Shown in pieces: positions 1 to 64,000 of a DNA stretch of 64,000 bases. The DNA lies in assembly GCF_011250645.1 (NCBI RefSeq), contig NZ_JAANNO010000008.1:15894-79893 (forward strand), in the 5' to 3' direction. This DNA comes from Motilibacter aurantiacus. Lineage in GTDB: Bacteria; Actinomycetota; Actinomycetes; Motilibacterales; Motilibacteraceae. The position numbers were made by a program, and so were the translations under genes. Under the pieces are notes generated by a model that saw nothing but the letters and a program-made list of their open reading frames with translations, made no database searches and had not been told where the DNA came from. Position 1 is the stretch's first letter. Every line of letters starts with the position of its first letter.

Positions 1-151
1 CGGCACCGGCGAGATCTCCGCCAGTGTGGGGTCGGTCTCGGCGAGCGCGCGTGCGACCGCCGACGGGGTCGCTCAGGCCCAGCTCGCCGCGGAGGAGCTC
101 ACCCGGATGTCGGCCGAGCTGCAGGGCCAGGTGGCCCGCTTCACCGTCTGA
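1..151 (+). CDS. Methyl-accepting chemotaxis protein, C-terminal fragment
   Basis: Only the last 49 codons are present; the gene enters from the left edge in the frame beginning at base 2 and stops at TGA 149-151. The peptide is an Ala/Ser/Gln-rich helix ending AAEELTRMSAELQGQVARF-TV. This is the usual end of the cytoplasmic signalling hairpin of actinobacterial chemotaxis receptors, where a final amphipathic helix ends in an LQ..V..F motif. The sensory domain, membrane segments and CheA/CheW-binding tip lie outside the window, so ligand and topology are unknown. The family call is fairly firm from this ending alone. It suggests a motile organism. Confidence 0.6.
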   Translation, partial: GTGEISASVGSVSASARATADGVAQAQLAAEELTRMSAELQGQVARFTV

Positions 152-190
152 CCCGCGTACGCGTGCCGCTCCGGCGCCCGGGCCCTCGGC

Positions 191-607
191 TCAGGGGCCG
201 GAGCCGTTCGCGGCGTCGAGCTCGAACCACACGTCCTTGCCGCTGTCCGCGGAGATGTCCGAGCCCCAGCGGGTGGCCAGCGTCTCCACGAGCCACAGCC
301 CCCGGCCGCTCTCGGCCTCGGGCGCGGCCCGGCGGGGCGCGGGCAGCGGCGCCCGCCCGGCGTCGTTCACCTCGACCCGGATGAGACCCGCCCGGCGCCG
401 GGCGGTCACCGAGATCTGGCCCCGGCCGTGGCGTACGGCGTTGCCGGTGATCTCCGAGACCAGCAGCGCCGCGACCTCGATGACCTCCGGCGGGGTGGAC
501 CAGTCGCGCAACGTGCTGGTGAGGAAGCGACGGGCCGCGCCCGCGGACGCCGGCTCGGCGGGCAGGCGCACGCCGACGGGCGTCACGTCGGGCAGGTCGC
601 AGCTCAC
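191..607 (-). CDS. Anti-sigma/SpoIIE-partner type ATP-binding protein (HATPase_c_2)
   Basis: A small RsbW/SpoIIAB-like GHKL ATPase of about 138 residues. The N box is visible as LLVSEITGNAVRHG, followed by the G1 box VNDAG and the G2 box SGRGLWLVETLA. Nothing else is attached, so it is a stand-alone kinase fold. Such proteins usually bind an anti-sigma antagonist or a sigma factor and act with SpoIIE-type phosphatases in general-stress or developmental switching. No partner gene is adjacent. I chose GTG 607 (VSCDLPDV...) because the residues before it look unstructured; GTG 646 in the same frame is possible. The target sigma factor cannot be told. Confidence 0.75.
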   Translation of the reverse strand: MSCDLPDVTPVGVRLPAEPASAGAARRFLTSTLRDWSTPPEVIEVAALLVSEITGNAVRHGRGQISVTARRRAGLIRVEVNDAGRAPLPAPRRAAPEAESGRGLWLVETLATRWGSDISADSGKDVWFELDAANGSGP

Positions 608-724
608 GCGGTCTGGGCTACCCGGCGCTGCTCGCGCCCAACGCACCGGCTCGGGCGCCCGCTGCTGTCGACCGCGTCACACCCCCGCCCGCGGCCGTGG
701 CGCCGTCGCGGCGAGGATGGCCGC

Positions 725-1018
725 ATGTTCGCGATCGCGGTCCGCTTCGACCTGCACGACACCGCCGCCGCCGAGCGGTTCGACGAGCTCGTGGCGCTGA
801 CCGTCCCCGGCATCCGGGCCGAGGAGCCCGGGACGCTCGTCTACACCCCGCACCAGGTGCGGGACGAGCCGCTCGCCCGGCTGTTCTACGAGGTCTACCG
901 CGACGAGCAGGCCCACGCCGCCCACGAGGCCCGCCCGGCGACGGCGGCCTTCCTCGAGCAAGTCCGCGGGCTGACCCGGCAGCTGCGGGTGGAGCTCCTG
1001 GCCGACCTGCCGTCATGA
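725..1018 (+). CDS. Antibiotic-biosynthesis-monooxygenase (ABM) fold protein
   Basis: A 97-residue single-domain protein starting MFAIAVRFDL. It has the ABM/YgiN pattern: an opening beta strand, a helix after AERFDELV, then the EEPGTLVYTPHQV strand, the ARLFYEVYRDEQAHAAH segment and a closing helix. Family members are small dimeric ferredoxin-like alpha/beta barrels acting on quinones or polyketides, or with unknown substrates. No cofactor motif is expected. It lies divergent from the ATPase gene and 8 bases upstream of the next small gene. The substrate is not predictable. It is unrelated in position to the second ABM gene at 17.8 kb. Confidence 0.7.
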   Translation: MFAIAVRFDLHDTAAAERFDELVALTVPGIRAEEPGTLVYTPHQVRDEPLARLFYEVYRDEQAHAAHEARPATAAFLEQVRGLTRQLRVELLADLPS

Positions 1019-1025
1019 TGCCGTT

Positions 1026-1229
1026 GTGACGGCAGAAGACGAGGTCATGCGTCGCGCGATGGCCGCGGCCGAGGAGCGCCTCGCGGCCCGCGAGCACGAC
1101 GTCCAGGAGCGGCTGCACGCGCTGGCCGACCGGTTCCCCGACCCCCAGCAGGCCCACGACTCGGCGAGCGCGCTGTCGGCCCGGGCCGACCGCCACCTGG
1201 CCCGTGCCGAGGAGCTGCGCGGCGCCTGA
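1026..1229 (+). CDS. Small charged helical protein, unknown
   Basis: A 67-residue product beginning at GTG 1026, 8 bases after the stop of the ABM gene, so probably co-transcribed. It is almost wholly helical, rich in Ala, Glu and Arg, with heptad-like spacing (AAAEERLAAREHDVQERLHALADRF) suggesting a short coiled coil. There is no signal peptide or membrane segment. I do not recognise a family. Codon use matches neighbouring genes, which favours a real gene, but no clear ribosome-binding site precedes the GTG. Confidence 0.45.
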   Translation: MTAEDEVMRRAMAAAEERLAAREHDVQERLHALADRFPDPQQAHDSASALSARADRHLARAEELRGA

Positions 1230-1317
1230 GCCGGGCGCGACCCGTTCGGGCCTACCGGGCGCGTCCTCCGGGAGCCGATGAAGGCACCCGGGGGAATCGC
1301 TCGGAGGGGGAGACGAC

Positions 1318-2118
1318 GTGACTGCCAGCTCGTGGGACACACCGGAGCAGGCGCTGGGCCCGGCGGCGTGGGAGGCCTTGCTCGCCGCCCGGACGGTGGA
1401 CCTCGCGGTGCTCGTCGAGGTGCTGGGGGACGCGCTGCTCGAGCACGTCCGCTCGCCGATGCTGCACCGCGCGGCCGACGACGCCGTGCGCCTGCGCCTC
1501 ACCGCGCTGGCCGCCGGCGGGCGGCGCCGCCGTGACGCCGCTCCGGAGGAGCTGGCCGAGCTGCGCCGCCACGCCGACGCCGCGGCGCAGAAGCTGCGGA
1601 CGGCGCTGGACCGGCTGACCGACGCCCGTGGGCAGGAGATGGAGCCGGCCGCCCACGCGGTGGCGGTCCTCACCGGGGGCGAGCCGGCCGCCGCATGCGT
1701 CGCCGCCCAGGCCGCCCTGCGCACCACCGAGGTGGTGTACGTGGCGCTCGACGCGATGGGCCTGCGCGGCCTCGACCCGGTCGAGGTGCTCGCCCTGGTC
1801 CGGGCCGGCATCGCCGTCCCGCGGGCGCTCACGCTGGCCGAGCTGCTGTCGAGCCGGCGCTGGTGGCCGAAGCGGCTGCGCGAGTTCGCCCTCGCGGGCG
1901 TCGCGGCGGGCGGCGACCCCACGGCCTACGTCGCGTGCATGGACGACCTGGCGTACGCCCAGCTGTCCACCTGGCAGCAGCGGGCCGCGCTAGAGCTGCT
2001 CGGCGGCCCGGGCTCGCGCTTCGGCCTGGACGGCACCGCCGCGGCCGCCGAGGTGCGCGGCATCGAGTACGTGCCCCGCCAGCGCGTGGGCGGCACCGCG
2101 CGCGGCCTGGCCGGCTGA
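1318..2118 (+). CDS. Hypothetical alpha-helical protein
   Basis: A 266-residue protein starting at GTG 1318 behind a strong GGAGGGGG ribosome-binding site. It is predicted soluble and predominantly helical, with an Arg-rich patch near residue 63 (GGRRRRD) and a Trp-rich turn near residue 182 (SSRRWWPKRLREF). I see no catalytic motif, signal peptide or membrane segment, and I do not recognise the family. It ends 7 bases before the convergent AraC-type pseudogene, so it appears to be a single-gene transcript. Strong start signals and normal codon use make it a real gene. Confidence 0.6.
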   Translation: MTASSWDTPEQALGPAAWEALLAARTVDLAVLVEVLGDALLEHVRSPMLHRAADDAVRLRLTALAAGGRRRRDAAPEELAELRRHADAAAQKLRTALDRLTDARGQEMEPAAHAVAVLTGGEPAAACVAAQAALRTTEVVYVALDAMGLRGLDPVEVLALVRAGIAVPRALTLAELLSSRRWWPKRLREFALAGVAAGGDPTAYVACMDDLAYAQLSTWQQRAALELLGGPGSRFGLDGTAAAAEVRGIEYVPRQRVGGTARGLAG

Positions 2119-2124
2119 GCGCGC

Positions 2125-2978
2125 TCAGGCCGGGACGGCCGCCCGCGCCCGGCGCAGGTAGAGCCCGGGCGTGACGCCCACCGCGGCGCGGAAGTCGCGG
2201 CTGAAGTGCGCCTGGTCGTTCCACCCCAGCCGCGCGGCGAGCCCCGCCAGGTCCCGGGCCTGTCCGGCGTCGATGGCGGCGACCGCGTCCTGCAGCCGGT
2301 AGCGGGCCAGCACGGCCTTGGGCGGCACCCCGACGTACGCCGCGAAGAGCCGCTGCAGGGAGCGGACGCCCAGCCCCGCCCGGGCCGCCACCGCGTCCAC
2401 CCTGACCAGCCCGGGGTCGTGCACCATCTCGGCGATCACGTCCTGGAGCAGGGCGTACGCGTCGTCGGGCTCCGGGCGAGCGGGGCGAGCGCCGCGTCGA
2501 GCACGGCGGCGCGCCCGTCGTCGGTGCCCTGCGCGAGCACCTCGCGCACGAGGCGGGCGGGGTCGAGGCCGCGTACGCCCTCGAGCCGGCGCACGGAGTC
2601 GCGGTGGGGCAGCCGGCCGCTGAAGGCCGCGAACCCGCCGGGCCGGAACTTGAACGCGCTGACACCGCCCGATCCGCGCAGGTCGACGGCGAAGCGCCGG
2701 GTGACGACGCCGTGCACGAGCGCGGCCGGCAGGTCGACGCCGAACCGGCGCGCCGTGCCGGTCTCGACCGTGAGGTTGACGCAGGGGTGGCTCAGCACCT
2801 CCGCGCGGGCGGCCCGCGGGGCGGGCAGGTCCCAGGAGACGGACCAGTACTGCTCCACGTAGGGGGCGAGCGGCTCCGACACGTCCGGCACCCGGCGCAG
2901 CCCCGCGACCGCGGCGGTCTCGTCGGGCCGCAGCACGCCCTTGCGGCTGGCGGTCCGCGCCCACGGCCCGCTGCTCAT
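2125..2978 (-). pseudogene. AraC-family regulator, interrupted by one frameshift
   Basis: The N-terminal half (from ATG 2978) reads as an AraC N-terminal domain of the kind containing LAPYVEQYWSVSWDLP and FKFRPGGFAAFSG. The C-terminal half lies in another frame and contains a complete double helix-turn-helix (AARAGLGVRSLQRLFAAYVG ... LGWNDQAHFSRDFRAAVG). The two frames meet at about 2470-2477, where the minus strand reads CTC GCC CGG AGC CCG; one extra base there would give LARxEPDDAYALL and restore one product of about 284 residues. Both halves are well conserved, so this is either a recent frameshift or a sequencing error. It is divergent from the VOC gene, the likely target if functional. 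Confidence 0.75.
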
Positions 2979-3045
2979 CGCGGGCCGCCCGGCGGTGTCG
3001 CGTTCGTGCAAGACGGCACCGCGGGAGTCTAGGCACAGTGCGGTC

Positions 3046-3534
3046 ATGAGCATCGAGAACGGGAAGCCCGACGGCTACACGACCCTCACGCCGTTTCTCG
3101 TCTGCGCGCCGGCGGCGAAGGCGATCGAGTTCTACCAGCAGGTGTTCGGCGCCACCGTGGTCAACCGGATGGACGCGCCCGACGGCACGGTCCCGCACGC
3201 GGAGCTGGACTTCGGGGACGGGCGGCTGCAGCTGGGGGACCCGTCGGATCAGTTCGGCCTGGAGGCGCCGACGTCCGGCCCGGCCCGGGACCGCGTCAGC
3301 GGCTCGACCTGCATCTACGTCAGTGACGTGGACGCCGTGACCGAGAAGGCGGTGGCCGCGGGCGCCGTGCTGCGCGAGCCGCCGACGACGTTCGTGACCG
3401 GCGACCGGTTCGCCTCGGTCTACGACCCGTTCGGGCACCGCTGGGCGGTCATGACGCGGGTGGAGGACGTGAGCCCGCAGGAGGCGGAGCGCCGGCTCGC
3501 GGAGTGGGCGGCGGGTGGCGGGCTGGGCGGCTGA
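3046..3534 (+). CDS. VOC-family (PhnB/glyoxalase-like) protein
   Basis: A 162-residue protein from ATG 3046. It has the YTTLTPFLVCAPAAKAIEFYQQVFGA opening of PhnB-like vicinal-oxygen-chelate proteins, two beta-alpha-beta-beta-beta modules, and the closing YDPFGHRWAVMTRVEDVS. The PhnB-like subgroup often lacks a complete metal site and its substrate is usually unknown. The gene is divergent from the frameshifted AraC regulator with only 67 bases between the starts. It overlaps the region just upstream of the Fpg/Nei gene, whose own start is 29 bases downstream of this stop, so the two may share a transcript. Confidence 0.8.
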   Translation: MSIENGKPDGYTTLTPFLVCAPAAKAIEFYQQVFGATVVNRMDAPDGTVPHAELDFGDGRLQLGDPSDQFGLEAPTSGPARDRVSGSTCIYVSDVDAVTEKAVAAGAVLREPPTTFVTGDRFASVYDPFGHRWAVMTRVEDVSPQEAERRLAEWAAGGGLGG

Positions 3535-3562
3535 GGCGGGGCTTCGCACCTACACTCGCCCG

Positions 3563-4381
3563 GTGCCGGAGCTGCCCGAGGTCGAGTCCGCGCGGGTGGC
3601 CATCGAGCGGGCGGGCCTGGGGCGGCGCATCGTCGAGGTCGACGACAGCGACAGGTACGAGTGCCGCCCGCACCTTCCCGGCGAGATCCGGGCCGCCCTG
3701 CTCGGCCGCCGGCTGACCGCCGCCCACCGGCGCGGGAAGTCGATGTGGTGCCAGACGTCCGACGCCGGCCCCGACCTCGGCATCCACCTGGGCATGAGCG
3801 GGCGCATCCTCATCAGCGGCCCGTCCTCGGGGCAAGGGGCCGGCGAGGTCGTCGAGGGCGGTGACTACGCCGGGCCCGCGACCGGCCGGCCCGCCCTCGA
3901 CGTGTGGTTCCGCTTCACCCTGGCCTTCGCCGACGGAGGAACGCTGCGGCTGCTGGACAAGCGGCGGCTGGGGCGCGTGCGCCTCGACCCCGACCTGTCG
4001 GCCCTCGGGCCGGACGCGCAGTCCGTCGACCGGGCCGAGTTCCGCGCGCGGGTCGGGAAGGGGACGGCCCCGCTGAAGGCCCGGCTGCTCGACCAGTCGG
4101 TGCTCGCCGGGGTCGGCAACCTGCTGGCCGACCAGGCGCTGTGGCAGAGCCGGCTCGCCCCGCGTCGACCGGCCGGGGCCCTGACGGCGACCGAGCTGGA
4201 CCGGCTGCACGACGAGCTGCGGGCCGCCATCGACGACGCGGTCCGCAACGGCGGCGTGCACACCGGCTCGGTGGTGGCGTACCGCAAGGCCGGGCGCCAC
4301 TGCCCGCGCTGCGGGACGGAGATGGCCTGCGCCACGGTCGGTGGCCGCACCACGTGGTGGTGCCCGGCCGAGCAGCGCTGA
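3563..4381 (+). CDS. Fpg/Nei-family DNA glycosylase (base-excision repair)
   Basis: A bifunctional glycosylase/AP lyase fold of 272 residues. I chose GTG 3563 because the mature protein must begin Pro-Glu (PELPEVE), Pro2 being the Schiff-base nucleophile and Glu3 the general acid. Then come the KSMW strand, LGMSGRI, and the helix-two-turn-helix GVGNLLADQALW. The C-terminal zinc finger is unusual: it reads CPRC, 16 residues, then CPAEQR at the end. The fourth ligand of the CX2C-X16-CX2C pattern is therefore absent, and Glu occupies that position. The enzyme removes oxidised bases; whether it is of Fpg or Nei specificity cannot be settled here. Confidence 0.9.
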   Translation: MPELPEVESARVAIERAGLGRRIVEVDDSDRYECRPHLPGEIRAALLGRRLTAAHRRGKSMWCQTSDAGPDLGIHLGMSGRILISGPSSGQGAGEVVEGGDYAGPATGRPALDVWFRFTLAFADGGTLRLLDKRRLGRVRLDPDLSALGPDAQSVDRAEFRARVGKGTAPLKARLLDQSVLAGVGNLLADQALWQSRLAPRRPAGALTATELDRLHDELRAAIDDAVRNGGVHTGSVVAYRKAGRHCPRCGTEMACATVGGRTTWWCPAEQR

Positions 4382-4501
4382 GCCCCTGCTGGACACAAGA
4401 ATACCGGCAGTTCGGCGGAATTCCAAAGCATTTGCTGCAATTCGCGCAATGGCGTCACACTGCGTCCTTCCCGCAATTGTCGACGCAGAGGAAGGCGCAT
4501 C

Positions 4502-6937
4502 GTGCTCGAGGACGAGCTCGCCGCGGAGCAGGCGCACGTGGACCGGGCGTACGCGCAGCTGGACGCCGAGCGCGCCCGCGCCGACGAGCGGGCCCGCCGG
4601 TCGTCCGCCCTCCCGGCACGCAGCGGCCCGGAGCTGCTGGACCGCGACGCGGCGCTGGCCGCGGCCCGCGCCCGGCGTGCCGCCCTCGACGCGGCCGAGG
4701 AGGGGCTCTGCTTCGGCCGCATCGACACCGTCGACGGGCGCCGACACCACATCGGCCGGGTCGGCCTGCGCGACGACCGGGACGGGGAGCCCCTGTTGCT
4801 GGACTGGCGAGCCCCGGCGGCCCGGCCGTTCTACGTCGCGACCCCTGCCGCTCCGGAGGGGGTCGTGCGCCGGCGGTCCATCGGCACGCGGCGGCGGCGC
4901 GTCATCTCCGTCAACGACGAGCTGCTGGGCCCGGGCGCTGCTGGTGCCAGGGACGAAGGGCTGGTCGGCGAGGCGGCGCTGATGGCCGCGGTGACCGCCG
5001 GCCGGTCGGGGCGGATGCGCGACATCGTCGCCACGATGCAGCGCGAGCAGGACGAGGCGGTGCGCTCCGCCGACGCGGGCGCCCTCGTCGTCCAGGGCGG
5101 GCCCGGGACCGGAAAGACGGCGGTCGCCCTGCACCGGGCCGCGTACCTGCTCTACACCCGGCCCGAGCTCGCCCGCCGCGGCGTGCTCGTCGTCGGCCCG
5201 AGCGCGGCGTTCCTCTCCTACGTGAGCGACGTCCTGCCCGGGCTCGGCGAGGCCAACGCGGTGCTCGCCACCGTGGGGGACCTGTTCCCCGGCGTCACCG
5301 CATCCTCGGACGAGCGACCCGACGTGGCCGAGGTCAAGGGCCGGCCGGCCATGGCGGACGTGGTGGCCGCCGCGGTGCGCGACCGCGAGGGTGCCCCGTC
5401 GTCGGTGACGGTCGAGCACGAGGGCGACGAGCTCTGCCTGTCGGCCGGCTTCCTGGCCGCGGCCGTCGCTGCGGCGCGGGCCACCCGGCTCCCGCACAAC
5501 GAGGCGCGCGCCTGCTTCGTCCGGCGTGTGGTCGCCGAGCTGGCCGAGCAGGGCGCGCAGCTGCGCCGCCGCCGGCTCGACGCCCTCGAGGAGGGGCTGG
5601 AGGCCGAGCTCGCCTGGCTCGACCGGCTCGTCGCCGAGGACCTGGCCGGCCTGCCCGTCGTCGCCGTCGAGGAGGGCCTCACGGACGAGCCGCCGGGGCC
5701 GGACGAGCTCGCCCGGCTGGGCCGCGAGCTGCTCGCCTCCCCACGGGTGCGCGCCGCCCTGGACCGGCTCTGGCCCGTCCTCACCCCCCAGCAGCTGCTC
5801 GCGAGCCTCTTCGCGGACCGCGACCGGCTCGACACCGCTGCTGCGGCGCTGCCGGCCGCGGACCGGGCGCTGCTCGCGCGGCCTGCCGGCAGCCGCTGGA
5901 CCGCGGCTGACGTGCCGCTGCTCGACGAGGCCGCCGAGCTGCTCGGGGAGGACCGGGCAGCGGCCCGGGCCCGCGCGGGCCGGGAGCACGCGCGGCAGGT
6001 GGAGTACGCGCGCGAGGTCCTGCAGATCGCCGGCTCCGGGCCGCTGGACGAGGACGACCCGGCCGTGCCGATCGGCACGGTCGACGCCGAGCAGCTCGCC
6101 GAGCGCCACGCCGAGGCGGACCTGCGCACGCCGGCCGAGCGGGCGGCGGCGGACCGCACCTGGGCGTACGGGCACGTGGTCGTCGACGAGGCGCAGGAAC
6201 TCTCACCGATGGCTTGGCGACTGCTGCTGCGCCGCTGTCCCACCCGCTCGTTCACCCTCGTCGGGGACATGGCGCAGGCGCACGCCCCCGGTGCCGCCGG
6301 GACGTGGCAGGAGGCGCTGACCTCGCACTTCGGCAGCCGGTGGCGAGAGCGGCGGCTCTCGGTGAACTACCGCACCCCGCGCGAGACGATGGACGTCGCG
6401 GTACGGGTCCTGGCGCTGACCGGCGCGGAGGGGCTCGCCCCGCGCTCCATCCGCAGCTCGGGCACGCCGCCGTGGCGCCGGGAGCTGCCCGCCGCCGACC
6501 TGGCGAGGGCCGCGGCGGAGTGGGCCGCGAACGGGCCACGGCGCGGGGAGGGCCGGCGGGCCGTCGTCGGGGCGGACGGGCGGCTGGCGCAGGTCGCGGC
6601 AGCGGTCGCCCGGGCGGTGCCGGGGGCGTCCTCCGGGCCGGTGCCCGACCTGCGCGCCGAGGTGGTGGTGCTGTCCGTCGCCCAGGCCAAGGGCCTCGAG
6701 TTCGACGACGTCCTGATCGTCGACCCCGCGGCGATCCTCGAGGGGCCGCGGGGCGCCAACGACCTCTACGTCGCGCTGACGCGCACGACGGGCACGGTCG
6801 GGATCCTGCACGCGCCTCCCGTGCCGCCGGTCCTCGCGCAGGTGCGCCGCGAGGCGCGAGGCCTGGTGCGGCGGCCGGCGCGGTGCACGGCACCGCGCCG
6901 GAGGGGTGCCGGCTCTGCGGAGGGCCCTGCCGGCTGA
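4502..6937 (+). CDS. helR: HelR/HelD-type RNA polymerase recycling motor ATPase
   Basis: An 811-residue UvrD-like SF1 ATPase without the DNA-repair UvrD architecture. An N-terminal coiled-coil arm (residues about 1-60) is followed by a small beta domain containing FGRIDTVDGRRHHIGRVGL, typical of HelD proteins. Walker A is VVQGGPGTGKTAVAL near residue 200; Walker B and motif III are HVVVDEAQELSPM and TLVGDMAQA; motif VI-like residues close the protein (NDLYVALTRTTG). HelD/HelR proteins displace stalled RNA polymerase, and HelR homologues in Streptomyces and Mycobacterium abscessus protect against rifamycins. GTG 4502 has a GAGGAAGG ribosome-binding site. No rifamycin-associated element was seen upstream. 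Confidence 0.85.
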   Translation: MLEDELAAEQAHVDRAYAQLDAERARADERARRSSALPARSGPELLDRDAALAAARARRAALDAAEEGLCFGRIDTVDGRRHHIGRVGLRDDRDGEPLLLDWRAPAARPFYVATPAAPEGVVRRRSIGTRRRRVISVNDELLGPGAAGARDEGLVGEAALMAAVTAGRSGRMRDIVATMQREQDEAVRSADAGALVVQGGPGTGKTAVALHRAAYLLYTRPELARRGVLVVGPSAAFLSYVSDVLPGLGEANAVLATVGDLFPGVTASSDERPDVAEVKGRPAMADVVAAAVRDREGAPSSVTVEHEGDELCLSAGFLAAAVAAARATRLPHNEARACFVRRVVAELAEQGAQLRRRRLDALEEGLEAELAWLDRLVAEDLAGLPVVAVEEGLTDEPPGPDELARLGRELLASPRVRAALDRLWPVLTPQQLLASLFADRDRLDTAAAALPAADRALLARPAGSRWTAADVPLLDEAAELLGEDRAAARARAGREHARQVEYAREVLQIAGSGPLDEDDPAVPIGTVDAEQLAERHAEADLRTPAERAAADRTWAYGHVVVDEAQELSPMAWRLLLRRCPTRSFTLVGDMAQAHAPGAAGTWQEALTSHFGSRWRERRLSVNYRTPRETMDVAVRVLALTGAEGLAPRSIRSSGTPPWRRELPAADLARAAAEWAANGPRRGEGRRAVVGADGRLAQVAAAVARAVPGASSGPVPDLRAEVVVLSVAQAKGLEFDDVLIVDPAAILEGPRGANDLYVALTRTTGTVGILHAPPVPPVLAQVRREARGLVRRPARCTAPRRRGAGSAEGPAG

Positions 6938-6987
6938 CCCACCCGTCGCGCCCCGCCCCCCGCACGGCCGCCGGATAGCCTCCCCGG

Positions 6988-8124
6988 ATGACTAGGGCCG
7001 GCACGCAGTGGGACGTCGCGGTGGTCGGCGCCGGCCCGGCGGGGGCGACGGCCGCCTGGGCGGCGGCGACGGCCGGGGCGCGGGTCGTCCTGCTCGAGCG
7101 GAGCACGCTCCCGCGCTACAAGACCTGCGGCGGCGGCATCACCGGCACCTCCCTCCGCAGCCTCCCGGCGGGCCTGCAGCTCCCGGCCAGGGACACGATC
7201 CGCGAAGCGGTGTTCGCCCATGACGGTCACCGGGAGCGCGCCCGCAGCTTCCAGGAGCCCCTGCTGCGCATGGTCTTCCGCGACGAGCTGGACGCCGCGC
7301 TGGTCGCCGCGGCCCAGGAGGCCGGCGTCGAGCTCCGGCAGCGGACGCTGGTACGCGGCGTCGAGGAGACCGCCGCGGGCCCCGTCCTGCGCACGGACGG
7401 CGGCGACGTCCTCGCCCGCGCCGTGGTCGGCGCGGACGGCAGCGCCAGCCGCATCGGCCAGCACGTCGGCGTCGTCTGCGACCAGGTCGACCTGGGGCTC
7501 GAGGTGGAGGTCGAGGCGGGGGCCCGGGCGGAGGAGTGGGCGGGCCGCGTCCACCTGGACTGGGGCCCGGTCCCGGGGTCCTACGGCTGGGTCTTCCCGA
7601 AGGGCGACACGCTGACCGTGGGCGTCATCGCAGCGCGCGGCAGGCCCGCGGAGACCCGCGACTACCTCACGGCCTACCTGCGCCGGCTCGGGCTCGCCGC
7701 CGCGCCGGTGACCCGCGACTCCGGCCACCTCACCCGGTGCCGCGCTCCCGGGTCCCCCCTGCGGCGGGGGAGCGTCCTCGTCGCCGGGGACGCCGCGGGG
7801 CTGCTCGAGCCGTGGACCCGGGAGGGCATCTCGTTCGCCCTGCGCTCGGGCCGGCTCGCGGGGGAGGCGGCGGCGCGGCTGGCGGCGGGCGAGCCGGGCC
7901 CGGCGTACGAGGGCCTGGTCGAGGCCGAGCTCGGAGCCGAGATGGCGGCGGGGCGGCGCTGCCTGCGCCTGTTCGAGCGGCGCCCGGGGCTGGTGCACGC
8001 CGCGATCTCGCGCACCGGCCGGGGCGCCGCGGCCTTCGCGCGGATCAGCCGCGGTGAGACCACCCTCGCGCGGGCGCTCGGCCACCGCGGGGTCGCGCCG
8101 GCGGTCGGCCTGCTGGCCCGCTGA
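6988..8124 (+). CDS. Geranylgeranyl-reductase-family FAD-dependent oxidoreductase
   Basis: A 378-residue flavoprotein. An N-terminal Rossmann dinucleotide motif (VAVVGAGPAGATAAWAAA) is followed by LLERSTLPRYKTCGGGI, the CGGG signature of the geranylgeranyl reductase/digeranylglycerophospholipid reductase group. A second FAD contact appears as VGADGSASRIG, and the GDAAGLLEPWTREGISFAL motif binds the FAD pyrophosphate near residue 265. Members reduce isoprenoid double bonds in quinones or lipids; the substrate is unknown here. It stands alone, 50 bases after helR, and ends at a strong bidirectional terminator. Confidence 0.8.
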   Translation: MTRAGTQWDVAVVGAGPAGATAAWAAATAGARVVLLERSTLPRYKTCGGGITGTSLRSLPAGLQLPARDTIREAVFAHDGHRERARSFQEPLLRMVFRDELDAALVAAAQEAGVELRQRTLVRGVEETAAGPVLRTDGGDVLARAVVGADGSASRIGQHVGVVCDQVDLGLEVEVEAGARAEEWAGRVHLDWGPVPGSYGWVFPKGDTLTVGVIAARGRPAETRDYLTAYLRRLGLAAAPVTRDSGHLTRCRAPGSPLRRGSVLVAGDAAGLLEPWTREGISFALRSGRLAGEAAARLAAGEPGPAYEGLVEAELGAEMAAGRRCLRLFERRPGLVHAAISRTGRGAAAFARISRGETTLARALGHRGVAPAVGLLAR

Positions 8125-8129
8125 CGGCA

Positions 8130-8159
8130 CCGGCCCCGCGTCCGAGGACGCGGGGCCGG
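8130..8159. terminator. Bidirectional intrinsic terminator hairpin
   Basis: A perfect inverted repeat with 14-bp arms (CCGGCCCCGCGTCC / GGACGCGGGGCCGG) and a 2-base centre. It lies between two convergent genes, 6 bases after the flavoprotein stop and 20 bases after the GH43 stop on the other strand. There is no T tract, as is usual in high-GC actinomycetes. It probably ends both transcripts. Confidence 0.7.
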
Positions 8160-8178
8160 CAGCCGGAGGAGCCGGCGG

Positions 8179-10005
8179 TCAGCGGACGTCGACCGCGTCG
8201 ATCTCGGCGTAGAACGAGACCCGGGTCAGCGTGACGGTGTTCCAGCCGCGCTTGAGCCGGACCTCGTGGTCGACGGTCGACCAGTTGCCCCAGCGCGTGT
8301 GCGGCAGCTGGACGATGCCCTCGTCGCGGCCGTTGACCGTGACCCGGTCCGTGGCCTCGATGAGGTAGCCGCCACGCTCGGAGCCGTTGGAGTACGTGAT
8401 GCCGAGCGTCGTGTCGCCGGACTCTGCGGCGTGCACCCGCAGCGTCACCGAGCTGTCGTCGAAGTCGAGCCCGCCCACCACGGCACCGCCGGACGCGCTG
8501 CCGTCCGTGCGCACCCGCGCCCGGTTGATGACGCCGGACTCGGCCTCGTAGCGGGTGCCCTGCGGCGCGGCGGCCGGGACGGGCACCGGCGACGGGTCGG
8601 GCAGCGCGTCGTACACGTCCACCGAGTCGATCTCGGCGAAGTAGGTGCCGCGGGTCAGGGTGACGGTGTTCCAGCCCTGGCGCAGCTGCACGCGCTGCTC
8701 GTTCAGCTGCCAGTTGCCCCAGGTGGTGTGCCAGAAGCTGACCGTGCGGGACTGGCCGTTGACGGTCAGCCGGTCCGTCGACACGACCCGCCGGTTGCCG
8801 TCGGTCGAGCCGTTGGCGAAGCGGATGCCCAGCGTCTTCGGCCCGGCCGTGTCGGCCCACACCTGCAGCGTCACCGAGCTGTCGGCGAAGTCCATGCCGC
8901 CGACCTTGGACAGGCCGGACGCGCTGGTGTCGCCGACCGCGCGCGCGTTGGCGAGGACGCCGTCCTCGGCCTGGTAGCGCCGGGACGCGGCCTCGACCGA
9001 CGGGACGCCGTTCGCGTCGTAGTTCACGTAGCTGACGTACATCGCGCGGTAGGTGTAGGTCGGGTCCCAGCCGTGGAACACGATGGCCGTACGCCCGTCG
9101 CGCCGGGTGAAGACGTCCTGGCCGCCGGGGCCGCGGACGTCGCCCTGGAAGCGGTCGCTCGTGAGCAGCTCGGTCTTGGACTTGGTGTACGGCCCGGTCA
9201 GGCTGGTCGAGGTGGCGTAGCCCGTGCGGTAGTTGCCGCCGTAGAAGTCGTTGGCCGAGTAGTACAGGTAGTACGTGCCCGCGTGCTTGACGAGCGTCGG
9301 GGCCTCGACGACGGCGCCCTCCCACGGCTGGTCGTTGCGGATCAGCGGGGTCGGCGGGCCGGTGACCGTGCGGCCGTTCGCGGCCAGCGGCTGGATGTAG
9401 AGCCGTGCCGGCAGGTTGCAGCAGTTGCCGTCGGACTTCCAGAGCAGGTAGAGCTGCCCGTTCTCGGCGTAGGTTCCGGCGTCGATCGCGCCGCCCTCCG
9501 CGGCGGGGCAGACCAGCGGCCCCTCGCCGACCGGGACGAACGGCCCGTTCGGCGACGTGGCCACCGAGACGCCGATGCACTGGCGCTGCGAGGCCCGGTC
9601 CCGGGCGGTGTAGTAGAGGGCGTACCCGCCCTCGACCTTCGCCACCTCGGGCGCCCAGACGCAGCGGTCGGTGGCGCCGCCCGGGGTGAAGCTGCACTCG
9701 CCGACCCAGGCGCCGAGCGTGGGGGCGGCGTCGGGCTGCGCGGTCCAGTTGCGCAGGTTCTTCGAGGTCTGGTGCTGGACGTTCTGGCCGTCCGAGTTGG
9801 TCGCGTAGGCGTGGTAGACGCCATCGACGAGCAGGATGTCGGGGTCGGCGAAGTTGCGGTCGATCTGCGGCTCGATCGAGAGCCGCGAGCCGTCCTCGAG
9901 CTTCGGCGCAGCGGCCGCGGACTCGACGGACACGGGTGCGATCAGCCCGAGCGCGAGCACCGCGCCCCCGATCGCGGCGCGCAGGCGGCGCGGGAAGTTG
10001 GCCAC
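8179..10005 (-). CDS. Secreted GH43 glycoside hydrolase with two CBM6/35-like modules
   Basis: About 608 residues from GTG 10005, which has the ribosome-binding site AAAGGGA. A Sec signal peptide with a hydrophobic GGAVLALGLIAPVSV core ends near ESAAAA-P. The five-bladed propeller follows: catalytic base Asp in DRNFADPDILL, the Asp region IDAGTYAENGQLYLLWK, and general acid Glu in EGAVVEAPTLVK. Two beta-sandwich carbohydrate-binding repeats follow (YQAEDGVLANAR and YEAESGVINRAR), each ending in a WNTVTLTR..YFAEID strand. GH43 enzymes usually cleave arabinose or xylose linkages in plant hemicellulose. Two upstream dyads (10038-10052, 10100-10107) suggest sugar-responsive control. Confidence 0.85.
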   Translation of the reverse strand: MANFPRRLRAAIGGAVLALGLIAPVSVESAAAAPKLEDGSRLSIEPQIDRNFADPDILLVDGVYHAYATNSDGQNVQHQTSKNLRNWTAQPDAAPTLGAWVGECSFTPGGATDRCVWAPEVAKVEGGYALYYTARDRASQRQCIGVSVATSPNGPFVPVGEGPLVCPAAEGGAIDAGTYAENGQLYLLWKSDGNCCNLPARLYIQPLAANGRTVTGPPTPLIRNDQPWEGAVVEAPTLVKHAGTYYLYYSANDFYGGNYRTGYATSTSLTGPYTKSKTELLTSDRFQGDVRGPGGQDVFTRRDGRTAIVFHGWDPTYTYRAMYVSYVNYDANGVPSVEAASRRYQAEDGVLANARAVGDTSASGLSKVGGMDFADSSVTLQVWADTAGPKTLGIRFANGSTDGNRRVVSTDRLTVNGQSRTVSFWHTTWGNWQLNEQRVQLRQGWNTVTLTRGTYFAEIDSVDVYDALPDPSPVPVPAAAPQGTRYEAESGVINRARVRTDGSASGGAVVGGLDFDDSSVTLRVHAAESGDTTLGITYSNGSERGGYLIEATDRVTVNGRDEGIVQLPHTRWGNWSTVDHEVRLKRGWNTVTLTRVSFYAEIDAVDVR

Positions 10006-10037
10006 TGGGTCCCTTTCGACGGTGAAAGCTCGAACCA

Positions 10038-10052
10038 CGCCAAGACTTGGCG
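10038..10052 (-). promoter_or_regulatory. Perfect dyad in GH43 5' region
   Basis: CGCCAAG-A-CTTGGCG, 7-bp perfect arms around one base, 33 bases upstream of the GH43 GTG. A second palindromic core, GAACGTTC (10100-10107), lies farther out, with a TTGACT-like hexamer (complement of 10083-10088) between them. The arrangement is what a LacI/ROK-type sugar repressor operator would look like, but no regulator gene is adjacent, so the protein that binds is unknown. Confidence 0.35.
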
Positions 10053-10148
10053 AGAGGCAGGGTGCGCGTTTCGAGAAGGCAGAGTCAAGAGCTTCTCGTG
10101 AACGTTCCCACCTGCGGGCACCGCGGTGGCCTGAGCGTGTGCGCTCGG

Positions 10149-10892
10149 CTACGGGACGGGGCGGAACCCGGGCACCAGCACGGGCAGCCGCTCCCGGCCG
10201 CGAGCCGTGATCGTCAGCTCCCGGGAGCCGGGCCGGGTGGCCACCAGCTCCTGCGCGAGCAGGCTGGACAGGACCGCGGCCCCCAGCGCGCCCCCGAGGT
10301 GGGGTACGCGGTGGCTGCGGTCGAGGCAGGCGGTCGCTGCCTTGCGCCGCCCCGCGTCCAGCCGCCCCGCGTCCAGCCGCGCCGGCTCCACGCCGAGCTC
10401 GGCCAGCGCGCTGAGGTCACCGCCGAGGGCGAGCTCGTCGCCGGCGCCGTCCGGCTGGCCCAGCGCCCCGCGGTCGACGAGCAGCCGCAGCACCGCCACC
10501 CCGAGCCGGCCGGCGAGGTGGTCGTAGCACGTGTGGGCGATGTCGGCAGGGCCGGGCGCACGGACGCCCGGGGCGGCGCCCGCGGCATGGGCGTAGGCCG
10601 CCAGGGCCTCCAGCAGCGGCGGCAGCTGGGGGCGCCCGACCCGGTAGACCGCGTGCCGGCCGCTCCGCTCGACGCTCACCAGCCCGGCGGCCCGCAGCCG
10701 CCCGAGGTGGTTGCCCAGCCGTGACGGGCTGACCGCGAGCGCGTCGGCGAGCTGGCTGAGCGTGTGCGGCCCCTCGGCCGCGAGCAGCTGCAGTGCGGTG
10801 AGCCGCAACGGGTCCGCGAGCTCGGCGGCGAGGCCGGTCATGGCGGCGAGCACCGGGTTGCCGGGGTCGTCCCAGGGCCGCTGAGTGGTCAT
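10149..10892 (-). CDS. ArsR-type winged-helix transcriptional regulator
   Basis: About 247 residues from ATG 10892, behind a strong AAGGAGG site. The N-terminal winged helix reads LADPLRLTALQLLAAEGPHTLSQLADALAVSPSRLGNHLGRLRAAGLVSVERSGRHAVYRVG, here described by positions about 25-90. A C-terminal ligand-type domain of about 150 residues follows, with Cys in HTCYDHLAGRLG and a second wing-like end (SRELTITARGRERL). A perfect 15-base direct repeat (about 10348-10377) duplicates the codons for GRLDA. It is divergent from an MFS exporter and the shared promoter holds two matching TTCAG-N6-CTGAA dyads, so it probably represses both genes and is released by an exported compound. Confidence 0.8.
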   Translation of the reverse strand: MTTQRPWDDPGNPVLAAMTGLAAELADPLRLTALQLLAAEGPHTLSQLADALAVSPSRLGNHLGRLRAAGLVSVERSGRHAVYRVGRPQLPPLLEALAAYAHAAGAAPGVRAPGPADIAHTCYDHLAGRLGVAVLRLLVDRGALGQPDGAGDELALGGDLSALAELGVEPARLDAGRLDAGRRKAATACLDRSHRVPHLGGALGAAVLSSLLAQELVATRPGSRELTITARGRERLPVLVPGFRPVP

Positions 10893-10923
10893 CCTCGCCT
10901 CCTTCCCCACAGGGTAGCCACAC

Positions 10924-10939
10924 TTCAGAGATGGCTGAA
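10924..10939. promoter_or_regulatory. Operator dyad 1, TTCAG-N6-CTGAA
   Basis: TTCAG (10924-10928), six bases, CTGAA (10935-10939). It lies 32 bases upstream of the ArsR-type gene on its promoter side. The same arms and spacing recur at 10980-10995, 56 bases away, which argues against chance and for one dimeric repressor binding both sites. Confidence 0.6.
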
Positions 10940-10979
10940 TGGTGGTTGCGGGCGGCGCCGCTGCGGTCTACCGTTACCT

Positions 10980-10995
10980 TTCAGGATGTCCTGAA
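10980..10995. promoter_or_regulatory. Operator dyad 2, TTCAGGATGTCCTGAA
   Basis: A 16-base dyad with 7-bp perfect arms (TTCAGGA/TCCTGAA), ending 12 bases before the MFS start codon. It covers the MFS ribosome-binding region, so occupancy would block the exporter transcript directly. It shares TTCAG-N6-CTGAA with dyad 1. Confidence 0.65.
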
Positions 10996-11007
10996 GGGTG
11001 ATCGGGT

Positions 11008-12249
11008 ATGAGGAGCAGCGCCGACGTCGCCCTCCGGCGGCTGCTGTGGGGCCGGGCGGTGTCGGCGGTCGGGGACGGGCTCTGGTTCACCGTCTGGGCG
11101 CTCTACTTCAGCCGGGTGCTGGACCTGCCCGCTGCCGTCGTCGCGCTCGGCATGGGCGTCGCGGCCGCGGCCGGGCTGCTGGCCGCCGTCCCGCTGGGCG
11201 CGCTGGGGGACCGGCACGACCCGGCCCGCGTCCTGCTCGCGGTGACGCTGGGCCGGGCCGTCGCGATGGCGGCCTACCTCCTCGTCGAGGGGGCCGTCGC
11301 GTTCGTCGCCGTCACCAGCGCCTTCGTCGGCCTGGCCAACGGCAGCAGCGCCCTGCGCACCGCCATCGTCGCGGGCCTCGTGGCCGACAACACGGCCCGC
11401 GTGCGCGCGCTGTCGGCCCAGCGCGTCGCCCAGCACGCCGGCATCGCCGCCGGAGCCGGGCTCGGCGCCCTCGTCCTCGCCGTCGACACGCCGGGGGCGT
11501 ACCGGCTGGCCGTGCTGGCCACCGCGGTCAGCCAGCTGGCCCTGGCCGCCCTGACCGCGACGCTGCCGGCGGTGCCCATCGCGGGCACCCGGCCCGTGCG
11601 GGCGCGCGTGGTGCTCGCCGACCGGCCGTACCTCGCCGTCGTGGGCGTGACCGCCGTGCTGTCGCTGTGCTGGGCGATGCTCTCGGCCGGCCTGCCGCTC
11701 TGGGTCGCCGGCTCCACCGAGCTGCCGCTCGCGCTGTCCGGGGCCGTCGTCGTGCTCAGCTCGGCCGGGATCGCGGTGCTGCAACTGCCGGCGGCCCGCC
11801 TGGTGCGTACCCCCGAGCGGTCGGCCCGGGCCGCGCTGGCGTCGGCCGTGCTGCTGGCCGCCAGCTGCCTGCTGCTCGCGTCGACCGCAGGCAGGGGCGG
11901 CCTGGTCGCCGGCGGCGTGGTCGTGGTGGCGGCGGTGCTCCACGTCGCCGGCGAGGTCGGGTACGTCGCAGCCGCCTGGAGCCTGTCGGTGGCCCTCATG
12001 CGCGAGGACGCGCGCGGGGCCTACCAGGGCGCGGCCGAGTCGGCCACGGCCGCCGTGCAGGTCGTCGGGCCGGGCTTCTTCACGCTGGCCCTGAGCGAGC
12101 TGGGCGCCGGGGGCTGGGTGCTCGCGGCGGGTGTGTTCGTCCTGGCCGGCGCGTGCGTCGGGCCGGCGACCCGGCGGGCCGTGGCGTCCGCTTCGCAGCA
12201 ACCCCACAGCTGCGGCGCGGGCTCCTCGCAGCTGTCGGGCCGACCGTAG
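11008..12249 (+). CDS. MFS transporter (multidrug-efflux type)
   Basis: A 413-residue membrane protein with about 12 hydrophobic segments. The loop GALGDRHDPARVLLAVTLGRA after the second segment is the MFS motif A between helices 2 and 3. The first helix has the WGRAVSAVGDGLWF pattern of the MFS-3/EntS-like exporters. The C-terminus ends in a hydrophilic Ser/Gln-rich tail. Divergent pairing with an ArsR-type repressor and an operator over the start site indicate substrate-inducible efflux. The exported compound is unknown. The stop lies 4 bases before the HtrA-like gene start, so the two are probably co-transcribed. Confidence 0.85.
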   Translation: MRSSADVALRRLLWGRAVSAVGDGLWFTVWALYFSRVLDLPAAVVALGMGVAAAAGLLAAVPLGALGDRHDPARVLLAVTLGRAVAMAAYLLVEGAVAFVAVTSAFVGLANGSSALRTAIVAGLVADNTARVRALSAQRVAQHAGIAAGAGLGALVLAVDTPGAYRLAVLATAVSQLALAALTATLPAVPIAGTRPVRARVVLADRPYLAVVGVTAVLSLCWAMLSAGLPLWVAGSTELPLALSGAVVVLSSAGIAVLQLPAARLVRTPERSARAALASAVLLAASCLLLASTAGRGGLVAGGVVVVAAVLHVAGEVGYVAAAWSLSVALMREDARGAYQGAAESATAAVQVVGPGFFTLALSELGAGGWVLAAGVFVLAGACVGPATRRAVASASQQPHSCGAGSSQLSGRP

Positions 12250-12253
12250 AGGC

Positions 12254-13150
<897 letters not shown>

Positions 13151-13239
13151 GCGGCGCCGCGCCCGCCGGCAGGGCCACTGGCCATACCGGCCCGACCCAG
13201 GGCATCGTGGGTCCCACCCACACCGCCGTGGAGGACCGC

Positions 13240-14703
13240 ATGCGCCGGATCGCCGTGCTCGTCGCCGCTCTCGCCCTGTCCGCTGCCAGCCTCGCCGGCC
13301 CGCCGGCCGCGAGCGCGGCCCCGACCGCCGAGGAGACGCTGCGCGAGTACGCGGCCGACACCTGGGCGTCGTTCGTGGCGATGACCGACGAGGAGACGGG
13401 CCTGCCGGCCGACTCCCTCGGCGTCGACGGCACGCGCAGCGTCCAGACTTCGACCACCAACATCGGCGCGTACCTCTGGAGCACGGTGGTCGCCCGGCGG
13501 CTCCGCCTCATCAGCGAGGACGAGCTCGAGCAGCGCATCGGCGTCACGCTCTCCACGCTCGAGCGGATGGAGCGGCACACCCCGAGCGGCCAGTTCTACA
13601 ACTGGTACAGCATCGAGGACGGGTCGAAGCTCACGGCCTGGCCGCCGACCGGCGCGCCGCTGACGCCGATCCTCTCCTCCGTCGACAACGGCTGGCTGGC
13701 GACCGGGCTGCGGGTGGTCCGCGGCTACTCCCGCGCACTGGCCGACCGTGCGGGCGCGCTCTACGACAGCATGGACTTCGGCTTCTACTACCGGCCGGAC
13801 GTCAACCGGATCCTCTTCCACTACGCGCCGGACACCGGGGACGCGCCCTGCTGCTACGACACGATCGTCAGCGAGAGCCGCATCGCCAGCTACCTCGGCA
13901 TCGCCAACGGCCAGCTCCCCCAGCGCCACTACTTCGGGGCGTGGCGCACGTTCCCGGACAGCTGCGACTGGTCCTGGCAGGAGACGAAGCCGGTGGGCTT
14001 CACCCGCACCTACTTCGGCGAGACCGTCTTCGAGGGCTCGTACCCGTACGCCGGGATGCGCGTCGTCCCCGGCTGGGGCGGCAGCGCGTTCGAGGCCCTG
14101 ATGCCGGCGCTGTTCGTGCCGGAGGAGAAGTGGGGCCGCAAGAGCTGGGGGCGCAACCACCCGAACACCGTGCAGGCTCAGGTCCACCACGGGATGACCG
14201 AAGCGCAGTACGGGTACTGGGGCTTCTCCCCGGCCAACGACCCGCACGGCGGCTACCGCGAGTACGGCGTCGACGCCGTCGGCCTGAGCCCGGACGGCTA
14301 CACCTCCAACAACGACAGCACGCGCGTCGACAACGGCTTCGCCGGCTGCCCGAACCGCGCGACGACGTCCAACCCGCCGCCGTCGGCGTACACCCACGGG
14401 GTCGTCACCCCGCACGCGGCGTTCCTCGGGCTGCGCTGGGACCGGGAGGCCGTGCTGGACAACCTGCAGCGGCTGCGCGAGGACTTCGACGTCTACTCCG
14501 AGTGGGGCTTCGCCGACTCGGTGGACGTGCAGGACGGCACCGTCTCGCCGTTCGTCCTCTCGCTCGACCAGGGGATCATCATGGCCGCGCTCGGCAACGA
14601 GCTCGCCAACGACGTCCTGCGGCGCGCGTTCAGCGGCGACGACATGACCGAGCGGGTGCGCCCGGTCATCGCGGTGGAGGAGTTCAGCGCGACGGAGCCG
14701 TGA
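13240..14703 (+). CDS. Secreted glucoamylase-like (PF10091-type) protein
   Basis: 487 residues from ATG 13240, with the ribosome-binding site GTGGAGGA. The Sec signal peptide (MRRIAVLVAALALSAASLAG) is cleaved near ASA-AP. The mature protein has the alpha/alpha-barrel landmarks of the putative glucoamylase family: TTNIGAYLWS, GQFYNWYSIEDG, SSVDNGWLATGL, and a late HHGMTEAQYGYWGFSPANDPHGGY segment. Characterised relatives fall in glucanase families such as GH144 (endo-beta-1,2-glucanases), but specificity is not fixed by these motifs. Acidic residues are plentiful in the conserved patches. It is likely an exported or cell-wall-associated glucan-active enzyme, transcribed alone. Confidence 0.7.
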   Translation: MRRIAVLVAALALSAASLAGPPAASAAPTAEETLREYAADTWASFVAMTDEETGLPADSLGVDGTRSVQTSTTNIGAYLWSTVVARRLRLISEDELEQRIGVTLSTLERMERHTPSGQFYNWYSIEDGSKLTAWPPTGAPLTPILSSVDNGWLATGLRVVRGYSRALADRAGALYDSMDFGFYYRPDVNRILFHYAPDTGDAPCCYDTIVSESRIASYLGIANGQLPQRHYFGAWRTFPDSCDWSWQETKPVGFTRTYFGETVFEGSYPYAGMRVVPGWGGSAFEALMPALFVPEEKWGRKSWGRNHPNTVQAQVHHGMTEAQYGYWGFSPANDPHGGYREYGVDAVGLSPDGYTSNNDSTRVDNGFAGCPNRATTSNPPPSAYTHGVVTPHAAFLGLRWDREAVLDNLQRLREDFDVYSEWGFADSVDVQDGTVSPFVLSLDQGIIMAALGNELANDVLRRAFSGDDMTERVRPVIAVEEFSATEP

Positions 14704-14761
14704 GCCGCGCGCGGCGCGTCGGGCGCACTAGGGTCGAGGCTCCGCGAGCAGAGGAGCCACC

Positions 14762-15601
14762 GTGCCCAGGACCGGCGTGGCCGCAGGAGTCCCGTACGTC
14801 GCCGAGCCGCCCGCGACCCCGCGGCCGGACGCGCCCGTCGTGCTCGTCTGGCACCTGCTGGACTCCCCGCGCACGGAGCGTGCGATGGCCGCGGCGCTGC
14901 CGCTGGACGGGCTCGACGCCTGGCGGGTCCACCTCGGCCTGCCGCTGTGCGGCTCCCGCTCCCCGGAGGGAGGGCCGGAGGCGCTCTACGCGCTCGCCGC
15001 GCAGGACATCGTGCGCAACGTCCACCGTCCGATCGCGCTCGGCGCACTGGAGGAGCTCCCGGCCGCGTACGCCGCGCTGCGCGAGCAGCTCGGGCTCGGC
15101 GCCGGGCCGGTGGCCCTGGTCGGTGGGTCCCTGGGGGCGGCCGTGGCCCAGCTGGTGCTCCTCGAGGCGGCGCCCGCGCTGGGCTCCGACGTCGCGGCGG
15201 CCGTCCTCGTCAGCCCGGTGACCCAGTTCCGCCCGGTCATCGACGTGGCGGGCCGGATGCTCGGGTTCGACTACGTGTGGGACGAGGAGACCGCGGCCTT
15301 CGCGCAGCGGCTCGACTTCGTCGCGCGGGCCACGGAGTTCCTCGACAACGGGCAGCCCCCGGTCCGGCTGCTCGTCGGCTCCGAGGACGACCTCGAGGCG
15401 TTCCTGGCCCCGGCCGAGCGGCTGCGCGACGCGCTGCAGGTGCACTACCGGGACCCCAGCAGGGTCGAGGTCGTCACCGTGCCCGGCATGGGCCATGCGC
15501 TCGCCGAGGAGCCGGGCCTGGAGCCGGCACCGCAGACCGAGGCGGCCGCGCTGGCCGACGCCCACGCGGTCGTGTGGCTGGCGCGCTTCCTCGACGCCTA
15601 G
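14762..15601 (+). CDS. Alpha/beta-hydrolase
   Basis: 279 residues from GTG 14762 behind GAGGAG. The fold is shown by APVVLVWHLLDSP (oxyanion strand), the nucleophile elbow VALVGGSLGAAVAQL with Ser in GGSLG, a Rossmann-like strand VRLLVGSEDDLEAF carrying a likely acid, and the C-terminal catalytic His in VPGMGHALAEE. There is no signal peptide, so it is cytoplasmic. The substrate is unknown; sequence features are closest to general carboxylesterases. It is the last gene before the lower-GC segment. Confidence 0.75.
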   Translation: MPRTGVAAGVPYVAEPPATPRPDAPVVLVWHLLDSPRTERAMAAALPLDGLDAWRVHLGLPLCGSRSPEGGPEALYALAAQDIVRNVHRPIALGALEELPAAYAALREQLGLGAGPVALVGGSLGAAVAQLVLLEAAPALGSDVAAAVLVSPVTQFRPVIDVAGRMLGFDYVWDEETAAFAQRLDFVARATEFLDNGQPPVRLLVGSEDDLEAFLAPAERLRDALQVHYRDPSRVEVVTVPGMGHALAEEPGLEPAPQTEAAALADAHAVVWLARFLDA

Positions 15602-15816
15602 TCCTCCACGTCTTCGCAGGGGGTCGTCGCTGGTCTGCTGCTGCTGGGCCTGCCCGTCGCGCTCATCCTTGGGCGGGTCATCCGGATTTCGAGCGCCTTG
15701 GTGCTTCTTCCTGCTCAGGCGAAGACAGGTGGCGCGGCCGGGTCGCTGCATGCCGTCGTGAAGTCAGTGAGCCATTGTCAGTAACGATCATCAACTACTG
15801 GCAAAGGCTCATTGTC

Positions 15817-17085
15817 TTATCTCGCTGACAGCGGAGCGACGAAGCTCCTGGTGTCGACGAGCGCCTGCCCATCATGCGCGATCCGGCGGGCATCGCGTCC
15901 TGGATCCTGCTTGTCGCCGCTCACCTCGTGCGTCGTGCCTCGGTCGACCTGGTCGCGCAGCGCCACGGCGATGAGCACCGTGACGAGCGCTGCCTCAACC
16001 AGCAGTGCGGGAAGAGAGCCGCCAAGCAGACCTAGCGCCGCACACGCGGGGATCGCCACCAACCGGGTGCATCCCAAATGACGAGTGGCACGCAGGTGCA
16101 GGGCGAGCTGCGCAAGAAGGAAGAGGACCGGTCCGGCGATGACAACGATCAGCTGTGCCCTCCCCAGGGGGTCCAGCGGGTGCGCGATCACGAGTTCGTC
16201 ACCAACGGCCACCAGGATGATCCCGGCGACGATCGCGACGTGGCCATACGTGTAGATGTCCCGCGCACGACCAGTACGACCCGCCTCACCGTCGAGGGAT
16301 CGCTGACTGAGTTCTCGTGTGGAGGTGAAGTACAGCCACCAGAGTGCTGCCGATCCGACGAACGCGCTGATGAAGGCCGCCACGGTTCCTGCGTCCAGGT
16401 CACGTCCGGTAGTCGTCGCCCCAGTCAGGATGATCGTCTCGCCGATGGCAGCGATCACGACGAGCCCGAATCGCTCGGTGAAGTGCTCGGTGGCGATTCG
16501 CCAAGAGCCCGCCGCCAGCCGCGGTCGGCCGGGAAGCGGAAAGAGAATGCGTGGAGCGGTGTAGTCGAGGGCGAGCGCAAGCAACCACAGCCCTGCTCTC
16601 GGGCCGCCCTCGACCAGTCCGCCGGCGATCCAGAACACGCCGGCCAGCAGGAACCAGACGAGAATGCGTCCGGCCTGCTCGCGTTCGACGCTGCCGCGGT
16701 CGGCAGCCACGAACGTGAGGAAGGCGTGGCGGCCGACCTGAATCGCGAGGTAGGCGACGGCGAAGAGGAGGCCGCGCTCGCCGAAGGCCTGCGGGACAGC
16801 GATCGCCATCAGCAGGCTTCCGAGCATGAGTGCGATCAGCAGGAGGCGGACGGGATCGGTCTCCGGGTTGAGCTCGTTAGTGGCCCACGTCGTGTAGTTC
16901 CACGACCACCACACTGCGAGCAGGACGATCGCTGCCTGGCCAGCTCCCGCCCAGGTGAGGTGGCCCAGGAGGAGATGCGAGACCTGAGTGACCGCGAAGA
17001 CGAACACAAGGTCGTAGAACAGCTCCAGCGTCGCGGCGCGCTGGGTTCCAGCATCGCCTCGACGCCGGAGCCGTCCGCTCACCAC
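15817..17085 (-). CDS. Low-temperature-requirement A (LtrA)-type membrane protein
   Basis: 422 residues, about 11-12 hydrophobic segments. It opens with the family signature ATLELFYDLVFVFAVTQVSHLL and has ERFGLVVIAAIGETIILTG near residue 205, both diagnostic for LtrA. The biochemical role of LtrA proteins is not established; the name derives from a Listeria cold-growth mutant. GTG 17085 overlaps the end of the upstream SDR gene by 7 bases, so translation is coupled. It is the last gene of the ABM-SDR-LtrA operon. A hydrophilic, Asp/Arg-rich tail follows the last membrane segment. Codon use is less GC-biased than in flanking regions. Confidence 0.8.
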   Translation of the reverse strand: MVSGRLRRRGDAGTQRAATLELFYDLVFVFAVTQVSHLLLGHLTWAGAGQAAIVLLAVWWSWNYTTWATNELNPETDPVRLLLIALMLGSLLMAIAVPQAFGERGLLFAVAYLAIQVGRHAFLTFVAADRGSVEREQAGRILVWFLLAGVFWIAGGLVEGGPRAGLWLLALALDYTAPRILFPLPGRPRLAAGSWRIATEHFTERFGLVVIAAIGETIILTGATTTGRDLDAGTVAAFISAFVGSAALWWLYFTSTRELSQRSLDGEAGRTGRARDIYTYGHVAIVAGIILVAVGDELVIAHPLDPLGRAQLIVVIAGPVLFLLAQLALHLRATRHLGCTRLVAIPACAALGLLGGSLPALLVEAALVTVLIAVALRDQVDRGTTHEVSGDKQDPGRDARRIAHDGQALVDTRSFVAPLSAR

Positions 17086-17771
17086 GGCAGGACGCCGACC
17101 CGGTCGGTCACGGTTCCGGTCGGTGTCGCCGGTCCGAGAGTGGCGATGCGCACCGCCGCCTCGGCCCCTTCTGCGACGGTCTGCCCGACGTGACCGGTGA
17201 AGTCCGTCGCCGTCTGTCCGGGGTCGACCGCGTTGAATCGGACGTCCGGAATCGTCTTCGCGTACTGCGTCGTGAGCATGGTGACTGCGCTCTTGGAAGA
17301 GCCGTACGCCGCGAGCGTGTACTGCGACTCCACCCGGGCCGGGTCGTGTGTCAGCGTGAACGACCCCATGCCGCTGGTGACGTTGACCACCGAGGGGTCG
17401 GTCCCCTTCCGGAGCAGCGGAAGGAAGGCACGTGTGACTCGAACGAGCCCGAACACGTTGGTCGCGTACACCTCGCGCAGCTGATCCGCAGTCATGTCTT
17501 CGGGAGCTGCCACCTCACCGAGGATGCCCGCGTTGTTGATGAGGATGTCCAAGTGCCCCACCTGTGCTCGTACCCTGGCCACGGCGGCCTCGACGGACCC
17601 GTCGTCCGTCACGTCCAGCGGCACGAAGTGGGCGCCGAGGCGGTCGGCCGCTTCCTGGCCGCCGGCCGCGTCACGGGCCCCGATCCAGACGGCCTGGCCC
17701 GCTTCGATCAGGCGACGGGCGACCTCGTAGCCGAGTCCGCGGTTTCCGCCGGTGATGAGAGTTGTCGTCAT
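17079..17771 (-). CDS. Short-chain dehydrogenase/reductase
   Basis: 230 residues, a classical SDR. The cofactor motif is LITGGNRGLG (TGxxxGxG), the structural NNAG motif appears as ILINNAGILG, and the active-site Tyr/Lys pair is in YGSSKSAV, with the catalytic Ser in VVNVTSGMGS. Arg in WIGARD after the second strand suggests NADP(H) preference. It is the middle gene of a three-gene operon, 41 bases after ABM and overlapping LtrA. The substrate is unknown; co-regulation with a quinone-monooxygenase-like protein suggests detoxification of a carbonyl or quinone. Confidence 0.85.
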   Translation of the reverse strand: MTTTLITGGNRGLGYEVARRLIEAGQAVWIGARDAAGGQEAADRLGAHFVPLDVTDDGSVEAAVARVRAQVGHLDILINNAGILGEVAAPEDMTADQLREVYATNVFGLVRVTRAFLPLLRKGTDPSVVNVTSGMGSFTLTHDPARVESQYTLAAYGSSKSAVTMLTTQYAKTIPDVRFNAVDPGQTATDFTGHVGQTVAEGAEAAVRIATLGPATPTGTVTDRVGVLPW

Positions 17772-17812
17772 TCGTCTTCTAGCCTTTCTCCGGGTTCTCG
17801 TGGCTCTTCGGT

Positions 17813-18136
17813 TCAGGCCGTGGGGCGAAAGGGATTCAGCAAGCGGACGCCGTCCTGGATGAACCCGTCGACCAGCTCACGCATCTCCGGCACGAGCGCC
17901 GCCATCCGCGGTGCACCGGGGTGTGCCTCCAGGAGAGCGCGGCGCTCCCAGCCCTCGGAGATCACGAACGCGCCAGGCTGGCCTGCCATCTCGTGGGCCT
18001 CGTAGTCGATGTTGCCGGCGTCGTTGCGGGACGGCGTGACGGCGGCCGTGATGAACGCCTCGAGGTCGCCTTCCCGGCCGGTTTCGGCCTTCGCGTAGCA
18101 GGGGAGGGTCACGGGCCCATCGGGGGGCGCTGTCAT
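17813..18136 (-). CDS. ABM-domain putative quinol monooxygenase
   Basis: 107 residues with the YgiN-like pattern: VTLPCYAKAETGREGDLEAFI, NIDYEAHEMAGQPGAFVISEGWERRALLEAH, and a helical end. Such proteins act as cofactor-free oxygenases on quinols or polyketides. It is the first gene of the operon that continues into the SDR and LtrA genes. The start lies 37 bases from the first of two CGTTACAG-N7-CTGTAACG operators, so it is very probably repressed by the divergent TetR protein. Confidence 0.75.
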   Translation of the reverse strand: MTAPPDGPVTLPCYAKAETGREGDLEAFITAAVTPSRNDAGNIDYEAHEMAGQPGAFVISEGWERRALLEAHPGAPRMAALVPEMRELVDGFIQDGVRLLNPFRPTA

Positions 18137-18172
18137 GGGGGTCCTTCGGTCGGAGGAGATGTACGCAGCCCT

Positions 18173-18195
18173 CGTTACAGCTACTACCTGTAACG
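18173..18195. promoter_or_regulatory. TetR operator 1, CGTTACAG-N7-CTGTAACG
   Basis: Perfect 8-bp arms CGTTACAG (18173-18180) and CTGTAACG (18188-18195) around 7 bases. It is positioned in the promoter region of the ABM-SDR-LtrA operon. An identical pair of arms with the same spacing lies at 18230-18252. Two exact copies in one divergent intergenic region are strong evidence for a specific site. Confidence 0.8.
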
Positions 18196-18229
18196 GAAGT
18201 GGACGCGGAGGACCCTAGCGATGCTCCCG

Positions 18230-18252
18230 CGTTACAGTCAAGGCCTGTAACG
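18230..18252. promoter_or_regulatory. TetR operator 2, CGTTACAG-N7-CTGTAACG
   Basis: Same 8-bp arms and 7-base spacer length as operator 1, here extended to 9 bp (G...C outside). It ends 29 bases upstream of the TetR ATG, so it should mediate autorepression. Centre-to-centre distance between the two operators is 57 bases. Confidence 0.8.
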
Positions 18253-18281
18253 CAACGGGTGTGGACCACGAGGGGACGAGG

Positions 18282-18926
18282 ATGTCCGGCAAGCGCAGCG
18301 AAGCACAGACGCCGACGAGCACCGGCGGCCGCCCACGCGACCCGGCCATCGAGGAGGCGATCATTGAATCGACGCGGATGCTGCTCGCGACGAAGGGCTA
18401 CTCGTCGATGACGATCGGCGACATCGTCGCCGATGCCGGCGTGACACGACCGACGCTGTACCGGCGCTGGCCGAACAAGTACGAGCTGGTCGTCGAAGCC
18501 CTGCAACACGGGCTGCGCAAGCAACGCGAGGCGTACCCCCCCATGGACCTCGATGACCTCACCCCACGAGAAGCGGTGGTCGAGGCGGTCCGTCGAATCG
18601 ACCCGCGCTTCCACAACCCTCGCGCGATGACTCTGCACGGCAACTTCATGGCCGAAGCGGAGCGCGAGCCAAGCCTGCATGCGCAGATGAGGGAGCAGGG
18701 CAACCAGCCGCGGTGCCAGGAGCTCGCCGAGGTGCTCACCGAGCTCCAACGGAGGGGCGCCGTCCACGAGGACGTGGACGTCGACATGATCGTGAGTCTG
18801 TGTTTCGGCAGCTACTTCGCCGACTTCAATCGGTACGGTCGGGAAGTGCCAGCCGACTTCGCCGAACGCGTCGTTGCCACGTTGTGGCCCGCCATCACCG
18901 CAGAGGGCGGGCCGGCGGTCGCGTGA
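18282..18926 (+). CDS. TetR-family regulator of the ABM-SDR-LtrA operon
   Basis: 214 residues from ATG 18282, preceded by GGGGACGAGG. The N-terminal helix-turn-helix reads IIESTRMLLATKGYSSMTIGDIVADAG, with recognition helix VTRPTLYRRWPNKYELV. The C-terminal ligand domain (about 75-214) is of the AcrR/TetR_C type without recognisable ligand residues. It is divergent from the ABM gene, and two identical operators lie between them. The inference is a local repressor released by the substrate of the SDR or ABM enzymes. Confidence 0.85.
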   Translation: MSGKRSEAQTPTSTGGRPRDPAIEEAIIESTRMLLATKGYSSMTIGDIVADAGVTRPTLYRRWPNKYELVVEALQHGLRKQREAYPPMDLDDLTPREAVVEAVRRIDPRFHNPRAMTLHGNFMAEAEREPSLHAQMREQGNQPRCQELAEVLTELQRRGAVHEDVDVDMIVSLCFGSYFADFNRYGREVPADFAERVVATLWPAITAEGGPAVA

Positions 18927-18939
18927 GCCGGTGACGAAC

Positions 18940-19640
18940 CGCATCGCGGACGTCATCCAACGCGAGCGGTGCTCCTGCTGCAGTTCGTGCGCGCCAACGC
19001 GTCGCGATCGCCGACCTGGCCATCGACAACTCCATCAGCCTCTCCACCGCCTACCGCTGCCTGCACGAGGCCCTCGATGTGGCCGCCGGTCAGGCACCGG
19101 AGCTGGCGACGTCGTCGAGCACGCTCTCGATGCCGGCCACGAGCACCTCCTGCTCGACGGCACCCTGATTCCTACCGACCGCGTCCAGCGGAACGGGGTT
19201 GGACCGCTGGTACTCGGCGCACAAACGCCACGACGGCGACGTCCAGATCGTCTGCGACCCCGGCGGCCGCCCATCGCGGGTCTCACCGGTCGAACCTGGA
19301 GCCACCCACGGCCTCACCGCAGCACGCCGCCACGTCCTACCCGCGCTTCCCCGAGCGCGGTGCAGCGCCTGCCCGTGCTGACCGACAAGGGCTACATCGG
19401 CGCCGGCGCCGGTGTTCTAGTGCCCGTTCCGCGACCTCGGAGAGGACAGGTCCTCGATCGCGCCACTCACGGGTGGAACTCCTCCCGCAACGCTGAGCGC
19501 GCCTTCGTCGAGCACGGCATCGCGCACCCCCGAAGGTTCGCTGGCGAGCCCCAGCCCGCATCACCCTCTGCCCCTGGCGCATCTCCGCCATCGTCGCCAC
19601 CGCCGGTCCGCGCATCAGGCACGAGGCTGTCGCCGTTCAT
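18940..19640 (+). pseudogene. Decayed IS5-type transposase (mobile-element remnant)
   Basis: No single frame is open, but consecutive pieces in different frames spell a DDE transposase of the IS5/DDE_Tnp_4 type. They are a helix-turn-helix segment like DNSISLSTAYRCLHEALDVAAGQAPEL, then HLLLDGTLIPTDRV (first Asp), RWYSAHKRHDGDVQIVCDPGG, VEPGATHGLTAARRHVLPAL, VLTDKGYIGAGAGVLVPV (second Asp), and a distal NAERAFVEHGIAHPRRF, where the family has its catalytic Glu region. At least three or four indels separate them. I did not find clear terminal inverted repeats. It marks the lower-GC segment as acquired or rearranged DNA. Confidence 0.75.
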
Positions 19641-19684
19641 GCTGGTTGCTCGCCGAGAAGGAGAGGCGACGACCCTCGCGTTGC

Positions 19685-20176
19685 CTAGTCGAGGATCCAG
19701 GTCGAGAGTGCATTCTCCATCGCGGTGAACTGGTAGGCGCAGATCGTGAGACACATGAGGACGAGAGCGCCGAGCGTGGCGGTCTTGCCCGGTGACCGGC
19801 TCAGACGACGGCGGGCGCCGTCCTCGCGCACCGCGAGATGCAGGACCAGCGCGAGGACTCCGAGCGCCGTCAGGGGCATCAGCGGTAGCGACACGTAGCC
19901 GGCGAGCCGGCTGATGTCACTGGTGCCGGTCAGCCACTTCGGGTCGTGTCGTCCGCTCGTCAGCTCCGAGTACGGAAGCTCGTCCAGATCGTGCGCGTAG
20001 TAGGGGGCAAGCACGCCAACCACGTAGGGCAGCACGGCCAGCGCAATCACCCCGTAGAGGAGGAGGATCACGCGTGCTGTCGGCAGCTCGCCGGGAGTCG
20101 GACGGCTTGCGATGCGGCTCTGACTCTCCGATCGCTGCGCAGATCGGCGTGCCAGCTCTTCGTGCGAGCGCCTCAT
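19685..20176 (-). CDS. Small membrane protein, unknown
   Basis: 163 residues from ATG 20176, with GAGGAGG four bases upstream. A basic, hydrophilic N-terminus (about 35 residues) precedes three hydrophobic segments: VILLLYGVIALAVLPYVVGV, YVSLPLMPLTALGVLALVL and ATLGALVLMCLTICAYQF. A soluble loop of about 30 residues (HDLDELPYSELTSGRHDPKW) lies between the first two. I do not recognise a family. It lies beside the transposase remnant in the lower-GC segment. Confidence 0.55.
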   Translation of the reverse strand: MRRSHEELARRSAQRSESQSRIASRPTPGELPTARVILLLYGVIALAVLPYVVGVLAPYYAHDLDELPYSELTSGRHDPKWLTGTSDISRLAGYVSLPLMPLTALGVLALVLHLAVREDGARRRLSRSPGKTATLGALVLMCLTICAYQFTAMENALSTWILD

Positions 20177-20363
20177 GTTCCCTCCTCGTCACGGTAGGAG
20201 AGACGGGACCAGCAGCCAAGGGTTCATCTGGCGAGAACTTCGGGCCTTTGCGGTTCTCCGGCGACCTCGGCTTCAGCCGGCTGGCGCGGCCGGTCCGCTC
20301 GGCGACGCCCCGCAACCTCTATGGGCATCCTGCCCGGCCAAGGTGAGCAATCGCTGCTCAGGT

Positions 20364-20412
20364 GCCGCGGGCCGCCCGCGGCGAGGCTTGGGCTTGCCGC
20401 CGACAGGCGGCA
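20364..20412 (+). other. Two consecutive hairpins in the leader of the Calx-beta gene
   Basis: GCCGCGGG-CCG-CCCGCGGC (20364-20382) and TGCCGCC-GACA-GGCGGCA (20395-20412) are perfect short hairpins, 24 bases before the ATG of the secreted Calx-beta protein. Secreted wall-associated proteins in actinomycetes often sit behind second-messenger riboswitches, but I cannot match these bases to a known class. They could equally be an attenuator. Confidence 0.3.
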
Positions 20413-20435
20413 CACCGCCTCGGAACGGAGTTCTC

Positions 20436-22049
20436 ATGCACACCTCGCTCATCCGCCGGCGCGCCCTCGTGCTCGCGCTGCTCGGTGCGTCCGCCGCGAC
20501 CGCCGTTGGTCATGCCGCGCCCGCCTCCGCCGTCGTCCCGCCCGCTAACGACCAGTTCGCCAACGCGACGGTCCTGCCGGCGTCCGACGTGTTCAGCAGC
20601 CACTGGAACGGCGACTCGACGGGCGCGGGCCTTCAAGTCGGCGAGCCCATACACGTCGGCACAGCGCCAGGGGCTTCGGTGTGGTTCCGCTACACCGCGC
20701 CCACCACCGGCCGCGTCACCCTGGTGACCACCACCGCCTGGGACAGTGCACTCGACGTCTACACCGGCGGCACCCTGACCGCGCTGAAGCAGGTGGCCTC
20801 CGATGACGATGCGACCTTCTCAGGACAGCCGTCGAAGTCGAGCCTCGTGTCCTTCACCGTAGTCAAGGGGACGACCTACTCGATCGCGCTCTCCGGCGCG
20901 AGCTCGGCCCAGGGGGCGTACTCCCTCGCGTGGCAGTCGAACGACAACTTCGCCACTGCGGCGTCCCTGCCCACTCCCACCATGGTCGCCACGACGCTGA
21001 CGCAGTTCACGTACGACGCGACCGCCGAGCCGGCCGAGCCGCAGCACGCCGGCGTGGGCGGAGGGCACACGGCGTGGTACTCGTTCACCCCCTCGTACTC
21101 GGGGCAGGTGACGGTGCGCGCCGACCGCCTGACCCACTTCGCGGACGGCGTGCTCGCCGTCTACACGGGCTCCACGCTGGACGGGCTCGTGCCGACGGCG
21201 GCGAACGACGACCGCGATACCGGCAACCGCGACCCCGCCGTCTCGTTCCCCGCCTACGCCGGGACCCGCTACTACGTCGCGGTCGACGGGTACGCCGCAA
21301 GCACAGGCAAGTTCCTGCTGTCCTACGCCCAGACGCCCATCTACGCATCGATCTGGGGCGACGCCCCTGTGACGGAGGGCGACTCCGGCAGTACGCCGGC
21401 GACGGCGTACGTGAAGCTCACGCAGGCCGCGACCGTCCCGATCACCGTGCGCTGGGCGACCAGCGACGACATCGAAGCCGGCCAGGCGACAGCGGGCCAG
21501 GACTACCAGGCAGCGTCGGGCTCGGTCGTCTTCGCCCCTGGCGAGACCACCAAGCCGATCTCGCTGTCGGTGCGTGGAGACCTCAAGACCGAGCCGTCCG
21601 AGCGCTTCCGGGTGCTGCTCACGGGTGTCAGCGGAGGAGGCGCCGAGCCCTGGGGGTCGTTGAGCTACGTGAGCATCAAGGACGATGACGTCACGCCGAA
21701 GCTCACCATCACCGCTCCTGACGTCGTGGAGGGCGACCCCGGTGAGGGGAAGGTGATGCCGTTCTCGTTCACCCTGAACCAGCCGAGCAAGGTGCCCGTC
21801 TCGGTGACGTACTACACCTGGGGTGGAAGCACCGCGGTCGAGGGCGGGGACTACCTCCCGGTTGCCGGCACGCTGACCTTCGTGCCAGGACAGACGACCA
21901 AGCGCGTGGACGTCCCCATCGTCGGTGACAACACACACGAGCTCCCCGAGACCGTCGACCTGGTGGTGACCACGATCAGCGGCGCTGTCTGGCAACACCC
22001 CGGGCGGCCGTCGGGGCTCATCCTGGACGACGACATCATCTTCGGATAG
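20436..22049 (+). CDS. Secreted protein with PPC-like and two Calx-beta domains
   Basis: 537 residues from ATG 20436, preceded by ACGGAG. The Sec signal peptide (RRRALVLALLGASAATAVGHA) is cleaved near ASA-VV. Two beta-sandwich units of about 120 residues resemble bacterial pre-peptidase C-terminal (PPC) domains: NDQFANATVLP...VWFRYTAPTTGRVTL and NDNFATAASLP...AWYSFTPSYSGQVTV, each with a DVYTG/AVYTG strand. Two Calx-beta repeats follow, with AVEGGDYLP..GTLTFVPGQTTK-type acidic calcium loops and SIKDDD/LILDDD ends. No catalytic domain is present, so it is likely an adhesive or matrix protein stabilised by calcium. Confidence 0.75.
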   Translation: MHTSLIRRRALVLALLGASAATAVGHAAPASAVVPPANDQFANATVLPASDVFSSHWNGDSTGAGLQVGEPIHVGTAPGASVWFRYTAPTTGRVTLVTTTAWDSALDVYTGGTLTALKQVASDDDATFSGQPSKSSLVSFTVVKGTTYSIALSGASSAQGAYSLAWQSNDNFATAASLPTPTMVATTLTQFTYDATAEPAEPQHAGVGGGHTAWYSFTPSYSGQVTVRADRLTHFADGVLAVYTGSTLDGLVPTAANDDRDTGNRDPAVSFPAYAGTRYYVAVDGYAASTGKFLLSYAQTPIYASIWGDAPVTEGDSGSTPATAYVKLTQAATVPITVRWATSDDIEAGQATAGQDYQAASGSVVFAPGETTKPISLSVRGDLKTEPSERFRVLLTGVSGGGAEPWGSLSYVSIKDDDVTPKLTITAPDVVEGDPGEGKVMPFSFTLNQPSKVPVSVTYYTWGGSTAVEGGDYLPVAGTLTFVPGQTTKRVDVPIVGDNTHELPETVDLVVTTISGAVWQHPGRPSGLILDDDIIFG

Positions 22050-22580
22050 CAGTCCTCGCCGAGCGGCAGGCGCCAGCTCCATGGCGCCCGCCCGCTCGGG
22101 AGAGCGCGCTCTGAGCGCTCAGCCAGCAGGTGGGCTTTCCTCGAGCACGCAAGTGTCCTGCCTGCCACGGCCATCGCCGCAGACCCGTACCGCACGTTGC
22201 GCCAAGCCGCCGCGTCGTCCGGGTCACCCGCCGGACTGACGACGTCGCCCCAGACTGCACGAGAGATACGGAGCGGCGGCATCTATGAGACAGGCGCACG
22301 CGCGGCCGGCGGCACGAGCGCGTACGCCCCGGGGTAACGACCAAGCGCCGTCGGCGTGGCGGTCGGGACGAGCGGCAGTGATCGCGTCGCGTGGCCGGCC
22401 CCCCGGACGCACGACGCCCGGACATCCGCAGGGGTGTCCGGGCGTCGTGGGCAGCTGCGAGTAGCGCCACTCTCGCTCGTGGTGACGCCCTAGGGCCGCA
22501 CCAGCCCGTCCCCGACCCGTCGCCTGCCGGTCAGCTGCCGGCCACCGCGGCGTCGGCCCCCGCCGCTTGGCTGCCGCGTC
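22050..22580. other. Gene-free stretch with hairpins and palindromes at the segment edge
   Basis: No convincing gene on either strand. A 7-bp hairpin (22069-22088, GGCGCCA/TGGCGCC) 20 bases after the Calx-beta stop is a likely terminator. Two abutting perfect palindromes follow, AGAGCGCGCTCT (22101-22112) and TGAGCGCTCA (22112-22121), of unknown role. A strong 14-bp hairpin lies at 22411-22448. The short peptide ATAIAADPYRTLRQAAASSG can be read near 22165 but has no start or family. GC rises to the chromosomal level after this stretch. Confidence 0.45.
22411..22448. terminator. Strong hairpin, 14-bp perfect stem
   Basis: ACGACGCCCGGACA / TGTCCGGGCGTCGT with a 10-base loop. It lies 133 bases upstream of the PhoD start and 360 bases after the Calx-beta stop. 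No gene ends right next to it, so it may be the leftover terminator of a deleted gene or insulate phoD from readthrough. Confidence 0.5.
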
Positions 22581-24161
22581 GTGACGAACACTTCCCTCTC
22601 CCGTCGGAGCCTTCTCCTGGGCGGTGCGGCCGCCGGCGCCGGCGTCGCCGCGAGCGGCCTGCTGGTCCCCGGCAGCGCGCGTGCCGTGCCCCGGCCGCGG
22701 CCCGGGCGCGTCGCGTACCCGTTCCTCCTCGGCGTCGCGTCCGGCGACCCGTACCCGGACGGCGTGGTGCTCTGGACCCGGCTCGCGGTCGACCCGCTGG
22801 CCCTGGACGGCCTCGGGGGGCTGACGGCCGCGAAGTACGACGTCGAGTTCCAGGTGGCCGAGGACGAGCGCTTCACCCGCGTCGTGCGCTTCGGCACCAA
22901 GCACGCGCGGCGCGACGCGGGCTACGCCATCCACGTCGAGCTGACGGGGCTGCCCTCGGCCCACGAGTACTTCTACCGCTTCCGCATCGACGAGCACATC
23001 TCGCCCGTCGGCCGGACGCGCACCGCGCCGGCCGCAGGCTCGACCGTCACAGCGCTGACGATGGCCTTCGCCTCGTGCTCGAACTACTCCGACGGCTACT
23101 TCACCGCCTACCGCCACCTCGCCGACGAGGACGCGGACATCGTCCTGCACCTCGGGGACTACATCTACGAGGGCGCGGGCGCCGGCTTCCGGCCGCACAG
23201 CGGCGGGCGGGAGATCTTCACGCTGGCCGACTACCGCGCGCGCTACGCGCAGTACAAGAGCGACCCTGACCTGCAGGCAGCGCACGCGGCCGCCCCCTGG
23301 GTCGCCGTGCCCGACGACCACGAGGTCGAGAACAACTACGCCGACGAGATCCCCGACGTCGACCCGCCGGGGCCGGCCTTCGTGCAGCGGCGCGCCGCGG
23401 CCTACCAGGCGTACTACGAGAACATGCCGTTCCGCCGCTCGTCCACGCCCGACGGGTCGGACATGCAGCTGTTCCGCCGGCTCGGGTGGGGCGACCTCGC
23501 GACCTTCCACATGCTCGACACCCGCCAGTTCCGCAGCGACCAGGCGTGCGGCGACGGCAACCGCGCCGGCTGCACGGCCGCCTTCGACCCCGACCGCTCG
23601 ATCACGGGGGAAAAGCAGGAGCGGTGGCTGCTCGACGGCCTGCACCGCACCACGACCACGTGGGACCTGCTCGGCCAGCAGGTCTTCTTCTCGCTGCGCG
23701 ACCAGACGGCGGGCGCGGTGGAGTCCTTCAGCATGGACTCCTGGGACGGGTACGTCGCGTCCCGCGAGCGCATCATGCGCGGCTTCGGCGCAGCCGGGGC
23801 GGCGAACCCGGTGGTGCTGACCGGCGACGTGCACGCCAACTACGCCAGCGACATCAAGGCCGACTGGGAGGACCCGTCGTCGCGCACGCTCGGCGTCGAG
23901 CTGGTGACGACCTCCATCACGTCCGGGGGGAACGGCTCGGACCTCAGCGCGGGCAACCGGACCGCACTGGCCGAGAACCCGCACATCCGCTTCGCCAACG
24001 CCCAGCGCGGCTACGTCCGCACCCGGATCGAGCACGGCCAGCTGCGGGCGGACTACCGCGTGGTCCAGGCGGTCCGCACGCAGGGCTCGCCGATCACCAC
24101 CCGGGCGTCCTTCGTGGTGGAGGCGGGCAACCCGGGCCTGCAGCCGGTCCCCGCTCGCTGA
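22581..24161 (+). CDS. phoD: Tat-exported PhoD-type alkaline phosphatase/phosphodiesterase
   Basis: 526 residues from GTG 22581. The Tat signal is LSRRSLLLGGAAAGAGVAASG, ending near ARA-V. A PhoD N-terminal beta domain (YPFLLGVASGDPYPDGVVLWTRLA) is followed by the metallophosphoesterase domain: FASCSNYSDGYFTAYRHL with the metal Cys, DIVLHLGDYIYEG, AVPDDHEVENNYAD, and NPVVLTGDVHANYASD near residue 415. PhoD enzymes use Ca and Fe and release phosphate from esters and teichoic acids outside the cell. No Pho-box was recognised upstream. It is followed by a strong terminator. Confidence 0.9.
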   Translation: MTNTSLSRRSLLLGGAAAGAGVAASGLLVPGSARAVPRPRPGRVAYPFLLGVASGDPYPDGVVLWTRLAVDPLALDGLGGLTAAKYDVEFQVAEDERFTRVVRFGTKHARRDAGYAIHVELTGLPSAHEYFYRFRIDEHISPVGRTRTAPAAGSTVTALTMAFASCSNYSDGYFTAYRHLADEDADIVLHLGDYIYEGAGAGFRPHSGGREIFTLADYRARYAQYKSDPDLQAAHAAAPWVAVPDDHEVENNYADEIPDVDPPGPAFVQRRAAAYQAYYENMPFRRSSTPDGSDMQLFRRLGWGDLATFHMLDTRQFRSDQACGDGNRAGCTAAFDPDRSITGEKQERWLLDGLHRTTTTWDLLGQQVFFSLRDQTAGAVESFSMDSWDGYVASRERIMRGFGAAGAANPVVLTGDVHANYASDIKADWEDPSSRTLGVELVTTSITSGGNGSDLSAGNRTALAENPHIRFANAQRGYVRTRIEHGQLRADYRVVQAVRTQGSPITTRASFVVEAGNPGLQPVPAR

Positions 24162-24184
24162 CGGCCCGCCCGGCACGCCCCGCC

Positions 24185-24226
24185 GGAGCCCGGGAGCCCG
24201 GCGCCCGCACCGGGCTCCCGGGCTCC
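24185..24226 (+). terminator. Intrinsic terminator of phoD
   Basis: 17-bp perfect stem (arms 24185-24101+100 i.e. 24185-24201 and 24210-24226, core GAGCCCGGGAGCCCGG / CCGGGCTCCCGGGCTC) with an 8-base loop, 24 bases after the phoD stop. It separates phoD from the nitrite-reductase promoter. Confidence 0.75.
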
Positions 24227-24295
24227 CGGGCCCCCGCGGGCAGCCGCCGGCCGTGCGGGGCCTCACCCCTCGGCCGCGGGCCGAATGAGGACCAC

Positions 24296-24333
24296 GTTGC
24301 ACCGGTGAAACACGACGGGAACGGCTGCGCAAA
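24296..24333 (+). promoter_or_regulatory. GlnR-like box upstream of nirB (four half-sites at 11-bp steps)
   Basis: GTTGC (24296-24300), GAAAC (24307-24311), GGAAC (24318-24322) and GCAAA (24329-24333), each separated by exactly six bases. Actinobacterial GlnR sites follow gTnAC-n6-GaAAC repeated with the same spacing. The second and third half-sites fit best; the first and fourth each deviate by one base. The box ends 23 bases before the nirB ATG. GlnR activates nirBD under nitrogen limitation in Streptomyces and Mycobacterium, so the location is as expected. Confidence 0.6.
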
Positions 24334-24356
24334 CGCCTGCGCACACCCTCCTGTGC

Positions 24357-26900
24357 ATGTCCAGTTCGACGGTCCCCCCGCAGGGCCCCGCCCACCTCGT
24401 CGTCGTCGGCAACGGCATGGTCGGCCAGCGGCTCGTCGAGTCGCTGCGCGCCCGTGACGAGGCCGGCCGCTGGCGCGTGACCGTGCTCTGCGAGGAGCCA
24501 CGGCCCGCGTACGACCGGGTCGCCCTCTCCTCGTGGTTCACCGGGGCGAGCGAGGCCGAGCTCTGCCTGGTCCCCCAGGGCTTCTACGACGGCGACCCCC
24601 TGCTCGACCTGCGCGTCGGCGAGGCGGCGACCGCCGTCGACCGCGCCGCCCGCACGGTCACGACCACGCGCGGCGACACGCTCGGCTACGACGCGCTGGT
24701 GCTCGCCACCGGGTCGTACGCCTTCGTGCCCCCCGTCGAGGGCCGGGACCTGCCGGGGGCGTTCGTCTACCGCACGATCGCCGACCTCGAGGCCATGAAG
24801 GCGCACGCCGCGGGCCGCCGGGTCGGCGCCGTGGTCGGCGGTGGGCTGCTCGGGCTGGAGGCCGCCAACGCGCTGCTCGGGCTGGGGCTCGAGACCCATG
24901 TCGTGGAGTTCGCGCCGCGCCTCATGGCCGTCCAGGTCGACGAGGGCGGCGGCGCCGTCCTGCGCCGGCACATCGAGCAGCTCGGCATCACGGTCCACAC
25001 CGGCACCGCGACCGCGGCCCTGGGTGCCGGGCCGGACGGGACCATCGCCCGCATGGAGTTCGCCGGCGGCGGAGGCATCGACACCGACCTGGTCGTCTTC
25101 GCCGCCGGGGTGCGCGCCCGCGACGAGCTCGCCCGCGGGTGCGGCCTCCCGGTGGGACCGCGCGGCGGGGTGGTGGTCGACGCGGGCTGCCGGACCGAGG
25201 ACCCGGCGGTGTTCGCGATCGGGGAGTGCGCCTGCGTGGACGGCGGTGTCTACGGCCTGGTCGCCCCCGGGTACGCCATGGCCGAGGCCGTCGCCGACCG
25301 GCTGCTCGGCGGTGACGCCCGGTTCCCCGGGGCGGACCTGTCCACGAAGCTCAAGCTGCTCGGCGTGGACGTCGCCAGCTTCGGTGACGCGCACGGCGTG
25401 ACCGAGGGCGCGCTCGAGGTCGTGCACGCCGACCAGGTCGCAGGGACGTACAAGAAGCTCGTGCTCAGCGACGACGCGCAGACCCTGCTCGGAGGCGTCC
25501 TCGTCGGCGACGCCACGGCGTACCCGTCCCTGCGCGGGCTGGTGGGCGGGCCGCTGCCCGCGACGCCCGAGGAGCTGCTCACCGGCGGCGCCGAGCTCGC
25601 CGGCCCGACAGGCAGCGCCATCGTCTGCTCCTGCGCCGGCGTCACGGCGGGTGCCGTGCAGGAGGCGATCTGCGAAGGCGGATGCGCCGATGTGCCTTCG
25701 CTGAAGTCCTGTACGCGCGCCGGTACCGGGTGCGGGAGCTGCGTGCCGCTGCTGAAGAAGATGCTCGCGGACGCGGGCGTCCAGCAGAGCCGCGGGCTGT
25801 GCGAGCACTTCGCGGAGCTGTCGCGGGCCGACCTGTTCGACATCGTGCGTGTGCGGCAGATCCGCACCTTCTCCCAGCTCGTCCGCGAGCACGGGACCGG
25901 CCGCGGCTGCGACGTCTGCAAGCCCGTTGTCGCCTCGATCCTCGCCTCGCTCGGCAACGGGCACATCCTGGCCGGCGAGCAGGCCGCGCTGCAGGACACC
26001 AACGACCACTTCCTCGCCAACATCCAGAAGGACGGCACGTACTCGGTCGTCCCGCGGATCCCCGGTGGGGAGGTCACCCCGGACAAGCTGATCGTCATCG
26101 GCGAGGTCGCCCGCGACTTCGGGCTCTACACGAAGATCACGGGAGGCCAGCGGATCGACCTCTTCGGCGCCCGCGTCGAGCAGCTGCCGGCGATCTGGCG
26201 CAGGCTCGTGGACGCCGGCTTCGAGTCCGGGCACGCCTACGGCAAGTCGCTGCGCACGGTGAAGTCGTGCGTCGGCTCGACGTGGTGCCGGTACGGCGTG
26301 CAGGACTCGGTGCGCCTTGCGATCGACCTGGAGCTGCGCTACCGCGGGCTGCGCGCTCCGCACAAGATCAAGGCCGGGGTCTCCGGCTGCGCCCGCGAGT
26401 GCGCGGAGGCGCGGAGCAAGGACGTGGGGATCATCGCGACGGAGAAGGGCTGGAACCTCTACGTCGCCGGCAACGGCGGCTTCACACCGCGCCACGCCGA
26501 GCTGCTCCTCGCGGACCTGACCACCGACGAGCTGATCAGGTACGTCGACCGCTTCCTGATGTACTACGTGCGCACCGCCGACCGGCTGCAGCGCACGGCA
26601 GCGTGGGTGGAGTCGCTCGACGGCGGAATCGACCACCTGCGGTCGGTCGTCGTCGAGGACTCGCTGGGCATCTGCGACGAGCTCGACGCCGCCATGGCCG
26701 CGCACGTCGAGGGCTACGCCGACGAGTGGCGGGCCGCACTGGACGACCCGGAGACGCTGCGCCGGTTCGCCTCGTTCGTCAACGCGCCCGGGGAGCCGGA
26801 CCGCGACATCGTCTTCGTCGTCGAGCGCGACCAGCCCCGGCCCGCGCGGCCGGAGGAGCGGGTCCTCATCGGCGGCCCCCGACTGGAGGTACGGCAGTGA
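24357..26900 (+). CDS. nirB: Assimilatory nitrite reductase (NADH), large subunit
   Basis: 847 residues. An N-terminal FAD/NADH oxidoreductase (VVVGNGMVGQRL; second dinucleotide motif VGAVVGGGLLGLEAANAL near residue 160) is followed by a BFD-like [2Fe-2S] domain (VCSCAGVTAGAV ... CGSCVPLLKK, about 423-465). Then come the sulfite/nitrite reductase half-domains, with siroheme-[4Fe-4S] ligands in SCVGSTWCRYG and GVSGCARECAEA (CX5C...CX3C) near residues 640-690. It reduces nitrite to ammonium in the cytoplasm with NADH. The stop overlaps the nirD start (GTGA), so the subunits are translationally coupled. A chelatase for its siroheme cofactor follows. Confidence 0.95.
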   Translation: MSSSTVPPQGPAHLVVVGNGMVGQRLVESLRARDEAGRWRVTVLCEEPRPAYDRVALSSWFTGASEAELCLVPQGFYDGDPLLDLRVGEAATAVDRAARTVTTTRGDTLGYDALVLATGSYAFVPPVEGRDLPGAFVYRTIADLEAMKAHAAGRRVGAVVGGGLLGLEAANALLGLGLETHVVEFAPRLMAVQVDEGGGAVLRRHIEQLGITVHTGTATAALGAGPDGTIARMEFAGGGGIDTDLVVFAAGVRARDELARGCGLPVGPRGGVVVDAGCRTEDPAVFAIGECACVDGGVYGLVAPGYAMAEAVADRLLGGDARFPGADLSTKLKLLGVDVASFGDAHGVTEGALEVVHADQVAGTYKKLVLSDDAQTLLGGVLVGDATAYPSLRGLVGGPLPATPEELLTGGAELAGPTGSAIVCSCAGVTAGAVQEAICEGGCADVPSLKSCTRAGTGCGSCVPLLKKMLADAGVQQSRGLCEHFAELSRADLFDIVRVRQIRTFSQLVREHGTGRGCDVCKPVVASILASLGNGHILAGEQAALQDTNDHFLANIQKDGTYSVVPRIPGGEVTPDKLIVIGEVARDFGLYTKITGGQRIDLFGARVEQLPAIWRRLVDAGFESGHAYGKSLRTVKSCVGSTWCRYGVQDSVRLAIDLELRYRGLRAPHKIKAGVSGCARECAEARSKDVGIIATEKGWNLYVAGNGGFTPRHAELLLADLTTDELIRYVDRFLMYYVRTADRLQRTAAWVESLDGGIDHLRSVVVEDSLGICDELDAAMAAHVEGYADEWRAALDDPETLRRFASFVNAPGEPDRDIVFVVERDQPRPARPEERVLIGGPRLEVRQ

Positions 26901-27271
26901 CCGCACAGCTCGAGGCCCACGACACCGCCGCACCGGCTGCCCAGTGGCACGCCGTGTGCCCGTACGCCCAGCTGCTGCGCGAGCGGGGAGTGGCCGCCCT
27001 GGTCCCCGGCGCCGGGCAGGTGGCCGTCTTCCGGCTCGCGGACGGGAGCGTGCACGCGGTGGGGAACCGCGACCCGTTCAGCGGCGCCAACGTCATCTCG
27101 CGCGGCATCGTCGGCAGCCGCGGCGCGGTCCCCACGGTGGCCTCCCCGATGTACAAGCAGGTCTTCGACCTGACCACCGGGCGCTGCCTCGACGATGCGG
27201 GCGCGGCGCTGCCGACGTACCCCAGCCGGGTGCACGCCGGGGTGGTCTTCGTCGCGGTGCCCGCGGGCTGA
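26897..27271 (+). CDS. nirD: Nitrite reductase (NADH), small subunit
   Basis: 124 residues from GTG 26897, overlapping nirB by four bases. It has the Rieske-like NirD fold: WHAVCPYAQLLRERGVAALV, VAVFRLADGSVHAVGNRDPFSGANVISRGIVG, ASPMYKQVFDLTTGRCLDD. As usual for NirD, the Cys/His ligands of a Rieske cluster are missing, so it is structural rather than redox-active. It partners NirB. Confidence 0.93.
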   Translation: MTAQLEAHDTAAPAAQWHAVCPYAQLLRERGVAALVPGAGQVAVFRLADGSVHAVGNRDPFSGANVISRGIVGSRGAVPTVASPMYKQVFDLTTGRCLDDAGAALPTYPSRVHAGVVFVAVPAG

Positions 27272-27276
27272 CGACG

Positions 27277-27987
27277 ATGACCGCTGCCCTGCTCGACACC
27301 TGCGCCGGCGTTCCCGTCCCCGCCGGCGCGCCGGTCGTGCTCGCCGCCCACGGCACGGAGAACGCCGACGGCCTGCGCACGGTGCACGCGATCGCGGCCC
27401 GCGTGGCGGCCCGGCTGCCGCAGCGCGAGGTGCGGGTCGCGTTCCTCGACGTGGTCGGCCCCTCCGTCGCCGACACGCTCGACGAGCTGGCCGCGCCGGC
27501 GGTCGTCGTCCCGCTGCTGCTCGCCCCGGGGTACCACGTCGACGTCGACCTGCCCGCGGTCGCGGCGGCAGCCCCGGCCCCGACGCTGTGCACCCCGCCC
27601 GTCGGGCCGGACCGCCGGCTCGTCGTCGCGGCGTGCCGGCGCCTGCAGGAAGCCGGCTGGCGGCCCGGGGACGCGGTCGTGCTCGGGGCGGCCGGCTCAT
27701 CCTCGCCCCGCTCCGCGGCCGCGACGGCTCGCGCGGTGGCCTGGACGGCAGAGCTCACCGGCGGCCCGGTCGTCCCGGCGTACGCGTCCGCGCAGCGCCC
27801 GACGCCCGCGGAGGCGGTCGCCCGGCTGCGCTCGGAGGGCGCGCGCCGGGTGGCGGTCGTGACGTACCTGCTCGCCGCCGGGTTCTTCGCCGGCCGGATG
27901 CGGGAGGCGGGCGCCGACCTGGTGAGCGCCCCGATCGGGGACGCTCCCGAGGTGGCCGAGACGGTGCTCGACCGACTGGCGGCGTGA
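27277..27987 (+). CDS. Sirohydrochlorin chelatase (CbiX/SirB type)
   Basis: 236 residues from ATG 27277, five bases after nirD. Two CbiX-like halves are visible: APVVLAAHGTENADGLRTV with the metal-binding His, followed by VVVPLLLAPGYHVDVDLP with a second His; and the degenerate repeat VVLGAAGSSSPRSAAATARAV...VAVVTYLLAAGFFAGRM. It inserts a metal into sirohydrochlorin; placed behind nirBD it most probably inserts iron to make siroheme for NirB. A cobalt-inserting role cannot be excluded from sequence, but no cobalamin genes are nearby. Confidence 0.85.
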   Translation: MTAALLDTCAGVPVPAGAPVVLAAHGTENADGLRTVHAIAARVAARLPQREVRVAFLDVVGPSVADTLDELAAPAVVVPLLLAPGYHVDVDLPAVAAAAPAPTLCTPPVGPDRRLVVAACRRLQEAGWRPGDAVVLGAAGSSSPRSAAATARAVAWTAELTGGPVVPAYASAQRPTPAEAVARLRSEGARRVAVVTYLLAAGFFAGRMREAGADLVSAPIGDAPEVAETVLDRLAA

Positions 27988-28065
27988 CGCCCGCCCGTCG
28001 CGGGTACCCCTGGACCGGCGGGCGAGACACGTCCGCGCTCCGGGTCGGCGAACGGGGGGTTCCGG

Positions 28066-28974
28066 GTGGCGCAGGTCCTCGCCGCCCCGATCGTGGCGCT
28101 CGACCCGGTCGGGGCACCGACGGCGTACGTCCCCCGCGCCGGTAGCGCGCCCGCGGTGCTCGCCGCGGAGCCGAACGCGTTCCTGCCCCATCGGGCACGG
28201 GCCTTCGCCTGCCGGGCCTGCCGGGCCTGGGGACTGCCGGAGCCCGCCGACGCCGCCGGGCTGGTCGCGGACGAGCTCGTGGCCAACGCCGTCGTCCACG
28301 CCCGCACCTTCGTCGAGCTGCACGTGAGCCGGCGCGGCGAGTGGCTGGTCGTCGCCGTGCACGATCGGGACCCGGCCTTCCGCCCCTCCTGGTGGGACTG
28401 CTCGGCCGAGGACGGCCACCGGGAGCCCCGTGGCGCCCGCTACGGGCTCTGCATCGTGCGCGGCACCGCCGCCCACGTCGGGGCCTACCCCCACCGCGAC
28501 GGCGGGAAGGTGGTGTGGGCCGCGCTGCCCGGCGGCGACCAGCGGGCGCCGGCCATCGACCTGACGGCCCCCTCCCTCGGCGACGGCGCCGTCGTCGGCA
28601 CGGCCGTCCGGCGCACGCTCTCCGTCGCCGGCCTCGGCCGCACGGCGCGCGGCTGGCGGCTCGAGCTGCAGCTCGGCTGGCGGGCGCAGGACCCCGACCG
28701 CGCCGACCTCACGCTGCGCCCCACACCGGCCCATCCCACGCTCGGGCAGCGGCACTGGCAGGCACCGCTCGAGCTGCTCGCGGCCGGGCTGACCCGGCCG
28801 GCCGCCCACGACGGCCTGCGCGTGCGCCCGGAGCCCGGCGGCGGGGTCCTGCTGGAGCTGGGCAGCGGGCCGGGCGACTCGGTCCGCGCCGCCGCCGACC
28901 GGCTGCGCGAGTTCGTCGACGCGGTGGACGCCGTGCGCTCCGGGGCGGCCCTGCACGCGCCCGCCCGGCGCTGA
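28066..28974 (+). CDS. Anti-sigma-type ATPase fused to an SsgA-like domain
   Basis: 302 residues from GTG 28066. Residues about 40-170 form an HATPase_c_2 fold: N box LVADELVANAVVHA, G1-like VAVHDRDPAF, G2 GARYGLCIVRGTAAHVGAY. Residues about 195-295 resemble SsgA-like sporulation/cell-division proteins: an opening LELQLGWRAQDPDRADLTLR strand, then a conserved W, LLAAGLTRPAAHDGLRVRPEPGG, then LLELGSGPGDSVRAAADRLREFV. SsgA-like proteins control septation and spore maturation in morphologically complex actinomycetes and are usually stand-alone. The fusion would link a phospho-switch to division. The convergent neighbour is a SpoIIE phosphatase, a plausible partner. Confidence 0.65.
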   Translation: MAQVLAAPIVALDPVGAPTAYVPRAGSAPAVLAAEPNAFLPHRARAFACRACRAWGLPEPADAAGLVADELVANAVVHARTFVELHVSRRGEWLVVAVHDRDPAFRPSWWDCSAEDGHREPRGARYGLCIVRGTAAHVGAYPHRDGGKVVWAALPGGDQRAPAIDLTAPSLGDGAVVGTAVRRTLSVAGLGRTARGWRLELQLGWRAQDPDRADLTLRPTPAHPTLGQRHWQAPLELLAAGLTRPAAHDGLRVRPEPGGGVLLELGSGPGDSVRAAADRLREFVDAVDAVRSGAALHAPARR

Positions 28975-28977
28975 CCG

Positions 28978-31626
28978 TCAGGCGTCGCGCACGGGAGGGC
29001 CGGCCTCGGCCTCCAGCCCCGGCTCCGGCGCGACGTTCGGCGGCAGCCGGTTCGGCCCCGCCTCCACCGGCCGCGGCCGGTCCTGCGGGTGCAGCCGCAC
29101 CGCGACCAGCGCCACGTCGTCCTCCGGGCGCTCGGGCAGCATGCGGGCGAGCACCCGGTCGCAGAGCTCGTCGAGCGTCGGTGACTCCGTGGCCAGCTCG
29201 GCGAGGGTGTCGCGGAGCAGGGAGAGCCCGTCGTCCAGGCTCTGCCCGCGCCGCTCGACCAGCCCGTCGGTGTAGAGCAGGACGGTCGCCCGGCGGCCCA
29301 GCAGCACGTCGGACTCCTCGCGCTCGATGTCCGGCGCGATCCCGAGCAGCAGGTCCGCCTGGGCCCCGCTCAGGGTCGTGACGGAGCCGTCCGCCGCGAT
29401 GACCATGGGCGGCGGGTGCCCGGCGTTGGACCAGCGCAGGTGGGTGACGCCGCGGAAGCGCTCGTCGGGCGTCTGCTCGAGGCGGGCGACGACCGCGGTC
29501 GCCGTGGTGCCGACCTGCAGCGTCTGCATCACCCGGTCCACCCGGCGCAGCACCTCCGCCGGCCCCGCGCCGGAGTCCGCCGCGATGCCGCGCAGCAGGG
29601 TGCGTACCTGGCCCATGGCGGCCGCGGCGGCCACGTCGTGGCCGATGACGTCGCCGATGACGAGCACGGTCGCGCCGTCCGGCTGCAGGAACGAGTCGTA
29701 CCAGTCGCCGCCGACCTGCGCGGCCTCGGTGGCGGGCGAGTAGCGCACGACCACCTGCACGTGGTCCGGCTCGGGCGGGTCGGTGAACATCGAGACCTGC
29801 AGGCCCTCGGCCAGGTCGCGCTGCTGGCGGTAGAGCCGCGCGTTGTCCAGCGCGAGGCCGGCCCGGGAGGCGACGTCCTTGGCCGTCTCGATGTCCGACG
29901 CGCGCAGCGGGCTCCGCTCGACGCCGTTGCACAGGGTCAGCAGCCCGACCGTGCGGCCGCGCCCGCGCAGCGGCAGCACCACGGCCGACTCCGGGCGCAG
30001 GACGTCGACGAGGTCGCGGGCCTCGCCGGGCTCGAGGACGGCGCGCAGCTTGGCCGCCGCGTCGGACGGGACGCTCACGGCCCGTCCGGTCCGCAGGGCC
30101 TGGGCCAGGAACGAGCGGTCCGTGAGCGCGGTGAGCCGGGTCTGGGCGTAGCGCGCCACCACCGCACGCAGCTCGGGGTCGGCGTGCCAGGAGCCGACGT
30201 CCTGCAGGCCCTGCCAGGTGCCGGCCCGCTCGTCGTCGTCGGCCAGGGTCACGATGCACCAGTCGCCGAGGGCGGGCACGACGAGCTGGGTGAGCCGGGT
30301 GACCGCCTCGTCGGCGTCGAGCGTCTCGGCGAGCGCCGCCGTCACCTCGGCGAGGAGCTGGAGCCGCCGGCCGGTGTCGCGGGCCTGCTCGGCGGCGGTC
30401 CGCCGCTCGGTCACGTCGTGGAAGTAGACCGCGAGCCCGTCCGGGCCGGGCCACGCCCGCACCTCGTACCAGGCGTCCAGCGGCGCGGGGTAGTACGCCT
30501 CGAAGCTCGTGAGCTGCCCGCTCTCCATGGCGCCGCGGTAGTGCGTCTCGAAGTCGGAGCCGAGCGCGGCCGGGAACAGCTCCCACACGTTCCCGCCGAG
30601 CAGCTCCTCGCGCGGGCGCCCGAGCAGGGTCTCGGCCTGGGAGTTGACGTAGGTGAACCGCCAGTCCCGGTCGAGGGAGAAGAACGCGGCCGTCATGGCC
30701 TCGAGGACCCGGCGGACGCGCGCCTCGCCCTCCTGCAGGCTCGTCGTGTCGTACGCCGCCCCGAGCACGCGCACGGTCCGGCCGCGCTCGTCCTGCAGCG
30801 CCCGGCCGCGGGCGGCGACCCAGCGGGTCTCGTGGTCGGGCAGCAGGATGCGGTACTCCGCCTCGTAGCTCCCGCCGGTGGCGATCGCGGTCTCCAGCGC
30901 GTGGGTGACGCGCGGGAGGTCCTCGGGATGGAGCCGGGCGTTGAACCCCTCGATCGAGCGGTCGAAGGTCTCCCGGTCGTAGCCGAACAGCTCGATCAGC
31001 CGGTCGTCCCAGGTGAGCACGCCGGTGGTGAGGTCCCAGTCGAACGTGCCGATGCCCGCCGCGTCGATGGCGAGCTCGGACATGACCCGCGTCGCCTCGT
31101 ACTCCTCGGTGAGCGCGGCGAGCTCGAGCTCGGTCCGGGCCGAGTCGGCCAGCTGCGCGAGCAGGCGCACGTCCGACGCCGACCAGTGCCGGGGCTCGGG
31201 CTCGAACACGCACAGCGCCCCGATGGCCCGCCCGTCGGTGGCGCGCACGGGCACGCCGAGGTAGGCGCCGACCACCCCCTCGCGCACGGCGGGCAGCGCG
31301 GCGACGCGCTTGTCGGCGCGGGCGTCCGTGACCACGAGCGCCTCGTCGGCCTCCACGGTGAGCGCGCACACCGCTTCGGCGAGCGGGACCTCGCTGCCGG
31401 TCGAGATGCCCGCCGGGAGCCCGACGCCGCCCCGGATGACCTGCCGGTCGGAGACCACCGACACGTGCGCGCTGGCCGCGCGCAGCAGGGACGCCGCCAG
31501 CGCCGCCAGCCGGTCCAGGGAGGAGCTCGCCGTGACGGCCGGCAGGGCCGCGCCGGCCGCGGGCCGTGGCTCACCGCCGGGAGGAGCCTGCCGCTCGTCG
31601 TCGCCGCCGGTGGGACGGTTCGCCAC
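28978..31626 (-). CDS. Multi-sensor SpoIIE-family serine phosphatase (GAF-PAS-PAS-GAF-PP2C)
   Basis: About 882 residues from GTG 31626, with GAGGAG four bases upstream. Order: N-terminal GAF (VSVVSDRQVIRGGVGLP ... YLGVPVRATDGRAIGALCVFEP), PAS/PAC (GIGTFDWDLTTGVLTWDDRLIELFGYDRE), a second PAS (FFSLDRDWRFTYVNSQAETLLGR), a second GAF (about 420-590), and PP2C-type SpoIIE at the C-terminus. Phosphatase metal residues are visible in GGDWYDSF, VIGDVIGHDVAAAAAMG, LYTDGLVERR and RPEDDVALVAV. It would dephosphorylate an anti-sigma antagonist in response to several signals. It converges on the ATPase/SsgA-like gene with three bases between stops. Confidence 0.9.
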   Translation of the reverse strand: MANRPTGGDDERQAPPGGEPRPAAGAALPAVTASSSLDRLAALAASLLRAASAHVSVVSDRQVIRGGVGLPAGISTGSEVPLAEAVCALTVEADEALVVTDARADKRVAALPAVREGVVGAYLGVPVRATDGRAIGALCVFEPEPRHWSASDVRLLAQLADSARTELELAALTEEYEATRVMSELAIDAAGIGTFDWDLTTGVLTWDDRLIELFGYDRETFDRSIEGFNARLHPEDLPRVTHALETAIATGGSYEAEYRILLPDHETRWVAARGRALQDERGRTVRVLGAAYDTTSLQEGEARVRRVLEAMTAAFFSLDRDWRFTYVNSQAETLLGRPREELLGGNVWELFPAALGSDFETHYRGAMESGQLTSFEAYYPAPLDAWYEVRAWPGPDGLAVYFHDVTERRTAAEQARDTGRRLQLLAEVTAALAETLDADEAVTRLTQLVVPALGDWCIVTLADDDERAGTWQGLQDVGSWHADPELRAVVARYAQTRLTALTDRSFLAQALRTGRAVSVPSDAAAKLRAVLEPGEARDLVDVLRPESAVVLPLRGRGRTVGLLTLCNGVERSPLRASDIETAKDVASRAGLALDNARLYRQQRDLAEGLQVSMFTDPPEPDHVQVVVRYSPATEAAQVGGDWYDSFLQPDGATVLVIGDVIGHDVAAAAAMGQVRTLLRGIAADSGAGPAEVLRRVDRVMQTLQVGTTATAVVARLEQTPDERFRGVTHLRWSNAGHPPPMVIAADGSVTTLSGAQADLLLGIAPDIEREESDVLLGRRATVLLYTDGLVERRGQSLDDGLSLLRDTLAELATESPTLDELCDRVLARMLPERPEDDVALVAVRLHPQDRPRPVEAGPNRLPPNVAPEPGLEAEAGPPVRDA

Positions 31627-31757
31627 ACAACTCCTCGGGCCTGGTCGGGCCGGGGCGAGGACCCGCGGCCCGGCCCCCAATTGTGCCCTGCGGACGGGCC
31701 TACGGGCTACTGCCCTGCGGGCGCCCGGGGGGCTCGCGGCCCGGCAGGATGGCCGGC

Positions 31758-32105
31758 ATGACCGAGCGGCTCTTCTCCTACGGCACCCTGCAGGACCCGG
31801 CCGTGCAGCGGGCGACCTTCGGCCGCGAGCTCGCGACGGCCCCGGCGGTGCTGCCGGGCTTCCGGACCGGGCTGCTGCGCATCACCAACCCCGAGGTCGT
31901 CCGCACCAGCGGGTCGGCCGAGCACCCCGTCCTGCTGCCCAGCACCGGCCCGGCCGACGAGGTCGTCGGCAGCGTGCTGGAGCTCACGGCGGAGGAGCTC
32001 GCCGCCGCCGACGCGTACGAGGCGGCCGACTACGTGCGCGCCGCGGTGACCCTGCGCTCCGGCGACAGCGCGTGGGCCTACCTGGCGCGGGACGGGGTGG
32101 CCTGA
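31758..32105 (+). CDS. Gamma-glutamylcyclotransferase-fold (AIG2-like) protein
   Basis: 115 residues. The family signature is present as LFSYGTLQDPAVQ, the P-loop-like substrate turn, and the catalytic Glu in DAYEAADYVRAAV. GGCT-like proteins release 5-oxoproline from gamma-glutamyl amines or peptides. ATG 31749 is an in-frame alternative three codons upstream. It stands alone, divergent from the SpoIIE gene. Confidence 0.8.
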   Translation: MTERLFSYGTLQDPAVQRATFGRELATAPAVLPGFRTGLLRITNPEVVRTSGSAEHPVLLPSTGPADEVVGSVLELTAEELAAADAYEAADYVRAAVTLRSGDSAWAYLARDGVA

Positions 32106-32354
32106 CCGGTCGGGCCCGGCGCCTCGCCGGCTCCACAGCCGGTCCGCGGCGGTCGTGTCGACCGCGCGGCCGGCGACGCCGGGCGTCGGGCCCGGACCGC
32201 CCGGGACCACGTCGACGACGCGGCCGCCGCTCGACGCCCCGTGCCGCTTCGGGCCCCTGAGGCCTACCTCCGGGCCCCTGCAGCGGCCCCCAGGTGGGGC
32301 TGGCGGTCCGGAAGAGGGACGCGCCGGAGCCGCCGAGCCGAAACGCTTCCCTCC

Positions 32355-32360
32355 TACAAT
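32355..32360 (+). promoter_or_regulatory. -10 element of the leader-peptide transcript
   Basis: TACAAT (32355-32360), eleven bases before GTG 32371. A transcript starting about seven bases downstream would begin almost at the start codon, as for leaderless genes. No good -35 hexamer is visible. Confidence 0.4.
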
Positions 32361-32370
32361 CCCTACTGCT

Positions 32371-32451
32371 GTGGTCGGGGACGGGGGATATGACCGGGTC
32401 ACCCGAGCGCACGTGGACCTGCTGCGCACCTGCAGCACGATCTGTCGCTGA
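32371..32451 (+). CDS. Cysteine-type attenuator leader peptide (orphan)
   Basis: A 26-codon reading frame from GTG 32371 to TGA 32451. The product ends THVDLLRTCSTICR-like (exactly RAHVDLLRTCSTICR). The HVDL.R..S..CR ending is a pattern I know from short leader peptides placed before sulfur-assimilation genes in actinomycetes. In mycobacteria, leaderless polycysteine reading frames have been shown to work as cysteine-responsive attenuators. A TACAAT -10 just upstream fits leaderless translation. No sulfur gene follows: the next coding DNA is a truncated M15 peptidase, so the leader seems to have lost its operon. The call is inference from one short peptide. Confidence 0.5.
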   Translation: MVGDGGYDRVTRAHVDLLRTCSTICR

Positions 32452-32587
32452 CGCCCGCCCCGTCCGGCGCGTCGCTCGAGCACCTGCCTCTTCGCGTCCC
32501 GCCGCACCACGGTGCGCCGGGCGCGCCCTCCGTGCACTACTGCACCGCGATTCCGCAATTCGCTTCCTCATGCTTCGGAGTCCCTGA

Positions 32588-32899
32588 TGGCTGCTGACCT
32601 CCGGCTGGCGCAGCGCACGTCACCAGCGGCGGCTGTTCGACCGGGCGGTCGCGCAGTACGGGTCGCGGGAGGCGGCCAGCCGGTGGGTCCTGCCGCCGGA
32701 CGACTCCGCCCACGTGCGCGGGCAGGCGGTCGACGTGGGGCCGGCGGAGGGCATGGCCTGGCTGGAGGAGCGCGGGGCGGCGTACGGGCTCTGCCGGCGC
32801 TACGCCAACGAGCCCTGGCACTTCGAGCCGCTCACCGAGCCGGGCGGGACGTGCCCGGCCCTCGAGCCGTACTCCGTCCCCTCGGGCGGCCCGGGCTGA
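32588..32899 (+). pseudogene. Truncated D,D-carboxypeptidase (M15/VanY family)
   Basis: The open frame from 32588 encodes the C-terminal catalytic part only: WLLTSGWRSARHQRRLFDRAV, then the zinc motif in DDSAHVRGQAVDVGP (SxHxxxxxxD), then YANEPWHFEPL with the catalytic Glu and zinc His, and an end with one Cys. The family normally has a signal peptide and about 80-100 further residues upstream of TSGWRS. Here an in-frame TGA (32585-32587) directly precedes the fragment and no start codon with a ribosome-binding site follows before the conserved motifs. The likely history is a deletion that joined this gene to the leader-peptide region. Confidence 0.75.
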
Positions 32900-32959
32900 C
32901 CGGCAGGTGTCGCCCGCGCGTCCGGGGGAACCTCCGCGGGGGACCGGGAGGGAGGCGAC

Positions 32960-33658
32960 GTGGCGTCGACGTACGAGGTGCTGCACGAGCTCGCGACGAT
33001 CGTGCTCGCCGACGAGCCGCTCGCGGACGTGCTGGGACGGGTGACGGCGCTGGCGCGCGACGCGATCCCACCCGCCGAGGACGTCTCGATGACGCTCGTC
33101 GAAGGGGACCGGGCCTACACGGCCGCCCACACGGGCCAGCTCTCGCTCGACGCGGACGAGCTGCAGTACGAGAACGGCTACGGCCCCTGCATGGACGCCG
33201 GCCGGGGCGGCCTGACGCTGCTGATCTCGGACATGACCGCGGAGCAGCGCTGGCCGGCGTACACCCCCGCAGCCGCGGAGCGCGGCGTGGGCAGCTCGCT
33301 GTCGGTCCCGCTCCCCCTGCAGGCCACCGTGATCGGCGCCATCAACATCTACTCGACGAAGGCCCACTCCTTCGACGACCCGCAGGTGGCGCTCCTCGGC
33401 GAGGAGGTCGCCCGGTACGCCGCCGTGGCCGTCGCCAACGCGAAGTCCTACGCGAACGCCCGGGCCGAGGCCGCGCAGATGGCGCAGGCCATGTCGTCCC
33501 GTGCGGTGATCGAGCAGGCGAAGGGGGTCGTCATGGCCACGCGGCACGTCAGCGCGGACGACGCCTTCGCGCTGCTCATCGAGGCCTCGCAGCGGACCAA
33601 CCGCAAGCTGCGTGAGATCGCGCGGGACATCACCGAGAGCGCGGCACGGCGGCGGTAG
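32960..33658 (+). CDS. GAF-ANTAR transcription antitermination regulator
   Basis: 232 residues from GTG 32960 behind GGGAGGGAGG. A GAF domain (about 10-150; SMTLVEGDRAYTAAHTG ... SSLSVPLPLQATVIGAINIY) is followed by an ANTAR RNA-binding domain (about 165-228: LSSRAVIEQAKGVVMATRHVSADDAFALLIEASQRTNRKLREIA, described by its key residues A-V-I-E-Q-A-K-G and N-x-K-L-R-x-I-A). ANTAR proteins bind paired hexaloop stems in RNA to prevent termination. The ligand of the GAF domain and the RNA target are unknown. Transcribed alone or with the GNAT gene 25 bases downstream. Confidence 0.9.
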   Translation: MASTYEVLHELATIVLADEPLADVLGRVTALARDAIPPAEDVSMTLVEGDRAYTAAHTGQLSLDADELQYENGYGPCMDAGRGGLTLLISDMTAEQRWPAYTPAAAERGVGSSLSVPLPLQATVIGAINIYSTKAHSFDDPQVALLGEEVARYAAVAVANAKSYANARAEAAQMAQAMSSRAVIEQAKGVVMATRHVSADDAFALLIEASQRTNRKLREIARDITESAARRR

Positions 33659-33683
33659 CGGTCGGTAGGGCAGGCTGCCCACC

Positions 33684-34151
33684 ATGGCAGCAACCCTGCG
33701 CGAGGCGCTACCGGCAGACGTCCCCGAGCTCGCGGAGCTCGCCGCCCGCTTCTACGCGGAGGAGGGCTTCGGCACGTCGGCCGAGGAGCTCCGGCGTAAC
33801 GCCGAGGTGCTGGTCGTCGACCCGACCGTCCACACCGTGCTCGCCCTGGACGAGGCGGGCCACCCGGTCGGCTTCGCGATGACGTGGCTCCTGTTCGGCC
33901 TCGAGCAGGGCAGGTACGTCGAGCTGGGCGACCTCTACCTGCAACCCGCAGCGCGCGGGACCGGTGCCGGGCGGGCGCTCGTGGAGGACGCACTGGCCTG
34001 GGGGGCCCGCAACGGGGCGGGGTCGGCGTACCTCCACGTCGACGACGAGGGTGCCCGTCGTCACGGCCTGCCGGCGTTCTACTCCCACCTCGGCTTCACC
34101 GACGCAGGGCGGCGGGTCTGGAGGCAGGAGCTGCCGGGCGCGGGGCGGTGA
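33684..34151 (+). CDS. GNAT-family N-acetyltransferase
   Basis: 155 residues. The acetyl-CoA pyrophosphate loop is visible as LQPAARGTGAGRALVEDAL (Q/RxxGxG/A), preceded by YVELGDLYL (strand 4) and followed by AYLHVDDEGARRHGLPAFYSHLGF, the usual FYxxxGF ending. The substrate is unknown. The stop overlaps the next start (GTGA), so it is coupled to the PrmC-like methyltransferase, and may act in the same pathway. Confidence 0.85.
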   Translation: MAATLREALPADVPELAELAARFYAEEGFGTSAEELRRNAEVLVVDPTVHTVLALDEAGHPVGFAMTWLLFGLEQGRYVELGDLYLQPAARGTGAGRALVEDALAWGARNGAGSAYLHVDDEGARRHGLPAFYSHLGFTDAGRRVWRQELPGAGR

Positions 34152-34924
34152 CCCTGACCCCGCCCGCCGCCCTGGCCCGTCGGCTGCGGGAGGCCGGATG
34201 CGTGTTCGCGGAGGACGAGGCGGGATTGCTCCTCGCCGCCGCGGACGACGTCGCCGCGCTCGAGCGGATGGTCGAGCAGCGCGCCGCAGGCCGGCCGCTG
34301 GAGCAGATCCTCGGCTGGGCCGAGTTCCGCGGCCTGCGGGTGCGCGTGGAGCCGGGCGTGTTCGTGCCGCGGCGGCGCAGCTCGCTGCTGGTCGCGCTCG
34401 CCGCCCGCCGGCTCGCGCCCGGCGACGTCGTGGTCGACGTGTGCTGCGGGTCGGGGGCGCTCGGCCTCGCGCTGGCGGCTGCGGTGCCCGGCCTTCGGGT
34501 GTACGCCGTCGACAACGACCCCGCAGCCGTCCGCTGCGCGCGGCGCAACCTCGACGTCGTCGGTGGCACCGTCCTGCAGGGCTCGTTGCTGGGCCCGCTG
34601 CCGACGTCCCTGCGGGGGCAGGTCTCCGCCGTCGTCGCGGTCCCGCCGTACGTGCCGAGCGCCGAGATCGCGCTGATGCCGGCCGAGGCACGTGACCACG
34701 AGCCCCGTGCCGCACTGGACGGCGGCGTGGACGGGCTGGACGTGATGCGCGCGCTGGCCGCCGAGGTGGGCCCCTGGCTGGCTGCCGACGGCCACGTGCT
34801 GGTGGAGGTGGCCGCGCACCAGGCGCAGGCCGTCGCGGCGCAGCTCGGCGCGGTCGGGCTGGGGGCGGGCGTCGAGTCCGACGACGAGTCCGGCGCGACG
34901 GCCGTGGTGGCCCGCCGCCGCTGA
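34148..34924 (+). CDS. PrmC/HemK-related protein N5-glutamine methyltransferase
   Basis: 258 residues from GTG 34148. A helical N-domain is followed by the family hallmark GVFVPRRRSSLL, the SAM-binding loop VVDVCCGSGALGLAL, the acidic strand VYAVDNDPAAV, and a region DHEPRAALDGGVDGLDVMRALAAE typical of PrmC relatives. The substrate-binding tetrapeptide, NPPY in PrmC, here reads VPPY (AVVAVPPYVPS), losing the Asn that holds the glutamine side chain. That makes an unchanged activity doubtful. It is probably a paralogue of unknown target rather than the release-factor methylase, which is usually next to prfA. Confidence 0.75.
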   Translation: MTLTPPAALARRLREAGCVFAEDEAGLLLAAADDVAALERMVEQRAAGRPLEQILGWAEFRGLRVRVEPGVFVPRRRSSLLVALAARRLAPGDVVVDVCCGSGALGLALAAAVPGLRVYAVDNDPAAVRCARRNLDVVGGTVLQGSLLGPLPTSLRGQVSAVVAVPPYVPSAEIALMPAEARDHEPRAALDGGVDGLDVMRALAAEVGPWLAADGHVLVEVAAHQAQAVAAQLGAVGLGAGVESDDESGATAVVARRR

Positions 34925-34946
34925 GGCAGGTCACTAGGCTGCGGCC

Positions 34947-35519
34947 ATGCCACGCCGCTGCGCATGGGCCGAGAGCTCGGGCCTCATGCGCGAGTACCAC
35001 GACACCGAGTGGGGCGTGCCCTCGCACGACGACCGCTACCTCTTCGAGCTCCTCGTCCTGGAGGGCGCGCAGGCGGGCCTGTCGTGGTCGACGATCCTCG
35101 CCAAGCGCGAGCGCTACCGCCAGGTGCTCGACGGGTTCGACCCCGAGCGGATCGCGGCGTACGACGCGGACAAGCAGCAGGAGCTGCTGGCCGACCCGGG
35201 CATCGTCCGGAACCGGCTGAAGGTCGCGTCGTTGCCCGGCAACGCGGCGGCCTTCCTGGCGGTTGGGGAATCCCACGGCAGCTTCGCCGCGTACCTCTGG
35301 AACTGGGTGGACGGCAGGCCGGTCGTCAACGCGCCGCCCGGCCTCGGTGACGTACCGGCTCGCACGGAGCTCTCGGACCGGCTGAGCAAGGACCTCAAGA
35401 AGCGTGGCTTCCGCTTCGTCGGGAGCACGATCGTCTACGCGTACCTGCAGGCGGTCGGCGTCGTGGACGACCACGTCGTGGGGTGCGAGGCGCGTGGGGC
35501 GCAGCCCGCCGTGGGCTGA
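34947..35519 (+). CDS. tag: DNA-3-methyladenine glycosylase I
   Basis: 190 residues. The Tag zinc site is intact: Cys5 (RRCAW), His18 (REYHDTEWG), His176 and Cys180 (DDHVVGC). The catalytic pocket segments LFELLVLEGAQAGLSWSTILAKRE and a terminal FVGSTIVYAYLQAVG are conserved. It removes 3-methyladenine from DNA. It follows the methyltransferase by 22 bases and may share its transcript. Confidence 0.93.
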   Translation: MPRRCAWAESSGLMREYHDTEWGVPSHDDRYLFELLVLEGAQAGLSWSTILAKRERYRQVLDGFDPERIAAYDADKQQELLADPGIVRNRLKVASLPGNAAAFLAVGESHGSFAAYLWNWVDGRPVVNAPPGLGDVPARTELSDRLSKDLKKRGFRFVGSTIVYAYLQAVGVVDDHVVGCEARGAQPAVG

Positions 35520-35706
35520 CCCCGGCCCGCCGAGGCTCCGGCGGTGCCCCCGGTGACATCCCTCCACACGGTCGCGTCATGCAGAAGGTCCGAGTTCGTT
35601 GCGGTTTGGCAGCCGCCCCGCAAGGCACAAGGTAGGCGCTGCGTGATTTCGTCCGCAGCCGACAAGGCGCCCTCCACGGCGCACGTGCCTGCCCTCAGGA
35701 GGACCC

Positions 35707-36372
35707 ATGGCCCAGCAGCACCGCACCGAGCGCGACGTCCCCCGCGTCACCACCACCGAAGGCTCCACCGGCGGCTCCTACGCTGTCGACAAGGGCCTTC
35801 CGGGCCACGCCCGCGACCGGCTCGAGGTCCAGCACGAGCGGTTCGGCGGCATCAACTGGGTGCCCGCCTTCTTCGGCTGGCTCTCGGCCAACGGCCTCGC
35901 CGTACTGCTCATCGCCCTGCTCTCGGCCGCGGGCGTAGCCGTCGGGCTGACCAAGGGGCTCCCGGGAGCTGACGAGGCCGGGGACGTCGCCTCCAGCAAC
36001 GCCGGCACCATCGGGATCGGCGGCGGCATCGCCGTGCTCGTCCTGTTCGCGATCGCCTACTTCGCCGGCGGCTACGTTGCGGGCCGCATGTCGCGGTTTG
36101 ACGGTGCCCGTCAGGGCGTCGCCGTCTGGGTGATCGGGCTCGTCGTCGTCGTCGCGCTGGCGCTGGCCGGAGTGGCGTTCGGCGCGAAGTACAACGTGCT
36201 CTCGCAGCTGAACCTCCCGCGCATCCCGGTCGACGAGGGCACCGCCACCACCGGTGGTGTCATCGCTCTGGTCGCGGTGCTCCTGGTCACCCTGGCCGCG
36301 GCGGTCCTCGGCGGCAAGCTGGGCGAGCGCTACCACCGCAAGGTCGACCGCGCCGCCTACTCGGTGGACTGA
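35707..36372 (+). CDS. Four-helix membrane protein, unknown
   Basis: 221 residues. A hydrophilic N-terminal region of about 50 residues (ending RFGGINWVPAFFGWL) is followed by four hydrophobic helices with small-residue faces: LAVLLIALLSAAGVAVGLT, IGIGGGIAVLVLFAIAYFAGGYVAGRM, VAVWVIGLVVVVALALAGVAF and GGVIALVAVLLVTLAAAVLGG. The FxGGYVAGRM turn is common in small actinobacterial envelope proteins. Function unknown. It converges on the PNPOx gene with one base between stops. The 187 bases upstream hold no recognised promoter. Confidence 0.6.
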   Translation: MAQQHRTERDVPRVTTTEGSTGGSYAVDKGLPGHARDRLEVQHERFGGINWVPAFFGWLSANGLAVLLIALLSAAGVAVGLTKGLPGADEAGDVASSNAGTIGIGGGIAVLVLFAIAYFAGGYVAGRMSRFDGARQGVAVWVIGLVVVVALALAGVAFGAKYNVLSQLNLPRIPVDEGTATTGGVIALVAVLLVTLAAAVLGGKLGERYHRKVDRAAYSVD

Positions 36373-36373
36373 C

Positions 36374-36841
36374 TCACTCCGCCGCCGCCCGCGCGCGTGC
36401 CGCGGGCGGCGGCCAGCTGCCGTCGGTGGCCCGGCGGAAGCGCCGGCCCGTGACCGTCGTCGGCACGATCCGCACGAAACGCTCCTTCGGCCCGGCCTGC
36501 CAGGGGAACAGGGGCAGCGAGAACGTCGCGCCCAGCTCCTCGAGGCTGCGCACCTCCTGCGCCCGGCCCTTGACGACCACGCTCCAGGCCACGCCCCGGC
36601 CTGCGTCGTAGCCGTCGGCCTCGTACGCGACGGCGGGCGCGACCGTCACGGCGGCGAGCTTGCTCCCCTGCGCGGTGCGGAAGACGACCGACCCGCCGTC
36701 GACCACGTGGTTGACCGGGAAGATGTCGGGCTCGCCGGCGACCGAGACCGCCAGCCGGCCCACGTCGGCCGCGCGCAGCAGCGCCCAGCACTCGTGCGCC
36801 TGCAGGGTCTCCACGCCGTCGTCCCCGTCGTTCGTCACCAT
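36374..36841 (-). CDS. Pyridoxamine-phosphate-oxidase-fold (flavin) protein
   Basis: 155 residues. The split-barrel pattern is clear: WALLRAADVGRLAVSVAGEPDIFPVNHVVDGGSVVFRTAQGSKLAAVTVAPAVAYEADG, here cited by key turns GRLAV, PVNH, FRTAQGSKL and WSVVVKGRAQEV. Relatives bind FMN, F420 or heme; several belong to the DosR regulon of mycobacteria. No ribosome-binding site precedes ATG 36841. AACCCT (36848-36853) seven bases upstream is a fair -10 for leaderless start, and a GGGAGGAAGGTCCC dyad at 36877-36890 sits where an activator would bind. It is downstream of adhE on the same strand with 95 bases between. Confidence 0.8.
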   Translation of the reverse strand: MVTNDGDDGVETLQAHECWALLRAADVGRLAVSVAGEPDIFPVNHVVDGGSVVFRTAQGSKLAAVTVAPAVAYEADGYDAGRGVAWSVVVKGRAQEVRSLEELGATFSLPLFPWQAGPKERFVRIVPTTVTGRRFRRATDGSWPPPAARARAAAE

Positions 36842-36876
36842 GGGTCGAGGGTTGCGCGTTCCGCGTTCGCGCGCCA

Positions 36877-36890
36877 GGGAGGAAGGTCCC
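36877..36890 (-). promoter_or_regulatory. DosR-like box for the PNPOx-fold gene
   Basis: GGGAGGAAGGTCCC. Against the core of the mycobacterial DosR box (GGGACTWWAGTCCC) 11 of 14 positions agree, including both outer GGG and CCC. Its centre is about 42 bases upstream of the ATG, next to a possible -10 (36848-36853). Confidence 0.55.
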
Positions 36891-36936
36891 TTCCAGGCCA
36901 GCGCGGCCCGCCGCCTGTACGGGCGGGCACGCGGTG

Positions 36937-39558
36937 CTAGCCCGCGTACGCCGCCCGCATGATCGCCCGCATGTCCTCGAGCATCGGCATCCGCGGGTTC
37001 GCCGGCGCGCACTGGTCCTCGTACGCGTTCATCGCCTGACGGGGCAGCGCTGCCACGAACTCGCGCTCGTCGACGCCGGCCTCGCGGAACGACGCCTCGA
37101 TCCCCGCCGCCGCGCGCAGCTCCTCGATCGCCCGGGCGTACGACTCGACGCCCTCCTCGGGGGTGGCCGCGGGCAGGCCGAGCGCCCGGGCGATCTCCTG
37201 GAAGCGCTGTGGCGCCCGGTAGTCCTCGTACTTCGGCCAGCCCGTGAGCTTGGCCGGCACGGTCCCGTTGTAGCGCACGACGTGCGGCAGCAGGATGGCG
37301 TTGGCGCGCCCGTGCGCGATGTGGAACGTCGCGCCCAGCGTGTGCGCCATCGCGTGCACGATCCCGAGGAAGGCGTTGCCGAACGCCATGCCGGCGATCG
37401 TGCCAGCGTTGTGCATCTTCTCCCGCGCGTCCGCGTCGTTCGCCCCGTTCTGCACAGCCCGCTCGAGGTTGGCGAAGATCAGCTTGATCGCATGCAGTGC
37501 GAGGCCGTCGGTGAAATCGCTGGCGTAGACGGAGACGTACGCCTCGGTGGCGTGGGTCAGGGCGTCGAACCCGCTGTCGGCGGTGACCTCCGCCGGCATC
37601 GAGGCCGTCAGCACGGGGTCGACGATCGCGACGCTCGGGGTCAGGGCGTAGTCGGCGAGCGGGTACTTCTTGCCCGTGGCGGTGTCCGTGATGACGGCGA
37701 AGGGCGTGACCTCTGCACCTGTTCCCGACGTCGTCGGGATGCACACGAGGCGAGCCCGCTCGCCGAGGCGGGGGAAGGTGAAGGCGCGCTTGCGGATGTC
37801 GAAGAACTTCTCCCGCATGTCGCCGAAGGCGACGTCGGGGTGCTCGTAGAGCAGCCACATGACCTTCGCGGCGTCCATGGGGGAGCCGCCGCCCAGCGCG
37901 AGGATCGTGTCGGGTGCGAACTCGCGCATGAGCGTGGCGCCCCGCTGCACCGTCTCCAGGCTCGGCTCCGGCTCGACGCTGTCGATGATCTGCAGCGCGA
38001 CCGGCTCCCGCCGCCGCTGCAGCACCCGGTTCAGCCTGTCCACGAAGCCGAGCCGCGTCATCGTCGCGTCGGTCACGATCGTCACCCGGGAGATGTCTGG
38101 CATGTCGGCGAGGTAGCGGATGGCGTGCGGCTCGAAGTAGGTGCGCGCCGGGACCTTGAACCACTGCATGTTGTTGGTGCGCCGGCCGACCCGCTTGATG
38201 TTGAGCAGGTTCCCCGCCGAGACGTTGTTCGACACCGAGTTCGAGCCGTAGCTGCCGCAGCCGAGGGTCAGCGACGGGAGGAAGGCCTTGTACATGTCGC
38301 CGATCCCTCCCTGGGACGCCGGCGAGTTCCAGATGACCCGCACCGCCTTGACCCGCCTGCCGAAGGCCTCCGCGAGCTCGGCGTCCTCGGTGTGGATGAC
38401 CGCGCTGTGCCCGAGGCCGTCGAACTCGACCATGGCGGCGGCCAGGTCCAGGCCGTGGGCACGGCCCTCGGCCCGCAGCACTGCGAGCACCGGGGACAGC
38501 TTCTCCCGGGTGAGCGGCTCGTCCGGGCCGACCGAGTCGACCTCGGCGAGCAGCACCGACGTGTCGGCCGGCACCGCGAAGCCGGCCATCTGCGCGATCC
38601 TCGCTGCCGGCTGGCCCACCACGTCGGCGTTGAGCCGCGCGCCGCCACAGTTCGCGCTGTGTGCGGTGGTGCCGAAGACGAGCTCCTCGAGCATCCGCTT
38701 CTCCTCGGGGCTGACCCGGTACGCGTGCAGCCGGGCGAACTCCTGCAGCGCCGCCTCGTAGATGTCCGCGTCGAGGATGACGGCCTGCTCCGACGCACAC
38801 ACCATCCCGTTGTCGAAGCACTTGGACAGGACGATGTCGTTGACGGCGCGGCGCAGCTTCGCCGTGCGCTCCACGTAGGCCGGGACGTTGCCCGCCCCGA
38901 CCCCGAGCGCCGGCTTGCCCGCGGAGTAGGCGGCCTTGACCATGGCGTTCCCGCCGGTCGCGAGGATCACCGAGACGCCCGGATGGCGCATCAGCGCGTG
39001 GGTCGCCTCCAGCGACGGCTCCTCGACCCACTGGATGCAGTTCTCCGGGGCCCCGGCGGCGACGGCTGCTTCCCGTACCGCCAGTGCGGCGGCGGTGCTG
39101 CTGCGCTGCGCCGAGGGGTGGAACGCGAAGACGACGGGGTTGCGAGTCTTCAGCGCGATCAAGGACTTGAAGATGACGGTGGAGGTGGGGTTGGTGACGG
39201 GCGTGACGCCCGCCACGACGCCGACCGGCTCGGCGATCTCGACGATGCCGTCGATCTCGTCGCGGCGGACGACGCCGACGGTCCGGAGACCGGCGATGCT
39301 GTGCGTCACGTGCTCGCACGCGAAGATGTTCTTGACCGCCTTGTCCTCGAACACGCCGCGCCCCGTCTCCTCGACTGCCAGCAGGGCCAGCTCCGTGTGC
39401 TTGCCGAGTGCGGCCACGGAGGCCTTCGCGACGATGTGGTCGACCTGCTCCTGGGTGAAGGAGCCGTAGTCGTCGAGCGCCTTCAACGCGTTCGTCACGA
39501 GCTCGCCGACGGCCACGGTGACCGGCAGTGGGACAGTGGTGGTCGTCTGCTGCGACAC
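36937..39558 (-). CDS. adhE: Bifunctional acetaldehyde-CoA/alcohol dehydrogenase
   Basis: 873 residues from GTG 39558. Residues 1-440 are the CoA-acylating aldehyde dehydrogenase (PVGVVAGVTPVTNPTSTVIF, catalytic Cys in DNGMVCASEQAV). Residues 450-873 are the iron-dependent alcohol dehydrogenase (GGGSPMDAAKVMWLL for [17 protein letters not shown], and iron-ligand His residues in FLGIVHAMAHTLGATFHIAHGRANA). It reduces acetyl-CoA to ethanol, regenerating two NAD. Full length matches E. coli AdhE. With pyruvate formate-lyase 9 kb away it completes an ethanol-forming fermentation. A DosR-like dyad (39626-39639) lies 68 bases upstream. Confidence 0.95.
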   Translation of the reverse strand: MSQQTTTTVPLPVTVAVGELVTNALKALDDYGSFTQEQVDHIVAKASVAALGKHTELALLAVEETGRGVFEDKAVKNIFACEHVTHSIAGLRTVGVVRRDEIDGIVEIAEPVGVVAGVTPVTNPTSTVIFKSLIALKTRNPVVFAFHPSAQRSSTAAALAVREAAVAAGAPENCIQWVEEPSLEATHALMRHPGVSVILATGGNAMVKAAYSAGKPALGVGAGNVPAYVERTAKLRRAVNDIVLSKCFDNGMVCASEQAVILDADIYEAALQEFARLHAYRVSPEEKRMLEELVFGTTAHSANCGGARLNADVVGQPAARIAQMAGFAVPADTSVLLAEVDSVGPDEPLTREKLSPVLAVLRAEGRAHGLDLAAAMVEFDGLGHSAVIHTEDAELAEAFGRRVKAVRVIWNSPASQGGIGDMYKAFLPSLTLGCGSYGSNSVSNNVSAGNLLNIKRVGRRTNNMQWFKVPARTYFEPHAIRYLADMPDISRVTIVTDATMTRLGFVDRLNRVLQRRREPVALQIIDSVEPEPSLETVQRGATLMREFAPDTILALGGGSPMDAAKVMWLLYEHPDVAFGDMREKFFDIRKRAFTFPRLGERARLVCIPTTSGTGAEVTPFAVITDTATGKKYPLADYALTPSVAIVDPVLTASMPAEVTADSGFDALTHATEAYVSVYASDFTDGLALHAIKLIFANLERAVQNGANDADAREKMHNAGTIAGMAFGNAFLGIVHAMAHTLGATFHIAHGRANAILLPHVVRYNGTVPAKLTGWPKYEDYRAPQRFQEIARALGLPAATPEEGVESYARAIEELRAAAGIEASFREAGVDEREFVAALPRQAMNAYEDQCAPANPRMPMLEDMRAIMRAAYAG

Positions 39559-39625
39559 AGGGGGCTCCCCCGGTAGGGCTTCATCCGGCACCGGGAAAGC
39601 TATTGAGGGCAGGAGGCGCGACGTA

Positions 39626-39639
39626 GGGCCCGAAGTCCC
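39626..39639. promoter_or_regulatory. DosR-like box between adhE and the acyl-CoA-synthetase fusion
   Basis: GGGCCCGAAGTCCC, 11 of 14 matches to GGGACTWWAGTCCC. It is 68 bases upstream of the adhE GTG and 181 bases upstream of the divergent gene, so adhE is the nearer target. A weaker match, ending GTCCC at 39750, lies closer to the divergent gene. Confidence 0.5.
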
Positions 39640-39819
39640 GTCCCTGCGGGCGGCATGCCGGCGTCCCGCTGGTCGCCACGATCGACGGGCCCGCCCTGCC
39701 TCGGCAGCACCGGCTGCATCGCACGGGCAGCAGGACAGGCCCTTGGTCCCTGGGCGGGCGGCCGTGCCGTCACGCACTCTCGACCGCATGGCACCCACGG
39801 ACGTGCTCGGGGAACGGCG

Positions 39820-44985
<5,166 letters not shown>

Positions 44986-45051
44986 CCAGGCCTCCTGGAC
45001 GTACGAAGCGGATAGTGCGAATGCGGTTTCAGGACGATGCGCGCGACGGGA

Positions 45052-45156
45052 TCAGCAGCGCGCGGCCGCCTCCGTCGCCCGGGCGAGCCGATGGGCGAGG
45101 GCGACGTTGAGCGCTGCCGCCACGGTCGCCCACACGAGAAGCGCGTTTCCTGTCAT
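45052..45156 (-). CDS. 34-residue hydrophobic peptide
   Basis: A short reading frame from ATG 45156 with AGGAG six bases upstream, ending at TGA 45052-45054. The product MTGNALLVWATVAAALNVAL is followed by AHRLARATEAAARC: one membrane helix with a short basic tail, ending in Cys. It is too short for family recognition. It lies between the tandem Usp gene and the DosR-like dyad at 45238, on the same strand as the Usp gene, and could be co-expressed with it. Confidence 0.4.
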   Translation of the reverse strand: MTGNALLVWATVAAALNVALAHRLARATEAAARC

Positions 45157-45462
45157 GACCATCTCCTACGGTTCGACCTGAGACCCAGCGTCGCCCTGCC
45201 CGGCGTACGACGCAGGTGCCGGAGGGCAGCTCCGTGCGGGACCAAGTCCCCTGGTGCCGGGCCTGCGGTGCAGCGAGCGTGGTGGCGGAGGTGGTCGCGC
45301 ATGACGTACGACGCGGTGACGAGAGCTTCGCGGACAGGCCTGGAGGCCGGTGCGCGAGCGGACCGCGTCGAGCAGGCCGGCCGGAGCGGCCGCACGCCGA
45401 ACCCGGGCCAGGCCCGCGTCACCCTGTCGGCGCAGGCCTGAGAGGGATGCCTAACGGCGCTC
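45157..45462. other. Gene-free stretch with a GGGAC-CAA-GTCCC dyad
   Basis: Between the 34-residue peptide and the second Usp gene I see no supported gene. The main signal is a perfect GGGAC/GTCCC dyad at 45238-45250. An ATG at 45447 sits just before the Usp frame but is out of frame with it. Confidence 0.4.
45238..45250. promoter_or_regulatory. GGGAC-N3-GTCCC dyad, DosR-box-like but one base short
   Basis: GGGACCAAGTCCC: both five-base arms of the DosR consensus are perfect, but the spacer is three bases instead of four. It lies 82 bases from the 34-residue peptide start and about 210 from the Usp start. Whether DevR tolerates the shorter spacing is unknown. Confidence 0.45.
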
Positions 45463-46155
45463 GTGGGCGTGGACAGCTCGCACAAGGCCGAGCAGGCCGC
45501 GTACTGGGCGGCCGAGCACGTGCGGCCGTGCGGCGGAGACGTGCGGCTGCTGTCGGCACTGCCGGCCCGGGCCCGCGTCGTCGGCCCGGTGCTGGTCCCG
45601 CCCGCCTACGCCCCGCACGAGGCCGAGCAGGCGGCCCGCGAGCTGCTGCTGCCCGTGCAACGGCAGGTGGCCCGGATGGCTCCGGACGTTCCGGTGCAGC
45701 TCGCCTTCAGCCCTGCGTCTCCTGCCGATGCCTGGGCCGGGCCGCCGGCGACGCCGACATCGTGGTCCTCGGCCCCCACGCAGCAGGCGCGGTCGAGCGG
45801 CTTCTCGGGGGGCTCGGTCAGCCGTCACCTCGCCGGCCGGCTGCGCACCCCCGTCGTCGCGGGCAGGCGCGGCGGCGGACGCCGCGGCCCCGTGGTCGTC
45901 GGCATCGACGGCTCCGCCGGCTCGCGCGCGGCCGCGCTGTTCGCGGGGCAGGAGGCAGCCCTGCGCGGCGTGGGACTGGTGGCGGCCCGGGTGTGGGCGC
46001 CGAGCCGTCGAACGGACGGCGCCGATGCCGCCTTCTGCGACGAGGTCGACCTGGCCCGCGAGGCCGAGGCCCTCGTCGCCCTCGACGCCGGGACCGTGCT
46101 CGTGCGCTCGCTTCACCCGCAGCTCCCCCTCGCTCTGGTGCCGCCCGCGGCCTGA
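45463..46155 (+). CDS. Universal stress protein with two compensating frameshifts
   Basis: 230 residues from GTG 45463, opening VGVDSSHKAEQAAYWAAEH. Between about 45728 and 45815 the open frame gives a nonsense-like run (WAGPPATPTSWSSAPTQQ), while the +1 frame reads a proper Usp segment, LGRAAGDADIVVLGPHAAG. After that the original frame resumes with SRHLAGRLRTPVVA. So two opposite indels preserve the frame but scramble about 28 residues, including the ATP-binding loop. The start also seems displaced, since ATG 45447 is out of frame. A second Usp half (VVVGIDGSAGSRAAALFA) is short. It is probably a decaying gene or contains sequencing errors. Confidence 0.6.
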   Translation: MGVDSSHKAEQAAYWAAEHVRPCGGDVRLLSALPARARVVGPVLVPPAYAPHEAEQAARELLLPVQRQVARMAPDVPVQLAFSPASPADAWAGPPATPTSWSSAPTQQARSSGFSGGSVSRHLAGRLRTPVVAGRRGGGRRGPVVVGIDGSAGSRAAALFAGQEAALRGVGLVAARVWAPSRRTDGADAAFCDEVDLAREAEALVALDAGTVLVRSLHPQLPLALVPPAA

Positions 46156-46201
46156 GCGGGCGGCAGCCGGGCGGCGCCGGTGCGGGGGGCGTACGCGTAC
46201 G

Positions 46202-46828
46202 TCAGCGCTCGAGCTTGGTCGCCAGGATCGCGACCTGCGTGCGCCGCTCCATCCCGAGCTTGGCCAGCAGGCTCGTGACGTAGTTCTTGACGGTCTTCTC
46301 CGAGAGGAACATCTGCTCGGCGATCTGCCGGTTCGTCAGCCCCTCGCCGATCAGCTCCAGCACCCGGCGCTCCTGGTCGGTCAGGCCGGCGAGCCGCTTG
46401 TCCTCGCGCTTGCCCTCGCGTACCCGCGCCAGCACGCGCGCGGTGACGGCCGGGTCGAGGAGGGACTGGCCGGCACCGACCCGGCGGATCGCGTCCAGCA
46501 GGTCGTCGCCGGAGATGTCCTTGAGGACGTATCCGGCCGCGCCGGCCATGATCGCCGCGAAGATGGCCTCCTCGTCGTCGAAGGACGTCAGGATGAGGGC
46601 GCGCAGCTCCGGCAGCCGTGAGCGGGCCTCACGGCAGACGTCGACGCCCGAGCCGTCGGGCAGGCGCGCGTCGAGGACCGCGACGTCGGGCTTCAGCGCG
46701 GGCAGCCTCCGGATCGCCTCCTGAGCCGATGCGGACTCCCCGATCACCTCGATGTCGGGCTCGCCCTCGAGCAGCTCGCGGATACCGCGCCGGACGATCT
46801 CGTGGTCGTCCAGAAGGAAAACCCGCAT
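46202..46828 (-). CDS. devR: DevR/DosR-like NarL-type response regulator
   Basis: 208 residues from ATG 46828. Receiver residues are intact: Asp7/Asp8, phospho-acceptor Asp53 (VAVLDARLPDG), Thr81 and Lys103 (YVLKDI). The LuxR-type DNA-binding domain reads GLTDQERRVLELIGEGLTNRQIAEQMFLSEKTVKNYVTSLLAKLGMERRTQVA by its positions 148-198; the MFLxEKTVKNYV and LAKLGMERRTQ stretches are nearly the same as in M. tuberculosis DosR. It should be phosphorylated by the DevS-like kinase and activate the genes preceded by GGGAC-type dyads in this locus. Confidence 0.93.
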   Translation of the reverse strand: MRVFLLDDHEIVRRGIRELLEGEPDIEVIGESASAQEAIRRLPALKPDVAVLDARLPDGSGVDVCREARSRLPELRALILTSFDDEEAIFAAIMAGAAGYVLKDISGDDLLDAIRRVGAGQSLLDPAVTARVLARVREGKREDKRLAGLTDQERRVLELIGEGLTNRQIAEQMFLSEKTVKNYVTSLLAKLGMERRTQVAILATKLER

Positions 46829-46910
46829 GGTCAGCCCTCCAGGAACCCGGTTCGTCAGCTGTCGTCGAGCATAGGCGGGCGGGGCGTCGTGCCGTCCGCG
46901 CCCGAGCGCG

Positions 46911-47099
46911 TCAGGTGCGCCTGCGCAGGCGCAGCGGCGGTGCCAGCGCCTCGCGCGTCGGGGCGAGCGCGACCACCCCGCAGCGGTCCCGGGCGACCCA
47001 GCGCGGGTTCCCGGCGACCTGCTCCCGGTCCAGCGCGAGCCGCCCGGGTGGGGCGGCCCACCGGGTCGCCGAGAGGCGTGGTGCTGCACGTTCGGTCAT
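46911..47099 (-). CDS. Small basic protein, unknown
   Basis: 62 residues from ATG 47099, with GGAG seven bases upstream. Rich in Arg and Pro (RLSATRWAAPPGRLALD, then a stretch ending PPLRLRRRT). No recognised family. It lies 82 bases upstream of devR on the same strand and 61 bases downstream of a strong DosR-like box, so it could be the first gene of a devR transcript. Its reality is uncertain. Confidence 0.35.
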   Translation of the reverse strand: MTERAAPRLSATRWAAPPGRLALDREQVAGNPRWVARDRCGVVALAPTREALAPPLRLRRRT

Positions 47100-47159
47100 C
47101 GGGCTGCTCCGCTTCGTCGGCTCGCCGTCGACGCTACGGCCGGCACGGCGCACGCCGAA

Positions 47160-47173
47160 GGGACCTACGTCCC
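47160..47173. promoter_or_regulatory. DosR-like box, GGGACCTACGTCCC
   Basis: Both five-base arms GGGAC and GTCCC with the four-base spacing of the mycobacterial consensus. It is 61 bases upstream of the small minus-strand gene that precedes devR. A weak second half-site (ending GTCCC at 47194) follows at 21 bases, about two helical turns. It could provide autoregulation of devR. Confidence 0.6.
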
Positions 47174-47313
47174 GACGGTTCCGCCGCAGGTCCCTCGGCC
47201 GAGCAGGCGGTCAGGCGCCGAGGCGGTGCCCGTCCCGCGGCGGTGGGCACGGTCTCCGGCCGGAGCTGAGCACGGGCGGCGCCGGTCAGACCGACGCCGT
47301 CGTCGGACAGCTG

Positions 47314-47340
47314 CAGGTAGTCCAGGTAGTCCAGGTAGTC
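47314..47340. repeat. Three tandem copies of a 9-bp repeat
   Basis: CAGGTAGTC occurs three times without interruption. The unit is a multiple of three. It lies midway between two sets of DosR-like boxes in a non-coding stretch. Function unknown. Confidence 0.7.
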
Positions 47341-47538
47341 CCGCAGCAGCGACGGGCCCGTGAGGAACGAGGGCACCGACCGGCCGTCGCCGCTCCTCCT
47401 CGAGGTGCCGGGGGCGGCCCTGCTGCCGCCTCCTGCTGCTCGGCCGACGGTGCGCCCCGGCCCCTGCCGGGCAGAAGGAGGCCGACGTCCCGACCTGCGG
47501 TCGACGGGCGACGCGGTCGCAAGGGCGCTCGTGACGAC

Positions 47539-47574
47539 AGGACGTACGTCCCCCGCGGGAGGGACGTTCCCCTC
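47539..47574 (+). promoter_or_regulatory. Tandem DosR-like boxes upstream of doxX
   Basis: AGGACGTACGTCCC (47539-47552, 11 of 14 to the consensus) and a second site beginning GGGACGTTCCCC (47561-47574, weaker in its right half). The sites start 22 bases apart, two helical turns, as tandem DosR boxes do in mycobacterial promoters. The nearer one ends 55 bases before the doxX ATG. Confidence 0.6.
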
Positions 47575-47629
47575 GATGGCACCCGGCCCCAGCCGAGCAA
47601 CGCTGGGGTCATCGAGAGGGAGGTGCCAG

Positions 47630-48241
47630 ATGGCCACCAAGGAGTTCGGGACGCAGGGCCGGCCCGCTGTGGACGGCATCAGCGCCGAGCGGGCAGCCGA
47701 GGCCCCGCGTGGAGCGATCGTCACGCACACGGCGACCAGGGCGCTCGCGGTCACGCGGGTCGCGACCGGGTTCGTCTTCCTGTGGGCGTTCGCCGACAAG
47801 GCGTTCGGGCTGCGGTACTCGACCGGTGCGGGCAGGGCGTGGGTCGAGGGCGGCTCGCCCACCGAGGGGTTCCTGTCGGGTGTGCACGTCGGCCCGTTCG
47901 CCGCGGCGTTCCGCGCGATGGCCGGCAACCCGGTCGTGGACTGGCTGTTCATGCTCGGGCTGCTGGGGATCGGCGTCGCGCTCGTCGCCGGCGTGGCCAT
48001 GCGGGTCGCCGCCGCCTCGGGCGCGCTGATGATGGCGTTCATGTGGGCGGCGGAGTGGCCGCTGGCCCGGTTCGACGAGGCCGGCGAGCTGACCCGGTCG
48101 AGCAACCCGCTGGTGGACTACCACGTCGTCTACGCCCTCGTGCTGATCGTGCTGGCGGCCACGTACGCCGGGACCACCTGGGGCCTGGGCAAGCGGTGGG
48201 CACGGCTGCCGATCGTGCAGCGCAACCGCTGGCTCCTCTAG
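47630..48241 (+). CDS. DoxX-family membrane protein
   Basis: 203 residues from ATG 47630 behind GAGAGGGAGG. After a soluble N-terminus of about 35 residues there are four hydrophobic segments: RVATGFVFLWAFADKAFGL, DWLFMLGLLGIGVALVAGV, AASGALMMAFMWAAEWPL and YHVVYALVLIVLAATYAG. The FLWAFADKAFGLRY start and NNP(V/L)VDYHVVYAL end (here SSNPLVDYHVVYALVL) match DoxX proteins of actinomycetes. DoxX members have been tied to thiosulfate:quinone or redox homeostasis; the role here is open. DosR-like tandem boxes lie upstream, and a hairpin separates it from pflB. Confidence 0.8.
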   Translation: MATKEFGTQGRPAVDGISAERAAEAPRGAIVTHTATRALAVTRVATGFVFLWAFADKAFGLRYSTGAGRAWVEGGSPTEGFLSGVHVGPFAAAFRAMAGNPVVDWLFMLGLLGIGVALVAGVAMRVAAASGALMMAFMWAAEWPLARFDEAGELTRSSNPLVDYHVVYALVLIVLAATYAGTTWGLGKRWARLPIVQRNRWLL

Positions 48242-48265
48242 CTCCGGAAGGCCCAGGACGGCCTG

Positions 48266-48294
48266 AGGCGCCCGGCTCTCCCGGCCGGGCGCCT
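48266..48294 (+). terminator. Hairpin between doxX and pflB
   Basis: AGGCGCCCGGC / GCCGGGCGCCT, 11-bp perfect stem, 7-base loop, 24 bases after the doxX stop and 35 bases before the pflB start. It may end the doxX transcript or let only part of it continue into pflB, as no separate DosR-like box was seen after it. Confidence 0.6.
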
Positions 48295-48329
48295 GACCCC
48301 CTCTCCCCGATCCAGGCAAGGAGCGCGTC

Positions 48330-50609
48330 ATGTCCGTCACCACCAGCCGGCCGCTGGTCCCCACGCCGCTGCGCGACCCGGCGGAGCCCTGGCGGGGCTT
48401 CGCGACGGGCACCTGGCGCGAAGGCATCGACGTCCGGGACTTCGTCCAGCGCAACTACACGCCCTACACCGGGGACGGCGGCTTCCTCGCCGGCCCCACG
48501 GCCCGGACCAAGGGGATCTGGGCGACGCTGGAAGCGCTCTTCACCGAGGAGCGCAGGCGCGGCATCCACGACGCCGACGTGACCACTCCGTCGTCGATCA
48601 CGAGCCACGCGCCCGGCTACATCGACCGGGACAACGAGATCGTGGTCGGCCTGCAGACCGACGCCCCGCTCAAGCGGGCCATCATGCCCAAGGGGGGCCT
48701 GCGCATGGTGGAGACCGGGCTGGCGGCCTACGGGATGGAGCTCGACCCGCTGGTGCGCGAGGTCTTCGCCAAGCACGCCAAGACGCACAACGCCGGCGTG
48801 TTCGACGCCTACACCCCCGGAATCCTGAAGGCCCGCAAGGCCGGGATCATCACCGGGCTGCCCGATGCGTACGGCCGCGGCCGCATCATCGGCGACTACC
48901 GGCGCGTCCCGCTCTACGGCGTCGACCGGCTGGTGGCGGCCAAGCGCGCGGAGAAGGCCCGCCTGGACAAGCTCGAGGCCACCGAGCCGACGATCCGGCT
49001 GCGGGAGGAGCTGTCGGAGCAGATCCGCGCGCTCGGCGAGCTCGTCGAGATGGCGCGGTCGTACGGGTACGACGTGAGCCGTCCCGCGCAGGACGCCCGC
49101 GAGGCCGTGCAGTGGCTCTACTTCGCCTACCTGGCGGCGACGAAGGAGCAGAACGGCGCGGCCATGTCGCTGGGCCGGACCTCGACCTTCCTGGACGTCT
49201 ACCTGCAGCGTGACCTCGCCGAGGGCCGGCTCACCGAGACGCGGGCCCAGGAGCTGATCGACGACTTCGTCATCAAGCTGCGCATCATCCGCTTCCTGCG
49301 CACCCCGGAGTACGACGAGCTCTTCTCCGGAGACCCGACCTGGGTCACCGAGACGATCGGGGGGATCGGCGAGGACGGCCGGCCCCTGGTGACGCGGACG
49401 TCGTTCCGCTTCCTGCAGACGCTCTACAACCTGGGCCCGGCGCCGGAGCCGAACCTCACGGTGCTCTGGTCCCCGCAGCTGCCCGAGGGGTTCAAGCGGT
49501 TCTGCGCGCGGGTGTCGGTGGACACGAGCTCGATCCAGTACGAGTCCGACGAGCTGCTGCGGCCGCGGTTCGGTGACGACACGGCCATCGCGTGCTGCGT
49601 CTCCCCGATGAAGGTCGGCAAGCAGATGCAGTTCTTCGGCGCGCGGGCGAACCTCGCGAAGGCCCTGCTCTACGCCATCAACGGAGGGCGTGACGAGCTG
49701 AGCGGCGAGCAGGTCGGCCCGGCCTTCCCGCCGATCACCGACAACTACCTGTTCGCCGACGAGCTCGAGTGGCGGCTCGAGCTGATGATGGGCTGGCTGG
49801 CCCGGACGTACGTCGACGCGCTCAACACCATCCACTACATGCACGACAAGTACGCGTACGAGCGGCTGGAGATGGCGCTGCACGACGTGGACGTCGAGCG
49901 GACGATGGCGTGCGGCATCGCGGGGCTGTCGGTCGCGGCCGACTCCCTCTCGGCGGTGAGGCACGCGCGGGTGAGGGTGCTGCGTGACGAGCGCGGGCTG
50001 GCGACGGGCTTCGAGGTCGAGGGGGAGTACCCGGCGTTCGGGAACAACGACGACGCCGTCGACTCCATCGCGGTCGGGCTGGTGGAGACCTTCATGGCGA
50101 AGCTGCGCGAGCACCCGACGTACCGCGGCGCGCGGCACACCCAGTCGGTCCTGACGATCACGTCGAACGTGGTCTACGGGAAGAAGACCGGGTCCACCCC
50201 GGACGGCCGGCTGGCCGGGGAGCCTTTCGCCCCGGGCGCCAACCCGATGAACGGGCGCGACCGGCACGGCGTGGTGCCGGCGGCGATGTCGGTGGCGAAG
50301 CTGCCGTTCGCGGCGGCCGAGGACGGCATCTCCCTCACGATCACGATCGCGCCCACCGGCCTCGGCACGACGGCCGACGAGCGGGCCGAGAACCTCGCGG
50401 GGGTCCTCGACGGCTACGTCGGCACCGGCGGCTACCACATGAACGTCAACGTGCTGAAGCGCGAGACGCTGCTGGACGCGATGGAGCACCCGGAGCTCTA
50501 CCCGAGCCTGACCATCCGGGTGTCGGGCTACGCCGTCAACTTCGTCCGGCTGACCCGCGAGCAGCAGCGCGACGTCATCAACCGGACCTTCCACGAGAAG
50601 CTGGTGTGA
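48330..50609 (+). CDS. pflB: Pyruvate formate-lyase (formate C-acetyltransferase)
   Basis: 759 residues, the length of E. coli PflB. Catalytic Cys422-Cys423 lie in [12 protein letters not shown]; the glycyl radical is Gly733 in RVSGYAVNF. It converts pyruvate and CoA to acetyl-CoA and formate without NADH. The radical is destroyed by oxygen, so the enzyme is useful only under hypoxia; this agrees with its position in a DevR/DevS locus. No formate channel or formate dehydrogenase is seen here. The next gene is its activase, three bases before the stop. The start is preceded by AGGCAAGGAG. Confidence 0.97.
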
Positions 50610-51376
50610 GGATGGCTGTCCGTGCCGACGCGACCCCTGTCGAGCCAGCAGTGGGCTTCGTGCACTCGTGGGACGTCGTGACCGGCGCGGACGGCCCCGG
50701 CACCCGGCTGACCTTCTTCCTCGCGGGGTGCCCCTTGCGCTGCGCCTACTGCCACAACCCGGACACCTGGCAGATGCGGCGGGGAACCCGCACCGGGGTG
50801 GCGGAGGCGATGACCCGGGTGACGTCGTACGCGCCCTTCCTGCGGGCGGCGCGCGGAGGGGTCACCGCGAGCGGTGGGGAGCCCTTGCTGCAAGCGCGTT
50901 TCGTGGAAACGCTCTTCAGGCAATGCCGTGACGCGGGCCTGCACACCGCCCTCGACACGAGCGGCTACCTCGGTGCCCGCGCCTCGGACGCGCTGCTCGC
51001 CGACACGAGCCTCGTCCTCCTCGACGTGAAGTCCTGGGACCCGGCGCTGTACCGGCAGGTCACCGGCACCGGTGAGGTCGCGCCGACGCTCGCGTTCGGG
51101 CACCGGCTCGCGGCTCTCGGTGTCCCGGTCTGGCTGCGCTACGTCTTCGTGCCCGGCCTGACCGGGGACTTCGAGGACGTCGGGCAGATCGCGGACTACG
51201 CCGCCGGCCTCGGGAACGTGGAGCGGGTCGACGTGCTGCCCTTCCACTCGATGGGCGCGGCGAAGTACGAGGCGCTCGGCATCCCCTACCCCTGCGCCGA
51301 GATGCGCCCGCCGACGGCCGAGGAGGTCGAGGCGGTCAAGGAGGTCTTCCGGGCGCGTGAGCTGGTGGCGCCGTAG
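50606..51376 (+). CDS. pflA: Pyruvate formate-lyase activating enzyme (radical SAM)
   Basis: 256 residues. Radical SAM cluster motif CX3CX2C in [16 protein letters not shown], preceded by [16 protein letters not shown] and followed by [12 protein letters not shown] (the SAM GGE motif). It makes the Gly733 radical in PflB using SAM. GTG 50606 overlaps the pflB stop; ATG 50612 is an alternative. Either way translation is coupled to pflB. Confidence 0.95.
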
Positions 51377-51379
51377 CGG

Positions 51380-52522
51380 TCAGGGCAGGGCCTGCGGCTC
51401 CGGGGCCGCCGCAGCGGGCGCCGCTCCGGCAGGAGGCAGCGAGCGGGCGACGCGGGCCTGGCGGAGGCGCTCGACCGGTCGGTCGACGGCCACCAGCAGC
51501 GCCGCGCTCACCACCAGCGTGCCTGCGATGGTCACCAGTGCGACCGCGGTGCCGCCGTCCGGCAGGTGCGGGACGCGCAGGACGACCGTGAGCACCAACA
51601 GGTGCGAGATGTAGATCGGGTAGGAGAGCTCGCCGATGGCGCGGTCCACCCGCGAGCTCCGGAACGCCGCGAAGAGCAGCGGCACCAGGAGGACGACGGC
51701 GCTCAGGTAGGCCCAACGCTGGAAGGGCACGTCCGCCGAGCCGTACCCGAGCGTGAGCAGGATGACCGCGACGAGCGCCGCCGTGCCCTGGCGCGGCGTG
51801 ACCCGGGAGCCGGAGCGCTCGTACGCCCGGTGCCCGAGCACCCCCAGCAGGAAGAACCCGAGCTCCGCCGGGAAGAAGCGGTAGTTCCACAGGTGGCTGT
51901 CCAGGCCGACGAGCGGCAGGGACGCGCGCAGCAGCAGGCTCCCGCCCACGAGGGCGACGAGCGGCGGCGTCCGCAGCCGGGCCAGCCACGGTGCGAGGGC
52001 GTAGAAGCAGAGCTCGAGGCTCAGCGACCACGCCTGCGGGACGAGGAGGAACTCGTGGCCGGCGACCTGCCCGGCCGGCGCGGCAGAGCGCGTGAGGCCC
52101 AGCAGCCCGGTGGCCGGCTCGAGGACCGACCACGTCACGATCTCCTGGCCGACGATGAAGAGGTTCGTCAGCACGAGCAGCGCCATGCTCGACGGCGAGA
52201 GGTCGCCCCCGGAGTCGGCCCATGCCCATGCGGGCGGGTCGGGACGGGTGGTGAGGGCCAGCCGGACGAGCAGCGTCCCGGCCAGGACCACGAGGTAGAC
52301 CGGGAAGAGCCGGAGCAGCCGCGCGGCCAGGAAGACACGGAGGCGGTTCCACTGCCCGGGGACGGCCGCGTACTTCCGGGTCAGCACGAGCGACATGTAG
52401 AAGCCGGAGATGACGAAGAAGGCCTCGACCGCCACGTCCCCGGCCGGCAGGGCGAGCCCGGGGACCGGGTGCGTGTGACCTACGACGACCGCGAGCGCGA
52501 GCAACGTGCGGAGCAGGCCCAT
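51380..52522 (-). CDS. Acyltransferase-3 family membrane protein (OafA/YrhL-like)
   Basis: 380 residues, about ten membrane helices. N-terminal motifs fit the family: LLALAVVVGHTHP (the catalytic His), DVAVEAFFVISGFYMSL, RLRVFLAARLLRLFPVYLVVL (the RxxR segment). The C-terminus ends in VDRPVERLRQAR and an Ala/Pro-rich tail. Such enzymes move acyl groups onto sugars of cell-surface polymers, antibiotics or peptidoglycan. Target unknown. It converges on pflA with three bases between stops and has no obvious link to the hypoxia genes. Confidence 0.8.
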   Translation of the reverse strand: MGLLRTLLALAVVVGHTHPVPGLALPAGDVAVEAFFVISGFYMSLVLTRKYAAVPGQWNRLRVFLAARLLRLFPVYLVVLAGTLLVRLALTTRPDPPAWAWADSGGDLSPSSMALLVLTNLFIVGQEIVTWSVLEPATGLLGLTRSAAPAGQVAGHEFLLVPQAWSLSLELCFYALAPWLARLRTPPLVALVGGSLLLRASLPLVGLDSHLWNYRFFPAELGFFLLGVLGHRAYERSGSRVTPRQGTAALVAVILLTLGYGSADVPFQRWAYLSAVVLLVPLLFAAFRSSRVDRAIGELSYPIYISHLLVLTVVLRVPHLPDGGTAVALVTIAGTLVVSAALLVAVDRPVERLRQARVARSLPPAGAAPAAAAPEPQALP

Positions 52523-52640
52523 GGGATTCCTCGACGTGCGTGGCGGACGCGGCAGGGCCGGTACGCCGGCTCGACCGGCACCCTATGGTCAAGGAGCCAC
52601 TCACTGCTGCGCTTGTGGAGATCCCGCGCGCCCCCTGCCG

Positions 52641-53048
52641 TCAGGGCAGCACGGCGACCGCGTCCACCTCGACGAGCAGGTCCGGCTCGCCGAGCGTGAC
52701 GACACCGAGCAGGGTCACCGGCTTGGTCGGGTCGCCGCCCATCCGGGCAGCGGCCCGCGACACCCCCTCGCCCAGGGCCGCGAGCTTGTCCTCGCTCCAG
52801 TCGACGACGTAGACGGTCAGCTTCGCGACGTCGGCGAACGACCCGCCGACCGCGCGCAGGGCGGTGTCGACGTTGACGTACGCCTGCTCCACCTGAGCCG
52901 CGAGGTCCCCCTCGCCGACGCGGGAGCCGTCCGCCGCCCGGGCCACCTGCCCGGACAGGTAGACCGTGCGCGTGCCCGTCGCCACTGCCAGCTGGCGGTA
53001 GAGCTCGGGCTTCGGCAGGCCATCGGGGTTGAGCAGCTCGACGGGCAT
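52641..53048 (-). CDS. RidA-family protein
   Basis: 135 residues from ATG 53048, with GAGGAGG upstream. The YjgF/YER057c/UK114 pattern: MPVELLNPDGLPKPELYRQLAV, TVYLSGQVARAADGSRVGEGDLAAQVEQAYVNVDTALRAVG, and VTLLGVVTLGEPDLLVEVDAVAVL (cited by the SGQVA and LVEVDAVA motifs). The Arg that binds the imine carboxylate in true RidA (RxxxxV near the third strand) is not evident, so deaminase activity is uncertain. It is divergent from a TetR gene and likely controlled by it. Confidence 0.8.
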   Translation of the reverse strand: MPVELLNPDGLPKPELYRQLAVATGTRTVYLSGQVARAADGSRVGEGDLAAQVEQAYVNVDTALRAVGGSFADVAKLTVYVVDWSEDKLAALGEGVSRAAARMGGDPTKPVTLLGVVTLGEPDLLVEVDAVAVLP

Positions 53049-53073
53049 GGCGTCCTCCTCGATCGACAATCGA

Positions 53074-53086
53074 ATAGCAACGCTAT
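53074..53086. promoter_or_regulatory. Operator-like dyad ATAGC-AAC-GCTAT
   Basis: Perfect 5-bp arms, three-base centre, placed between the -35 and -10 regions of the TetR promoter and 26 bases upstream of the RidA start. A bound repressor would block both genes. Confidence 0.45.
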
Positions 53087-53087
53087 G

Positions 53088-53093
53088 TATAAT
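53088..53093 (+). promoter_or_regulatory. -10 element, TATAAT, of a leaderless TetR transcript
   Basis: A perfect TATAAT ends seven bases before ATG 53101. A transcript would start at or next to the A of the ATG. A TCGACA-type -35 (53063-53068) lies 19 bases upstream. No ribosome-binding site precedes the ATG, which agrees. Confidence 0.6.
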
Positions 53094-53100
53094 GCCCGTC

Positions 53101-53748
53101 ATGCCTCGTCGTCCAGACCCGCAGCTGCGGGCGGAGCTGGTCGAGCGCGCTGCACGCATGCTCACCGCCCGCGAGCCGGTGACGCTGCGGACGCTCGTGG
53201 CCGGCACGGGGGCCTCGACGATGGCGGTCTACACCCACTTCGGCGGCATGCCCGGGCTCTGGTCCGCGGTCCGCCAGGAGGGCTTCGGCCGGCTCGCATC
53301 GCGGCTGGATGGCGTCAAGCGCACCCGCGACCCCGTACGCGACCTCGCAGCGCTGGGGGCGGCGTACGCGACGAACGCACTCGAGTTCCCCCATCTCTAC
53401 CGGGCGATGTTCGACGCCGCCGCCGAGCTGGAGGACTCGGGCGCCGCGGGCGCGACGTTCGGGCAGCTGGTCGGCTGCGCCGAGCGCGCCCGCACGCAGG
53501 GCCGTTTCCACGAGGCGGTCGAGCCGCGGGACGTCGCCACCCGGCAGTGGCTGTTCGGCCACGGCGTCGTCAGCCTCGTGCTGACAGGGGTGCTGCCGGC
53601 CGAGGCCCTCGCGGCGCACGTCCCACCGACGCTCGTCGCGCTGTTCGTCGCGGCGGGTGACGCCGAGGAGCAGTGCCGGGCCTCCGTACGCCGCGGCTGG
53701 GCGACGTTCGCGCCGCCTCCGCGCTACCCGCCGGCTCCGGCGGCGTAG
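53101..53748 (+). CDS. TetR-family regulator (WHG-type C-terminal domain)
   Basis: 215 residues. Helix-turn-helix: LVERAARMLTAREPVTLRTLVAGTGASTMAVYTHFGGMPGLW by positions 14-55, with recognition helix STMAVYTHF. The C-terminal domain (LAALGAAYATNALEFPHLYRAMFD) is of the TetR_C_13/WHG kind. It is divergent from the RidA gene, whose product is the obvious target. The 3' end overlaps the minus-strand lipoprotein gene by 25 bases. Confidence 0.85.
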   Translation: MPRRPDPQLRAELVERAARMLTAREPVTLRTLVAGTGASTMAVYTHFGGMPGLWSAVRQEGFGRLASRLDGVKRTRDPVRDLAALGAAYATNALEFPHLYRAMFDAAAELEDSGAAGATFGQLVGCAERARTQGRFHEAVEPRDVATRQWLFGHGVVSLVLTGVLPAEALAAHVPPTLVALFVAAGDAEEQCRASVRRGWATFAPPPRYPPAPAA

Positions 53749-54326
53749 TCCGACGCGGTGAGCGCCCGGTCCACCAGTGACCCGTCGGGCAGCGGCGCGG
53801 AGAGCGGGGAGCCGTCACGGGTGAGCACGACGCGCTCGGCGCCGCGCAGGGACGTGACCGTGAAGACGATCTGCGCGACGGCGAGCGGCCCCTGGTCCAC
53901 GTCGGGGCCGCGCAGCTCGCCGGACAGGTCGACGGTCGCCACCCCCTCCCGCACGGCGCTGACCCGCAGCGCCACCCCCGGAGGGAGCGCGGTCCCGATG
54001 CCGCGCTGCAGCTGGGGCGCTGTCGGGCCGGAGGCCAGGGCGGCGAGCAACTGGTCGAGCTGGTCGAGGCCGGTCCCGCTGCGCGCCGGCGCCGCCGTCG
54101 GCTCGAGCCGCCCGTCGCGCACGAAGTAGACCGCCGGCCCGCCGGCGAGGCGCTCGCCGGACGCGGCCGGGCCCCCGCCCGGGAGGGGGGAGGCCAGCAG
54201 GCCGTACGGCACGGCCTCCGGGTCGACGTACGTCGGGGCGCGTCCCTCCCGGACCCCGCAGCCGGCGAGCGTGACGGCGGCCAGCACGGCGCCCGCCACG
54301 ACCGCGCCCGCGGCCCTCCTGGTCAC
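53724..54326 (-). CDS. GerMN-domain lipoprotein
   Basis: 200 residues from GTG 54326. Lipobox TLAGC follows a hydrophobic stretch (AAGAVVAGAVLAAVTLAGC), so the mature protein is anchored by a diacylglycerol Cys. The remaining domain has the GerMN pattern (VYFVRDGRLEP, LDQLLAALASGPTAPQLQRGIGTALPPGV, VDLSGELRGP, AQIVFTVTSL), as in LpqB. The start overlaps the kinase stop (GTGA). An extracytoplasmic lipoprotein coupled to a two-component system resembles the MtrAB-LpqB arrangement, in which the lipoprotein modulates the kinase. Confidence 0.85.
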   Translation of the reverse strand: MTRRAAGAVVAGAVLAAVTLAGCGVREGRAPTYVDPEAVPYGLLASPLPGGGPAASGERLAGGPAVYFVRDGRLEPTAAPARSGTGLDQLDQLLAALASGPTAPQLQRGIGTALPPGVALRVSAVREGVATVDLSGELRGPDVDQGPLAVAQIVFTVTSLRGAERVVLTRDGSPLSAPLPDGSLVDRALTASDYAAGAGG

Positions 54327-55723
54327 GGGGCGGCCAGGGGAAGGGCCACGACGAAGCGCGCGCCGCCGGCCGGGCTCTCGCAGCACCGCACCGTGCCGTG
54401 GTGCGCCGCCACGGTCTCCGCGACGAGCGCGAGGCCGAGCCCTGTGCCGCCGCTGGATGCGCGCGGGCCGCCCCCGGTCGCGAAGCGCTCGAAGACGCGC
54501 TCCCGGTCGGCGGGGGCGACCCCAGGGCCTGCGTCGTCGACGGTCAGCACGATGCGCTCCTCGTCCCGGCGGAGGGTCACGGCCGTGGCCCCGCCCCCGT
54601 GCCGGTCGGCGTTGTCGAGCAGGTTCGCCGCCAGCCGCGCGAGCCGCAGCTTGTCGCCGCGCACCCGCAGCGGGCCCGCCGGCGCGTCGAGCAGGCCCTG
54701 CGGGCGCCCGGACTCACGCAGGACGTGCCGGAGCAGGTCTCCGAGGTCCAGCAGCTGGCCGTCGGCGACGGCGTCGCGCGGATCGGCGTCGGCACGGGCC
54801 AGCTCCAGCAGCCCTTCGAGCAGCCGCTGGAACCGGCCGAGCTCCGCGTGGGCGAGGTCGAGGGCCTCCCGCCGGCGCTCGGGCGGGCCGTCGTTGCGCG
54901 CCTCGAGCAGCTCCACGCTGGCCGCGAGCGTGGTGAGCGGCGAGCGCAGCTCGTGGCTGACGTCCGCGGCGAAGCGGGCGTCGCGCTCGATCCGCTCCTG
55001 CAGCCGCCCGACCATGGCGTTGGAGGCGGTGACGATCCCGCTCAACGCCGGGTCGGACGTGGCCGGGAACCGGCGCCCGAGGTCCCCGGCGCCGATCGCG
55101 GCCGCGGTCGCCCGCATCGGCTCGAGCGGGCGCAGCGCCCGCCGCCCCAGCCACCGTCCGAGGAGGGCGCCCAGCACGCCGGCGACGAGGGTGCCGGCAG
55201 CGAGGAGCGTCGCGAGGACCCGCAACGTCCCTTGCAGCTCCTCCAGCGGTGCGATCTCGTAGACCGTGGCGTCCACGGCGGGGACGGGAACGGCCACGAC
55301 CAGGGCCAGCTCGTCGTCCACCCGGGCCGGCAGGTACGCCGGGCTGCGCAGCCCCCCGGCCGGCCGCAGGGCGGCGGGCACCGCGTCGGCGTCCAGGGTG
55401 AACGACGAGGAGTACCACTCGTCCCCCCGGCGCAGCAGCACGGCCGTCGCCCCCTGCGGGTCCAGGGCGTCGAGCGCGTCGGCGGGCGAGGTGCCGGCGG
55501 TGCCGAGCTCGGAGCGGAGGAACCGGGCGTCGAGGTACGCCTGGCGCAGGGCCGCGTCCTGGCGCTGCGCGGTCAGCACCTGCCGGGCGATGAGGTACGT
55601 CGCGACCGCGAAGACCGCGCAGACGAGGACGGCCCCGCCGGCGACGGCCGCCCCGACCCGGCCGCGCAGGCCGGCGAGCAGCGCCCCGCGCCGGGGCGCG
55701 GGGGCCTGGTCAGGCGGTGACAA
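54323..55723 (-). CDS. Sensor histidine kinase (HAMP, HisKA)
   Basis: 466 residues. Two membrane segments (VGAAVAGGAVLVCAVFAVATYLI near 20 and VLATLLAAGTLVAGVLGALLGRWLG near 180) flank an extracellular domain of about 130 residues. HAMP follows (RPLEPMRATAAAIGAGDLGRRF), then H box FAADVSHELRSPLTTLAASVE, N box LAANLLDNADRHG, G1 DDAGPGV, G2 GGTGLGLALVAE. TTG 55723 lies within the regulator's last codons; no better start is visible. It is the cognate kinase of the adjacent regulator. The signal is unknown. Confidence 0.9.
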   Translation of the reverse strand: MSPPDQAPAPRRGALLAGLRGRVGAAVAGGAVLVCAVFAVATYLIARQVLTAQRQDAALRQAYLDARFLRSELGTAGTSPADALDALDPQGATAVLLRRGDEWYSSSFTLDADAVPAALRPAGGLRSPAYLPARVDDELALVVAVPVPAVDATVYEIAPLEELQGTLRVLATLLAAGTLVAGVLGALLGRWLGRRALRPLEPMRATAAAIGAGDLGRRFPATSDPALSGIVTASNAMVGRLQERIERDARFAADVSHELRSPLTTLAASVELLEARNDGPPERRREALDLAHAELGRFQRLLEGLLELARADADPRDAVADGQLLDLGDLLRHVLRESGRPQGLLDAPAGPLRVRGDKLRLARLAANLLDNADRHGGGATAVTLRRDEERIVLTVDDAGPGVAPADRERVFERFATGGGPRASSGGTGLGLALVAETVAAHHGTVRCCESPAGGARFVVALPLAAP

Positions 55724-56426
55724 GGCGGTAGCCCAGCCCGCGCTCGGTGACCACGTAGCGCGGGCTGGCCGGGACGGGCTCGATCTTGAGCCGGAGCCTG
55801 CGCACGTGGACGTCGACCAGCCGCTCGTCGCCGTAGAACCCGTGCTCCCAGACACGCGCGAGCAGGTCCTGCCGGCTCACGACGCGGCCGCCGGCGTCCG
55901 CGAGCTCGCAGAGCAGCCGGAACTCGGTGGTCGTGAGGTGCACCCGCAGCTCGCCGCGGCGCAGGACGCCCTCCTCCGGGGAGAGCACGAGCTCGTCGGC
56001 GCCGTCGATCACGACCACGGGCGGTGGGCCGGCCGGGGCAGGGGCACCGGGGCGGGCCTGCCGGCTCAGCCGGCGGCGGAGGGCGCGCAGCCGTGCGACC
56101 ACCTCGCGCACCATGAACGGCTTGGGCACGTAGTCGTCCGCCCCCGCCTCGAGCCCCGCGATGACGTCGTCGGTGCCGGTGCGCGCGCTGATCACCACGA
56201 TCGGGATGTCGCTGAACCCGCGGACCGAGCGGATGCAGGCCAGCCCGTCCATGCCGCCCAGCATGACGTCGACGATCATGAACTCGGTCGGGTCGGTGCG
56301 CATCATGCCCACCGCCGCCTCCCCCGTCGCCGCCTCGTGGACGGAGTAGCCCTCGTCCTCGAGCCCCATGCGGAGCACGGCGCGGATGTTGTCGTCGTCC
56401 TCGACGACGAGCACGGTGCCGGTCAC
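55710..56426 (-). CDS. OmpR/PhoB-type response regulator
   Basis: 238 residues from GTG 56426. Receiver: VLVVEDDDNIRAVL, phospho-Asp in FMIVDVMLGGMDG, Thr/Ser in VVISARTG, Lys in YVPKPF. Winged helix: VHLTTTEFRLLCELADAGGRVVSRQDLLARVWEHGFYGDERLVDVHVRRLRLKI by positions about 160-215. No ribosome-binding site is seen; GACAAT (complement of 56432-56437) could be a -10 for leaderless expression. First gene of a regulator-kinase-lipoprotein operon. Confidence 0.92.
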   Translation of the reverse strand: MTGTVLVVEDDDNIRAVLRMGLEDEGYSVHEAATGEAAVGMMRTDPTEFMIVDVMLGGMDGLACIRSVRGFSDIPIVVISARTGTDDVIAGLEAGADDYVPKPFMVREVVARLRALRRRLSRQARPGAPAPAGPPPVVVIDGADELVLSPEEGVLRRGELRVHLTTTEFRLLCELADAGGRVVSRQDLLARVWEHGFYGDERLVDVHVRRLRLKIEPVPASPRYVVTERGLGYRLVTA

Positions 56427-56463
56427 GGGCCGATTGTCCCAAGCCCGGGCGACCGACGGCACA

Positions 56464-56503
56464 CCGAAGGTGCCGACGTGCGAACGAACGTCGGCACCTT
56501 CGG
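56464..56503 (-). terminator. Terminator of the CBM2 gene
   Basis: CCGAAGGTGCCGACGT / ACGTCGGCACCTTCGG, 16-bp perfect stem, 8-base loop, 23 bases after the CBM2 stop. It separates that gene from the two-component operon. Confidence 0.75.
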
Positions 56504-56525
56504 CGAAGAGCGCTTCAACGAACGG

Positions 56526-57266
56526 TCAGAGGAGGCCGTTCAGCATCGTGCGGGCGAAGCTCTGCAGCTCCGTGCGGGCGCCCGCGGTGATGTCCTCCTG
56601 GCCGCGCTTGTAGGTGAACTGCTTGAGGAACTGGCGCAGGTGGTAGATCTCGAGCTTCTGGTTGTCCCGCGCCTCGTCGCGCTGGATCTGCTGCACCCGG
56701 TTGCGGACCGACTTCAGCAGCCCGTCGCGCAGGTCGCCGGACGCGGCGTAGCCCTCGACCATCTGGCTGAGGGTGCCCGCCAGCCCGGTGCTCGCCCGGC
56801 CCCTGGAGGCCGTCTCGCCGCAGGCGGTCCCGCTCAGCGTGACGCTCGTCGGGTTGCCGCTGACCCCGTTGGCGATGAAGCCGATCGTCAGCTGCTTGCC
56901 CGGCTGGATCGTCTGGTTGAAGTGCAGCGGCTTGGCCGTCACGGTCGAGCCGCTCTGCGTCCAGTCCGCGCTCCACAGCTTGGCCACCTGCTGCCCCGAG
57001 CCGGAGAAGGTGAACTGGAGCGTCCAGTCGGTGATGGGCGCGGTGCCGGTGTTCCAGAACCGGATTGTCGAGGTGAAGCCGGTGCTGCGGCCCTTCCACG
57101 AGCCGTTCAGCGTGTACGTGGCCTTGCACGAGTCCACCGTCGTCGTCGCCGCCGGCTTGTTGCTCGCGGCGTGCGCGGGGGCGGCGAGGCCACCCGCCAG
57201 CGCGACCGCCGCCACGCCCGCGAGCGCCACCGGCGCCAGTCGCTGTCGCGAAATCACGTTCGTCAC
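56526..57266 (-). CDS. Secreted CBM2 protein with a FIMAH-like C-terminal domain
   Basis: About 246 residues. A Sec signal peptide (APVALAGVAAVALAGGLAAPAHA-A) is followed by a family 2 carbohydrate-binding module (CKATYTLNGSWKGRSTGFTSTIRFWNTGTAPITDWTLQFTF by positions 47-88; Cys pair at 47 and about 148; surface Trp residues). A helical domain closes the protein (MVEGYAASGDLRDGLLKSVRNRVQQIQ ... LRQFLKQFTYKRGQEDITAGARTELQSFA), like FIMAH modules of secreted hydrolases. No catalytic domain is present. GTG 57266 is one base from its GGGAGG; GTG 57257 (spacing ten) is equally likely. It may bind cellulose, chitin or the cell wall. Confidence 0.8.
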   Translation of the reverse strand: MTNVISRQRLAPVALAGVAAVALAGGLAAPAHAASNKPAATTTVDSCKATYTLNGSWKGRSTGFTSTIRFWNTGTAPITDWTLQFTFSGSGQQVAKLWSADWTQSGSTVTAKPLHFNQTIQPGKQLTIGFIANGVSGNPTSVTLSGTACGETASRGRASTGLAGTLSQMVEGYAASGDLRDGLLKSVRNRVQQIQRDEARDNQKLEIYHLRQFLKQFTYKRGQEDITAGARTELQSFARTMLNGLL

Positions 57267-57425
57267 ACCTCCCGTTGAATGACGACAGGCTCGTCGCCGG
57301 GTCCATTGCTATCGACAGGCGTGCGACGGGGTCCATGACGGCGGCGTGACAAATCAGCGGGCGAAGGGGACACACCGGAGGGTCGTGGAGCATCTCGGCG
57401 TCACCCGTTCTGGTTTGCTGGTCCC

Positions 57426-58562
57426 GTGAGCCGCAGCCCGCGCGTCGTGCTCGCCCCCGACAAGTTCAAGGGCTCGGCGACGGCCGATGAGGTCGCCGCC
57501 GCGCTGCGTCGGGGGCTGCTGGCCCGCCTGCCCGGCCTCGACGTGGTGGACGCTCCCGTGGCCGACGGTGGTGACGGCACGCTGGCCGCGGCGCTGCGGG
57601 CCGGCTGGGAGCGGGTGCCCGTCACGGTGCCCGGCCCGACGGGCGAGCCGGTCGTCACCGCGTACGCCCGTGCGGGGGGCACCGCGATCGTCGAGCTCGC
57701 GGACGCCTGCGGCCTCGCCCGGCTGCCCGGCGGCGCCCCGCGCCCGCTGACCGCGAGCACGGCCGGGGCCGGCCTGGTGGTGCGGGCCGCGCTCGACGCC
57801 GGCTGCCGCCGGGTCGTCCTCGGTATCGGCGGCAGCGCGAGCACCGACGGGGGCGCCGGCCTCCTGCAGGCCCTGGGCGCCCGCCTGCTGGACGCCTCGG
57901 GCCACGAGCTCGGCCCGGGCGGCGCCGCCCTGGCCGGGCTCGACCGGCTGGACCTGAGCAGCCTGCACCCTGGGCTCGTGACGGCGGAGGTGGTCGTCGC
58001 CTGCGACGTCGACAACCCGCTGACCGGTCCGGCCGGTGCCGCCGTGGTCTACGGGCCGCAGAAGGGCGCCTCGGCGGCCGACGTCGAGCTCCTCGACGGC
58101 GCGCTCACCCGGTGGGCGGACGTGGTGTCCGCGGCCACCGGGAGCGACGTGCGCGGAGCGCCGGGGGCGGGCGCCGCGGGTGGTGTGGGGTACGCGGCCG
58201 TCGCGCTGCTCGGTGCGGCGCTCCGCCCCGGGGTCGAGCTGGTGCTCGAGCTCGTCGGCTTCGCCGACCGGGTGGAGGGCGCCGGGCTGGTCGTCGTGGG
58301 CGAGGGGTCGCTCGACGAGCAGACGCTGCACGGCAAGGCGGTGATGGGCGTCACCGCCGCCGCGCGGCGGGCCGGCGCCCGCGTGGTCGGGGTGTGCGGG
58401 AGGCGGTCGCTGGGCGACGACCTGCTGCGCGCGGCGGGCGTCGAGGCGGCGTACGCGCTGACCGACCTCGAGCCCGACGTCGCCGTCTGCATAGCCGACG
58501 CCCCACGTCTGCTGGCCCTGCTCGGCGAGCGCCTCGTCGACGACGGCCTCGTGCCCGGCTGA
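57426..58562 (+). CDS. Glycerate kinase (GarK/GlxK type I)
   Basis: 378 residues. N-terminal VVLAPDKFKGSATADEVA is the family signature; PVADGGDGTLAAAL, VLGIGGSASTDGGAGLLQALG and VVVGEGSLDEQTLHGKAVMGV are further conserved loops. It phosphorylates glycerate with ATP. It converges on the LacI gene with one base between stops. No other glycerate or glyoxylate gene is near. Confidence 0.93.
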   Translation: MSRSPRVVLAPDKFKGSATADEVAAALRRGLLARLPGLDVVDAPVADGGDGTLAAALRAGWERVPVTVPGPTGEPVVTAYARAGGTAIVELADACGLARLPGGAPRPLTASTAGAGLVVRAALDAGCRRVVLGIGGSASTDGGAGLLQALGARLLDASGHELGPGGAALAGLDRLDLSSLHPGLVTAEVVVACDVDNPLTGPAGAAVVYGPQKGASAADVELLDGALTRWADVVSAATGSDVRGAPGAGAAGGVGYAAVALLGAALRPGVELVLELVGFADRVEGAGLVVVGEGSLDEQTLHGKAVMGVTAAARRAGARVVGVCGRRSLGDDLLRAAGVEAAYALTDLEPDVAVCIADAPRLLALLGERLVDDGLVPG

Positions 58563-58563
58563 C

Positions 58564-59604
58564 TCAGCCGCGGTGGCCCGGCGGCGGGGCGGTGGAGTCG
58601 CGCACGACCAGCTCGTGCCCGCTCGACCGTCGCCGCGGGCGTGACGACGGCGGCTTCAGGGCCATCGCCAGAGCCAGCTCGCCCAGCTGGGTCATGTGCA
58701 GCCGGACCGTCGTGAGGCCGGGCGCGAGGTCTGCGGCGACCGCGATGTCGTCGATCCCCACGACGGACACGTCCGCCGGCACCGAGACGCCGCGCGCCCG
58801 CAGCGTCGAGAGGACGCCGATGGCCATCACGTCGTTGAGGGCCAGGACGGCCGTGGTTCCCGGGTGCTCGTCCAGGATCTGCTCGGCGGCCTCCCGGCCC
58901 CCGTCCCGCGTGAAGGCGGAGTGGACGACCGGGACGTCCTCCGGCGCGAGGCCGTGCCGGGCGCAGGCGGTACGGACCCCGGCGACCCGGTCCTCCACCG
59001 TCGTCAGCATGGGGGCGCCGGCGGCCACGGCGATCCGCCGGTGCCCGAGCGAGAGCACGTGCTCGGCGATCGCGTCGCCGGCGGCGACGTTGGCGGGGAG
59101 CACGGCGTCGGTGCGCAGGAAGTGCCGTCCGATGACGGCGGCGCGGCCGCCCGCTGCCTGGAACGCCCGCAGCTCCCGGTCCGCCTCCGCCTGCAGGTTG
59201 GGGTCGACGTAGCCCGAGCCGGCGATCAGCACGGCCTGGGTGCCGTGGGCGAGCAGGGTCCGGATCTGGGAGAGCTCGGTGAGGGGGTCACGCCCGGAGT
59301 GGCAGATCTGCACCGTGAGCCCGCGGGCGGTGGCGAGGTGCACCACACCGCTGGCGATCTCGGAGAAGTACGGGTCACCGATCTCGTGCACGATGAGGCC
59401 GACGATGGAGGTCGACCCCCCGGCGAGCGTCCGGGCGTGCACGTTGACGACGTAGCCGAGGTCGGTGGCGACCTGGCGGACGTGGGCGGCGACCGCCTCG
59501 CTGACGCCGTCCTGCCCCCGCAGCGAGCGTGACGCCGTCGCGATGGAGACGCCCGCGCGCTCGGCCACGTCGATCAGCCGCGTGCTGGCGCCCGACCGTG
59601 GCAT
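58564..59604 (-). CDS. LacI-family regulator of the Liv-type transporter
   Basis: 346 residues from ATG 59604, with GGAGG eight bases upstream. DNA-binding helix: TRLIDVAERAGVSIATASRSLRGQDGVSEAVAAHVRQVATDLGYV by positions 8-52, including the hinge helix. Periplasmic-binding-like ligand domain follows (VGLIVHEIGDPYFSEIASGV, VLALNDVMAIGVL, VVGIDDIAVAADLAPGLTTV). It is divergent from a branched-chain-type ABC transporter operon, with an 18-base palindrome between. The effector is probably the transported compound. Confidence 0.9.
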   Translation of the reverse strand: MPRSGASTRLIDVAERAGVSIATASRSLRGQDGVSEAVAAHVRQVATDLGYVVNVHARTLAGGSTSIVGLIVHEIGDPYFSEIASGVVHLATARGLTVQICHSGRDPLTELSQIRTLLAHGTQAVLIAGSGYVDPNLQAEADRELRAFQAAGGRAAVIGRHFLRTDAVLPANVAAGDAIAEHVLSLGHRRIAVAAGAPMLTTVEDRVAGVRTACARHGLAPEDVPVVHSAFTRDGGREAAEQILDEHPGTTAVLALNDVMAIGVLSTLRARGVSVPADVSVVGIDDIAVAADLAPGLTTVRLHMTQLGELALAMALKPPSSRPRRRSSGHELVVRDSTAPPPGHRG

Positions 59605-59687
59605 CGCGCCCACCTCCGAAATTCGTCCGATTCGCCGGGCCGTGTCCCTTGCCCGCACCGACGGGCCGTCCTAGTGTACGAGCGCGC

Positions 59688-59705
59688 TACGAAAGCGCTT
59701 ACGTA
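59688..59705. promoter_or_regulatory. LacI-type operator, TACGAAAGCGCTTACGTA
   Basis: An 18-base near-perfect palindrome (16 of 18 positions symmetric) with a central CG, as LacI/GalR-family proteins prefer. It lies 24 bases before the substrate-binding protein start and 83 bases from the LacI start. Confidence 0.7.
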
Positions 59706-59729
59706 CCTCGACGACGAGGAGCTACGCGT

Positions 59730-60974
59730 ATGCAGTCGAGCCGTTCCCGCCTGCGCATCGCAGCGGGTGTTGGGATCTGCGCCCTCCTGATGAGCGCCTG
59801 TTCGGCCGTGGACAACGCATCGTCCGACGAGTCCGACGCAGGGGGCGGCGACACGACCGAGCCGATCACCATCGGGGTCTCGCTCCCGCTGACCGGCGAC
59901 TTCTCCGAGCCGGGCAAGGGGGTGCAGCGCGGCTACGAGGCCTGGGCGAAGATCGTCAACGACTCCGGAGGCCTGCTCGGGCGCCAGGTCGAGCTGAAGG
60001 TCCTGGACGACCAGTCGAACGCCGACCGGGTCGTCGCCGACTACGAGTCCCTCATCGCCCAGGACGAGGTGGACCTGGTCTTCGGGCCCTTCTCCACCCG
60101 CCTCGTCGTGCCCTCCGCCCGCGTGGCGAAGGAGTACGGGATGCTCTTCGTCGAGCCGGCCGGCGCCGCGGCGGAGGTCTTCGAACAGGGCTTCGACAAC
60201 CTCTTCTACGCGGCGCCCGCGGTCGCGAACGACCACTACAACTACCTCGCCGAGCACATCCTCGCGATGCCGGAGGGCCAACGCCCGAAGACGGTCGCGT
60301 ACGCGGCGATGGACGACCCGTTCGCGCAGGGCACGGCGTACGGGTTGAAGGAGAAGCTCGAGGCGGGCGGCATCAGGACGGTCGCGGACGAGGTCTACCC
60401 GCCCAACACCACGGACTTCAGCAGCATCGCGGCCAAGATCGCGGACGCGAAGGCCGACATGCTGGTCGGCGGCTCGCAGTACCAGGACGCCGTCAACCTC
60501 ATCGTCGCACTGCAGCAGCTGGACTACCAGCCGAAGATGGCGGCATTCTCGACCGCGCCGACGAATCCCGAGTTCTCGAAGGCGATCGGCGAGAAGACCG
60601 AGGGAATCCTGTCCCCCACCGGTTACACCACCAAGGCCGACTACCCGAGCAACGTCGAGTTCGTGGAGAAGTACACCGCGCAATTCGGGAACCCTCCTTC
60701 GGAGGACGAGGCGAACGCCTACACCACCGGGCAGGTCGTGGCGGCGGCGGTGGAGGCCGTGGGCTGCGCAGAGCAGGGTGACTGCCAGCAGCGTCTCATC
60801 GACTGGCTGCGCGACAACACGGTCGAGACGGTCGTCGGGCCGCTGTCGTGGGACGAGGTCGGCCGGCCGGAGGCCGCCCACCTGATCCAGCAGTACGTCG
60901 ACGGGGAGATCCAGATCGTCCTCCCGGAGGACCAGAAGGAAGCCGACTTCCTGTTCCCGAAGCCGGCGTGGTGA
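59730..60974 (+). CDS. Liv-type ABC transporter substrate-binding lipoprotein
   Basis: 414 residues. Lipobox in AAGVGICALLMSACSA. The mature domain has ITIGVSLPLTGDFSEPGKGVQRGYEAWAKIVNDSGGLLGRQVEL and VDLVFGPFSTRLVVPSA, the type I periplasmic-binding fold of the LivJ/AmiC group. It is the first gene of the operon SBP-permease-permease-ATPase-ATPase. Ligands of such systems include amino acids, amides, urea and aromatic acids; the ligand here is unknown. Control by a LacI-family protein, unusual for amino-acid transporters, hints at a non-amino-acid ligand. Confidence 0.9.
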   Translation: MQSSRSRLRIAAGVGICALLMSACSAVDNASSDESDAGGGDTTEPITIGVSLPLTGDFSEPGKGVQRGYEAWAKIVNDSGGLLGRQVELKVLDDQSNADRVVADYESLIAQDEVDLVFGPFSTRLVVPSARVAKEYGMLFVEPAGAAAEVFEQGFDNLFYAAPAVANDHYNYLAEHILAMPEGQRPKTVAYAAMDDPFAQGTAYGLKEKLEAGGIRTVADEVYPPNTTDFSSIAAKIADAKADMLVGGSQYQDAVNLIVALQQLDYQPKMAAFSTAPTNPEFSKAIGEKTEGILSPTGYTTKADYPSNVEFVEKYTAQFGNPPSEDEANAYTTGQVVAAAVEAVGCAEQGDCQQRLIDWLRDNTVETVVGPLSWDEVGRPEAAHLIQQYVDGEIQIVLPEDQKEADFLFPKPAW

Positions 60975-60981
60975 CGCCCCC

Positions 60982-61869
60982 GTGACCTCCCCGCAGCTGG
61001 TCTTCCAGAGCTTGGTCCTGGGCGTCCTGCTGGGCGGCCTGTACGCCCTGCTCGCCGCAGGCCTCACGCTCTACTTCGGGGTGATGCGGGTGGTGATGAT
61101 CGCGCACTCCGCGTTCCTCATCCTCGCGGCCTACCTCGCGTGGTGGTTCAACGACAGGACCGGGCTGGACCCGCTGCTCTCGCTCGCGTTGACCGTCCCG
61201 CTCTTCTTCGTGGCCGGCGTCCTCATGCAGCGTCTGCTGATCCGGCGGCTCAGCCCGGTCACCCTCACCATGATGTCGGTGCTGCTCACCTTCGCCGTGG
61301 CGCTGGTCATCGAGGGCCTGCTCGGCTACGTGTTCAGCGGCACGCAGCGCCGCATCCAGCTCGGCTACAGCGGGTCGAGCCTGGAGCTCTTCGGGGCGCG
61401 GGTCGCGGTCGTGAAGCTCATCGCGTTCGGCCTGGCAGCCGCCGCGCTGCTCGGGCTCTACCTGCTGCTCAAGCGGAGCAGGCTGGGCCAGGCGCTGCGG
61501 GCGACGATCCAGCACCGCGACGCCGCCGCGCTGGTCGGCATCGACACCGACCGCGTGGCGGGCTACGGCTTCGGGCTCGGCCTCGCGACGGCGGCCGTCG
61601 GCGGCACAGCGCTGGCGCTCGACTCCACGATCTACCCGTCCCTGCACTGGCACTGGATCGGGCCGCTCATGGCCATCATCGTCGTGGGCGGGCTGGGGAG
61701 CATCCCCGGCGCGGCGATCGCCGCGATGGCGCTCGGGATCCTGCAGAGCCTGCTGCAGCTCGAGATGGGCACCACGTGGGCGCAGACCGTCTTCTACGTC
61801 GCGCTCTTCGCGACCCTCATGGTCCGTCCCCAGGGATTCTTCGGAGGACGCCTTGCGCAGCGTTTCTGA
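60982..61869 (+). CDS. Liv-type ABC transporter permease (LivH family)
   Basis: 295 residues from GTG 60982, seven bases after the binding protein. About eight membrane segments. It opens LVLGVLLGGLYALLAAGLTLYFGVMRVVMIAHSAFLILAAYLAWW, the LivH signature near residues 10-50, and ends with ILQSLLQLEMGTTWAQTVFYVALFATLMVRPQGFFGG. Forms the channel with the LivM-type subunit. The last bases overlap the next gene by 17. Confidence 0.92.
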   Translation: MTSPQLVFQSLVLGVLLGGLYALLAAGLTLYFGVMRVVMIAHSAFLILAAYLAWWFNDRTGLDPLLSLALTVPLFFVAGVLMQRLLIRRLSPVTLTMMSVLLTFAVALVIEGLLGYVFSGTQRRIQLGYSGSSLELFGARVAVVKLIAFGLAAAALLGLYLLLKRSRLGQALRATIQHRDAAALVGIDTDRVAGYGFGLGLATAAVGGTALALDSTIYPSLHWHWIGPLMAIIVVGGLGSIPGAAIAAMALGILQSLLQLEMGTTWAQTVFYVALFATLMVRPQGFFGGRLAQRF

Positions 61870-62956
61870 CCCCTCCGCGCTGCGGGCCGCCCGCTGGGGT
61901 CTGCTCCTCGCCGCCGCGGCGCTCGTCTTCACCTTCCCCGTCCTGGCCCCGAACGCGTACATCCTCTCGGCCGGCGTGGTCGTCGCGAACTACGCCGTGC
62001 TGGCGACGTCGTGGAACTTCATGGGCGGGTTCACCGGCTACATCTCGCTGGGGCACGCGGCGTACTTCGGGCTCGGGGCGTACGGCACCGGGCTGCTCGT
62101 CACCAAGGCGGACGTGCCGAGCTTCGGCGCGCTCGTGCTCGCCGCGGCATCGGTCGCGGTCCTCGCGGTCCCCATCGGGATCGCTGCGCTGCGCGTGCGC
62201 GGCGCGTCCTTCGTCATCGTCTCCATCGCGCTGGTGCTCATCCTGCTCCTGGTCTTCCAGAGCTGGGCGTCCTTCACCGGCGGGTCCAACGGCCTGAACG
62301 TGCCGCGGCCCTTCCCCGGCCTGCTGCGCCCCGAGCACCACCTGGTCTTCTACTACCTGTTCGCGGCCCTGCTCTGCCTGGCGCTGCTGACCTGGTGGGC
62401 CATCGACCGCTCCCGCTTCGGGATGGGGCTGAAGGCGATCCGCGAGGACGAGGACAAGGCCCAGTCGTTGGGCGTGCCCACCTTCGCCTACAAGCTGGTG
62501 GCGTTCGTCGTCTCCGCGACGTTCACCGCGCTGGGGGGCGGGCTCTACGCGCTCTGGTTCGGCGACCTCGACCCCATCTTCCAGTTCTCCATCCTCGTCG
62601 GGTCCTACATGGTGCTCATGGCGCTGCTGGGCGGCATCCGCAACCTGTTCGGCCCGGTCGTCGGAGCGGTGGTCGTCGGCTCCGCGCTCGAGTACTTCAA
62701 GCTCGAGTTCGGCGACACGCAGTTCCACCTCGTCGCGGCCGGCCTGCTGCTCGCGCTCGTCGTGCTCTTCATGCCCGACGGCATGCTGCCGTTCCTCGGC
62801 GACCTGCTGCGCCGGCTGGGGCCCGGCCAGAGCTCGATCCGCGAGGTGACGGCCGAGGAGCTGCTCGCGCAGGACTCCGGACGGGAGGGCATGCCCGGGC
62901 AGCCGGGCCCGGCCGAAGGGCAGCGCACCGCAGCCCGCTCGGAGGCGGCCCGATGA
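61853..62956 (+). CDS. Liv-type ABC transporter permease (LivM family)
   Basis: 367 residues from TTG 61853, with GGAGGA four bases upstream. About ten membrane segments; signature ATSWNFMGGFTGYISLGHAAYFGLGAY, then RFGMGLKAIREDEDKAQSLGV, the EAA-like cytoplasmic loop that contacts the ATPases. A hydrophilic tail of about 50 residues follows the last helix, longer than usual. Stop overlaps the next ATG. Confidence 0.92.
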   Translation: MRSVSDPSALRAARWGLLLAAAALVFTFPVLAPNAYILSAGVVVANYAVLATSWNFMGGFTGYISLGHAAYFGLGAYGTGLLVTKADVPSFGALVLAAASVAVLAVPIGIAALRVRGASFVIVSIALVLILLLVFQSWASFTGGSNGLNVPRPFPGLLRPEHHLVFYYLFAALLCLALLTWWAIDRSRFGMGLKAIREDEDKAQSLGVPTFAYKLVAFVVSATFTALGGGLYALWFGDLDPIFQFSILVGSYMVLMALLGGIRNLFGPVVGAVVVGSALEYFKLEFGDTQFHLVAAGLLLALVVLFMPDGMLPFLGDLLRRLGPGQSSIREVTAEELLAQDSGREGMPGQPGPAEGQRTAARSEAAR

Positions 62957-63732
62957 GCGCCGGGCAGCTCGCCTCCGCGGCCGCCGGGGCCGGCGCGGTC
63001 GAGCCGGGGCTGGCGACGACCGGGCTGACGAAGAGCTACGGCGGGGTCTGCGCGGTGAACGACGCGTCGGTGACCTTCCACCACGGCCGGGTCAACGCCC
63101 TCATCGGGCCGAACGGCTCGGGCAAGACGACGTTCTTCAATTGCGTGACCGGGATGATCCGCCCGGACACGGGCCGGGTGACGTACCGCGGCAAGGAGAT
63201 CACCGGCTGGGCGCCGCACCGGGTCGCCGCCGCCGGCATCGGGCGCAGCTTCCAGCTCTGCCGGGTCTTCCCGCGGATGACGGCGCTGGAGAACGTCCTC
63301 GTGGCGGCGCGGGCCCGCACCCTGCGCACGCTGCTGTCCGGCGCGTACGACCGCGAGCTCGTCGACCGCGCCCGCGGCTGGCTGGCGCGCGTCGGGCTGG
63401 ACCACGTGGAGGGCCTGGAGGCCCGCAACCTGTCCTACGGGCAGCAGAAGCTGCTCGAGCTCGCCGGCGTGCTCATGGCGGACCCCGAGACGATCCTGCT
63501 CGACGAGCCCGCCGGCGGCGTGAACCCGGCGCTCATCGGCCGCATCGGCACCCTCGTCCGCGAGCTCAACGCCGAGGGCAAGACCTTCCTCATCGTCGAG
63601 CACAACATGGAGATGGTGATGAGCCTGTCCGACCACGTCGTCGTGTTCGACCGCGGGCGGCCGATCGCCGAGGGGCCGCCCTGGTCCGTGCAGGCGGACC
63701 CACGCGTGCTGGAGGCCTACCTTGGCGTCTGA
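62953..63732 (+). CDS. Liv-type ABC transporter ATP-binding protein (LivG family)
   Basis: 259 residues from ATG 62953. Walker A ALIGPNGSGKTTFFN, Q-loop SFQLCRVFPRMTALENV, signature NLSYGQQKLLELAGVLMADPETILLDEPAGGVNP (the LSYGQQ and Walker B ILLDEPAGG parts), switch His in VEHNMEMVMSLSDHVVV. The first 20 residues are an Ala/Gly-rich extension absent in most LivG. Confidence 0.93.
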   Translation: MSAGQLASAAAGAGAVEPGLATTGLTKSYGGVCAVNDASVTFHHGRVNALIGPNGSGKTTFFNCVTGMIRPDTGRVTYRGKEITGWAPHRVAAAGIGRSFQLCRVFPRMTALENVLVAARARTLRTLLSGAYDRELVDRARGWLARVGLDHVEGLEARNLSYGQQKLLELAGVLMADPETILLDEPAGGVNPALIGRIGTLVRELNAEGKTFLIVEHNMEMVMSLSDHVVVFDRGRPIAEGPPWSVQADPRVLEAYLGV

Positions 63733-64000
63733 GTACCTCCTCGAGCTGGTCGACGTCCAGGCCGGCTACGGCAGGGCGGCCATGGTGCTGCGCGGGCTGA
63801 CGGTACGGGTCCCGCCCGCGTCCGTGGTCTGCCTCGTCGGCCCCAACGGCGCCGGCAAGTCCACCGTCCTCAAGGTCGCCAGCGGGCTGCTGAAGCCGCG
63901 GTCCGGTCGCGTCGTCGTCGACGGGGTGGACGTGACCGGCCAGGGCCCGCAGCAGATGCTGCGCTCGGGGATGGCCCACGTGCTGCAGGGGCACAGCGTC
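63722..64000 (+). CDS. Liv-type ABC transporter ATP-binding protein (LivF family), 5' part
   Basis: The first 93 codons; the gene runs off the right edge. TTG 63722 overlaps the LivG-type end; no better start is seen before YLLELVDVQAGYGRA. Walker A LVGPNGAGKSTVLKVASGLLKP and the Q-loop approach GMAHVLQGHSV are visible. It forms the ATPase pair with the LivG-type subunit. Confidence 0.9.
   Translation, partial: MASEYLLELVDVQAGYGRAAMVLRGLTVRVPPASVVCLVGPNGAGKSTVLKVASGLLKPRSGRVVVDGVDVTGQGPQQMLRSGMAHVLQGHSV

Follow-up and report, generated by a model that had tools for sequence, protein, structure and literature searches.

The 64,000-nucleotide stretch of DNA analysed here (“the window”) probably carries a DevRS (DosR/OsdR-type) hypoxia island with its own mixed-acid fermentation module, which DevR would switch on when oxygen falls. 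A DevRS-like switch adjoins the genes for AdhE, pyruvate formate-lyase (PFL) and its activating enzyme, with likely DosR-type boxes before them, which suggests a low-oxygen response that includes fermentation. The DosR/OsdR response has mostly been studied as a dormancy route, in organisms regarded as obligate aerobes. If our reading is correct, the output of the switch can include anaerobic energy metabolism, because the PFL-AdhE module beside DevRS is apparently intact and box-bearing, and recurs in several families.

Gene content of the island

The initial annotation placed a sensor kinase, a response regulator, a PNPOx-fold gene, adhE, pflB and pflA inside 15 kb, and the open reading frames and family models agree: adhE, pflB and pflA exceed the cut-offs of their NCBIfam/TIGR models, and PF12900 identifies the PNPOx-fold gene (Table 1). 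AdhE is a fused acetaldehyde and iron-type alcohol dehydrogenase, residues 17–873 of which match the AdhE structure 6ahc. PflB aligns over residues 18–756 to E. coli PFL (1h16) and keeps both the Cys-Cys pair (422–423) and the glycyl-radical motif RVSGYA, from residue 730, while PflA, which matches 8fo0/3c8f, retains the CxxxCxxC of an activating enzyme. The two genes overlap by 4 bases, and together with doxX, 88 bases upstream of pflB, probably form a doxX-pflB-pflA operon. The naming of doxX itself is tentative: no Pfam family matches its product at E ≤ 1, and the earlier assignment has weak support through its homologues, of which 18 were matched and 10 scanned; 9 of these 10 fit PF07681 (DoxX), and a single one exceeds the cut-off.

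Table 1. Genes and candidate DosR/OsdR-type boxes of the island (positions in the window; PWM, position weight matrix).
Feature	Position	Strand	Evidence
PNPOx-fold (Pyridox_ox_2) gene	36374..36841	-	PF12900 109 bits; start ATG at 36841 from translation
Box upstream of PNPOx gene	36876..36891	.	PWM score 12.7
adhE, bifunctional acetaldehyde-CoA/alcohol dehydrogenase	36937..39558	-	NF010378 1357 bits (cut-off 951)
Box between adhE and GNAT/acyl-CoA-synthetase gene	39625..39640	.	PWM score 13.9
Weaker box	39736..39751	.	PWM score 10.3; intergenic only with GNAT gene start at ~39820
GNAT + ADP-forming acyl-CoA-synthetase-like protein	about 39820..42312	+	Open frame from 39655
devS/dosT-like sensor kinase	42309..44108	+	GAF-GAF-HisKA_3-HATPase (two GAF stretches)
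Two-domain universal stress protein (Usp)	44068..44985	-	PF00582 189 bits, two Usp stretches
Degenerate Usp remnant	45463..46155	+	42–46 bits, partial stretches
devR/dosR-like response regulator	46202..46828	-	Best match 3c3w (DevR), E 3.4e-76
Box ~330 bases upstream of devR	47159..47174	.	PWM score 16.0
Box ~80 bases upstream of doxX-pflB-pflA	47538..47553	.	PWM score 15.1
DoxX-like protein, first gene of presumed doxX-pflB-pflA operon	47630..48241	+	Homologue matches only
pflB, pyruvate formate-lyase	48330..50609	+	TIGR01255 1135 bits (cut-off 994)
pflA, PFL-activating radical SAM enzyme	50606..51376	+	TIGR02493 284 bits (cut-off 232)

Two Usp genes had been claimed, of which one holds. The Usp motif, G-x2-G-x9-G(S/T), occurs twice in the product of the first gene, whereas a motif check of the second, a degenerate remnant, found none. 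A further gene, missing from the initial annotation, shares 4 bases with devS and encodes a protein with matches to Succ_CoA_lig, CoA_binding_2, GNAT and part of ATP-grasp_5. It does not qualify as an ADP-forming acetate-CoA ligase, scoring 426 bits against the TIGR02717 cut-off of 567 with an incomplete ATP-grasp part, in which only positions 108–221 of the 221 in ATP-grasp_5 are matched and a gap appears against 8wzu. Because of this shortening we downgraded the neighbouring synthetase to a doubtful source of ATP.

Sensor kinase and response regulator

In DevR/DosR/OsdR proteins the receiver aspartate and the DNA-recognition helix EKTVKNYV are the functional elements. The window DevR aligns over its full length to 3c3w, including the segments LDARLPDG and SEKTVKNYV, so that the DosR-like regulator with phospho-site and recognition region described earlier is borne out, as is the DosS/DosT-like GAF kinase, with its two GAF stretches, HisKA_3 and HATPase. 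GAF-A of the kinase has 2vzw as its best match (E 1.6e-54), and His153 and Tyr175 align without gaps to positions 149 and 171 of DosS and 147 and 169 of DosT, that is, to the proximal heme histidine and the distal tyrosine (PMC4082495). Both residues are thus retained, and the position of DosS Glu87 is a glycine, as in DosT. On these residues, GAF-A probably binds heme and the kinase would sense oxygen. The same genome encodes a second DevR, 68% identical to the first, whose kinase is without the heme residues; this second regulator could use the same boxes.

DosR-type boxes in the window

Candidate boxes, G-rich palindromes with a 4-base spacer, precede adhE, doxX-pflBA and the PNPOx gene, and one more is found ahead of devR; this last is GGGAC-N4-GTCCC with zero mismatches. 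The boxes were scored with a weight matrix built from 12 published sites, themselves largely predicted, plus a mycobacterial consensus, and their intergenic places had been seen by eye in a list of plain-pattern matches before the matrix was built. In the 1756 intergenic bases, five sites score at least 10 (shuffle mean 0.12), one of them, at 39736, lying between genes only with a GNAT start at ~39820, and four score at least 12 (shuffle mean 0.04); neither count was reached by any of 2000 shuffles. At a score of at least 11 there are five sites in the 15 kb, one inside pflB, versus 0.20 per 10 kb across 400 kb of the same genome. The plain pattern GGGAC-N4-GTCCC with at most one mismatch gives 8 matches in the whole 64-kb window versus 9.1 expected, and is therefore not enriched there. 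The second-best matrix site of the window, at 9532, falls within an open frame of 619 aa and was left out of the candidate regulatory sites; a further site is found at 56426. As the pfl-side box sits before doxX and not directly before pflB, control of pfl would depend on the presumed operon.

Proposed mechanism

We propose that, as oxygen falls, the heme GAF-A of the kinase would release its bound O2 and the O2-free kinase would phosphorylate DevR. The phosphorylated regulator would then bind the boxes that precede adhE, the doxX-pflB-pflA unit and the PNPOx gene, and also the one before its own gene. PflA would activate PFL, giving acetyl-CoA and formate from pyruvate; AdhE would convert part of the acetyl-CoA to ethanol, recycling NADH, and the remainder could yield acetate and ATP via Pta-AckA. 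Models for ackA and pta are matched above cut-off elsewhere in the genome, the ackA match being limited to model positions 90–398 and barely over the cut-off. The genes, their retained motifs and the boxes can be read directly from the DNA; DevR binding and induction, the operon structure and the flux are what these elements would predict.

The module might instead be under DevR control but serve survival, not fermentative growth: in dormancy, the formate and acetyl-CoA made by PFL would meet one-carbon needs or feed a respiration that oxidises formate, and AdhE would only vent NADH. We consider this unlikely, since AdhE with PFL is the classical redox-balancing pair and the ackA and pta matches also speak against it. 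It does draw on a formate-dehydrogenase-alpha-like protein encoded by the genome, although its 563 bits fall short of the 666 set for the family, on the doubtful value of the adjoining acyl-CoA synthetase, with its shortened ATP-grasp, as a source of ATP, and on the standing of DosR-type regulons as dormancy regulons (PMC5069765).

Boxes at pfl loci of relatives

Fermentation under DevR control, our preferred reading, is also suggested by other pfl loci. From 124 loci (L033–L156), L136 was dropped for a fragmented pflB and L117, L121, L128 and L152 were merged owing to identical PflB, leaving 83 actinobacterial loci and 36 others, sorted by hand from record titles. Between -400 and +30 of pflB, a box scoring at least 8 occurs at 46/83 actinobacterial loci, versus 8.4% of 8164 random windows drawn from these same loci, and one scoring at least 12 at 24/83, versus 3.3%; among the other loci the counts are 1/36 and 0/36. 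The remaining 37 of the 83 have no box of at least 8 in this region, and such a box is present at just 6 of 28 pfl loci of a large, mostly Micrococcales group. The 4-base spacer is preferred: at a score of at least 10 it gives 29/83 loci and other spacers 2 to 7, and at a score of at least 8 it gives 40/83, with spacer 5 somewhat raised (15/83). Start-upstream regions with a box of at least 8 are common for adhE (13/15), doxX (13/15), devR (10/12), PNPOx (11/17) and usp (21/34), and less so for devS (3/11); for pflA the count is 0/80.

At pfl loci the box is also scarcer when no DevR is present. Boxes of at least 6 were found at 1/8 pfl loci in genomes without DevR versus 30/35 with it (Fisher 1.7e-4), and boxes of at least 8 at 1/8 versus 25/35; such p-values are too small, because related genomes are not independent. 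This comparison used 43 loci from 42 of the 46 pfl-bearing genomes, omitting G000 (the window's own) and G012, G074 and G335 (fragments), and presence of DevR was taken as E ≤ 1e-50, which may take in non-heme paralogues. By the same threshold, counted by hand, DevR is present in 38/46 pfl-bearing and 255/347 other genomes, a weak genome-wide co-occurrence.

Another redox regulator, of the Rex or CRP/FNR type, might control PFL and AdhE, leaving the DevRS neighbours incidental. The Rex operator consensus is TTGTGAAN4TTCACAA; it is found in perfect form upstream of pflB at 9/16 loci in two other Streptomyces PFL clades. Among the inverted repeats that precede pflB in actinobacteria, one of this type is the most frequent (11/82). 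For the window such control is very improbable: Rex-like sites with at most 4 mismatches were not found within the 64 kb, those with at most 3 occur in 0/39 loci of its PFL clade, and DosR-type boxes are there instead.

Recurrence of the linkage

A search of related actinomycete genomes, as the initial annotation had advised, found DevR and/or DevS in the pflB flank, fetched to at most about 10 kb, at 15 of the 83 actinobacterial loci. The linkage label is clustered on a PFL tree of these 83 loci, 12 of the 36 others and the window, with 11 changes against a shuffled mean of 15.0, and only 1 of 500 shuffles was as low. The proposal that the dormancy response switches on fermentation thus gains from the retained heme residues and from candidate boxes here and in relatives, but its restriction to “this lineage” was too narrow, as the linkage is also found in a Frankiaceae MAG, in Sphaerisporangium and in Streptomyces. 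Linked islands of this last genus include those of S. globisporus (L042) and S. morookaense (L035). PFL was not found in any of four other genomes of the family. A chance or hitchhiking adjacency, to which the degenerate Usp, the shortened acyl-CoA synthetase and the one of these four genomes that keeps the DevRS core with neither pfl nor adhE nearby would be congenial, is scarcely credible given a recurrent, clustered linkage and boxes preceding the metabolic genes.

More tentatively, and with less confidence than we have in the island itself, DevR/OsdR may be the ancestral PFL regulator in much of the Actinomycetes, even where devRS and pfl lie far apart. Some Streptomyces PFL clades would then have a Rex operator in addition, Micrococcales would mostly have lost or never had the box, and fermentation would have been lost from the mycobacterial and S. 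coelicolor-type regulons, leaving reduced forms.

Comparison with known systems

The window shares PflB, PflA and AdhE, with their known motifs, with the mixed-acid fermentation of enterobacteria and firmicutes, where PFL and AdhE are controlled by FNR/ArcA or Rex; here, in contrast, the boxes are of DevR type. With DosST-DosR of Mycobacterium tuberculosis it has in common the proximal histidine and distal tyrosine of GAF-A, the regulator, a Usp-type neighbour and the type of box (PMC4082495). A PFL-AdhE module is present in the window, whereas mycobacterial DosR regulons, according to the initial annotation, do not contain PFL.

Another close system is the OsdKR island of S. coelicolor and S. 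lividans, which, as described in PMC5069765 and PMC6302529, also has a DosT-like kinase, a DevR-type regulator, nearby Usp, PNPOx and alcohol-dehydrogenase genes, and the same kind of box. Co-expression of a PFL with the DevR homologue OsdR has partial prior art there: one row in Table 2 of PMC6302529 reports that a putative PFL of S. lividans, the SCO0206 orthologue, is co-expressed with OsdR. In PMC5069765, 20 of the 22 genes SCO0198–SCO0219, a range that includes SCO0206, are predicted to be controlled. The alcohol dehydrogenase beside osdR is listed as a single enzyme, termed a “zinc-deprived alcohol dehydrogenase” in S. coelicolor, and the PFL activase of S. lividans is given as an N-terminal fragment and putative pseudogene; in the window, by contrast, adhE is bifunctional and apparently intact, and both pflB and pflA look intact.

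Gene content of the island

The assembly that contains the window (4.59 Mb, high GC, 62 contigs) is 98.8% complete, and its only PFL-family match is the one in the 15-kb island. The gene order here is PNPOx (−), adhE (−), GNAT/acyl-CoA-synthetase (+), devS (+), a two-domain usp (−), a degenerate usp (+), devR (−), DoxX-like (+), pflB (+) and pflA (+), with a 4-base overlap between the GNAT/acyl-CoA-synthetase gene and devS. PFL, activase and AdhE all exceed their curated family cut-offs and can be aligned with solved structures, and the PFL and its activase retain their Cys-Cys, glycyl-radical and CxxxCxxC motifs. The initial annotation had observed the island correctly, except that one of its “two Usp genes” has decayed and that the label “DoxX” is weakly supported. 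The most fitting description of the locus is a DosR/OsdR-type island bearing an apparently intact fermentation module.

Elsewhere in the genome are encoded Pta and AckA, the match of the latter spanning model positions 90–398 and lying just above the cut-off; the gene complement would thus allow ethanol, acetate and formate to be formed. A formate-dehydrogenase-like protein in the genome scores below its own family cut-off. The acyl-CoA synthetase beside devS was not counted as an ATP source, because its ATP-grasp part is shortened and its score falls below the family cut-off.

Distribution and linkage of PFL

Of 393 genomes sampled from the class, 46 have a PFL match, 43 of them exceeding the cut-off; in the family it is one genome of five, the window's own; none was found in the other four. 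The named PFL loci are the best 80 of 587 confirmed stretches from one collection scan, and the linkage counts are lower bounds because the flanks reach about 10 kb at most: among the 83 actinobacterial loci listed, the pflB flank as fetched contains DevR and/or DevS in at least 15, only Usp or AdhE in 18 more, and neither in 50. In the PFL tree the window sits inside a 40-row group (SH-aLRT 85, unstarred), on a long branch whose placement is unsure. Linkage to DevRS, Usp or AdhE is found in 32 of these 40 rows (the window counted) and, outside the group, in 2 of 44 actinobacterial rows, both to AdhE. Relatives of the GNAT/acyl-CoA-synthetase are also seen near pfl at four loci (L033, L122, L140, L148).

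Predicted DevR control

Predicted DosR/OsdR-type sites (“boxes”, G-rich palindromes with a 4-base spacer) were scored with a matrix built from 12 published OsdR sites and the mycobacterial consensus. The intergenic DNA of the island holds four of the five top-scoring sites in the window, and when the intergenic pieces were shuffled 2000 times with dinucleotides preserved, the observed box counts were never reached; across the whole window, the simple pattern allowing one mismatch shows no enrichment.

Features located in the window
Feature	Position	Strand	Context	Source
GNAT/acyl-CoA-synthetase	39820–42312	+		
Predicted box	36876		PNPOx side	matrix scan
Predicted box	39625		between adhE and GNAT gene	matrix scan
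Predicted box	47159		devR side	matrix scan
Predicted box	47538		ahead of doxX-pfl	matrix scan
Predicted box, score 12.4	56426		start of response-regulator-like open frame	matrix scan; open frame by sequence reading

Upstream of pflB (−400 to +30), boxes scoring ≥8 occur in 46 of the 83 actinobacterial loci listed, against 8.4% of random windows and 1/36 other loci; at ≥12 the figures are 24/83, 3.3% and 0/36. The spacer matters to the count, with 29/83 loci scoring ≥10 at the normal spacing and 2–7/83 when it is changed. By PFL clade, boxes ≥8 are present in 27/39 loci of the window's group, 5/6 and 8/10 of two other Streptomyces clades, and just 6/28 of the remainder, mostly Micrococcales. 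The same threshold is reached in start-upstream regions of adhE (13/15), devR (10/12) and devS (3/11), and upstream of pflA in 0/80. A score of ≥6 is reached by 1/8 pfl loci from genomes without DevR and by 30/35 from genomes with it (p = 1.7e-4, a value too optimistic given the relatedness of the genomes).

A matrix-free inverted-repeat scan upstream of pflB (82 loci, two controls) ranked a Rex-type repeat, TTGTG-N8-CACAA (11 loci), above GGGCC-N4-GGCCC, which was seen at 8 loci and never in either control. In the two other Streptomyces clades 9/16 loci have perfect Rex-type operators, and near-perfect ones are present in 3/28 of the remaining, mostly Micrococcales, loci; the window's group has none in 39 loci at up to three mismatches, and the window none at up to four. 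At L062, L069, L071, L091, L114, L126, L138, L143 and L147, all from those two Streptomyces clades, perfect operators (TTGTGAAN4TTCACAA) stand upstream of pflB together with DosR-type boxes scoring 7.9 to 17.3, an arrangement through which NADH state and oxygen may both exert control.

Relation to known systems

The OsdR regulon and its boxes have been described (PMC5069765); its Table 1 does not name PFL, and its text predicts control for 20 of the 22 genes from SCO0198 to SCO0219. PMC6302529 reports that SCO0206, a “putative pyruvate formate-lyase”, and a fragment of the activase are co-expressed with OsdR, both PFL mentions found there being in the co-expression table. Literature discussing PFL as a DosR/OsdR output was not found in the accessible texts searched, subscription journals lying mostly outside that search. 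The initial reading, a hypoxia switch joined to mixed-acid fermentation in this lineage, had the direction right; the arrangement is neither confined to one lineage nor wholly new. In M. tuberculosis, a gene named pflA (Rv3138) lies, by number, five locus tags from dosR (Rv3133c).

The top match of the kinase GAF-A is DosT (2vzw, E 1.6e-54). Equivalents of DosS His149 and Tyr171 are kept, Gly occupies the position of DosS Glu87, and at pfl loci this trio recurs in every one of the 14 kinase matches scoring ≥150 bits, a number that includes two repeats of another locus. Within the family, G004 (locus L205) encodes a DevS with the same three heme-site residues, has boxes as well as genes for DevR, Usp and PNPOx, and gives no adhE, pflB or pflA match within the 40 kb fetched. 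The window DevR aligns over its full length with 3c3w. A second DevR in the same genome (contig C7, 70731–71342, locus L188) shares 68% identity and adjoins a kinase in which Ala stands in place of the heme His and Leu in place of the Tyr; the other matches in the genome to the kinase N-terminal part, the window's own excluded, reach at most 64 bits. According to PMC4082495, DosT has Gly at the Glu87 position, and this residue, common to the M. tuberculosis protein and the window kinase, suggests a DosT-like oxygen sensor.
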